Origin: a virus
Virus record (IMG/VR): IMGVR_UViG_3300025168_000334
Location: 1-32,963 of that record
Strand: one strand, 5' to 3'
Length of the DNA: 32,963 nucleotides
The translations under genes were made by a program, and so were the position numbers. This document shows, one piece after another, positions 1 to 32,963 of this stretch; the stretch's first letter is position 1, and every line of letters begins with the position of its first letter. The notes under the pieces were generated by a model. It had not been told where the DNA came from. It did not search any database and saw only the letters and a list, made by a program, of their open reading frames with translations.

Positions 1-193
1 TATTATCACTCATATTATACTCAATGTCACTATATAGAGTTTCTATTGATTCTTTTAAAATCATTACTGGTTTATCATGATTTATTTCAAATGTATATGT
101 ATACTGAGAAGCATTAGATGTATCTATGTAACCATTATGGTGATCTCCATTTCTATCTAATATTTTAGTTTTTAATTCAATTAATTTTTGCAT
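1..193 (-). CDS. Unknown phage protein, C-terminus cut off by window edge
   Basis: An open frame of 64 codons runs from an ATG at 191-193 off the left edge with no stop. The visible protein begins MQKLIELKTKILDRNGDHHN and is polar, mixed alpha/beta in character, without a membrane segment. It begins just downstream of the hairpin terminator that ends the MoxR gene, so it needs its own start signal. The leader is A/T-only with no Shine-Dalgarno sequence, as for its neighbours. I do not recognise the family. Confidence 0.6.
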   Translation of the reverse strand, partial: MQKLIELKTKILDRNGDHHNGYIDTSNASQYTYTFEINHDKPVMILKESIETLYSDIEYNMSDN

Positions 194-208
194 ATTTTAA
201 AAAATAAA

Positions 209-230
209 AAAGGGATCCTAAGACCCCTTT
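209..230 (-). terminator. Intrinsic terminator after the MoxR gene
   Basis: On the minus strand AAAGGGGTC pairs with GATCCCTTT around a TTAG loop, followed by TTTATTTTT. It lies about 50 nt beyond the stop of the ATPase gene at 283 and closes the replication/VWA transcription unit. Confidence 0.8.
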
Positions 231-282
231 AACTTGTGAATAAATTTATTTAATTTTTCTTTATTTGGAAACTGTTGAAGTT

Positions 283-1458
283 TTATTTAACCGCCATCTT
301 AACCACATCCTTGTGCATAAGAAGTTTAGCAAACTTAATTTTGTTTCCATTAACTATTTCCTTAATGATATAATATTTAAGATCATCAGTGAAAGACTCA
401 CAATCCGTAGAAAGATGAATTAATCTATCAATTAATTCTCTCTTAACTCCGTTTGTTTCTGCATAATGTAAGGCGTAGTTGACAGTTCTTGTAGCAATAA
501 TGCTACTGATATCTGCTCTAAATTCTGTTCCACCTTCCATAGTAGCTGCTTTTAATTGTCCTGTAATATAGTCCTGATTTGTATTAAATAGAACATCTTT
601 GGGAGAAACAATCTTATCTAGTCTATTATTAATAAACATAGTAAACATACTTGAGAATTCAGATCCAACTGATCCTTCACCAATCATTTGAATTAAAGGA
701 AGTTCATCTTCAAACTTAGGTATAGAGCTGATAGAGTTAAAGAAAGTTGTGACAGATCTTGGATTGATCTTCTGAGTTATAAGCTCAGGATGCATTAGTA
801 AAAAGTTAATACATCTACCATCAATACCTTCTCCTTCTGCCCACTTAGCCCATACATCTACGTCAAATTTTACATCAACAGAAATAAATCTAGTTTTCTG
901 TGCATCATCTAATGAACTAACATTATAATCACCATTATCTGGATTAGTAGTTAGAACAATATGCCAGTTTTTAGGTAATGTCCAAGAGATATATGTCTGT
1001 CTATCAATTAACTCCATACAAGCTTGCATGAATCTATGATCAGCTCTAGTATAATCATCAAGAACTAAGAAACCACCTTCATCTTTACCTTGTATCCATT
1101 CTGGAACTGCGTGAGACATTCTTTTAGCTACAACTTTGTAACCTTTCTTAGTAGCGGTTTCTATTTGAGTTTCTGTAATCCAAGTAGTCTTACCTTCTTT
1201 GTTTTGTATTTGGAATTCTTTTACAGGAAATCCAACAAGATCACCTATCTCTTCTATCTGTGATAGATTAATCTTTACAACATGCATGTCAAGTTCTTGA
1301 CCTAATTGCATTATAGCAGAAGTTTTACCTAGACCTGCGTCACCTTCTATGTTTACAGCTACAGGAATTTTCCCGTTTTCTTGAATTTCTTTATTATTCT
1401 TAGTAATATGTTTTAAGAATGTTTTTAATTCATTTGTGTTCAATTGAGTACCACTCAT
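283..1458 (-). CDS. MoxR-type AAA+ ATPase
   Basis: A 391-residue protein with Walker A GDAGLGKTS at residues 39-47, Walker B FLVLDD at 130-135, and a sensor-1-like TTNPDNGDYN stretch. This is the layout of the MoxR/CbbQ/CobS branch of AAA+ ATPases, which work as chaperones that mature or remodel partner complexes. The VWA-domain gene immediately upstream on the same strand (18 nt gap) is the classic MoxR partner, so the two probably act together. The C-terminal half is helical, as in MoxR lids. The substrate in phage infection is unknown. The family call is firm; the role is inference. Confidence 0.85.
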   Translation of the reverse strand: MSGTQLNTNELKTFLKHITKNNKEIQENGKIPVAVNIEGDAGLGKTSAIMQLGQELDMHVVKINLSQIEEIGDLVGFPVKEFQIQNKEGKTTWITETQIETATKKGYKVVAKRMSHAVPEWIQGKDEGGFLVLDDYTRADHRFMQACMELIDRQTYISWTLPKNWHIVLTTNPDNGDYNVSSLDDAQKTRFISVDVKFDVDVWAKWAEGEGIDGRCINFLLMHPELITQKINPRSVTTFFNSISSIPKFEDELPLIQMIGEGSVGSEFSSMFTMFINNRLDKIVSPKDVLFNTNQDYITGQLKAATMEGGTEFRADISSIIATRTVNYALHYAETNGVKRELIDRLIHLSTDCESFTDDLKYYIIKEIVNGNKIKFAKLLMHKDVVKMAVK

Positions 1459-1476
1459 CTTTTTTCTTTTTTTTAG

Positions 1477-2670
1477 TTATAATTCTAATTTAATTACCTT
1501 TCCTGGTAGTTTATCATTCATGTCTGAGCATTCAGATAGTACCCATAGCACAGGTGCTTGGGGTTTTACACTAGTATAGCATTCTCCATCAGTAAAATAT
1601 ATAAGACTTGTATAAGTTCTTAAGTTTGCATTAAAGTAATCAAGAATAGGATCAAACTCAGTTCCTCCTCTTCCTTCAATATTTAACTCATTGCTTCCAT
1701 TATACTCCTCTATCTTTCTTATGGATGTATCACATTGAGCTAGCGTCATTGCTACTCCTGTTTTATGAATGTGTTTCATTTCACCCATAAATTCCTTTAC
1801 TTCATTATTAGATACAGAACCTGAAGTATCAATTGCTAATAAGACATGCTTCTTCATCTTAATCTTAAGACCGGGATTATCATCAAACTTTCTATTCTCC
1901 TTCCTTCTAAGCTTTTTAGTATACACTTTAGAAGAAGTTCCTGAAAAGCGTCTTACATAGTTCTTCCAATCAAACTTAGGCGGGAGAACTTCATCTACTT
2001 TAATAAGACCTTTGATTTCTCCTGGAGTAGAACCTCTAGACTTAGATTCAGCCATATCAGAAGCTTGAGTAAGAACTCTTTTTATTTGCTTTTCAATAAG
2101 TTTTTTCTCTGTCTCAGATAGATCTTGAAAGTCTTTCCACATATCATGATTCTTAATAGGATCATCTCCTCCATCAAGTTGATCACATAACTTATCAAAC
2201 TCACCACATCCACTTGTACCATTCTCTTCTTTTTCATCCTTAGCTTCTTGAAGCTTTTCATAGTAATACTTACATCCTGCTTTATGATCTAATTCAAGAT
2301 CTGCATAGTTTTCAATAAATATACCATCTTCTGGTAACCAGGTCTTATCAATATACTGATTGATTTCCATGTCCATAGCAATATTTGCTAATCTTTTATC
2401 AGGAAAATAAAAATGAGTAAGGTGATTAAATGCTATATGAAGTAACTCATGCTTTAATATACCTAACTCTTTCTTTTTATCTAGAGATTCCCAGAAATCT
2501 TCATTAATACATAACTGGTAATTAATACCATTCTTACAAACTCCTGCAGTAGGAACTTGTGTCTTTGTCCAAATTTTATTTAACATAATCAGAAAGAAAC
2601 CATAATATGGTTCAGTCATCATTAACTCTTTACTAGCTTTTGCTAGCGAATCAGATTTGTTTTTTATCAT
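1477..2670 (-). CDS. VWA-like domain protein with N-terminal metallopeptidase motif (DUF2201 type)
   Basis: A 397-residue protein. Residues 74-78 read HELLH inside a helix, with AMDMEIN at about 98-104 as a likely further metal-binding segment; this is the arrangement of the DUF2201 N-terminal putative metallopeptidase. A charged linker follows (about 140-215), then a VWA-like domain with a MIDAS motif DTSGS at 281-285. The stop overlaps nothing, and the MoxR ATPase follows 18 nt later. Its own ATG overlaps the stop of the GIY-YIG gene, so the genes are co-translated. In bacteria such pairs form MoxR/VWA remodelling or protease systems. Here both active motifs are intact. Confidence 0.85.
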   Translation of the reverse strand: MIKNKSDSLAKASKELMMTEPYYGFFLIMLNKIWTKTQVPTAGVCKNGINYQLCINEDFWESLDKKKELGILKHELLHIAFNHLTHFYFPDKRLANIAMDMEINQYIDKTWLPEDGIFIENYADLELDHKAGCKYYYEKLQEAKDEKEENGTSGCGEFDKLCDQLDGGDDPIKNHDMWKDFQDLSETEKKLIEKQIKRVLTQASDMAESKSRGSTPGEIKGLIKVDEVLPPKFDWKNYVRRFSGTSSKVYTKKLRRKENRKFDDNPGLKIKMKKHVLLAIDTSGSVSNNEVKEFMGEMKHIHKTGVAMTLAQCDTSIRKIEEYNGSNELNIEGRGGTEFDPILDYFNANLRTYTSLIYFTDGECYTSVKPQAPVLWVLSECSDMNDKLPGKVIKLEL

Positions 2671-3128
2671 ATTTTTCCTCTATAAAATTTACCTAATATA
2701 TTTCCATTTAAATACTGATCATGTACTAATACATCACATAAAAATTGTTGCCTCACTTCCATGTATGATAGTTGTATTTTTGAATGACATATACAAAGGA
2801 TTACTCTTTTGATTGGATAACCATCTTTTTTAGCTTTCTTGAGAATTTCACTACTACTAAAATAATTTTGATAAGTATATTTTTTAACTCTTTTATATGT
2901 CTTCATTCTTTTATCAGTAGGCAAACTCTTCTTGCCTAACTTAGTTTTAACATTACTATAAAAGTTTTTCTTACCAATATATTTAACATGCTTACCATCT
3001 AGTACTGTACTCATTTCATATATGAAACCTACAGCACCTTCAGGTATCATGTCTTCAGTAAACTCTTTACCTTCATATATCCATTGTTGTAAAGTATGCT
3101 TAATTTTATTTTTAAGTTGTTGTTTCAT
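2667..3128 (-). CDS. SegE-like GIY-YIG endonuclease domain protein
   Basis: A 153-residue basic protein. It has GFIYEMSTV near residue 34 and KYIGKKNFYS about 15 residues later, matching the degenerate GIY...YIG pair of the SegE-like phage family. It also has the family's YFSSSEILKKAKK segment and the C-terminal SYMEVRQQFLCDVL helix, whose Glu is the expected catalytic acid. SegE relatives are free-standing homing-type endonucleases that cut related phage DNA. The ATG overlaps the end of the primase gene by 17 nt. Assignment rests on remembered motif spacing. Confidence 0.65.
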   Translation of the reverse strand: MKQQLKNKIKHTLQQWIYEGKEFTEDMIPEGAVGFIYEMSTVLDGKHVKYIGKKNFYSNVKTKLGKKSLPTDKRMKTYKRVKKYTYQNYFSSSEILKKAKKDGYPIKRVILCICHSKIQLSYMEVRQQFLCDVLVHDQYLNGNILGKFYRGKI

Positions 3129-4107
3129 TAGATCTAAGTTGTTGTTTTAAAAGCTTAAAAAGTGTATCTCTTGTCTTTTCAATACCATATTTCTTAACAG
3201 AATCTGATATATCTTTTTCAAGATCTAAGATAACATATTTAAAATTAAATTTATCTTGATACTTTTTCATAGACTTTATTCCTGCATCATCATTATCAAA
3301 TACAACACATACATCATTATACTTTTCAGTAATTTTGTTTAGTGCAGTTTCAGGTATTAATGTATTCTCACTATCTGGTGCAATACATTCTCCATTAGTA
3401 ATTTTAAGTTTATTAAATGCAAGAAGATCTTTAAGAGATGAACATATAATAAGAAACTCTTTATCATATTTTAATTGTTCAGAACCTTGTATATAGTTTC
3501 TAACTTTTATAAACTTTTTCTTTTTTACTTTAGGTTGATATACTTTATACAATGTTCCATCATTTTTGAAGTACCCATAGATATTTCTACCTTCAATCTT
3601 AATCATTTGCTTTTTATCATCTTCTTCTTTACTCATAATATAATAAGATAAAGGAGAAATATTATAAGCTTCAAGCAATTTAGAATTTATTTTATACATA
3701 TTCCAGTAGTTCTGATCAAAGTTAGTCCAATGTCTAATTTCATAATCAGTTACTTGGTACTTGTTATGTATCTTAAATTCTTTTATTGGTATATGATTAT
3801 GATTTAGTTTGTATTCATTATAATCTTGTATAATTTTTAATTTTGCTTTCCAATATGGAAGGTTATATAAATTCATTACTAGTCTGGGGCCACTACCACC
3901 TATACCAGTTGAATGATCTTTAAAATTATAATTATCTTCTTTTCCTAAAAATATAAACATTGATGGTGTTTTTTCTTTAGGATTGAATACAGACCTTATT
4001 TGAATAGTTTGACCTATAAGTTTTTCTTCTAGATTTAAATAGTATTCAAATATCCATTCTCTTGGGACCTCATCTATACGTGAAATTAAATTTTTAGTTG
4101 AAATCAT
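3112..4107 (-). CDS. DnaG-type primase with TOPRIM domain
   Basis: A 331-residue protein. The N-terminal 100 residues look like a primase CHC2-type fold (NPKEKTPSM, then YNFKDHSTGIGG) but lack the zinc cysteines. A TOPRIM domain spans about 217-300, with FDNDDAG at 270-276 giving the metal-binding Asp triad. The usual first TOPRIM Glu is replaced: FLIICSSLKDLLAF stands where EG..D is expected, as in many phage primases with a SLKD motif. It should make RNA primers for the DnaB-like helicase encoded upstream. It starts just after the terminator of the SSB-like gene. Confidence 0.75.
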   Translation of the reverse strand: MISTKNLISRIDEVPREWIFEYYLNLEEKLIGQTIQIRSVFNPKEKTPSMFIFLGKEDNYNFKDHSTGIGGSGPRLVMNLYNLPYWKAKLKIIQDYNEYKLNHNHIPIKEFKIHNKYQVTDYEIRHWTNFDQNYWNMYKINSKLLEAYNISPLSYYIMSKEEDDKKQMIKIEGRNIYGYFKNDGTLYKVYQPKVKKKKFIKVRNYIQGSEQLKYDKEFLIICSSLKDLLAFNKLKITNGECIAPDSENTLIPETALNKITEKYNDVCVVFDNDDAGIKSMKKYQDKFNFKYVILDLEKDISDSVKKYGIEKTRDTLFKLLKQQLRSNETTT

Positions 4108-4125
4108 AAACTAAATTTAATAAAA

Positions 4126-4151
4126 AAAGGAGCCATCCCCATGACTCCTTT
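4126..4151 (-). terminator. Intrinsic terminator after the SSB-like gene
   Basis: On the minus strand AAAGGAG and CTCCTTT form the base of a stem (inner ATG/CAT pairs, CCCC/GGGG apex), followed by a run of T. It separates the SSB-like gene from the primase, so the primase is read through or needs its own promoter in 4108-4126. Confidence 0.8.
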
Positions 4152-4167
4152 CTAAATTAAGTATTAA

Positions 4168-4875
4168 TTAATCTAAACTAAAGTCATTAGATGTATTACT
4201 TGGAACTGATATATCATCATCTCCAAAAGATTCTACATTTTTAACTATTAGTTTTATTAAATGTTGAGGATTTTCTTTATCATATTTCACAATTAGATTA
4301 GAGTCTGTAATAGTTGTATGAAAGTTTCCTCTATCTGCTTTTACTAAAAATAAATTATAGTTAATATAACCATTTTTATTTTCCCATTCTCTTCCACCAA
4401 TACAAAAATCTAAGTATACTTTTTCCTCTTTTTGTAATACTTTATTAAACGCTTCAGTAAATTCTTCAATAGTTTCATGTTTACCATCTGAATCACTAAA
4501 CCATTTCATAAATGTTTGAGAATCATTTGCAGCATCTAAAGTTTTAGATAAAGTTTTAAGATATATTAATATAGATCTATCTCTTTCTACTTTTATACCA
4601 CTTTTTGTTTCTCCATCAGCAAAAGCATATCTACTAACTTTTACTTTTCCAACTTGACCATCATATCTTTTACTATTTGGATCTTCAGAATCAATCATAA
4701 AACCTTCAAAATCTTTTAAAGGTTCTGTTTCTACATGTAATATTAAATGATATGCATCATCAATAAATTTAAATTGTTCTAGTTCTAGACTATTAATTTT
4801 TAATGTATGATTTCCTGGTGCAATTGTTTTTTTGACCGATGCACCTCCTTGTAGGTCTTTTGTACTTAACGCCAT
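4168..4875 (-). CDS. Probable single-stranded DNA-binding protein
   Basis: A 235-residue protein with beta-rich segments (HTLKINSLEL, HLILHVETE, GKVKVSRYAF), a middle helical region, and a strongly acidic C-terminal tail ending DDDISVPSNTSNDFSLD. An acidic tail ending in a hydrophobic/acidic tip is typical of phage and bacterial SSBs, which use it to dock replication partners. It sits between the RecA-like ATPase and the primase and has its own terminator, suggesting high expression. There is no diagnostic short motif, so the call rests on context and the tail. Confidence 0.6.
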   Translation of the reverse strand: MALSTKDLQGGASVKKTIAPGNHTLKINSLELEQFKFIDDAYHLILHVETEPLKDFEGFMIDSEDPNSKRYDGQVGKVKVSRYAFADGETKSGIKVERDRSILIYLKTLSKTLDAANDSQTFMKWFSDSDGKHETIEEFTEAFNKVLQKEEKVYLDFCIGGREWENKNGYINYNLFLVKADRGNFHTTITDSNLIVKYDKENPQHLIKLIVKNVESFGDDDISVPSNTSNDFSLD

Positions 4876-4901
4876 ATTACTTTTGTTTTTTTTGTTATTA
4901 A

Positions 4902-5627
4902 TTAATCAATATATACTTTTTCCCAGTGAGTTTTTATCTCACCCTTTTTGTCCATCTCAGATATAACTACTTCTTTATTTCTTAAATGATCAGGTCTTGC
5001 ACCGCAAGTAACCCCATCATTATTATTAAAGTTAATTATTGTCTGATTATCTTTTCTATACATGTAACCAATAGCATCTGCATTAGCACATATAAGTGAT
5101 TTTATTTTACCTGTTAAATCAATATTAGCTGACATAACCATTTCTCCTTTATCATCTACAACTTTATCTTTTATATGTCCTGAAAGTATGATATGCGGAG
5201 CTAATGTATCTATAAAATCTAGCACTTGAAAAAATGCTTGTCTCATATATAAATATCCAGCACCATTAGGTAATGTAATAACATTGTCACCTTGAAATCC
5301 TTTACCCATAGGAGTTTGTCTATAAAGTTTTACAGCAAGAGGCATAACCATAGATTCTAATGCTGTTACTGTATCTATAGTTACATATTTATAGGGTTTA
5401 CCTTGTTCTTTAATTGCTTTACCTGTATCTAATAATTCTTGCAAACTATTTATTTTAACTTTTAAAGCTTCAACATATTCAGAACCCTGTTCTAAATCTA
5501 GAATAAGATTATCTTCTAATCCTGCAAATGCTGTTGTTTTACCTGTCTTAGGTTTACTATAAATTATTAATCTTTTAGGATTAATTCTTTGTTTCTTTAC
5601 TTTTTTTGTTGGAAGTACTATACTCAT
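4902..5627 (-). CDS. RecA-like (Sak4-type) AAA ATPase
   Basis: A 241-residue protein with Walker A SKPKTGKTT at residues 24-32, LILDLEQGSE just after it, and a Walker B strand YVTIDTVTALE near residue 80. The C-terminal part carries LSGHIKDKV and SANIDLTGKIKSL, the pattern of the phage Sak4/AAA_24 single-strand annealing ATPases, which work with SSB in recombination-dependent replication. The SSB-like gene follows 26 nt downstream. The ATG overlaps the previous gene by 4 nt. Confidence 0.8.
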   Translation of the reverse strand: MSIVLPTKKVKKQRINPKRLIIYSKPKTGKTTAFAGLEDNLILDLEQGSEYVEALKVKINSLQELLDTGKAIKEQGKPYKYVTIDTVTALESMVMPLAVKLYRQTPMGKGFQGDNVITLPNGAGYLYMRQAFFQVLDFIDTLAPHIILSGHIKDKVVDDKGEMVMSANIDLTGKIKSLICANADAIGYMYRKDNQTIINFNNNDGVTCGARPDHLRNKEVVISEMDKKGEIKTHWEKVYID

Positions 5628-6166
5628 AAATTTTTAATTAAATTATTTAACCACTTTTTGTTACTAATAGGTTTTTTCCAAAGTATTGAAGCAAAGTCTC
5701 TTATAGTCATTTGATTGATAGGATTATCAGAATCAGGATCTATAAATTCACTTTCAAAGTTTGGAAATTCTTGTATTAATTCTTCTTCTTTTTTATCTTG
5801 CTCTATTATTTTATTTTGATCAACTAACTCAGAAACAGGAATAAGATATCTTACATGTCCCCTATCATTAGGTTCTGTGTGTTCATATTCTTCCTTATAG
5901 TGTGGATTATGTCTCCACTTATACAATATTCTTTCTTTTGTCTCAGGTTCACATTCTTTACTACAAAATTCTGTATAAATATCTTGTGCTTTTTCTATCT
6001 CACTAGGAAAAAATGATATGTGTACTTCATCAGTTCCATAAGGTTTATAAGCACACTTAGGTATAAACATAGGATCATGTATACCAAGTTCTTTAAACTT
6101 ATTTTTATGATGATCTTGAACCTTTGCGGTTGCTTCTCTTCTGTTAAACGGTTTTTTCTTTAGCAT
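5624..6166 (-). CDS. Unknown protein in the replication operon
   Basis: About 180 residues, starting MLKKKPFNRRE; an in-frame ATG at 6187 would add seven residues but deepens the overlap with the upstream small gene, so I prefer 6166. It is charged and soluble. A conserved-looking segment DPMFIPKCAYKPYGTDEV precedes an acidic C-terminal half (EEELIQEFPNFESEF). Two Cys around CSKECEPE could bind metal with Cys or His elsewhere, but no clear finger is seen. Position between the DnaB helicase and RecA-like ATPase suggests a replication accessory role, which is inference. Confidence 0.6.
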   Translation of the reverse strand: MLKKKPFNRREATAKVQDHHKNKFKELGIHDPMFIPKCAYKPYGTDEVHISFFPSEIEKAQDIYTEFCSKECEPETKERILYKWRHNPHYKEEYEHTEPNDRGHVRYLIPVSELVDQNKIIEQDKKEEELIQEFPNFESEFIDPDSDNPINQMTIRDFASILWKKPISNKKWLNNLIKNL

Positions 6167-6323
6167 TATTATCTTTTTTATTACCAAAAAATTCTTCTCT
6201 CATTTCAGAAATAACTTTATTAAATACTACTTTTTCTGAGTCCATAAGAGCTGTATACCATTTAGAAAAGTCTTCTAACTTTAAATCCATATACTCTTTT
6301 TTGATATCTGTTTTACTTTTCAT
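6144..6323 (-). CDS. Small helical unknown protein (59 aa)
   Basis: ATG at 6321-6323, TAA at 6144-6146. The protein begins MKSKTDIKKEYMDLKLEDFS and is highly charged and probably all-helical. It starts 2 nt after the helicase stop and overlaps the next gene, as expected of a translated member of this tightly packed operon. No family is recognised. Confidence 0.6.
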   Translation of the reverse strand: MKSKTDIKKEYMDLKLEDFSKWYTALMDSEKVVFNKVISEMREEFFGNKKDNNAKEKTV

Positions 6324-6325
6324 AA

Positions 6326-7309
6326 TTATTTAGTTAAAGGTGTAAGCATTTCTTTAATAGTCATTTTTTCAAACTCAGCTCTAAAGAAACTTAATCTATT
6401 ATCACCATTTCTACATTTAAGAAAATGCATAACAAGAACTCTGTCACTATCTATAACATACTTCTCTGGTCCATAATATCTTATCTTTTGTTTAGCTGGT
6501 CTATTAATGCCTATTAAAGTATCCGCATGTTGTAATAAAGCATCCGCTCCAAATAAATCAGATTCTAATATATAATTTCCATACTTACCTTCTTCACTTC
6601 TTTCTGGTTTATCAATATTTCTATTCAATTGACTTAGTACAATAAAAGAAATAGGATATAATCTTTTAAGATAAGTTAAAGCTTCACCAAGTTTATTTAG
6701 TTGTTCAAGCTTATCTCTTTCTGATTTATCTTTTCTAAATAATAAAGAATGATCAACAGTAATTAAAGTTTTAGTATATATATCTTCACCATCTCTTATA
6801 ACTTTATGATGTGTCATATAATCATGAATTATTTTTTTAAACTCTGCTACTGTACATGGAGTTTCTACAATATCAATAGGATGTTTTACTTTCTTTTTAG
6901 CATAATCATAACACTTTTGTAATTCATCTTGTGATAAGTCTCCATCAGCACTACATAAATGTTTATATGTTTGTCTAAGCACACTAGAATATTCTCTAAT
7001 TGCACTTGTTCTAGCTAACATTTCAAACTGAAACTGTAAAACTCTAAAGTTTTCACCTGCATTTAATATAAAAGATTCTCTAACTATTTGGTCTACTATT
7101 AATGTTTTACCTGAACCAGGTCTTCCACCAATAACCGTAAGAGTGTTCCATTCAATACCATCCGTTGTTGCATCATTAAATTTATGCCACGGAGTTTTGA
7201 GACTCTTTATATTTCCATCCATTCTGCCTTTCATATAATGAAGGGCATCTATAAAGCCAGTCTTTTGACTGCTCCATTTCTTTGAAGCTGCTACGGATAA
7301 AGTGCTCAT
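6326..7309 (-). CDS. DnaB-like replicative helicase (SF4)
   Basis: A 327-residue protein that is essentially the RecA-like C-terminal domain of DnaB; the primase-interacting N-terminal domain is absent. Walker A is GGRPGSGKT at 61-69. FQFEM forms motif H1a, TLITVDHSLL the Walker B strand (H2), and FIVLSQLNR H3. GADALLQHADTLIG and the HFLKCRNG segment (H4/arginine finger region) follow. It should unwind the fork 5' to 3' together with the primase downstream. A possible loader gene and the uracil-DNA glycosylase lie directly upstream. Confidence 0.9.
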   Translation of the reverse strand: MSTLSVAASKKWSSQKTGFIDALHYMKGRMDGNIKSLKTPWHKFNDATTDGIEWNTLTVIGGRPGSGKTLIVDQIVRESFILNAGENFRVLQFQFEMLARTSAIREYSSVLRQTYKHLCSADGDLSQDELQKCYDYAKKKVKHPIDIVETPCTVAEFKKIIHDYMTHHKVIRDGEDIYTKTLITVDHSLLFRKDKSERDKLEQLNKLGEALTYLKRLYPISFIVLSQLNRNIDKPERSEEGKYGNYILESDLFGADALLQHADTLIGINRPAKQKIRYYGPEKYVIDSDRVLVMHFLKCRNGDNRLSFFRAEFEKMTIKEMLTPLTK

Positions 7310-7315
7310 AAATTA

Positions 7316-7507
7316 TTAAGACTGAGGAATAAAATCCTTCTTTGCTTTATTATACAATAGATGTAATAATGTAATTATAATTTCAATTACAAAATATTCA
7401 AAAATATTCATTTTAACTAAAACTAGATTAATTAATGCCCAGGCAGATATACTACCTATAATAGCAAAAATTGCTAATAGTAATTTAGGTTGGTTTAAAA
7501 TTTTCAT
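7316..7507 (-). CDS. Small membrane protein, two TM segments
   Basis: A 63-residue protein with two hydrophobic stretches (LLLAIFAIIGSISAWALINL and YFVIEIIITLLHLLY) separated by VKMNIFE and a basic C-terminus KAKKD. Overlaps the upstream gene by 4 nt and ends 6 nt before the helicase start. Function unknown. An inner-membrane anchor for the replication complex is conceivable but unsupported. Confidence 0.65.
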   Translation of the reverse strand: MKILNQPKLLLAIFAIIGSISAWALINLVLVKMNIFEYFVIEIIITLLHLLYNKAKKDFIPQS

Positions 7508-8091
7508 ACTACTTTTTCTTTAAAGTGATTCTTTTGTTCTTCTACTCCATTTAATATTGCTTCACAATAATCAGCAAGTGGAGAATCATATGACTTATCT
7601 GTCATTTGTTTTCTAATAAAGTATTGAGAAGTTCTCATATACTTATAACTATTCATTTCATATTCTTCTACATATATTTTTGTAGCTTTTAATATAGTTT
7701 CCCATGTGTAATCAAAATTTTTAAAGAACCATCTAAATGCTGCTTCTAAAGTTTTGATATTTGTTCTGGCATATTTACCGCTTGGGAGTTTAAATTTAGG
7801 AAAAATTTCTGAATATTCCTTAATTTTGTCAATACACTCTGGCCCCATTAAACTAATAGATGTCTTCTTTTTCTTTAATTTAAAAAATGATTCTATTTGA
7901 TCAATAACTATTAAAGCTTTATTTGTCAATTTATAATCTTCTTTTACCCATTGATCATTTAATAATCTTTTTAATTCTAAAGATATATTTACAAATCTAT
8001 CTGTCTTTATTTTATGTTTCATACTATAAAGAACATAAAATTGATTTGGTGTTATTTTATATTTTTTAAGTAAACTAAAAATTTCATCCAT
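7504..8091 (-). CDS. Possible helicase loader / replication initiation protein
   Basis: A 195-residue protein. The first 75 residues resemble a winged helix (ITPNQFYVLYSMKHKI, then LNDQWVKEDYKLTNKALIVI). The C-terminal part (about 85-175) is helical, with ARTNIKTLEAAFRWFF and YEMNSYKYMRTSQYFIRK, a pattern reminiscent of DnaD-like or phage replication-protein C-terminal domains. Its location next to the DnaB-like helicase fits a helicase loader. This is structural guesswork from sequence pattern and context, not a family match. Confidence 0.5.
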   Translation of the reverse strand: MDEIFSLLKKYKITPNQFYVLYSMKHKIKTDRFVNISLELKRLLNDQWVKEDYKLTNKALIVIDQIESFFKLKKKKTSISLMGPECIDKIKEYSEIFPKFKLPSGKYARTNIKTLEAAFRWFFKNFDYTWETILKATKIYVEEYEMNSYKYMRTSQYFIRKQMTDKSYDSPLADYCEAILNGVEEQKNHFKEKVV

Positions 8092-8092
8092 A

Positions 8093-8806
8093 TTACCAAG
8101 TTATTTTTTCTCCATACAAATTATGCATAATTTTATTTGTATGATTAAATACATCATTACATTCCCATTTTTGTTGCTTAGTGTATGCAGCACTAGCAGG
8201 ATGTGATACTATTAGTTTATAATTATTGTCTGAAACAGAGTCTCTCCATTCTTCAGCTTTCTTCCCCATGTAAATATACACAATTCCTGAATTATTCCAA
8301 TTTAACCAGTCAAAAAGATATGCTGTAAAAGGTTGCCAAATTTTAAAATGTTGACCTGATTTACTTACAGTAGTAGTAAGAGCTGTGTTTAATAACAATA
8401 CTCCTTGATTTGCCCATCTAGTAAGATCTTGTTCTGAAGATGTAGCATTGCCATCATATACTGTATCATTAATAGCTGTAAGAATATATCTTATACTTGG
8501 TTGTAAGTTAGGTGTATTTTTGCAAGAAAATGCAATACCATCAGCTACATCTACAGTAGGATATGGATCTTGCCCTACTACTATAACTTTTGTTTTATCA
8601 TAAGGACATTCTTCAAAAGCTCTAAACATATTTTTAAAAGTTGGAGTAAATCTTTTACCTTCACTTGATTGTTTAGCTAACTCTTTTATAATATTATCAA
8701 AGTCTTTACTATAGATAAAGTCTTTCAATATACGAGCCCATCCAGAAGGCTTTAAATTATTATACAATTTATTTTTTATATCTTCAATATTGATAGTTGA
8801 TTTCAT
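8093..8806 (-). CDS. ung: Uracil-DNA glycosylase, family 1
   Basis: A 237-residue protein of normal family length. Motif 1 reads VVGQDPYP at 76-83 (water-activating Asp at 80; the family's usual PYH His is Pro). GIAFSC follows at 90-95, QGVLLLNTALTTT gives the Asn-containing uracil pocket strand, and SHPASAAY at 201-208 carries the catalytic His 202 and the DNA-wedge loop, a variant of HPSPLS. It excises uracil from DNA. It is the first gene of the replication run and its ATG lies 17 nt from a divergent gene. Confidence 0.9.
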   Translation of the reverse strand: MKSTINIEDIKNKLYNNLKPSGWARILKDFIYSKDFDNIIKELAKQSSEGKRFTPTFKNMFRAFEECPYDKTKVIVVGQDPYPTVDVADGIAFSCKNTPNLQPSIRYILTAINDTVYDGNATSSEQDLTRWANQGVLLLNTALTTTVSKSGQHFKIWQPFTAYLFDWLNWNNSGIVYIYMGKKAEEWRDSVSDNNYKLIVSHPASAAYTKQQKWECNDVFNHTNKIMHNLYGEKITW

Positions 8807-8819
8807 TTTAGTATATTTG
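8790..8819 (+). promoter_or_regulatory. Bacteroidota-type promoter for the lone plus-strand gene
   Basis: TTG at 8790-8792, 19-nt spacer, TATATTTG at 8812-8819. This fits TTTG-N17-23-TAnnTTTG. It lies across the start of the uracil-DNA glycosylase gene and leaves only 4 nt before the ATG at 8824, so the transcript would be leaderless or nearly so. Confidence 0.6.
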
Positions 8820-8823
8820 TTTT

Positions 8824-9135
8824 ATGATTAAAGTAAAAGAAATGAAAGAAGATGCTCTTTTAGACATCAAAGTTAATAAAGCGTTTTATTTAATGGTTAA
8901 GAATGTTTCTCTTTATTTATTTCAACAACTGCCTAAAGAAGAAATTGAAAAAGAAAATGCTCTTAAGAAAATTATGGAAGATAAATATGAAGATTTAAAT
9001 GAAATTGAAAGTTCTTTTTATACTATTACATTATTACTTGCTGAAATTGAAGCACAAGCTCAGAATAATAAATATTATGAAGAAAAAGAAATTCTTGAAC
9101 CTAGTGATGAAGGTTATGTACCTCCTACTGAGTAA
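8824..9135 (+). CDS. Unknown acidic helical protein, opposite strand to its neighbours
   Basis: A 103-residue protein, MIKVKEMKEDALLDIKVNKA at the start, with helices around YLMVKNVSLYLFQQLPKEE and YTITLLLAEIEAQAQNN and an acidic tail EEKEILEPSDEGYVPPTE. It is the only plus-strand gene in the left 21 kb. A Bacteroidota-type promoter lies directly in front of it, and its 3' end overlaps the convergent gene at 9125 by 11 nt. Codon use is AT-rich like the rest. Separate, possibly earlier, expression is inferred. No family recognised. Confidence 0.7.
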   Translation: MIKVKEMKEDALLDIKVNKAFYLMVKNVSLYLFQQLPKEEIEKENALKKIMEDKYEDLNEIESSFYTITLLLAEIEAQAQNNKYYEEKEILEPSDEGYVPPTE

Positions 9136-9496
9136 AATCTATATTAAAGTCTCTTCCTATTTCATTACAAACTTCTATTGCCATAGTTAATTCATCTTTA
9201 CTGCAGTGAGCAAAAGATTTAAGATCTTCTCCTCCATCAATATATACTCCTGCTTTTTCTTTAACAATACTTTTCATTTCATCAAATGTGTACCCAGCTT
9301 CTCCAGCTAGTATTCTTATACATGTGTGGACTTTAGTTATCTGAGGTATAGATGCTTTCTTTGAAACTACATCCACAAAAAACTCTAGATCTTGTCCATC
9401 ATTAATTTTCTCTACAAACAATTTATATTTTAATTTATCTGAAACATTCTTATAAATTATTTTACCATTGCTCTTGGTCATCTTAAGTGTTAACAT
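9125..9496 (-). CDS. Unknown phage protein, possibly NinB/recombination-related
   Basis: A 123-residue protein. The N-terminal half is strand-rich (MLTLKMTKSNGKIIYKNV). The C-terminal half, TKVHTCIRILAGEAGYTFDE and KSFAHCSKDELTMAIEVC, resembles a segment common in phage NinB-like or recombination-accessory proteins, where it packs as helices around a DNA-binding fold. The resemblance is from memory and weak. It overlaps the convergent plus-strand gene by 11 nt. Confidence 0.55.
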   Translation of the reverse strand: MLTLKMTKSNGKIIYKNVSDKLKYKLFVEKINDGQDLEFFVDVVSKKASIPQITKVHTCIRILAGEAGYTFDEMKSIVKEKAGVYIDGGEDLKSFAHCSKDELTMAIEVCNEIGRDFNIDFTQ

Positions 9497-9500
9497 AAAT

Positions 9501-9764
9501 TTAGTTTTTCCAGGAGGTAATCATCTCTTTAAGAGCCTTAATATCTTCAGGATCTTTTATAGTACAGTTGGCCCAATGATAATGATATACAAACCACTCA
9601 TCCTTACCGCCTTTATCTTCTACTTGTTTACTATCTGTACTTGTAAGATGTAATATATCTCCTATTTTTAAATTATAATAGTAATAATCAAACTCATTAC
9701 CACTCATTTGTTTTAAGACTTCAACCTTTTTAAAGCCTAAGTCTTTTAGTTCTTGTTCTGTCAT
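9501..9764 (-). CDS. Unknown small protein (87 aa)
   Basis: Begins MTEQELKDLGFKKVEVL and contains a Tyr-rich stretch (NEFDYYYYNLKIGD) and WFVYHYHWANCTIKDPEDI, which suggests a compact beta sheet followed by a C-terminal helix. It overlaps the upstream gene by 4 nt and ends 4 nt before the next. No signal peptide or membrane segment. Family not recognised. Confidence 0.65.
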   Translation of the reverse strand: MTEQELKDLGFKKVEVLKQMSGNEFDYYYYNLKIGDILHLTSTDSKQVEDKGGKDEWFVYHYHWANCTIKDPEDIKALKEMITSWKN

Positions 9765-10171
9765 CTTTCTCCAGTTAAAATTTTTAAATCATGAAATGCA
9801 TAGTTAGCCACTACTTTATCATAAGCAGTATTGTTTCCTTCAAACTCTCCATGATCTTTTATTCTTTGAGTTCTTAGAGTTTTTACAGTTAGAAATGCAA
9901 CAAAATGATTATCTGTATCATCTGAATGCAGCATTCTAATTATATTATCTGATTCCTGTTGATTTATATAACTCATTTCCTTAAGAATACCTAGCTCTGC
10001 ACAAAACATAAGCATGTTAGCATCTTTAAGATTATCTTTCTTTGTACCTGATGTATACATATACCACAGGTAATTTAGATTTTTATTTACAGTGTGTTTA
10101 GTTATTTCAAAATGTTCTTCAGCTATCTTTTTTAAAAAGTTAGCTATCTTCCTTGTTACTTCCATTTTCAT
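9761..10171 (-). CDS. Unknown helical protein (136 aa)
   Basis: Starts MKMEVTRKIANFLKKIAEE and is predominantly helical and charged, with no motif I recognise. It overlaps the following gene by 4 nt and the preceding 62-aa gene by 32 nt; a start at the second Met (MEVTRK) would shorten that overlap slightly. Part of the small-gene run between the regulator at 12.4 kb and the replication core. Confidence 0.6.
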   Translation of the reverse strand: MKMEVTRKIANFLKKIAEEHFEITKHTVNKNLNYLWYMYTSGTKKDNLKDANMLMFCAELGILKEMSYINQQESDNIIRMLHSDDTDNHFVAFLTVKTLRTQRIKDHGEFEGNNTAYDKVVANYAFHDLKILTGER

Positions 10172-10328
10172 TAGTTACTTCAAATAGTTCTAAAAAATCA
10201 TCTCTAGTTAATTGCTTTTGATCACAGAAGATTTCTATTGCTTCTTCTTTATTATCACAACTAACAAGAGATATTGCTTCTTGACTTATATCTCCTTTGA
10301 TATAAAATGTATACATTTTCTTTGACAT
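10140..10328 (-). CDS. Unknown small acidic protein (62 aa)
   Basis: Begins MSKKMYTFYIKGDISQEAIS and continues with CDNKEEAIEIFCDQ, giving a beta-alpha-type pattern. The same 'DNKEEAIE' pattern recurs in the small protein at 18116 (ANNKEEALEKIE), a common small fold in phage proteins. It follows the gene at 10345 by 16 nt. No function known. Confidence 0.6.
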   Translation of the reverse strand: MSKKMYTFYIKGDISQEAISLVSCDNKEEAIEIFCDQKQLTRDDFLELFEVTNENGSNKEDS

Positions 10329-10344
10329 GGTTTAAATTTAATAA

Positions 10345-10953
10345 TTAATGATCTACGTAACTACCAGCTCTTTTAAAGCTGTACTTTAATTTAGTAAAAT
10401 TTTCTGGAACTTCATCTAGAATACCAATTCTATAACCTTTCCAACTACCTACTAAATCCATATCACTACCATGATAATCTCCACCACCACTTCCATTTCC
10501 ATCTGCTAGTAGTAACGGCATAGGATGTATTGATACTTCTTGTGTTTCACCATTACTATATTTTGTAAATTCAGGAGTAGTATCTTGTTTATCTATATAC
10601 TGTTTTGTATCATAGTTAACGACATATCTATACTTGTTTGGTATTACTCTAATTAAATCTTTAAGTTCAACCCAGTCTTTAGCTTTATCTTCATAAAGTA
10701 CTGACCATAATTCCATCTCTCCATAATCTCCACCCCAAACTATTCTATCTTTGTGCCATCTGCCTCCTTCTATAAGTAACATCTCTACAGAACTGACAGA
10801 TTCATTATCTATGTAACTATGCTCCATAAGTTTTATCCAATCTGGTTTTACAACTTCTTTCTTATCTAAATTAAACACTTTAAAATATTGTCCCATTTTT
10901 CCTTTTATTAAATTATCAACAAACATACCAGGGCTATGATAATACCTTGCCAT
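10345..10953 (-). CDS. Conserved phage protein of unknown function (202 aa)
   Basis: Begins MARYYHSPGMFVDNL. The C-terminal half holds a distinctive segment HPMPLLLADGNGSGGGDYHG followed by VGSWKGYRIGI and a terminal helix/strand. I recall this Gly-rich motif from hypothetical proteins of many tailed phages, but no function is known. Mixed alpha/beta, soluble, no membrane segment. It starts 1 nt after the neighbouring gene's stop. Confidence 0.65.
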   Translation of the reverse strand: MARYYHSPGMFVDNLIKGKMGQYFKVFNLDKKEVVKPDWIKLMEHSYIDNESVSSVEMLLIEGGRWHKDRIVWGGDYGEMELWSVLYEDKAKDWVELKDLIRVIPNKYRYVVNYDTKQYIDKQDTTPEFTKYSNGETQEVSIHPMPLLLADGNGSGGGDYHGSDMDLVGSWKGYRIGILDEVPENFTKLKYSFKRAGSYVDH

Positions 10954-10954
10954 A

Positions 10955-11206
10955 TCAGTCTTGTTTATTTTGATCTCTGTACTTTATTAATGCATCTAAC
11001 ATTCCTGCGTTAAATGCATAGTTTCTATCAAACTCAGGCATGTTTCTACTATACCCAAACTCTTCTTCAAACTTTTTTACAACAGTTTCTTTAACTCCAA
11101 TTGCTACTTCTAGATTACCGTAAGTACTAGCAGGTAAATGTTTTATTAACTTTTCACCAGCCCATGTACCTTCCATGTACTCTATATCTTTTTCAATTGC
11201 TTTCAT
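10955..11206 (-). CDS. Unknown small protein (83 aa)
   Basis: Begins MKAIEKDIEYMEGTWAGEKL and has a helical C-terminus ending YRDQNKQD. Soluble and charged. It overlaps the zinc-ribbon gene by 4 nt (ATGA), indicating coupled translation. Family not recognised. Confidence 0.6.
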   Translation of the reverse strand: MKAIEKDIEYMEGTWAGEKLIKHLPASTYGNLEVAIGVKETVVKKFEEEFGYSRNMPEFDRNYAFNAGMLDALIKYRDQNKQD

Positions 11207-11421
11207 TCATTATGTTTTATAACTGTTTCTATTACTGTGCTTAAGCACTCAGGACAAATTGTATTTTCTTGATTATGTTTATATGACCAAGTTTTACTAC
11301 AGTGTGTACAAAAATACTTAATAGAATTTAATTCTTCCACAATTTTATTTACATAAGTTTCCGGATTTCCTTCATACTCTTCTTCTCTCATTTGTATAAA
11401 CAATTCTTTCATTCTTCCCAT
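11203..11421 (-). CDS. Small zinc-ribbon protein
   Basis: A 72-residue protein: an N-terminal charged helix, then YFCTHCSKTWSY at about 36-47 and TICPECLS at about 54-61. The two CxxC pairs spaced by roughly 16 residues are a classic zinc ribbon, a fold used by small phage transcription or nucleic-acid binding factors. The target is unknown. Overlaps its downstream neighbour by 4 nt. Confidence 0.65.
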   Translation of the reverse strand: MGRMKELFIQMREEEYEGNPETYVNKIVEELNSIKYFCTHCSKTWSYKHNQENTICPECLSTVIETVIKHNE

Positions 11422-11424
11422 ATA

Positions 11425-11631
11425 TTATACTTCAAGTTCTAATAATTCTTTAATATGTTCTGGTAAATCTTTTTTACTTTTTTCAAGATGAGTTTTTAAT
11501 ACCCAATATGCTTTCTTATACATTTGTGAATCAGAATCTTGCTTTTGCTTTTTAATATCTAAAAGTTGTATTCTTAAACTTTCTATTTGTTCTTCTAATC
11601 CTTTTGTATAAATCATGCTACCTTTCATCAT
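11425..11631 (-). CDS. Small coiled-coil protein (68 aa)
   Basis: Begins MMKGSMIYTKGLEEQIESL; residues about 10-40 (LEEQIESLRIQLLDIKKQKQ) form a clear heptad-repeat helix, followed by a second helix. It probably dimerises. A start at the internal Met (MIYTKG) is equally possible. Overlaps the upstream gene by 4 nt. Function unknown. Confidence 0.6.
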   Translation of the reverse strand: MMKGSMIYTKGLEEQIESLRIQLLDIKKQKQDSDSQMYKKAYWVLKTHLEKSKKDLPEHIKELLELEV

Positions 11632-11915
11632 ATGTTTATTGATTTAATGTATTCTTCAAAATTTGTACCTACATTCACAATGTGTTGTGTAAAATCTTCT
11701 TTTTTAACATCCGGATTATCACATATTGTACTATAAATAGTATCAGTCCAATTTAAAGTTTCATTAATAAAGTCATCTCCTGATTTTTTTAATTTTCTTT
11801 TATACACAGATGGGCAATCATATTTAAGATCTTCCACATAATCCATTAAAATAGGCAGTACTCCTATAAGACAAGCAATCTTTTGCTCAGTTGTAATCTT
11901 ATTTTCTTTACTCAT
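11628..11915 (-). CDS. Unknown small protein (95 aa)
   Basis: Begins MSKENKITTEQKIACLIGVL and is helical with a moderately hydrophobic N-terminal helix (IACLIGVLPILMDYV), too polar overall for a convincing membrane anchor. Its ATG overlaps the stop of the acidic 59-aa gene and is preceded by a 17-bp leader repeat. No family recognised. Confidence 0.6.
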   Translation of the reverse strand: MSKENKITTEQKIACLIGVLPILMDYVEDLKYDCPSVYKRKLKKSGDDFINETLNWTDTIYSTICDNPDVKKEDFTQHIVNVGTNFEEYIKSINI

Positions 11916-12087
11916 CTTTGTTTTGGTTTAAATAAGTACCATCTTCTTCACATTCTTCACCATCTTCATCTTCATAACCTACAAAGTATTGTGGTGGAAC
12001 TTCTTCTATAACAGCTTCCTCATCAGCTATGGGGACAGTTATATCCTCAAATCCAATTCTTACAAATATTTTTTTAGCTTTTATCAT
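11908..12087 (-). CDS. Small very acidic protein (59 aa)
   Basis: ATG at 12085-12087, TAA at 11908-11910. Begins MIKAKKIFVRIGFEDITVPI and turns strongly acidic (GYEDEDGEECEEDGTY). Strand-rich N-terminus plus acidic tail could mimic DNA or bind a basic partner, but that is speculation. Its last codons (NQNKDE) are encoded by the 17-bp repeat that also serves as leader of the next gene. Confidence 0.55.
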   Translation of the reverse strand: MIKAKKIFVRIGFEDITVPIADEEAVIEEVPPQYFVGYEDEDGEECEEDGTYLNQNKDE

Positions 12088-12105
12088 AATCTTTGTTTTG
12101 GTTTA
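11914..12105. repeat. 17-bp direct repeat marking two start sites
   Basis: ATCTTTGTTTTGGTTTA (plus strand) occurs at 11914-11930 and again at 12089-12105. On the coding strand it reads TAAACCAAAACAAAGAT and sits directly upstream of the ATG of two consecutive small genes (starts at 11915 and 12087), while also encoding the C-terminus NQNKD of the gene before each. Confidence 0.8.
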
Positions 12106-12226
12106 TACATTTTATGCTATTCTGACCCCGTTTTTTATACTGTTGATCTGTAGTATATACTTTACGTTTTTCTAATGTATTAGTATCAACACATCTTGCT
12201 TCTACAATTCTAAATATTCTACTCAT
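12074..12226 (-). CDS. Small basic protein (50 aa)
   Basis: ATG at 12224-12226, TAA at 12074-12076. Begins MSRIFRIVEARCVDTNTLEK, with a basic Lys/Arg-rich middle (KRKVYTTDQQYKKRGQ). It overlaps both neighbours (ATGAGTAG upstream), typical of genuine phage small genes. Function unknown. Confidence 0.5.
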   Translation of the reverse strand: MSRIFRIVEARCVDTNTLEKRKVYTTDQQYKKRGQNSIKCINQNKDYDKS

Positions 12227-12368
12227 ATGTATCACCATATATATAATCTTTTACAAATTCTGTAAAAGCTCCTTTCCCGCAATCATCATCTTCCATATGT
12301 TCATTCAACATATCTGGATGCATCTCTGCAAAATGCACTAACATTTCTACCACTTCTTCTTCAGTCAT
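12219..12368 (-). CDS. Small acidic protein (49 aa)
   Basis: ATG at 12366-12368, TAG at 12219-12221. Begins MTEEEVVEMLVHFAEMHPDM and stays acidic (EHMEDDDCGKG). Its 5' side holds an 8-1-8 palindrome (12408-12424) that may control it. No family recognised. Confidence 0.55.
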   Translation of the reverse strand: MTEEEVVEMLVHFAEMHPDMLNEHMEDDDCGKGAFTEFVKDYIYGDTYE

Positions 12369-12407
12369 ATTTTTCTTTTTTTATAAATTCTAATTTTATA
12401 ACAGAAT

Positions 12408-12424
12408 ATATTTAGTCTAAATAT
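12408..12424. promoter_or_regulatory. Perfect palindrome, possible operator
   Basis: ATATTTAG-T-CTAAATAT is an 8-bp perfect inverted repeat with a single central base. It lies between the stop of the HTH/RHH-like protein (12439) and the start of the next small gene (12368). A one-base loop cannot form a good RNA hairpin, so a DNA-binding site is more likely than a terminator. Confidence 0.45.
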
Positions 12425-12438
12425 TCTTTTCCACTTAC

Positions 12439-12936
12439 TCATAGCTTATTTGCTTTATTCCAAATAATATCAAAGTCAATAGATTCTTTTTCTATTTGAG
12501 TTAAACCAAGACTAATTAAAAGTTTAATAGCTGCAGTTGTTGTATCAATATGATATTTATCTTTAAATAAATGTATTCTATTTAAAGTACTAGTATCTAA
12601 AAATACCATTCTAGCTCTAGCTTTAGTTGGTGGCTTAGTTGCTCTTGGTACCATATAAGGAAACTTATCATATAAATGCATTGTATTTATCTCAAATTTT
12701 ACATCATCTTTATCTAATGACTTTATTGGATTTTTTTTTGCAGAGCATACTGTAGCTCTTTTTATATCTAAATATTCTGCTATACTTTCTTCAGTAAAAT
12801 TAAACTTATAGTATAAAATACATATTAAGTAATTTCTCTTATCTAGATAACTCCTCTTTCTAGTAGGAGCTTTTGGAATTAATTGTTTTAATTCTTTTAA
12901 TACATCTTCTGCTGTATATCTTTTTTCTTGTATCAT
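12439..12936 (-). CDS. Probable DNA-binding regulator (HTH plus RHH-like)
   Basis: A 165-residue basic protein. Residues about 36-72 look like a helix-turn-helix (YYKFNFTEESIAEYLDIKRA followed by TVCSAKK). Residues about 105-148 (RARMVFLDTSTLNR, then TAAIKLLISLGL) have the strand-helix-helix pattern of a ribbon-helix-helix domain. Two such DNA-binding elements in one small protein is unusual. It overlaps the upstream membrane-protein gene by 4 nt. A palindrome lies just after it. Role as repressor or timing switch is inference. Confidence 0.6.
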   Translation of the reverse strand: MIQEKRYTAEDVLKELKQLIPKAPTRKRSYLDKRNYLICILYYKFNFTEESIAEYLDIKRATVCSAKKNPIKSLDKDDVKFEINTMHLYDKFPYMVPRATKPPTKARARMVFLDTSTLNRIHLFKDKYHIDTTTAAIKLLISLGLTQIEKESIDFDIIWNKANKL

Positions 12937-13118
12937 ATAAAAAATGGAAATAATAGTCCTTTAATTTCTGCTACTACACTACCAAATATTATTGATTCCC
13001 AGAAAGAATTATTTTGTAGATACTCCCAAAAAAAATACGCAGCAAAAAGCTGTGTAAATAATAAATATGTATAGACAGCCATCATAAGATAGCAGCCTAA
13101 ATCATTAGACTTTTTCAT
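12933..13118 (-). CDS. Small membrane protein (61 aa)
   Basis: MKKSNDLGCYLMMAVYTYLL at the start, then a second hydrophobic region (WESIIFGSVVAEIKGLLFPF). Two probable transmembrane helices. It overlaps the regulator gene by 4 nt and follows the gene at 13130 by 11 nt. Function unknown. Confidence 0.55.
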   Translation of the reverse strand: MKKSNDLGCYLMMAVYTYLLFTQLFAAYFFWEYLQNNSFWESIIFGSVVAEIKGLLFPFFI

Positions 13119-13129
13119 AATAAATAAAA

Positions 13130-13468
13130 TTAATTTAAATTTTCAAAGTTTGCTACTGCAGGTGTATCATCTTCATCCTCACCATTGTCATCAGGGTTAT
13201 AATCTCTAAGATCTTCTAACACCATAGCAACACTGATATCTAGTAAGAACATAAATCTATCTGCATCATAAAATTCATAAGGAAAACAAGAATCATCTAA
13301 TTCTACTTCTTCAAATTTATAACCAATCTTAAAGTTTTGAACTTCAAGTTTAGCTACTTCTTTAATTGTATAGATTTCATCTTGTTTTACCCACAAATCT
13401 TCTGGTATTTCCTCCGGTCTATCAGAGGCATCAATGCATATTACTCTTAATGGCTTCATGAAGATCAA
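13130..13468 (-). CDS. Conserved phage protein of unknown function (112 aa)
   Basis: Begins MIFMKPLRVICIDASDRPEE; the real start may be the Met at residue 4. It has a small SH3-like pattern (DLWVKQDEIYTIKEVAKLEV, then GYKFEEVEL) that I remember from hypothetical proteins of Bacteroidota phages, then an acidic tail NPDDNGEDEDDTP. Overlaps the ClpS-like gene by about 38 nt. No function known. Confidence 0.65.
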   Translation of the reverse strand: MIFMKPLRVICIDASDRPEEIPEDLWVKQDEIYTIKEVAKLEVQNFKIGYKFEEVELDDSCFPYEFYDADRFMFLLDISVAMVLEDLRDYNPDDNGEDEDDTPAVANFENLN

Positions 13469-13691
13469 CTTTGAGTCCTAAGTTATCTAATTCTAACTTA
13501 GTTTCCAAAGTTTCATCAAAATTTCCACTAAAGACATCACATTTACCATTACCATCTGCAATTAATGCACATTGTTCTGCTTGTTGTAGTTCTAGGTCAC
13601 AAAATTTTATAAGTGAAGCCATTACAAATTCAAAACTATTCACATCATCATTATACAATGTTACTTTATGTGTTCTTATTTTTTCTTCCAT
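13431..13691 (-). CDS. ClpS-like N-degron adaptor with altered key residue
   Basis: From the ATG at 13689-13691 the protein has 86 residues; an in-frame ATG at 13760 would add 23 residues read through the end of the helicase gene, so I prefer the shorter form. KVTLYNDDVNSFEFV aligns without gaps to the ClpS core (NDD at 14-16 binds the N-degron amino group), and the AEQCALIA...GKC segment is the Bacteroidota form of the next helix/strand. The ClpS His that also contacts the amino group (His66 in E. coli) is Asp46 here. ClpS delivers N-end-rule substrates to ClpAP/ClpCP. It follows the SF2 helicase by 19 nt. Confidence 0.8.
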   Translation of the reverse strand: MEEKIRTHKVTLYNDDVNSFEFVMASLIKFCDLELQQAEQCALIADGNGKCDVFSGNFDETLETKLELDNLGLKVDLHEAIKSNMH

Positions 13692-13710
13692 ACTATAATT
13701 TACTAAAAAT

Positions 13711-14829
13711 TTACCAGATTTTAATGTTAAATTCTCTCCAAAGTATTTTATCACTGTCAAAAGAATCTAGTGCGCGTGATACCCATGTTTCATCTATAGT
13801 ATCTTTATAACATAAAATATGAATAATAGATGTATCATCAGGGTTTAATCTTAAAAGTCTACCAATTCTTTGACTAGCTTTTCTTTCATTACCATATGCA
13901 TGCATAATAATTCCTTGTTTAAGGTTAGGAATATTTACACCTTCACTTAATTGTAATACACAGGATAGTCTATTAATATCACCTTCTTTAAACTTTTTGA
14001 GATTATCTTCTGAATCTATATTATTACTATGATAACTATGATTTGACAACTTGTCTGCCTGATCTTGAGTGTTTGCAAAGATTAAACATTTATCTTTATC
14101 ATTATTCTCTATAGAATCTGCAAGAAACTTTGTATATTTTTCCTTACTAGGAAAATCTTTTAAAGCTTTCATTCTTTGAATTCTAGCTATATTTATTTCT
14201 TTAGAAGTAGATGCTTCATCTAATCTTTTATTCCAATAATAATAACTTTTTTTTTCAGAAGTATTAAATGTTAACTTTTTAAATTTTGCAGTAACTGGAA
14301 CTACTGGTTTATCAGTTAGTCTTAAAAAATGTACTACAATCTTATAATCATTTAGTATTTTATCATCAACTGCTTCATCAGTTAAGTAAGTCCAAACTAT
14401 TGGACAGTAATCATATACCATCATACCCTTTTCAGAACCTCTATATCTTGGAGGAGTACCCGTTAATCCTAAAATCTTACCATTATATTGAGATAAAAAT
14501 TCTCTATGACTCTCTAATAGACTATGACATTCATCTAAATAGATAACATCATAGTCATTAGGGTTTTGTTTATTTAAACTTCTATAAGTTGTAAAATCTG
14601 TAATAGTAATCATTTTAGTTTTATTAAATAAAACTGCTTGAGATCTCCATTCTTCCATAATAGCTTTCTTAGGAGCTACTACTAAATATTTCTTCAAAGG
14701 ACTATACTCTCTTTCCATATGTTTAAGACCTAATAAAGTCTTACCTACACCTGTTGCTAAACCTAAGCCACATCTTTTGACTCTATCAGTATGCTTCAGG
14801 GCAATCTCTTGAATTTTTGTTTTATCCAT
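13711..14829 (-). CDS. SF2 DNA helicase (DEAD/DECH type, UvsW/SNF2-like)
   Basis: A 372-residue protein with all main SF2 motifs: Q-loop/Walker A LATGVGKT at 24-31, Walker B YLDECH at 97-102, motif III LTGTPP at 122-127, and in domain 2 LIFANTQDQADKL (motif IV), QLSEGVNIP (motif V) and ASQRIGRLLRLNP (motif VI). It should translocate on DNA and remodel branched structures, as UvsW does in phage recombination and origin control. It ends 19 nt before the ClpS-like gene and begins 3 nt after the M23 lipoprotein. Confidence 0.88.
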   Translation of the reverse strand: MDKTKIQEIALKHTDRVKRCGLGLATGVGKTLLGLKHMEREYSPLKKYLVVAPKKAIMEEWRSQAVLFNKTKMITITDFTTYRSLNKQNPNDYDVIYLDECHSLLESHREFLSQYNGKILGLTGTPPRYRGSEKGMMVYDYCPIVWTYLTDEAVDDKILNDYKIVVHFLRLTDKPVVPVTAKFKKLTFNTSEKKSYYYWNKRLDEASTSKEINIARIQRMKALKDFPSKEKYTKFLADSIENNDKDKCLIFANTQDQADKLSNHSYHSNNIDSEDNLKKFKEGDINRLSCVLQLSEGVNIPNLKQGIIMHAYGNERKASQRIGRLLRLNPDDTSIIHILCYKDTIDETWVSRALDSFDSDKILWREFNIKIW

Positions 14830-14832
14830 TGT

Positions 14833-15426
14833 TTAATGTTTAGTTGGTATAGGATCTACACAATCCTTATGATCATTAATAAATTTAGTCGGATTAATGT
14901 ATCCTTCAGTTTCTGAACTATAACCTCCTCCTATAGGAAGACCTATTTTATCTCTCATTTCAAAATGTAAATGAGCAGGATACATTCCTCCGCAATTACC
15001 TACAGTACCTATATTAGTTCCCATTTTAACCCATGTATTTTCTTTAACATGAGTTTCATTACAATGAGCATAGAAAGATTCAATTTGATTTCCATTTGTC
15101 ATGTAATGGGTTATTCTTATAACATTTCCCCAACCTCCTCCTAAATCTTTTGCAAATGTAACATAACCATTTGCTATAGCTTGAATTGAATCTCCAAGGT
15201 CAGTATTTCCTCCTCCCATACCATTCCAGTCTTCACCTAAATGATTATTTTCTGTGAACTTCTGAGCATTATAATATCCATAAGCTCTTAATCCACCAAG
15301 TGGAAATATCCATTGAGTTGCATAAGATTTAATAAATTCTTTATTCTCTTTCTTTTTTAACTTTACTTTTTTGTTTTCACTACAACCAATAAGTAATATT
15401 GATAGTATTATAATTAGATTTTTCAT
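14833..15426 (-). CDS. Lipoprotein M23 (LytM-type) peptidase
   Basis: A 197-residue protein with a short N-terminal signal MKNLIIILSILLIGC whose lipobox LIGC places the lipidated Cys at 15. A charged linker follows, then an M23 domain with HLGEDW (His62, Asp66), FYAH (His121) and AHLHFEM (His152, His154), all zinc and catalytic positions present. M23 enzymes cut peptide cross-links of peptidoglycan. As a lipoprotein it would be held in the envelope. It lies in the DNA-metabolism block, far from the lysis cassette at 27-29 kb. Confidence 0.85.
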   Translation of the reverse strand: MKNLIIILSILLIGCSENKKVKLKKKENKEFIKSYATQWIFPLGGLRAYGYYNAQKFTENNHLGEDWNGMGGGNTDLGDSIQAIANGYVTFAKDLGGGWGNVIRITHYMTNGNQIESFYAHCNETHVKENTWVKMGTNIGTVGNCGGMYPAHLHFEMRDKIGLPIGGGYSSETEGYINPTKFINDHKDCVDPIPTKH

Positions 15427-15431
15427 AATTT

Positions 15432-15839
15432 TTATTTTAAATAGTTTAACTTTCTTGATTCTTTTGGGTTAGCATGTATCCAGTTATGACAACTTCTACA
15501 TACTGGTAGCCAAGTAGATTGTATTAAATAATACACGTCTCTTTCACTACCTCCTCTTGTATGATGTACATCTGTTGCATGTGTTGCACATCCTTTTACT
15601 TTTACTTTACATAAAGCATTCTCAGTAAGATATTTCTTTCTTAACTTAGAATACTCAGCATCTTTCTTTTGTCTTCTGGCTGAACTATGGCGGATGGTTG
15701 ATGTAGTTGGTTTTTTAAAACCGTCCTTTGCCTGTTGGCGACTCCAGCATTGTTTACACCAACGCATACCACCATAATTTTTCCAGATATAAGTGAGTTT
15801 TTCACATGAATCACACACTTTCTTTTTTTGTTTTATCAT
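15432..15839 (-). CDS. HNH endonuclease with N-terminal zinc ribbon
   Basis: A 135-residue basic protein. CDSCEKL near residue 9 and WCKQCWSRQ near residue 28 form a zinc ribbon. CKVKVKGC, then DVHHTRGG (HH of the HNH core), WLPVCRSCHNWIHANP supply the Asn/His and second metal pair of an HNH nuclease. Such proteins are recombination (NinG/Rap-like) or homing-type endonucleases in phages. It overlaps the next upstream gene by 4 nt. Confidence 0.85.
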   Translation of the reverse strand: MIKQKKKVCDSCEKLTYIWKNYGGMRWCKQCWSRQQAKDGFKKPTTSTIRHSSARRQKKDAEYSKLRKKYLTENALCKVKVKGCATHATDVHHTRGGSERDVYYLIQSTWLPVCRSCHNWIHANPKESRKLNYLK

Positions 15840-16351
15840 TTAGATTGATACTTTAACCTTGGTAACTTATTAGGATTTGTTGTAATGTCCATAAAGTCTT
15901 GACGTAATACTCCTTCTTGTATAAAAGCAGTAATAATATCATCTTTAGTTATACCAAGATTAGCAAATGTAAGAGTATTTTTAAATTTGTCATCTGTTTC
16001 AGTATTGCTAATTAACCAATCAGTTAAAGGTGCATTCGGAAATAAAGTTTCAAAGATAAAATTAGAGTACCTATTTGTACTTTCCTGTTTGAGTTTGTTA
16101 ATAACTTTTTGTCCTCTCAGATAAACTCTACTTATTCTTTGTTTCTTTTGTTTACAAGTTCTATTATACTCTTCTTTACTTAAAGATTTTAATCCATGTA
16201 AAACTCTTTTATAAAGATAATTTTGATAAGCAGTATACTTGTCCTGCTCATATTTAACAAAGCTATTTGGATTAGCTTCTAACTTTTGAAAGTCTGACAG
16301 TTTACCTACAAACTGATACTTTCCATTACGATTTGAATTTTGTTTTGTCAT
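15836..16351 (-). CDS. Unknown phage protein (171 aa)
   Basis: Begins MTKQNSNRNGKYQFVGKLSD and is basic, with a long helical middle (KRVLHGLKSLSKEEYNRT, then KQKKQRISRVYLRG) and a C-terminal TNPNKLPRLKY. The strongly basic middle suggests nucleic-acid binding. It starts after the terminator of the previous gene, behind the shared leader motif at 16362-16379, and is the first gene of the HNH/M23/helicase/ClpS unit. Confidence 0.65.
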   Translation of the reverse strand: MTKQNSNRNGKYQFVGKLSDFQKLEANPNSFVKYEQDKYTAYQNYLYKRVLHGLKSLSKEEYNRTCKQKKQRISRVYLRGQKVINKLKQESTNRYSNFIFETLFPNAPLTDWLISNTETDDKFKNTLTFANLGITKDDIITAFIQEGVLRQDFMDITTNPNKLPRLKYQSK

Positions 16352-16380
16352 TATATATACATTTGGGGATTAATAAAATA

Positions 16381-16409
16381 AAAGGAGGAGCTAACTTAAC
16401 CCCTCCTTT
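16381..16409 (-). terminator. Intrinsic terminator after the pseudoknot-led gene
   Basis: AAAGGAGG and CCTCCTTT form the base of a stem around GGTTAAGTTAGCT on the minus strand, followed by TATTTTATT. It ends the one-gene unit at 16419-16880. Confidence 0.8.
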
Positions 16410-16418
16410 ACAATAAAT

Positions 16419-16880
16419 TTAAAGATTAAAATCTTCTTCAGTACTAGCTACAGTATCTTCTTGTGTACTGTATGCAGATCTTAATTCATCTACATTATCA
16501 TGTCTGATTAATGTATCTTCTGCATTGCTAGCTTCAGTGTATCTAGTCTTACGGTAAATTGGGTTACCATCAATAGTACATGGAATACCTGTTGCTCCTG
16601 CTACTTTTAAATCTCTTTCAGGATTTCTAAAGTTAAATGGTGCAGTAGCTTCAAGAACTATAATTTTACCTGGCATTTCTTGCCCTGGTTTAAAATTAAA
16701 GCCTTTTAAATCTTCCATTGATCCTTGTATTAATGCACTTATTTCTTTTTTACGTAAGAAACCATTGTCATCTATTAATACTTTTTCTTGTACTACTCTT
16801 ACATAACCCCATTCTGGGTTTGCTGATTGACCGATAATGTTTCCTGCATCATCAGCACTTACTCTAACTGGTGAGTTCAT
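16419..16880 (-). CDS. Unknown, probably abundant protein under a pseudoknot leader
   Basis: A 153-residue protein beginning MNSPVRVSADDAGNIIGQSA. The body is strand-rich (WGYVRVVQEKVLI, KEISALIQGS, GKIIVLEATAPFNF), consistent with an OB-like or single-strand-binding fold, and the C-terminus is acidic (STQEDTVASTEEDFNL), as in SSB proteins. It is a one-gene unit with its own strong terminator and a structured 5' leader. An ssDNA/RNA-binding protein regulating its own mRNA is an attractive inference but unproven; no family motif is recognised. Confidence 0.65.
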   Translation of the reverse strand: MNSPVRVSADDAGNIIGQSANPEWGYVRVVQEKVLIDDNGFLRKKEISALIQGSMEDLKGFNFKPGQEMPGKIIVLEATAPFNFRNPERDLKVAGATGIPCTIDGNPIYRKTRYTEASNAEDTLIRHDNVDELRSAYSTQEDTVASTEEDFNL

Positions 16881-16908
16881 AATTAAATATTTAAAATGTT
16901 AATAATTG

Positions 16909-16951
16909 GTGAGCCGAACTACTATATTCTTGACTGCTCACATCAAGAATA
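16909..16951 (-). ncRNA. H-type pseudoknot in the 5' leader of the 16419-16880 gene
   Basis: On the minus-strand RNA a 9-bp stem UAUUCUUGA/UCAAGAAUA (16951-16943 with 16933-16925) encloses GUGAGC (16941-16936). This pairs perfectly with GCUCAC downstream (16914-16909). Loops are 1, 2 and 10 nt, the proportions expected of a compact H-type pseudoknot. It ends 28 nt before the ATG. A regulatory RNA element is likely; ligand or protein partner is unknown. Confidence 0.65.
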
Positions 16952-16980
16952 AGACAATAGTAAAAACTATTTATACAATA

Positions 16981-17244
16981 TTATTTTAGAAGGTCCTCTA
17001 TATCATCTAGATTATTGAGATCTATATCTCTAAGATCATCATCATCAATATTTTTAATAATGTCATCATCATCTGATGATATTTTTGGAAGTGATTTTCT
17101 GCTTATAGAAGAGCCTTGAAAGGGATTGTGAATATGATCACCTGCATTCATAGCCATAAGATATTGGATGTCTTGATCAGTGAGGTTTAAAAACTCCTCA
17201 ATACTCAAGTAAACAACCTTGCCATTTGGTAACTGATACTGCAT
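16981..17244 (-). CDS. Small acidic-tailed phage protein (87 aa)
   Basis: Begins MQYQLPNGKVVYLSIEEFLN and continues LTDQDIQYLMAMNAGDHI, a compact N-terminal domain that I recall from Bacteroidota phage hypothetical proteins. The C-terminal half is a run of acidic residues (SSDDDDIIKNIDDDDLRDID). It could bind a basic protein or polymerase. It begins after a hairpin region with its own AT-rich promoter-like leader (ATAATATATTTACG). Confidence 0.65.
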   Translation of the reverse strand: MQYQLPNGKVVYLSIEEFLNLTDQDIQYLMAMNAGDHIHNPFQGSSISRKSLPKISSDDDDIIKNIDDDDLRDIDLNNLDDIEDLLK

Positions 17245-17335
17245 CTCTCTATAGTAGACGTAAATATATTATATTTTGTGCAGAAATGTTAGTTTAAACA
17301 TTTTTTATTTGCCACTATATAGCTAATAATAATAC

Positions 17336-17354
17336 AGGGGAATTATATCCCCCA
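17336..17354 (-). terminator. Weak hairpin, possible terminator
   Basis: GGGG-AATTATAT-CCCC with flanking partial pairing, downstream of the 58-aa gene that ends at 17422. There is no clean T-run after it on the minus strand, so termination is uncertain. Confidence 0.4.
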
Positions 17355-17421
17355 TATTATGTTCAGGAAAAGTACATTCTTGAGAACATACTGTGTTTAA
17401 TTTACTTCATAGTTTTAAATT

Positions 17422-17598
17422 TTAAGTATTTCTGCGTCTATAATCTCTAATTTGTGAAAGTAATATTTCATCATAATGATCAAACCAAGAAGGTCCTCTC
17501 TTATAATGTTTACCAGGCATCATATATTGTTTAGCTTTAGGCATAGCACCTAGTTTAAATCCTACAATAAAAGATTTTAATTTTTCTGTCTTTGCCAT
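17422..17598 (-). CDS. Small basic protein (58 aa)
   Basis: ATG at 17596-17598, TAA at 17422-17424. Begins MAKTEKLKSFIVGFKLGAMP, continues KHYKRGPSWFDHYDE and ends in RDYRRRNT. It starts 2 nt before the end of the coiled-coil membrane protein gene's stop region, in a packed operon. Basic and Tyr/Trp-containing; perhaps nucleic-acid binding. Family not recognised. Confidence 0.55.
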   Translation of the reverse strand: MAKTEKLKSFIVGFKLGAMPKAKQYMMPGKHYKRGPSWFDHYDEILLSQIRDYRRRNT

Positions 17599-17600
17599 AA

Positions 17601-17909
17601 TTATAGTATTAAATAAATTAATAATAAAACATTCATAACTATAACAAAGGCTATTAATCTTTTCTTTAACCTAAGTATTCTTGCTCTGGATAGTAATTCT
17701 ATATGATGAGCAACATGAAATTGTGCTTGTTCCTTAAGCATATTAAGAGTAGAAGTATCTTCTCCTTTTTCAATATGTAGTTCATACCAGTTATAATTAA
17801 ACATGGATAGATCATTTTCAAGTCTTCTTATCTTTTCTTGAAGATAGTTTACATTCATTTTTGGATTAGGGATAAGGAATTTCCTCACCCTTTTAATTAA
17901 GTGTTTCAT
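17601..17909 (-). CDS. Coiled-coil protein with C-terminal membrane anchor (102 aa)
   Basis: The frame is open up to 18041, but its first 44 codons are the shadow of the 64-aa gene, so the start is placed at the ATG 17907-17909. The protein begins MKHLIKRVRKFLIPNPKMNV, has a helical heptad region (NYLQEKIRRLENDLSMF, then LKEQAQFHVAHHIELL), and ends with a single transmembrane segment LIAFVIVMNVLLLIYLIL. Tail-anchored topology. Function unknown. Confidence 0.65.
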   Translation of the reverse strand: MKHLIKRVRKFLIPNPKMNVNYLQEKIRRLENDLSMFNYNWYELHIEKGEDTSTLNMLKEQAQFHVAHHIELLSRARILRLKKRLIAFVIVMNVLLLIYLIL

Positions 17910-17928
17910 AAGTATAGTTTTAATTGGT

Positions 17929-18123
17929 TTATAAATTGATTGGTCCTGGAAACAGATCTTGATTCTTAGTAAATGTAGATACAAGATATCTACTTGGTAT
18001 AAAGTACCCCTCATCTCCAGCAGAGTGAGCTTCATTAGCAAACCAATCTTCTTCCATGTAAGTTCTAACTTCTGGAAAAGCTATTAGTAAATAACTAAGT
18101 TCTATGAGTTCTGTTTTATTCAA
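17929..18123 (-). CDS. Small unknown protein (64 aa)
   Basis: Begins MNKTELIELSYLLIAFPEVR and includes YFIPSRYLVSTFTKNQDLF. Acidic N-terminal helix, then a likely strand region. It overlaps the upstream gene by 8 nt. No family recognised. Confidence 0.6.
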   Translation of the reverse strand: MNKTELIELSYLLIAFPEVRTYMEEDWFANEAHSAGDEGYFIPSRYLVSTFTKNQDLFPGPINL

Positions 18124-18346
18124 TTTCTTTTACTTTATAAGTTGATGTTCCATCATACTCTGGATGAGCTTCAATTCTATCAGCTTCTTCCAATGGTTCA
18201 AAATTAGGATCATTAACTTTATTTTCTATTTTTTCCAGAGCTTCTTCTTTATTATTAGCATCAACAGAGTATACAAAGTTAACCACTCCTTTAGTGATTT
18301 GAGTAACTTCATACTTACCTTTCTTTGCTTGTTTAAAATGTAACAT
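18116..18346 (-). CDS. Small unknown protein (76 aa)
   Basis: The frame opens at 18397 but that region is the terminator hairpin of the previous gene, so the start is placed at the ATG at 18344-18346 (MLHFKQAKKGKYEVTQITKG). The sequence VNFVYSVDANNKEEALEKIE gives a beta-alpha pattern, followed by an acidic middle and a C-terminal strand STYKVKEIE. Unknown function. Confidence 0.6.
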   Translation of the reverse strand: MLHFKQAKKGKYEVTQITKGVVNFVYSVDANNKEEALEKIENKVNDPNFEPLEEADRIEAHPEYDGTSTYKVKEIE

Positions 18347-18373
18347 TTTGTAAAGATAATAAAAAAAATAAAA

Positions 18374-18422
18374 AGGAGAGCAAGCAGCAAATATCAAGCA
18401 ATTTTAAAAGTAGCCTGCCCTC
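18374..18422 (-). terminator. Intrinsic terminator after the 86-aa membrane protein
   Basis: GGAGGGCAGGC and GCTTGCTCTCC form an imperfect stem on the minus strand, followed by TTTTTATTTTTTTT. It separates the gene at 18438 from the one at 18116. Confidence 0.75.
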
Positions 18423-18437
18423 CTATAAGCATTTAGT

Positions 18438-18698
18438 TTATATCATGTAGTCATCATTTAATGCTTTTAGATATTTCTTTTTGCATTTTAATGACGAGTA
18501 TAGATATCCTAAAGATATAACTGTCCAAAATAATATAGCACCTATATCACCGGACTGAACCTTTGGTAGATCACCGGAAGATAACCAAGTCTTTTGCTCA
18601 TTGATATTGATTATTGTAAATGCTGCAGCTATACCGGTAAATATAGCACAAAGCATGAGGATATCTCCCCATACTTTAAGTTTTTTATAATGTTTCAT
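18438..18698 (-). CDS. Membrane protein, two TM segments (86 aa)
   Basis: Starts MKHYKKLKVWGDILMLCAIF; hydrophobic segments cover about 11-30 (ILMLCAIFTGIAAAFTI) and 52-68 (IGAILFWTVISLGYLY). Both ends are positively charged (KKLK, KCKKKYLK), suggesting a hairpin in the inner membrane with both termini inside. One of several such small proteins in this block. Function unknown. Confidence 0.65.
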   Translation of the reverse strand: MKHYKKLKVWGDILMLCAIFTGIAAAFTIININEQKTWLSSGDLPKVQSGDIGAILFWTVISLGYLYSSLKCKKKYLKALNDDYMI

Positions 18699-18709
18699 AT
18701 GTATAAAGA

Positions 18710-18907
18710 TTAAACAATTGATTTAGTTCTATTAGTAGATATTCTAAATATAAAAGCTAAAAACACAATAGTTATATCTTTTTCTATTGATTCAGACTTT
18801 TCATACTTGTCAAATCCAATAGCGAATCCAAAAAACTTTCCAGCTTCTAGACTTATAGTTCTTGTTGTTTGAGGCGTAACTTTCTTGTTAACTGCGATAC
18901 TTGTCAT
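18710..18907 (-). CDS. Small unknown protein (65 aa)
   Basis: Begins MTSIAVNKKVTPQTTRTISL, with a hydrophobic patch AGKFFGFAIGF and a second one ITIVFLAFIFRIS near the C-terminus that might be membrane-associated. It is preceded at 10 nt by the shared leader motif (18917-18934), which supports it being a true gene. No family recognised. Confidence 0.55.
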   Translation of the reverse strand: MTSIAVNKKVTPQTTRTISLEAGKFFGFAIGFDKYEKSESIEKDITIVFLAFIFRISTNRTKSIV

Positions 18908-18948
18908 AATAATTGATTTAAGGGATTAATAAATAAATAAATAAAAAA

Positions 18949-18970
18949 ATACTTGTTCAGGTACAAGTAT
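18949..18970 (-). terminator. Intrinsic terminator after the 117-aa gene
   Basis: ATACTTGT-ACCTGA-ACAAGTAT, a perfect 8-bp stem on the minus strand followed by TTTTTTATTT. It ends the 19011-19364 gene. Confidence 0.8.
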
Positions 18971-19010
18971 TAAAACCTTTCTTGTTTAAAGCACAAGATA
19001 TGCTTACTAG

Positions 19011-19364
19011 TTAGTTTGAGATTATATTATCTGGGTAAGATTCATTATACGAGAACTCCAGTGTCTTAATCCAATTTAATATCTCTCCTTTATAGCAGTA
19101 GTCATACATAAATGCTCTGTCATTAACAGAGGCATCTTGTAGACGTAAGCCTTCATCAAGATATTTAAATGCGAATTCTTCCGTAGCACCATGTGCACCC
19201 TCTTCTTGTAGATCAAGAATAGTTAATCCTATTCCATCAAAAGCTACCGAGTTAGCATTAGGAAATACTACGTAAAGTTCTCTACCTTCATTGTCCTGAT
19301 TCATAGGAACAACTACTCCGGCAGATAACATAAGTTTAAAAATAAGTAATGTAAGTGTTTTCAT
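19011..19364 (-). CDS. Unknown protein with N-terminal hydrophobic signal (117 aa)
   Basis: Begins MKTLTLLIFKLMLSAGVVVP, a short positively charged then hydrophobic start that could be a signal peptide, then a soluble alpha/beta domain (GRELYVVFPNANSVAFDG, EEFAFKYLDEGLRLQD) and a C-terminal NESYPDNIISN. No lipobox. It is a one-gene unit: shared leader motif at 19376-19393 in front, terminator at 18949-18970 behind. A secreted or envelope-acting early protein is plausible. Confidence 0.6.
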   Translation of the reverse strand: MKTLTLLIFKLMLSAGVVVPMNQDNEGRELYVVFPNANSVAFDGIGLTILDLQEEGAHGATEEFAFKYLDEGLRLQDASVNDRAFMYDYCYKGEILNWIKTLEFSYNESYPDNIISN

Positions 19365-19923
19365 AAGTTAATAGATTTAAGTGATTAGTAAATTGATTTG
19401 ATTCCGGTGAATAAGTCTATGAAACTCTCCTACTTACTGTAAGAGATAATAAGACTAATGTACTATGTAATGTATATAGACTGTTATAAGGTTAATAATG
19501 TTATTGCTTTATAAATAATAGCGATATAATATATATATTAACACTTGGTAAGAATTATTTAGTTTTGTTTAAGCCTATAAAAGAGGTAGTGTTTGATTCT
19601 TTCTGTGTTATTAACACACAAACACACACAATATCCTTGTGTTTACAAGGGATTTAATACAATCATACTAAACTTAAACTAGTTTTAGTTTGTTTTGCCT
19701 ACATATACATTGTATCCAGCGTGTGGAGAAAGTAGACTAACTAATTGATAACTAATAAATTATAAAAACAAGTTTGTTTTACTTTTTGTATTTAATTGTA
19801 CACAGAATATTTAAGTTTGTTTTACTATAGTATACAAGTAAAGACTCAGTAAAAAAATAAAGATGTCTAAAGACGTATTAAACTAAAAGGCAGGAGATAT
19901 ACTCCCACCTTTCAATGTTAACC
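19365..19923. other. 559-bp non-coding region with repeats and palindromes
   Basis: No credible ORF on either strand. AAGTTTGTTTTACT occurs twice (19770-19783 and 19813-19826, 43 bp apart), with a shorter AGTTTGTTTT at 19687-19696. TGTGTTA-T-TAACACA is a perfect palindrome at 19604-19618, followed by an ACACAC run. CCTTGT-GTTT-ACAAGG forms a hairpin at 19635-19650. A very AT-rich patch (TATAATATATATATTAACA) lies near 19525-19545. Repeats plus an AT-rich patch suit a replication origin or a regulatory hub; the sequence alone cannot decide. Confidence 0.5.
19886..19912 (-). terminator. Intrinsic terminator after the 123-aa gene
   Basis: AAAGGtgGGAG-TATAT-CTCCtgCCTTT on the minus strand, followed by TTAGTTT. 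It directly follows the stop of the gene at 19924. Confidence 0.75.
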
Positions 19924-20295
19924 TTATGCTGACTTCAGTGAAGCAAACATATCTGCAGTAACCCTTACAATTGGCTTAAGACCACTACATATTAATAGCG
20001 GATCTCCATCTCCAATTCTTTGGAACTTACAAGAATAGTCTGAACCTGTTTCAGGCTTATTAGACTCAACACTACCTTCATAGATGATACCACCATAAGT
20101 TTGGCTACCGTGACCTATGTCTGCAGTTACAAGTACACTACGATACTTTGTCTTGTTAGCATTCTTCATCTCCTTAACTTCTGGAGAAATGCTAGATAAT
20201 TTTCCTGTGAAAGCCCACTGCTCTGCAACACCTGTTACATTTCCATTTGCGTCTTTCAATTCTACCTCTTGAGGATTTTGCTCAAATAAATTCAT
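19924..20295 (-). CDS. Unknown, probably abundant early protein (123 aa)
   Basis: Begins MNLFEQNPQEVELKDANGNV. The core is strand-rich (WAFTGKLSSISPEV, YRSVLVTADIG, YGGIIYEGSV, DPLLICSGLKPIVRVTADM), consistent with a small beta-barrel. Like the 16419 gene it is a one-gene unit with its own leader motif and terminator, a pattern here of proteins made in quantity. Nucleic-acid binding by an OB-like fold is a guess. No family recognised. Confidence 0.65.
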   Translation of the reverse strand: MNLFEQNPQEVELKDANGNVTGVAEQWAFTGKLSSISPEVKEMKNANKTKYRSVLVTADIGHGSQTYGGIIYEGSVESNKPETGSDYSCKFQRIGDGDPLLICSGLKPIVRVTADMFASLKSA

Positions 20296-20374
20296 AATAA
20301 ATAAAATTTTAAGTGATTAATAAATAATTGATTAATAACAAAAAAAAGATGTCAAATGACGTTACAAAAAGAAA

Positions 20375-20389
20375 CCCCCATAATGGGGG
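20375..20389 (-). terminator. Intrinsic terminator after the 62-aa gene
   Basis: CCCCCA-TTA-TGGGGG stem on the minus strand followed by TTTCTTTTTG; begins 7 nt after the stop of the gene at 20396. Confidence 0.75.
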
Positions 20390-20395
20390 CTAACC

Positions 20396-20584
20396 TTAAT
20401 TTAATGAGGCCATAATATCACTATCAGATAAACTGCCGTTTATAATCTGGTACTGAAACTTGAGTTCTTTCAGTCTACCTTCCGGCATATACTCTAATTC
20501 ATCTTTAGTGAACTTCTCTTCTGTGCTTACTGGAATTACTTTTTGCAGGTCCAGTATCTCTGCGATTAAATGTGCTACTAGCAT
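20396..20584 (-). CDS. Small unknown protein (62 aa)
   Basis: The frame is open to 20656, but the shared leader motif lies 11 nt before the ATG at 20582-20584, so the product starts MLVAHLIAEILDLQKVIPVS. Helical, with KFTKDELEYMPEGRLKEL and a C-terminal SDSDIMASLN. Own terminator. Function unknown. Confidence 0.6.
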   Translation of the reverse strand: MLVAHLIAEILDLQKVIPVSTEEKFTKDELEYMPEGRLKELKFQYQIINGSLSDSDIMASLN

Positions 20585-20786
20585 AATAAATAATTTTAAG
20601 GTTAATACTGATAATAAAATAAAGTTGTCCTGTAATAAAAAAGAGAGTAGCATCACAGGCGGACATCCCTGCTCATAGAAATTTCCTCTCTATGTCTCAC
20701 AATCCCCCCTCCTGATACAGGCATGGTCATGTGTTAGCACACTACTCTAATAACAAAAAAAAGTTGTCTTGTAAAAAGTATAGAGA

Positions 20787-21017
20787 CTAATAGTCCCTAC
20801 ACTTATTGAGTTTACTTCTGCATTCAATGAATCCTAACCAGAACATTCCTGCCATAGCCATGAATACAATTGCACACATTAAGCTTGCAATAGTAGTATG
20901 TCTAGGTTCTCCTATACATATCTCCATCCAGAATAGTATACTGACCATCATAGCAAGTATACTATCTAAGAAACATAGATGTTTAAATATCTTTAGTTTT
21001 AGTTTCTTATTTCTCAT
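20787..21017 (-). CDS. Small membrane protein, two TM segments (76 aa)
   Basis: Begins MRNKKLKLKIFKHLCFLDSI. Hydrophobic helices lie at about 18-34 (ILAMMVSILFWMEICI) and 42-62 (IASLMCAIVFMAMAGMFWLG), with Lys/Arg-rich ends. Its ATG overlaps the TGA of the 55-aa gene, so the two are translated together. Function unknown; a membrane takeover or exclusion protein is possible. Confidence 0.65.
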   Translation of the reverse strand: MRNKKLKLKIFKHLCFLDSILAMMVSILFWMEICIGEPRHTTIASLMCAIVFMAMAGMFWLGFIECRSKLNKCRDY

Positions 21018-21181
21018 GATACTGGAATTAGATTGGTGAATACTAATACTATTCCAATTACTGCTACAGTATCAATGCATAATCCTGCAATGACACCCTT
21101 CACATTTTCTTTAGTAGGTATTGGCGTATTAATACTTTTCCAATGTCTACTGATTACTCTTAATAAATAAATTGTTAACAT
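21014..21181 (-). CDS. Small membrane protein (55 aa)
   Basis: ATG at 21179-21181, TGA at 21014-21016. Begins MLTIYLLRVISRHWKSINTP, with a single strong transmembrane segment GVIAGLCIDTVAVIGIVLVF. It has the leader motif at 11 nt and overlaps the next gene by ATGA. It is the first gene of the minus-strand block, nearest to the divergent control region. Confidence 0.65.
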   Translation of the reverse strand: MLTIYLLRVISRHWKSINTPIPTKENVKGVIAGLCIDTVAVIGIVLVFTNLIPVS

Positions 21182-21244
21182 AATATATAATTTTAAAGTT
21201 AATCACAACTCAAAGTTGTCCTGTGTTGGAGGGCAGAGGAGGGT

Positions 21245-21315
21245 AGCTTGACTTTGAGATTGACAAACATTCCTCTGACAGATAAAAAACATTATATCAA
21301 TCTCAAAAAAAAGCT
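21245..21315. repeat. Long interrupted inverted repeat
   Basis: AGCTT (21245-21249) and TTTGAGATTGA (21253-21263) pair perfectly with TCAATCTCAAA (21297-21307) and AAGCT (21311-21315). A symmetrical 3-nt interruption separates the two stem parts, and the loop is 33 nt. On the minus strand it would lie in the leader of the 21181 gene. Could be an RNA element or a cruciform/protein site. Confidence 0.65.
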
Positions 21316-21333
21316 GTCTTGGCTGTGATGGCA

Positions 21334-21366
21334 GGGGGTGGCCAGAGGGGTGGTAGGGGAGGGGGG
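21334..21366 (+). other. G-run block, candidate G-quadruplex
   Basis: Four runs of G (five at 21334-21338, four at 21347-21350, four at 21356-21359, six at 21361-21366) with spacers of 8, 5 and 1 nt. This meets the usual quadruplex pattern and stands out sharply in an AT-rich genome. It lies between the divergent transcription units. Confidence 0.6.
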
Positions 21367-21419
21367 TCTTACATATAATACCCATCTCAACTTATCACAC
21401 ATTATTTTTCCATATAGCG

Positions 21420-21447
21420 TTGTATATCAAAAAAGTTATTATATTTG
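21420..21447 (+). promoter_or_regulatory. Bacteroidota-type promoter
   Basis: TTG at 21420-21422, 17-nt spacer, TATATTTG at 21440-21447, matching the host sigma factor consensus. Directed to the plus strand, towards an 11-codon ORF and terminator about 60 nt downstream. Confidence 0.6.
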
Positions 21448-21449
21448 TG

Positions 21450-21485
21450 ATGTTCAAAATTAAATTTTTTCATATTCTTCCATAA
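21450..21485 (+). CDS. Possible leader peptide (11 codons)
   Basis: ATG TTC AAA ATT AAA TTT TTT CAT ATT CTT CCA TAA encodes MFKIKFFHILP. It starts 2 nt after the -7 box, and its stop codon runs into the terminator stem. The arrangement of promoter, short ORF and terminator resembles an attenuator, but the ORF is too short to be sure. Confidence 0.25.
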   Translation: MFKIKFFHILP

Positions 21486-21512
21486 AGGGCTGCTTTAATT
21501 AGTGGCCCTTTT
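21484..21512 (+). terminator. Plus-strand terminator/attenuator
   Basis: AAAGGGC (21484-21490) pairs with GCCCTTT (21505-21511), with further T-G, G-T, C-G and T-A pairs inside and a 6-nt loop, ending in TTTTC. It stops transcripts from the promoter at 21420, or attenuates them before the structural genes. Confidence 0.7.
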
Positions 21513-21541
21513 CTATGGTAGTGTATGGGGTAATATTAAAA

Positions 21542-21556
21542 TTTTTTTGTATATTA
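21542..21556 (+). promoter_or_regulatory. Plus-strand promoter motif, copy 1
   Basis: TTTTTTTGTATATTA followed by GTTATATACG; the ATG of the first structural-block gene lies 28 nt downstream. One of four near-identical copies, each at the head of a gene group. Confidence 0.7.
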
Positions 21557-21584
21557 GTTATATACGTATTTAAAAAAAGAAATT

Positions 21585-22313
21585 ATGCCTGCAAAAAAGA
21601 AACAAGCTAGTTTGAAAAAAACTAAAAGTACTACTACTTATGGAAGGGGTGGTGCTAAAAAGAAAATGTATGGGGGTGGCGCAGCTAAACCTATGAAAAA
21701 ATCAGTTTATAAGAAAGGTGGTGCCAAGAAATTAAAAGCTCAATCTGGAATGAATATGGAACCTGGAATGAATCCTACTCCAAATGATGTAAGAACAGAT
21801 AGATTCATTAATGCAATGGATAATGTTGATAGAGGTATAAATAGGATATTTCCTGGTAGACCGGGAAGACAAAGAGTTAGAGATATAAAAAGAGGTGCTA
21901 AACAAGATGCTAGACTTAACAGATCATTGAATAGAATAAATCGGGATAGAGGACCAAGAGATATTAATCCAGAAGCTTTACCAGCAGCAAATACTAGAGT
22001 ACCAAGACAAGATCGACAGAGAATGAGAGAAGAGTATATGCGTGAAAATATGAGTCCTGGAGATGCTGGAATGCCAAATCCAAGACCAGCAAGAGTAAAA
22101 TCTACTCAAACAGAACCATCAGTTCTTCAACAAAAAAGTTTTAAGGCTTATGATGATTACATGAATCAACGACAAGAAGGTGGTTTATCTGGAATGTTTA
22201 GAGATGCATCAAAAGGAGCTATGGGATTAAATGAGATGGGTCATGGTGGTCCAGTAACTAATGCTAAAGCTCTTAGAAACAATACAAGAGGTAAAGCAAG
22301 AAAAAATAGATAA
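21585..22313 (+). CDS. Highly basic Gly/Lys/Arg-rich protein
   Basis: A 242-residue protein. The N-terminus is a Lys/Gly repeat (YGRGGAKKKMYGGG, then KPMKKSVYKKGGAKK), and the middle is Arg-rich (RIFPGRPGRQRVRDIKRG, RLNRSLNRINRDRG). The C-terminus has MGHGGPVTNAKALRNN. Composition predicts disorder and nucleic-acid binding, like histone-like or DNA-packing virion proteins. It is the first gene after the promoter motif, followed 2 nt later by a small protein that shares its KKGG..KKMG motif. Function is inference. Confidence 0.7.
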   Translation: MPAKKKQASLKKTKSTTTYGRGGAKKKMYGGGAAKPMKKSVYKKGGAKKLKAQSGMNMEPGMNPTPNDVRTDRFINAMDNVDRGINRIFPGRPGRQRVRDIKRGAKQDARLNRSLNRINRDRGPRDINPEALPAANTRVPRQDRQRMREEYMRENMSPGDAGMPNPRPARVKSTQTEPSVLQQKSFKAYDDYMNQRQEGGLSGMFRDASKGAMGLNEMGHGGPVTNAKALRNNTRGKARKNR

Positions 22314-22315
22314 TT

Positions 22316-22549
22316 ATGGCAATGACAAATGAAGATCTTAATAAGATTCAAGCAGCAAACACCAAGAAAAAGATTATGTTTAACGTAATGAAAGATGCGT
22401 ATGATAGACGTAAAAAGAACAGAAGCGTAGGTACTACTCAATACCCTCCATTTATGTTTCCTCCTACTACAATGAAGAAAGGTGGAACTAAAAAAATGGG
22501 AATGGGTGGATCTTGTGGTAGAGTAATACTTGGTAAGAACCTAAGATAA
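22316..22549 (+). CDS. Small basic protein sharing the KKGG motif (77 aa)
   Basis: Begins MAMTNEDLNKIQAANTKKKI, with a helical N-terminal half, a Pro-rich segment YPPFMFPPTTM and then KKGGTKKMGMGGSCG, the same Lys/Gly motif as its neighbour. The start may be the third-codon Met. It overlaps the next gene by 1 nt. Possibly a partner of the basic protein upstream. Confidence 0.65.
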   Translation: MAMTNEDLNKIQAANTKKKIMFNVMKDAYDRRKKNRSVGTTQYPPFMFPPTTMKKGGTKKMGMGGSCGRVILGKNLR

Positions 22550-22773
22550 TGGGATTGTTTAACCCAAAGTGGAAACGTAAGTTAGATCTACTAACATCAT
22601 TAGCAACTATAACCCTAGCATCTATTTGTCTAGGGTTTTATATATATTGTTTAGTTACTGATCAATATTTACATAGTTGGTATTTAAAGATTGGTGTAGG
22701 TATAGCTTGTATCGGAGCATTAGGAGGAACTATAGCTCATGAATTAGAATACCATAAAACAAAAAAAGATTAG
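22549..22773 (+). CDS. Small membrane protein, two TM segments (74 aa)
   Basis: Begins MGLFNPKWKRKLDLLTSLAT. Two hydrophobic helices: about 15-37 (TSLATITLASICLGFYIYCL) and 45-64 (YLKIGVGIACIGALGGTIA). Basic N-terminus. Holin-like in size and topology, but it is 4.5 kb from the endolysin, so another membrane role is equally likely. Confidence 0.65.
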   Translation: MGLFNPKWKRKLDLLTSLATITLASICLGFYIYCLVTDQYLHSWYLKIGVGIACIGALGGTIAHELEYHKTKKD

Positions 22774-22774
22774 A

Positions 22775-23152
22775 ATGGAGTTATTAATGTTTTTCCTGGC
22801 TGGCATAGCAGAAGCTCATATGGATACATTACAATTTCATTTTTATAGATCTAGATTTAGTTCATTTAATCATTCCTTTTGGAATCCGGAAATATCTTGG
22901 AAAAACAAATATAAACTTAATGATCCTAGATACGGAGCTAAGTTTCCAGGTTCTACTACTATCTTTGTATTTATTACAGACGGTTGGCATCTAATGAAGT
23001 TCTTTAGAAACATCTTTATATTTACAGGACTCTTTTTTGCATTATATCAAAATTATAGTAATCTTACAAACATAATAATAATTACTTTATTATCTAGAAC
23101 AGTTTATGGAGTAGGTTTTTCTGCATTTATGAACAGATTACTTAGATATTAA
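22775..23152 (+). CDS. Conserved membrane protein of unknown function (125 aa)
   Basis: Begins MELLMFFLAGIAEAHMDTLQ; the segment FWNPEISWKNKYKL, with FPGSTTIFVFITDGWHLMKF, recurs in my memory in proteins of Bacteroidota and their phages with no known function. Hydrophobic helices follow at about 80-95 and 97-112. The His, Trp and Asp residues in these motifs could be catalytic. It ends just before the second promoter motif. Confidence 0.65.
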   Translation: MELLMFFLAGIAEAHMDTLQFHFYRSRFSSFNHSFWNPEISWKNKYKLNDPRYGAKFPGSTTIFVFITDGWHLMKFFRNIFIFTGLFFALYQNYSNLTNIIIITLLSRTVYGVGFSAFMNRLLRY

Positions 23153-23157
23153 AAATA

Positions 23158-23171
23158 TTTTTTGTATATTA
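23158..23171 (+). promoter_or_regulatory. Plus-strand promoter motif, copy 2
   Basis: TTTTTTGTATATTA, then ATATTAGTATA, 39 nt before the ATG of the first of two tail-type proteins. Confidence 0.7.
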
Positions 23172-23210
23172 ATATTAGTATACTAATTAAGAATTTATAA
23201 ATTTAAAAAA

Positions 23211-23837
23211 ATGGCACTAAAAAAAATAATTCCTACATCACCTAGCGCAAATCTTTTGAAGGGTGTTGATATGACTCCTTTAAAAACAGGAGACTATAAT
23301 AATAAGATCAGAGCAGATATTGATGCAGAAGTAACAGTAGTAAATACTCAAGTTACTGCTAACACTGCTGCTATTGCATTAAAAGCTAATATTGCATCAC
23401 CTACATTTACAGGTACTGTTGTAATGCCAGACTTAACTCCTACTTTAGAAGTTAAGACTTCAGGTTTTACAGCTGCTTCTGGAATTGAATATGTTGTTAA
23501 CTCTGCTGCTGGAATAGCAATTGTATTACCAGCTGCAACAGCGGGTGCAAGAGTTACACTTGTATTGCAAACTAAAATAACTAGTAGTGCAACTACTATC
23601 ACTGCAGCTGCTGGAGACTTGCTTAAAGGTCATGCTTTCTTAGAAGCAACTGATGCAGCAAACAACCAAACATACTTTGCTCCTGATGGAACTAATGATT
23701 TAATCATTACACTGAATGGTAGTACAAAAGGAGGATTAATTGGTGATAAAATTGAATTAGTAGGTATTTCTGCTACAGAGTGGAGAGTACGTGCAACCCT
23801 AGGTCATACTGGTACTGCAGCAACTCCATTTTCATAA
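23211..23837 (+). CDS. Tail-fibre/appendage-type structural protein (208 aa)
   Basis: Begins MALKKIIPTSPSANLLKGVD. Residues about 17-55 form a domain shared with the next gene (KGVDMTPLKTGDYNNKI). ALKANIASPTFTGTVVMPD at about 56-74 is the repeat motif typical of phage tail-fibre proteins. The rest is a small-residue-rich beta domain (Ala, Thr, Gly). Probably a virion surface appendage. Confidence 0.7.
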   Translation: MALKKIIPTSPSANLLKGVDMTPLKTGDYNNKIRADIDAEVTVVNTQVTANTAAIALKANIASPTFTGTVVMPDLTPTLEVKTSGFTAASGIEYVVNSAAGIAIVLPAATAGARVTLVLQTKITSSATTITAAAGDLLKGHAFLEATDAANNQTYFAPDGTNDLIITLNGSTKGGLIGDKIELVGISATEWRVRATLGHTGTAATPFS

Positions 23838-23858
23838 TCATAACTTAAACTATAAACC

Positions 23859-24233
23859 ATGGCAGTTAAAAATCTTAAACCAGGCGCAGGCTTTGCTTCA
23901 AGAGGTAATCTTAGATCAAAGGGTGTTGACATGACTTCAGTTAAAATTGGAGATATAAACAATCAAGTTGTTCCTCAAGTTAATGCTGAAATAACAAGGA
24001 CAAATGATTCCGTTAAAGTAAATGCTTCAGCAATTGGGTTAAATACATCTGCAGTTGCTCCTTTAGCTGGTGTAGCAAAAGGAATCTTTACAACTTGTTC
24101 TGCTGCTGTATCAGGAGGTGTTACAGCTGGTCAACTCTATGTACTTAGACAAACCTATAAAATACAACAAGGAGAAGAGGCTGTTGATAAGGTTACAGAT
24201 ACCATTGTTTTAATGGGAGCTGAATGTGGATAA
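23859..24233 (+). CDS. Short structural protein with the same N-terminal domain (124 aa)
   Basis: Begins MAVKNLKPGAGFASRGNLRS. KGVDMTSVKIGDINNQVVPQ aligns with KGVDMTPLKTGDYNNKIRAD of the gene before, followed by NAEITRTNDSVKVNASAI against DAEVTVVNTQVTANTAAI. The C-terminal half differs. The shared part is likely a common attachment domain to the virion. Terminator follows at 24275. Confidence 0.65.
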   Translation: MAVKNLKPGAGFASRGNLRSKGVDMTSVKIGDINNQVVPQVNAEITRTNDSVKVNASAIGLNTSAVAPLAGVAKGIFTTCSAAVSGGVTAGQLYVLRQTYKIQQGEEAVDKVTDTIVLMGAECG

Positions 24234-24274
24234 TATTAAAACTCGCTCATAATTAATAATTTAATTGATTATCT

Positions 24275-24302
24275 AGGCCCCGGATGTATTTCTGGGGCTT
24301 TT
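24275..24302 (+). terminator. Intrinsic terminator ending the P2 unit
   Basis: GCCCC (24277-24281) pairs with GGGGC (24294-24298), with flanking A/G-T pairs, followed by TTTTTG. It lies 16 nt before the next promoter motif. Confidence 0.8.
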
Positions 24303-24317
24303 TGCATTTGTACAATC

Positions 24318-24331
24318 TTTTTTGTATATTA
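24318..24331 (+). promoter_or_regulatory. Plus-strand promoter motif, copy 3
   Basis: TTTTTTGTATATTA then TACTATAGG, 30 nt before the ATG at 24362, directly after a terminator. Confidence 0.75.
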
Positions 24332-24361
24332 TACTATAGGAATTAATTCAAAAAATAAGAC

Positions 24362-25126
24362 ATGTCTATTGGTAACGTAAAAACAACAGGTAGTAAAGGA
24401 AATAATTGGCCGTGGCAGTATGCCATGATAAAAACATTAACAGCCATCTCTACTAGTTTGGGTGCAAGTACAGAGTTTGAATCCAGACTGGTGAGATTAA
24501 TTGCCTCTCCATATACTTTATATTTAGAGGTAAGACTTTGGGATGTAGATAGTAGTTCTTGGAGTGGTACTCCAACCTATTATCAAGTAGGTAGTAATAC
24601 TCCTGTAACTCTTCCTGGTGCAGTACAATATGCTGATGAAGATAACGCTTTAGTTTTAACTGCAATTAAAACTGCATGTGAAACTACTGCTACTGAAACT
24701 ACTAGTATTGATACTAATACAGCATCTATTCTTGCTAAAAATACTGAGATAGAAACAACAGCTAATGCTATTGAAACAAGCAATGCTGCTATTCTTGCAG
24801 ATACAGCTGCTATAGATACTGCAACAGCAGCTATAAATACTTCTACAGCATCATTAGTAGTTGCTACTAATACTGCCTTTATGGATAGACTTACTGGTAC
24901 AGGTACTACTACAGTAACTCAAACAGTAAAATCAATATCAGTATATAATGCTCATGCAACTGCTACAGCAACTATAAATATTGGTGGTGGTGGTAATGAG
25001 AATTTATTAGCAGGAGAAACCGTTAATTTTGATGCAGGTGGTAATGGAAACAAATTTCCTGCAAGTCATTTTGTACTTTCATCTGGAAATGCCTCTGGAG
25101 ATCTTTTAGTTATTTATACATACTAA
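24362..25126 (+). CDS. Fibre-like structural protein with Ala/Thr-rich helical region
   Basis: A 254-residue protein. N-terminal domain about 1-85 with NWPWQYAMIKTLTAIS. A long Ala/Thr/Asn-rich heptad region covers about 98-170 (repeats such as ETTSIDTNTASILAKNTEIE), likely a trimeric coiled coil. A C-terminal beta domain has GGGGNENLLAGETVNFDAGG. This is the layout of phage tail fibres or head fibres. Its terminal Gly-rich loop domain resembles those seen in Flavobacterium phages. Confidence 0.65.
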   Translation: MSIGNVKTTGSKGNNWPWQYAMIKTLTAISTSLGASTEFESRLVRLIASPYTLYLEVRLWDVDSSSWSGTPTYYQVGSNTPVTLPGAVQYADEDNALVLTAIKTACETTATETTSIDTNTASILAKNTEIETTANAIETSNAAILADTAAIDTATAAINTSTASLVVATNTAFMDRLTGTGTTTVTQTVKSISVYNAHATATATINIGGGGNENLLAGETVNFDAGGNGNKFPASHFVLSSGNASGDLLVIYTY

Positions 25127-25130
25127 TAAT

Positions 25131-25922
25131 ATGGGTGTTTCAATTAACACATCAAAAAGTTTAGGAATTAATGCAGGAAGTAAAATAACTCCTCCAAAAG
25201 CTAGTGGTTTTGAAAATCTTAGAAGTATAGATTTAGATGGTGTTAATATGTATGTTAATTGTGGTCCTTTAAATTCAATTCTTCTTATTGATAAATGGAC
25301 AGTATCAGCATGGGTAAATAGAGATTCAGGTACATCAAAGATGAATATAACATGTATAGCTGAACCTACTAGTTATCATGGTCATGATTGGCAAGTATTT
25401 CATACGGAATCTATAACAAGACTGGATGTTAATGTAAATGGAAATAATGGTTTTAGAAATAGCAGCATATCTTTAAATGATGACCAATGGTATCATATAA
25501 TTATAGTATGTGATAAAACTGAAAGCCCAAATGCTAATAAATGTAAAGTTTGGTTAGATGGAGTTCAATTGACAAATACAGGTGGTACTAATATGCAGCA
25601 AATAGCAGATGTAAATGGTGATTTTGCAATTGGTGTGCAAATAAAAGGAACTAATCCTGCAAGCCCTGTTTATGATAGTCCATGGAATGGATTAATTGAC
25701 GAAGTTGCTATGTGGGATAGAGCATTAACTCCAACAGAAGTAGGAACTGTATATAGTGGAGGAACTCCTGGAGATCTTAGTACTATATCAGACTTAACTA
25801 ACTGGTGGAGAATGGGAGATATAAATGGAGGAAGTGGAACAACCATAACAGATCAAGGAAGTGAAGGAGCTAATGGAACTTTAATAAACTCACCTACCTA
25901 TAGTAGTGATGTACCAACATAA
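25131..25922 (+). CDS. LamG/concanavalin-like receptor-binding protein
   Basis: A 263-residue protein. After a short N-terminal KSLGINAGSKITPPK segment, the core from about residue 28 (IDLDGVNMYVNCG, KWTVSAWVN, DQWYHIIIVCD, CKVWLDGVQL, WNGLIDEVAMWDRALTPTE) is the classic LamG/jelly-roll carbohydrate-binding fold. Such domains bind host surface glycans. The context among fibre proteins points to adsorption. Confidence 0.8.
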   Translation: MGVSINTSKSLGINAGSKITPPKASGFENLRSIDLDGVNMYVNCGPLNSILLIDKWTVSAWVNRDSGTSKMNITCIAEPTSYHGHDWQVFHTESITRLDVNVNGNNGFRNSSISLNDDQWYHIIIVCDKTESPNANKCKVWLDGVQLTNTGGTNMQQIADVNGDFAIGVQIKGTNPASPVYDSPWNGLIDEVAMWDRALTPTEVGTVYSGGTPGDLSTISDLTNWWRMGDINGGSGTTITDQGSEGANGTLINSPTYSSDVPT

Positions 25923-25927
25923 AAAAA

Positions 25928-26182
25928 ATGATAAAAGCTTTTAATAATTTAATATACGCAACAGTTGATAGTGAAGATTTATTAAAGGTTGACTTTAATC
26001 AAGTAAGTCAAACAGATATTAATACTGTAAGACATTCTATTGATGGGTCACAGTCTCTTTTAAGTTGGACCATAGAACCTTCTTTCATTGCAGATGGTAC
26101 AATAATACCTAATGGCTTATATACTCATGTAGAGTGTTTAGAGTTAATGCAAACATCTATTTGGACTTCTGAAGATAATTAA
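25928..26182 (+). CDS. Unknown small protein, possible tail component (84 aa)
   Basis: Begins MIKAFNNLIYATVDSEDLLK, then VDFNQVSQTDINTVRHSIDG, and a C-terminal HVECLELMQTSIWTSEDN. Between the LamG protein and the phosphoesterase, in the same unit. A chaperone or fibre accessory role is a guess. Confidence 0.6.
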   Translation: MIKAFNNLIYATVDSEDLLKVDFNQVSQTDINTVRHSIDGSQSLLSWTIEPSFIADGTIIPNGLYTHVECLELMQTSIWTSEDN

Positions 26183-26193
26183 AAAAAAGAAAG

Positions 26194-27090
26194 ATGAAAA
26201 TAATAGAACATGCTGGTAATATCCATGAGTTAAAACTTGAGGGTACCCAAGCTAGAATTGCTATGTTATCAGATTTACATTGGGATAACCCAAAGTGTGA
26301 CTGGAAACAATTAAAACAAGACTTAAACTATTGTGTAAAAGAATCTATTCCTATTATGATTAATGGGGACATGTTTTGTCTAATGCAGGGCAGGGGAGAT
26401 AATAGAAAAAGTAAATCTGATATAAGACCTGAACATAATAATTCAATGTACTTAGATAGCATTGTAGAGACAGCAGTAGACTGGTTTAGTCCATACTCTC
26501 ATTTACTTACTGTAATAGGATACGGTAATCATGAAACAGCTATTATTAAGTTTCAAGAAACAGATATACTAGCTAGATTTGTAAAACTGCTTAACATTAA
26601 AAATAATACAAATGTAAAAGTAGGAGGATATGGTGGATGGTTTATTGTTAACCAAGTGCTTAGGGGTAGTGAAAATACAAATAATACTGGTGCTACTAGA
26701 TCAATGAAGATTAGATACTTTCATGGATCAGGAGGCGGAGGTGTAGTTACTAAAGGAGCACTTAATCTTACTAGAGCTTTAGAAATGTATGAAGACTTTG
26801 ATGTATTTACTATGGGTCACATACATGAGAATGCTTCTAGGAACGATGTAAGAGATAGATTAATAGGAGCTAAAGGTTCTTATAGGCAAGAACAAAAACA
26901 ACTTCATTTGATGCTTACAGGAACATATAAAGAAGAATATGGAGATGGTTCTAAAGGATGGCATGTTGAAAGAGGTGCTCCTGTTAAACCAGTGGGTGGT
27001 AGAATTTTAGCCATAAACTATAGAAGAGTTGTTAAAGATGGTAAGGATTATTACAATAGAGGAATAGACTCCTATAAGTTTCCAATTTAA
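26194..27090 (+). CDS. Metallophosphoesterase
   Basis: A 298-residue protein with the calcineurin-like motif set: SDLHWD at 26-31 (Asp27, His29), NGDMF at 57-61 (Asp59), YGNHET at 110-115 (Asn112, His113), FHGSGGGG with a metal-binding His, and GHIHEN near residue 208. Metallophosphoesterases cleave phosphomono- or diesters; the substrate is not told by the motifs. A Gly/Asp-rich C-terminus (RRVVKDGKDYYNRG) follows. It ends the third unit. Confidence 0.85.
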   Translation: MKIIEHAGNIHELKLEGTQARIAMLSDLHWDNPKCDWKQLKQDLNYCVKESIPIMINGDMFCLMQGRGDNRKSKSDIRPEHNNSMYLDSIVETAVDWFSPYSHLLTVIGYGNHETAIIKFQETDILARFVKLLNIKNNTNVKVGGYGGWFIVNQVLRGSENTNNTGATRSMKIRYFHGSGGGGVVTKGALNLTRALEMYEDFDVFTMGHIHENASRNDVRDRLIGAKGSYRQEQKQLHLMLTGTYKEEYGDGSKGWHVERGAPVKPVGGRILAINYRRVVKDGKDYYNRGIDSYKFPI

Positions 27091-27120
27091 ACTCTACGTG
27101 TTTACTCGTATATTTAAATA

Positions 27121-27135
27121 TTTTTTTGTATATTA
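27121..27135 (+). promoter_or_regulatory. Plus-strand promoter motif, copy 4
   Basis: TTTTTTTGTATATTA then TAGTATATTA, 30 nt before the ATG of the lysis cassette's first gene. Confidence 0.75.
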
Positions 27136-27165
27136 TAGTATATTATTTATTTATAAGAATGCGAG

Positions 27166-27489
27166 ATGGAAATTACAAGTATGCAAATAGGTTTTGACGC
27201 ATTAGTGTCATTACTTTCAGCTTTAATAGGAGCTTTAACAGTATGGTATAGTCTAAAAAATAAAGTTTCTATCCAACAAGTAGTCTTAGATAATCTAAGA
27301 AAAGACATGGAAGAAGTTAAAGCAAATAAAAAAGAAGCCCAAGTAACACTACATAAAAGAATTGATATCTTGAAAGACCAAGTAGAAGAAAATAGATCTA
27401 AAAATGATGCTTCAATTTCAGAACTTAAAACTGAAATGGGTCAAATGGAACTTAGAATTATTCAAGCAATACATGCAAGTAAAAAGTAA
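27166..27489 (+). CDS. Membrane-anchored coiled-coil protein, possible holin or lysis regulator
   Basis: A 107-residue protein: N-terminal transmembrane segment about 8-28 (GFDALVSLLSALIGALTVWY), then a long charged coiled coil (VVLDNLRKDMEEVKANKKE, LHKRIDILKDQVEEN) to the end. Single N-terminal TM with a coiled-coil tail fits phage holin-type or lysis-accessory proteins. It overlaps the next gene by 17 nt. Confidence 0.65.
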   Translation: MEITSMQIGFDALVSLLSALIGALTVWYSLKNKVSIQQVVLDNLRKDMEEVKANKKEAQVTLHKRIDILKDQVEENRSKNDASISELKTEMGQMELRIIQAIHASKK

Positions 27490-27946
27490 ACATATAATAT
27501 TTAGTTTATTACTATTATTAACGCTTATATCCTGTAGTCCAAAAACAAGATTTACTAGATTGGTAGAAAAATATCCACATCTTTTAACTATTGATAGTGT
27601 TAAAGTAATAGATACTGTTAGAATTGTAGTAGAAAAGATAGAACATGACACCGTGTTTTCAAAACATTTTTTTACAGAAATCAGAAAAGATACTTTAGTT
27701 ATTCAAAAAGATAGACTTACTATTGAAATATTTCATGATACTATACATGATTCTGTATATATTAATGGTAAGTGTGATACTATAACTATTGAAAAGATTA
27801 TAGAAAGAAAGATACCTGTAAAATACTATGAAAAAACTCCTAAGTGGAAACAGCTTTTAAACAAAGCTTTTTATTTTTCTTTAATTTTAGCAATACTGTA
27901 TGGCCTATATAGATTATATAAATATTTAAAACCTAAATTATCATGA
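27473..27946 (+). CDS. Probable unimolecular spanin (lipoprotein with C-terminal TM)
   Basis: The frame is open from 27404, but the start at 27473 (MQVKSKHIIFSLLLLLTLIS) gives a proper lipoprotein signal with lipobox LISC. The 157-residue product has a Ser-Pro-rich start, a long periplasmic region of strands (VKVIDTVRIVVEKIEHDTVF, IEIFHDTIHDSVYI) and a C-terminal transmembrane helix (AFYFSLILAILYGLYRLY). Outer-membrane lipid anchor plus inner-membrane TM is the layout of u-spanins such as T1 gp11, which fuse the two membranes in lysis. Confidence 0.75.
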   Translation: MQVKSKHIIFSLLLLLTLISCSPKTRFTRLVEKYPHLLTIDSVKVIDTVRIVVEKIEHDTVFSKHFFTEIRKDTLVIQKDRLTIEIFHDTIHDSVYINGKCDTITIEKIIERKIPVKYYEKTPKWKQLLNKAFYFSLILAILYGLYRLYKYLKPKLS

Positions 27947-28170
27947 AAATATTTTTCAAACAATTACTAAGTGATGAGTCTGGAAACTACTCATCTAAAA
28001 GATTATCAGGATTAATATGTATATTTGCTCTAGTAGCGTGTTTAATAGCTAACACGTTTAGTCCTGAAGAGATTAGACCAGCAGAGTATCTAGTTGATGC
28101 TGTAGCTTTATTTGCATTTGGTGCATTAGGTCTTACTTCAATGGACAAGTATAGTAAAACAAAAAAATGA
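27943..28170 (+). CDS. Holin-like small membrane protein (75 aa)
   Basis: Begins MKIFFKQLLSDESGNYSSKR; hydrophobic helices at about 21-37 (LSGLICIFALVACLIANTF) and 47-66 (YLVDAVALFAFGALGLTSM), ending in a charged DKYSKTKK. The SSKR motif before the first helix and the TSxDKYxK end are familiar from holin-like proteins of Bacteroidota phages. Overlaps both neighbours by ATGA-type junctions, immediately before the endolysin. Confidence 0.75.
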   Translation: MKIFFKQLLSDESGNYSSKRLSGLICIFALVACLIANTFSPEEIRPAEYLVDAVALFAFGALGLTSMDKYSKTKK

Positions 28171-29045
28171 TGCTGATAAAACAAGGAAGTAAAGGATCTC
28201 TTGTAGAAGATATACAAGAGCATTTAGGTATTACTGCTGATGGAATCTTTGGGCCTAAAACAAAAGAAGCTGTAAAAAAGTTTCAACAAGAAAATAATCT
28301 TTGGGCAGATGGTATAGTAGGTCCTAAGACTATGAATGTAATGGGAATACTTGATACTGATCAAAAAGAAAGAAAAATCATAGAAGGTAATCTAGTTATA
28401 AATAAACATTATTTATCTCCTGATGAATACTTTGGAGGTGATAGAGCTAAACATTGGATATTCTTACATCATACAGCAGGATGGAATAATCCTTATAATA
28501 CAGTAGATCACTGGAACAATGATAGAAGAGGAAGAGTAGCTACAGAGTTTGTTATTGGTGGACAGAATATTAAGAACAATGATTCTAAATATGATGGGGA
28601 GGTTGTTCAATGTATGCCTGAAGGAGGATACGGATGGCATTTAGGTACTGGTAACTCAGTGATGCATAGACATTCTGTAGGTATTGAAGTTTGTAACTTT
28701 GGATATATAACTAATGGAAGAACCTATGCAGGAACTATACCCCATGAAAATCAAGTAGTTACATTAAATGACAAGTTTAGAGGTTTTAAAGAGTGGCATA
28801 AATACTCTGATGAGCAACTTAGAACTTTAAGAAACTTAATTCTATACATAGCTAATAGAGATAACATAGATCCTACAAAAGGATTAGTAGACTTAATTAA
28901 AGAAAAAGGTGCAGAAGCTTTTGATATATGTAGTGTTTCTATGTGTACTGAAAGTAAAGGACTATGGAATCATACAAACTGTAGAAAGGGTAAATTTGAT
29001 ATGGCTCCTCAACAAGAATTAATTGATATGTTATTAAGCTTATAG
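28167..29045 (+). CDS. Endolysin: PG-binding domain plus N-acetylmuramoyl-L-alanine amidase
   Basis: A 292-residue protein. Residues about 4-60 hold two peptidoglycan-binding repeats (GITADGIFGPKTKEAVKKFQ, then LWADGIVGPKTMNV). The amidase_2 domain follows at about 95-200: IFLHHTAGW (His101/102), ATEFVIGG and HRHSVGIEVCNFG carry the zinc and catalytic residues. It cuts the amide bond between MurNAc and L-Ala. No signal peptide, so it needs the holin. Last gene of the core lysis set. Confidence 0.92.
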   Translation: MMLIKQGSKGSLVEDIQEHLGITADGIFGPKTKEAVKKFQQENNLWADGIVGPKTMNVMGILDTDQKERKIIEGNLVINKHYLSPDEYFGGDRAKHWIFLHHTAGWNNPYNTVDHWNNDRRGRVATEFVIGGQNIKNNDSKYDGEVVQCMPEGGYGWHLGTGNSVMHRHSVGIEVCNFGYITNGRTYAGTIPHENQVVTLNDKFRGFKEWHKYSDEQLRTLRNLILYIANRDNIDPTKGLVDLIKEKGAEAFDICSVSMCTESKGLWNHTNCRKGKFDMAPQQELIDMLLSL

Positions 29046-29047
29046 TT

Positions 29048-29206
29048 ATGAAATTTAGAAATAGTTGGAATGCAAGAAACAAACAATGGGATAAAGTTAT
29101 TATAAAACTTAGAATATCCTCTTTAGATATATTTGCAATTGAAATAGATCTTTCACGTAAGTTCTATTTACTTACAATACTTAATTTTACGCTTAAAAAT
29201 AGATAG
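29048..29206 (+). CDS. Small basic protein (52 aa)
   Basis: ATG at 29048-29050, TAG at 29204-29206. Begins MKFRNSWNARNKQWDKVIIK and is basic at the start and hydrophobic towards the end (FYLLTILNFTLKNR). It directly follows the endolysin by 2 nt and lies before the terminator, which supports translation. Function unknown. Confidence 0.5.
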   Translation: MKFRNSWNARNKQWDKVIIKLRISSLDIFAIEIDLSRKFYLLTILNFTLKNR

Positions 29207-29224
29207 CGTAGTTATGTGTGTTAT

Positions 29225-29255
29225 AAAGTCTCTTCAGGAGTGGGGAGACTTTTTT
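29225..29255 (+). terminator. Intrinsic terminator ending the lysis unit
   Basis: AAAGTCTC (29225-29232) pairs with GAGACTTT (29245-29252), followed by TTT; a perfect 8-bp stem. A new promoter starts about 12 nt later. Confidence 0.85.
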
Positions 29256-29266
29256 ATGTTTAAATA

Positions 29267-29298
29267 TTTGATGTTTAAACTTTAAATGTATATATTTG
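29267..29298 (+). promoter_or_regulatory. Bacteroidota-type promoter for the 29.3-33 kb unit
   Basis: TTTG at 29267-29270, 20-nt spacer, TATATTTG at 29291-29298. Full match to the host primary sigma consensus, unlike the four T7GTATATTA motifs upstream. The ATG of the first gene lies 23 nt downstream. Confidence 0.75.
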
Positions 29299-29321
29299 TT
29301 TAAATCTAAATTATATATATT

Positions 29322-29600
29322 ATGATGACAGCAGAACCAACAGAACAAGAAATGGAGCAAATGTCTCCAGAAGATCTAGCAAAAAAGAAAAAAGAGATGC
29401 TAGACTTTTACACTGAATCTATTCCTTACTTAGATGCTCAACGTAACTATGAAGAGACTCTTATGAAGTTAGATGAAGTAAGATTTAAAAGAGCTCAGAT
29501 TCAAATGCAGTTTGCAATGATGATGAATCCACCTGAAGAAATGGAAGAGGAGCCTCAACCAGAACCACAGTCTGAAAAAAGATCACTTAAGAGAAAATAA
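29322..29600 (+). CDS. Acidic helical protein, possible scaffold/structural role (92 aa)
   Basis: Begins MMTAEPTEQEMEQMSPEDLA (the second Met is an alternative start). A long charged helix (KKKKEMLDFYTESIPYLDAQ, then YEETLMKLDEVRFKRAQIQM) is followed by Pro/Glu-rich EEMEEEPQPEPQ and a basic end. Helical with acid tail is common in scaffolding or head-accessory proteins. First gene of the unit; it overlaps the next by 1 nt. Confidence 0.6.
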   Translation: MMTAEPTEQEMEQMSPEDLAKKKKEMLDFYTESIPYLDAQRNYEETLMKLDEVRFKRAQIQMQFAMMMNPPEEMEEEPQPEPQSEKRSLKRK

Positions 29601-29959
29601 TGGCTGTTGTAAACCAGGTACAAAAACGTGTAGTGATGTCTAAAAAAGATATCATTAAGTATCAGATATTAACTCACTGTTATATAAATAATATAATGGT
29701 GAGTAATTCTGAATTAGAATGTTTAACACTATTGAGTAAATCTGGACCTATTGAGCTTACTGATTTTTGTTATGATGCTTCCGATGAACATAAAATTTTT
29801 AAATCACAACAAACAGTAAGAAATTGTATTAATAAATGTGAAAAAAATAAATTAGTAATAAAAGATAGAAAAAATAAAAAAATTATTAGTTTAAGCAATT
29901 CATTAAAAATACAGACAAAAGGTAGTGTTTTACTTGATTATAAGTTTTTAGCAAAATGA
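29600..29959 (+). CDS. Winged-helix DNA-binding protein (119 aa)
   Basis: Begins MAVVNQVQKRVVMSKKDIIK. Residues about 15-100 form a winged-helix pattern: helices IIKYQILTHCYIN and SELECLTLLSKSG, the recognition helix KSQQTVRNCINKCEKN, then the wing LVIKDRKNKKIISL. It has an MVSN...GPIELTDFC segment typical of marR/arsR-type HTH. Early gene of the late unit; probably a transcription regulator. Confidence 0.65.
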   Translation: MAVVNQVQKRVVMSKKDIIKYQILTHCYINNIMVSNSELECLTLLSKSGPIELTDFCYDASDEHKIFKSQQTVRNCINKCEKNKLVIKDRKNKKIISLSNSLKIQTKGSVLLDYKFLAK

Positions 29960-30345
29960 AACCTAAAAAGTATAAAGAAATTTATAAAGATTTAGCTGAA
30001 AACTTAGATGTCAACCAAACTTTTATAATGCACTGTGTAGAATTTTATTATGCTGACTTAAGATCAACATTAACTGAGTTAGAAAAATTAAGAGTCAGTG
30101 CTCCAGGATTAGGTTATTTTAATATTAAAAGAGGAAGTGTACAAAAAGATATTATAAAGTTTACTAATATTACATCAAGTACTACTACTTATACTATGAA
30201 TGGTTATCAATATCATAAGAGATTAAAAGCTCTTTTAATTAAATTAAATAAGATTAATAAGCTCATTGAAGAAGAAGATAAGGAAAAATTAGATTTTAAA
30301 AAAAATAAAAAAGATGCTCAATCTAAAGGAAATTTGGAAAAATAG
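29956..30345 (+). CDS. IHF/HU-like DNA-binding protein (129 aa)
   Basis: Begins MKPKKYKEIYKDLAENLDVN and matches the HU/IHF N-terminal helix pair (IYKDLAENLDVNQTFIMHCV, then FYYADLRSTLTELEKLRV) and the strand APGLGYFNIKRGS, equivalent to the LPGFGTFxVR strand. The usual arm (R-NP-TG) is missing and the C-terminus is basic (DFKKNKKDAQSKG). Bends and compacts DNA in the family; crAss-like phages carry IHF-like genes near the late block. Confidence 0.65.
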   Translation: MKPKKYKEIYKDLAENLDVNQTFIMHCVEFYYADLRSTLTELEKLRVSAPGLGYFNIKRGSVQKDIIKFTNITSSTTTYTMNGYQYHKRLKALLIKLNKINKLIEEEDKEKLDFKKNKKDAQSKGNLEK

Positions 30346-30604
30346 AAAAAAGATAATTGAAGGAATAAAAAATTCTGTAGTTAGAGATGAGTTTGTTGAA
30401 CAGATTGCAAAAGAAAGATGGGCTATTTGTGAACCTTGTGAACATAATGGGGATAAGTGTGCCCTTCCTGGGACTCAGCCTTGTTGTGGAGAATGTGGTT
30501 GTTCATTAGGTTTTAAAATGAGATCTTTATCTAGTGACTGTCCTTTAAATAAGTGGAAAGCTATGATGTCTCAAGAAGAAGAAGATAAACTAAATGAATT
30601 ATGA
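30314..30604 (+). CDS. Cysteine-rich zinc-binding protein (96 aa)
   Basis: Eight cysteines: 39, 42, 49, 57, 58, 61, 63 and 76, in ICEPCEHNGDKC and QPCCGECGCSL with DCPLNKW last. This suggests two bound zinc ions. The ATG is 32 nt inside the IHF-like gene, but the Cys pattern confirms the frame. Family seen in tailed phages of Bacteroidota; the role is unknown. Confidence 0.7.
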   Translation: MLNLKEIWKNRKKIIEGIKNSVVRDEFVEQIAKERWAICEPCEHNGDKCALPGTQPCCGECGCSLGFKMRSLSSDCPLNKWKAMMSQEEEDKLNEL

Positions 30605-31434
30605 GTATAATATTTAATGCAGAAAATCATAGTTATAAAAGTATAAACACTGATGAAAATATTAATTGGATCAGTGTTACTACACTTATAGGTAAATTTA
30701 AAAACTCTTTTGATGCAGAAAAGGTAGCTAAGAAAGTTTCTAAGAAAAAAAATTCAAAGTGGTATGGTATAGAACCTAAAGAGATTCAAAAAATATGGAA
30801 TAATGAATCTGTACGTGCAATGACTTTAGGAACTTTTTATCATGACCAAAGAGAACAAGATATTTGTAGTTTTTCTTCTATAGAAAGAGAAGGCTTTACT
30901 ATTCCTGTGTTTGCTCCTAAAGGAGAAGAAGAAGGTGTTAAAATTGCTCCTCATCAAAAACTAGATCCCGGTGTCTATCCTGAACATATGGTTTATTTAA
31001 AATCAGCAGCTGTTTGTGGTCAAGCTGATTTAGTAGAAGTTGTTGATGGAAAAGTAAACATAATAGATTATAAAACAAATAAAGAGATTAAGACTAAATC
31101 TTTTAAAAACTGGGAAGGTAAATCAGAAAGAATGAGTTTTCCATTATCTCATTTAGATGATTGTAATTTTAGTCATTATGCTTTACAACTCAGTATTTAT
31201 ATGTATATTATAGTGAAGCATAATCCTAAACTAAAACCAGGAAAGATACATATACATCATGTTAGATTTGAAGAAGAAGGTAAAGATGATTATGATTACC
31301 CTATAACTAAATATACTCCAGAAGGAGATCCTGTTATAAAAGAAATAATACAAATACCTATTAATTATTTAAAAGATGAAGTTATTAGTATAGTTCATTG
31401 GTTATATGATAATAGACTAAAATTTAAAAAATGA
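30601..31434 (+). CDS. PD-(D/E)XK nuclease
   Basis: A 277-residue protein. The catalytic core is GQADLVEVVDGKVNIIDYKT: Asp143 in GQAD, Asp156 and Lys158 in IIDYKT, the standard D-x(n)-(D/E)xK triad. Upstream a helix with LGTFYHDQREQDI matches the family's early Glu/His helix, and SHYALQLSIYMYII supplies the later QxxxY motif. Related to RecB/Cas4-like phage exonucleases that process DNA ends; recombination or repair is the likely job. It overlaps the next gene by 4 nt. Confidence 0.85.
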   Translation: MSIIFNAENHSYKSINTDENINWISVTTLIGKFKNSFDAEKVAKKVSKKKNSKWYGIEPKEIQKIWNNESVRAMTLGTFYHDQREQDICSFSSIEREGFTIPVFAPKGEEEGVKIAPHQKLDPGVYPEHMVYLKSAAVCGQADLVEVVDGKVNIIDYKTNKEIKTKSFKNWEGKSERMSFPLSHLDDCNFSHYALQLSIYMYIIVKHNPKLKPGKIHIHHVRFEEEGKDDYDYPITKYTPEGDPVIKEIIQIPINYLKDEVISIVHWLYDNRLKFKK

Positions 31435-31946
31435 ACATAAGACTATTTGACGTAGAAAATAATACTGTAGTACCTACAGAACATTGTTATACACTAAAGA
31501 CACTAAAGAAAATAATGGATAATTATCCTGATGACTATTTAAAAATTTATCAGTATATCTTTTATATGACATATCCTAATCCAGAAGAAAACCCATTTTT
31601 TCATACTCCAGAAAGAGATAAAGAAGAATTAATACTTCAAGAAATAGAAGCAGAGTTTTCTACAGAAGATGGAGCTGTTAGACATGCTTTAGCCTTTTGT
31701 GAAGAAATGTATACCACACCTACTTCAAGAGCATATAAAGGAATTAAATCTATGTTAGATAAGTTAGCAACATACATGGAAACAGTCCCTATTGAACATG
31801 GTAGAGATGGTAATATAAATTCATTAGTTAATGCTGCTGCAAAGTTTGAACAAATAAGATCATCCTTTAAAGGAGCATATAAAGATTTACAAGAAGAACA
31901 GCAAAGTCAAGTCCGTGGTGGACAAGGTCTTGCATATGATAGTTAA
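31431..31946 (+). CDS. Unknown phage protein (171 aa)
   Basis: Begins MNIRLFDVENNTVVPTEHCY and is helical and acidic, with DNYPDDYLKIYQYIFYMTYP, a GRDGNINSLVNAAAKFEQIR segment and a Gly/Ser end VRGGQGLAYDS. It lies between the nuclease and another unknown gene at the likely start of the head/packaging genes. A role in packaging or head assembly is only a guess. Confidence 0.65.
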   Translation: MNIRLFDVENNTVVPTEHCYTLKTLKKIMDNYPDDYLKIYQYIFYMTYPNPEENPFFHTPERDKEELILQEIEAEFSTEDGAVRHALAFCEEMYTTPTSRAYKGIKSMLDKLATYMETVPIEHGRDGNINSLVNAAAKFEQIRSSFKGAYKDLQEEQQSQVRGGQGLAYDS

Positions 31947-31949
31947 GAT

Positions 31950-32591
31950 ATGGCATATATAGAACATAATTTTTTTCCAATGAAAGTATTCTTAAGAAAT
32001 GAATACTTATATCAAGATAAAAAAGGTCATGGTGAATTCAGTGAAGGCGTAATTATATCTGTTAGGTGTATGCCTGGACAGGTAGCATTGTTTCAAGTAC
32101 TACTTGATAATGGTGTATTAAGAGACAAGCTTCCATCACATGCATTATTAACTGAACCTAAGACTCCTACTCCTGATTTAGCTTTTGACTATTTACAAAT
32201 TTGGAATTGTTTTTCATATAACTTTACTTTGGTTCAGTTATCTTATTTATATGATACACCAGTATCTGTTTATATGAAAGATAAAAAGTGGTATGATGGT
32301 ACATACTATGCTACAATTAACTGGGGTAGTAATGATTCAAATTGTGATTTAACATTATCTGAAGATCCGATGGAACATAAAAGTCATCATGTTATATTAT
32401 TAGATAATGGACAAATAGCATTACAACCTAATAATAGAATTAAATGGACTGAACCTAGTTTTGTTACAAAACCTTTTCCTACCAAACCTGATTACTTAGT
32501 ATGTAAAGATTATTATAATGCGGAAGGTTATGAAAAATGGCATACTGAAGATTCAGATAGGATGTTCTATGATAATACGGATGTAGAATGA
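31950..32591 (+). CDS. Unknown phage protein, beta-rich (213 aa)
   Basis: Begins MAYIEHNFFPMKVFLRNEYL. Strand-rich with several SH3-like segments (FSEGVIISVRCMPGQVALF, DTPVSVYMKDKKWYDGTYYA) and a Tyr-rich C-terminus (KDYYNAEGYEKW). No cofactor motif seen. It ends by overlapping the membrane protein gene. Family not recognised. Confidence 0.65.
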   Translation: MAYIEHNFFPMKVFLRNEYLYQDKKGHGEFSEGVIISVRCMPGQVALFQVLLDNGVLRDKLPSHALLTEPKTPTPDLAFDYLQIWNCFSYNFTLVQLSYLYDTPVSVYMKDKKWYDGTYYATINWGSNDSNCDLTLSEDPMEHKSHHVILLDNGQIALQPNNRIKWTEPSFVTKPFPTKPDYLVCKDYYNAEGYEKWHTEDSDRMFYDNTDVE

Positions 32592-32963
32592 AACAAGACT
32601 TTGATCCTAAATTATTTGAATTATTATGTGAAAAATACAAAGATACTTTAAAAGCTAGGAAAGCACATGACAAGATAAAAAATAGTATAATGAATAAACA
32701 AATAAAGCTAAGAGGTTTAGTGATATCAGTTGGTATTACAATGGTTCTTACTTTATTATTTACAATCTCATTAGTAAAAAAGGATCAACCAAAAGTAAAA
32801 AAAAGTACAATATCATTAAAGGAGTATAAGCTTCTAGAAGAGGAAGTAGAACTAATAAGAAAAGATGCTGGTAATATACAGTATGAGTTGTACTTATCTA
32901 AAATAGAAAATAGAAGGCTTCTTAAAGAAAATAAAATCTTTAGTTCATTATTAGGAGAAATGG
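32588..32963 (+). CDS. Membrane/coiled-coil protein, cut off by right window edge
   Basis: ATG at 32588-32590, overlapping the previous gene by ATGA; 125 codons are open to the edge. Begins MKQDFDPKLFELLCEKYKDT, has one transmembrane segment at about 43-62 (LRGLVISVGITMVLTLLFTI) and then a charged coiled coil (SLKEYKLLEEEVELIRKDAG). Possible late membrane or virion-attachment protein. Confidence 0.55.
   Translation, partial: MKQDFDPKLFELLCEKYKDTLKARKAHDKIKNSIMNKQIKLRGLVISVGITMVLTLLFTISLVKKDQPKVKKSTISLKEYKLLEEEVELIRKDAGNIQYELYLSKIENRRLLKENKIFSSLLGEM

Follow-up and report, generated by a model that had tools for sequence, protein, structure and literature searches.

Introduction

In T4 and its close relatives, leader pseudoknots through which a phage protein regulates its own synthesis have been studied in detail. 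The operator of T4 gene 32 combines a pseudoknot with a less structured, A/U-rich track of more than 40 nt, which carries UUAAA repeats and covers the ribosome-binding site (PMC535899), and gp32 nucleates on the leader pseudoknot before spreading cooperatively (PMC3014915). Here we describe a leader carried by phages that are distant relatives of the crAss-like group and may have come to a similar arrangement independently. The window, i.e. the whole stretch of 32,963 nt that was analysed (IMG/VR record IMGVR_UViG_3300025168_000334), and all other sequences considered are metagenomic. An earlier note had described in this window a compact H-type pseudoknot in the 5' leader of a minus-strand gene, and had called a parallel with T4 gene 32 tempting.

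Results

The geometry proposed in the earlier note, a 9-bp stem with GUGAGC pairing to GCUCAC and loops of 1, 2 and 10 nt, was recovered exactly and at the same coordinates, as was the distance of 28 nt from the pseudoknot to the AUG at 16880. The locus comprises the following features.

16981-17244, minus strand: upstream small acidic ORF of 87 aa, a neighbour conserved in the loci examined
16956-16971, minus strand: P0 hairpin of 6 bp, AAUAGU-UUUU-ACUAUU, from the fold; abuts the pseudoknot element
16922-16953, minus strand: outer S1 pairs, CU (16953-16952) with AG (16923-16922), U16924 bulged; from the family alignment
16909-16951, minus strand: H-type pseudoknot with S1 of 9 bp, S2 of 6 bp and loops of 1, 2 and 10 nt; from the covariance model and covariation
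16951-16943 with 16933-16925, minus strand: S1, UAUUCUUGA with UCAAGAAUA, nine perfect pairs
16941-16936 with 16914-16909, minus strand: S2, GUGAGC with GCUCAC, six perfect pairs
Pseudoknot loops, minus strand: L1, U (16942); L2, AG; L3, UAGUAGUUCG (10 nt)
16881-16908, minus strand: unstructured A/U-rich spacer from the pseudoknot to the AUG, 90% A+U and 0 kcal/mol in the window
16419-16880, minus strand: gene proposed to be regulated, encoding a 153-aa protein with the tail EEDFNL and a predicted SSB/PriB-like OB-fold
16381-16409, minus strand: intrinsic terminator 3' of the gene, also found in 61 of 63 distinct sequences

A scan of both strands of the window for pseudoknots with an S1 of at least 9 bp, an S2 of at least 6 bp and the same loop geometry returned this one only, and the same scan found no comparable pseudoknot in 20 dinucleotide shuffles of the window. 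The covariance model R1 scores the window at 50.5 bits (E 2.3e-10), a value that is partly by construction, the window sequence being among those used to build the model. When only nested pairs are allowed, the fold of the window prefers a rival 3' hairpin, UAGUAGUU/AAUUAUUA, over S2. This alternative helix pairs 16917-16924 with 16900-16907 on the minus strand and would compete with the pseudoknot; it was seen only in the window, no hairpin of this type being evident in the other leaders when inspected by eye, and it may reflect chance or a switch.

A two-sequence protein alignment, used to search IMG/VR, brought in about 80 relatives of the gene that follows the leader. Their leaders are of two sorts, and the pseudoknot fold is kept in one clade, in 37 of 39 distinct proteins. 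Two near-relatives of this clade have neither the knot nor a terminator before the gene. In a MAFFT alignment of 23 copies, from which the covariance model was made, 90% of the pairs are standard and double changes fill 45 cells, compared with 15 in shuffles. Likewise, in a wider set of 51 copies (46 distinct) 92% of the pair cells are standard, and double-sided changes affect 11 pairs and 83 cells of the 46 distinct copies against 25.1 cells in shuffles, cell counts that are inflated by the relatedness of the sequences and, for S1, biased in favour, the alignment having been fitted to S1, with S2 absent from the model. Sliding the partners by 1-3 columns in these 46 copies lowers pairing to 24-41%. 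Three of the loci (L056, L068 and L075), together with most of the pattern-derived ones, lie outside the model-building set. A divergent subfamily (L007, L014, L026, L038 and L039) is mostly missed by the model, and its fold is intact with different letters, CUUGG/CCAAG being replaced by CAUGG/CCAUG and GAGUA/UACUC by GUGUA/UACAC. Both pairs of the outer CU/AG clamp, C-G and U-A, are present in 46 of 46 distinct copies, with a bulge of U or G; the unpaired UA that follows the AG of the clamp is also conserved, as is the sequence of the knot, which has nearly invariant nucleotides. Covariation in homologous leaders had been suggested in the earlier note as a check, and both stems are indeed retained there with many compensatory changes; that the RNA structure is a conserved pseudoknot is essentially certain.

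One S2 pair, which is U-A, and C-G in six distinct copies, was submitted to a blind test over the whole of IMG/VR. The U..A pattern, slightly narrower than the other three, gave 60 matches, 49 of them located before this gene family and 11 with no family gene downstream, and the C..G pattern gave 16 before the family among the 120 matches listed. The mismatched patterns gave none there, either for C..A (0 among the 120 matches listed) or for U..G (0/117). Strong matches to the covariance model occur once per record and always before this gene (20 phage records). A match in the leader of another gene (L136) was initially promising and was rejected, having no S1 stem and no score with the model. 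The comparison with Rfam put forward in the earlier note yielded no match for the element, searches of Rfam 15 at the gathering threshold and at E <= 10 returning chance matches only. Among the named phages of INPHARED neither the gene nor its acidic neighbour has a relative, and genome contigs contain one relative of the gene, in whose leader no pseudoknot was seen. Weak matches to Stenotrophomonas (E 0.2) were attributed to chance. No published version of the motif was found in open-access full text.

The sister clade (leaders L042, L044, L050-L055, L057-L067, L069-L074, L076 and L078-L081) lacks the knot. Instead, 23 of its 24 members carry an intrinsic terminator some tens of nucleotides upstream of the AUG, in the position held by the pseudoknot in the other clade. 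The earlier note had regarded the gene as a one-gene unit, which holds at its 3' end, where an intrinsic terminator follows the gene, and is in doubt at the other, given that the pseudoknot clade has no terminator ahead of the gene; consequently the gene may share a transcript with the preceding small acidic ORF. The gene order is conserved in the relatives (15432-17244 of the window, minus strand) and consists of the small acidic ORF, this gene, an uncharacterised protein of about 170 aa and an HNH protein.

Upstream of the pseudoknot, a P0 hairpin of 5-11 bp with unrelated arm sequences is present in nearly all of 31 non-redundant leaders and nearly always stops 0-3 nt before the pseudoknot element (mean helix z 1.56 in the 31 leaders); in the window alone this helix is not significant. 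A role of P0 as a terminator was excluded, there being no U-run after the hairpin. Downstream, the spacers of the relatives measure 27-50 nt, with 88-89% A+U and about 0 kcal/mol, and are strongly enriched in AUUU tandem repeats, AUUUAUUUA occurring 33 times against 0.6 in shuffles. This repeat is present in 21 of 36 pseudoknot leaders, in 0/23 terminator-clade leaders and before 3 of 267 other ORFs of the same loci; the spacer of the window contains no perfect copy of it.

Searches with 44 members in Pfam, PHROGs, NCBIfam and PDB assigned the protein to no sequence family above chance. Two AlphaFold models have high confidence (pLDDT 88 and 90), and for the second, bacterial SSB or PriB make up nearly all of the top 50 PDB chains retrieved by Foldseek, with E-values of 0.03-0.5 for the top matches (best E 0.029, probability 0.99). 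SSBs also lead the matches of the first model, and likewise those among viral predictions. None of these fold matches is significant (E at least 0.029; TM at most about 0.4), and taken as weak fold evidence they suggest a protein that is probably SSB-like with an OB-fold. An acidic-hydrophobic tip is common to the C-termini of the pseudoknot-clade proteins (EDFNL, DDFSI, EDLSI). A [DE]F tip is found in 31 of 37 of them, the remaining six having EDLSI or EDMSI, versus 0/23 in the terminator clade, a difference that tracks the tree and thus counts once.

For the replicative helicase and the uracil-DNA glycosylase encoded in the window, the closest named relatives are in crAss-like phages, at about 33-35% identity, and for the glycosylase these also include Flavobacterium phages, which makes a host among the Bacteroidota likely. 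A conserved protein of 235 aa (4168-4875, minus strand) is encoded beside a Sak4-like gene and was found in most of the pseudoknot-clade phages that were searched; its acidic-aromatic C-terminal tip, SDF[SND]LD, is near-invariant and similar to that of the pseudoknot gene. It is likely to be a second protein of the single-strand-binding type, and the tip that both proteins have in common suggests a common partner. It may be the main SSB, a possibility that weighs against the operator proposed below. On the plus strand, a 213-aa protein (31950-32591) resembles a cyanophage and Pelagibacter phage family labelled ferredoxin or PurM (phrog_3704, E 1e-63), conflicting names which look like transferred misannotations.

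Discussion

The parallel with T4 gene 32 is strengthened by three features: SSB/PriB-like proteins are the top fold matches of the modelled protein, it shares an acidic-hydrophobic C-terminal tip with the other pseudoknot-clade proteins, and an unstructured A/U-rich track, often with AUUU repeats, leads to the AUG as in the two-part T4 operator (PMC535899, PMC3014915). On this analogy, our preferred hypothesis is that the element is a cis-acting translational operator for autogenous repression of the gene-32 type, of an origin separate from that of T4, a proposal for and against which we find the balance about even. The mRNA would present, in order, a short hairpin, the H-type pseudoknot, 27-50 nt of unstructured A/U-rich RNA, often with AUUU repeats, and the AUG. 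Once in excess over its single-stranded DNA target, the protein would bind the pseudoknot as a nucleation site and spread cooperatively over the single-stranded track, and the coated track would then block the entry of ribosomes and limit the protein's own production. Both the binding to leader RNA and the repression are inferred from the T4 example. The absence of the pseudoknot from the sister-clade homologues indicates that the protein can do without the element, an objection that is weakened, although not removed, by the T4-type phage RB49, which is also devoid of a leader pseudoknot (PMC3014915).

The same leader could instead act as a translation enhancer, in which, for hosts that have no Shine-Dalgarno sites, the pseudoknot and the AUUU track bring in ribosomal protein S1 together with the 30S subunit, for a high output of an abundant protein and with no feedback. 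No Shine-Dalgarno-like GGAGG or GAGG is present in any spacer tested, A/U repeats are enriched ahead of this gene and seldom precede other genes, and ribosomal protein S1 has affinity for pseudoknots and for A/U-rich RNA. A general device of this kind should also precede other strongly expressed genes, yet the strong model matches number one per phage, and we regard this explanation as unlikely. Somewhat more doubtful is an element of mRNA stability or processing, in which P0 and the pseudoknot form the protected 5' end left by a cleavage between the acidic ORF and the gene, slowing decay. The position of P0 immediately upstream of the pseudoknot would suit it, as would a dicistronic transcript that is cleaved, which the lack of an upstream terminator in the pseudoknot clade allows, and the strong terminator hairpin at the same position in the sister clade. 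However, a plain hairpin would be sufficient for this purpose, and the proposal gives no reason for the repeat track or for the conservation of the knot sequence and of the unpaired UA that follows the AG clamp.

A small-molecule riboswitch seems quite improbable, even though preQ1-I and SAM-II riboswitches are, like this element, compact H-type pseudoknots in 5' leaders and its nucleotides are nearly invariant. In contrast to those, it matches no Rfam family above chance level, even with the cutoff relaxed to E 10, has no evident switching platform coupled to the start codon, and precedes a single gene family that shows no hint of a metabolic role, where several genes of one pathway would be looked for. 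A type III toxin-antitoxin locus, with the pseudoknot as RNA antitoxin and the gene as ribonuclease toxin, was rejected as extremely improbable: a pseudoknot RNA does adjoin the gene of a small beta-rich protein as in ToxI, but it is single-copy with no tandem repeat array, no terminator separates it from the gene in the pseudoknot clade, there is no PADLOC match and no match to a toxin family (ToxN, CptN, TenpN), and the best fold matches are SSBs and not ToxN.

Returning to the operator, we tentatively consider possible, at somewhat short of an even chance, a fuller reading in which hairpin, pseudoknot and AUUU track form a new RNA family, an independently evolved operator of the gene-32 type, by which a previously unrecognised SSB-like protein of crAss-related phages would meter free protein against single-stranded DNA, the sister clade having a transcription terminator in its place. 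If true, it would be a second, unrelated case, in environmental crAss-related phages, and would imply that this solution arose more than once; the dozens of natural variants would provide material on how an OB-fold-like protein selects one RNA, and a protein family without annotation would gain its first functional hypothesis. By comparison with Rfam 15 and the full text of open-access papers, the RNA element is a candidate new RNA family, with conservation sufficient for inclusion in RNA libraries.

Compared with known OB-fold proteins of the SSB/PriB type, the encoded protein is alike in nearly all of its 50 best PDB fold matches (second model) and in its acidic-hydrophobic C-terminal tip, and unlike in having no sequence match in Pfam, PHROGs, NCBIfam or PDB and fold E-values that are non-significant. 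Compared with gene 32 of T4 and RB69, no sequence relation is established and the protein is not detectably homologous; the present leader has in addition the P0 hairpin and a CU/AG clamp with a bulge, AUUU stands in place of the UUAAA repeats, with no Shine-Dalgarno sequence, and autoregulation, demonstrated for T4, is here proposed by analogy. What the two have in common is a leader H-type pseudoknot and, from there to the AUG, an unstructured, A/U-rich track of repeats, a downstream gene for an SSB-like protein (predicted, in our case) with an acidic tail, and the absence of the element from some relatives, RB49 there and the terminator clade here.
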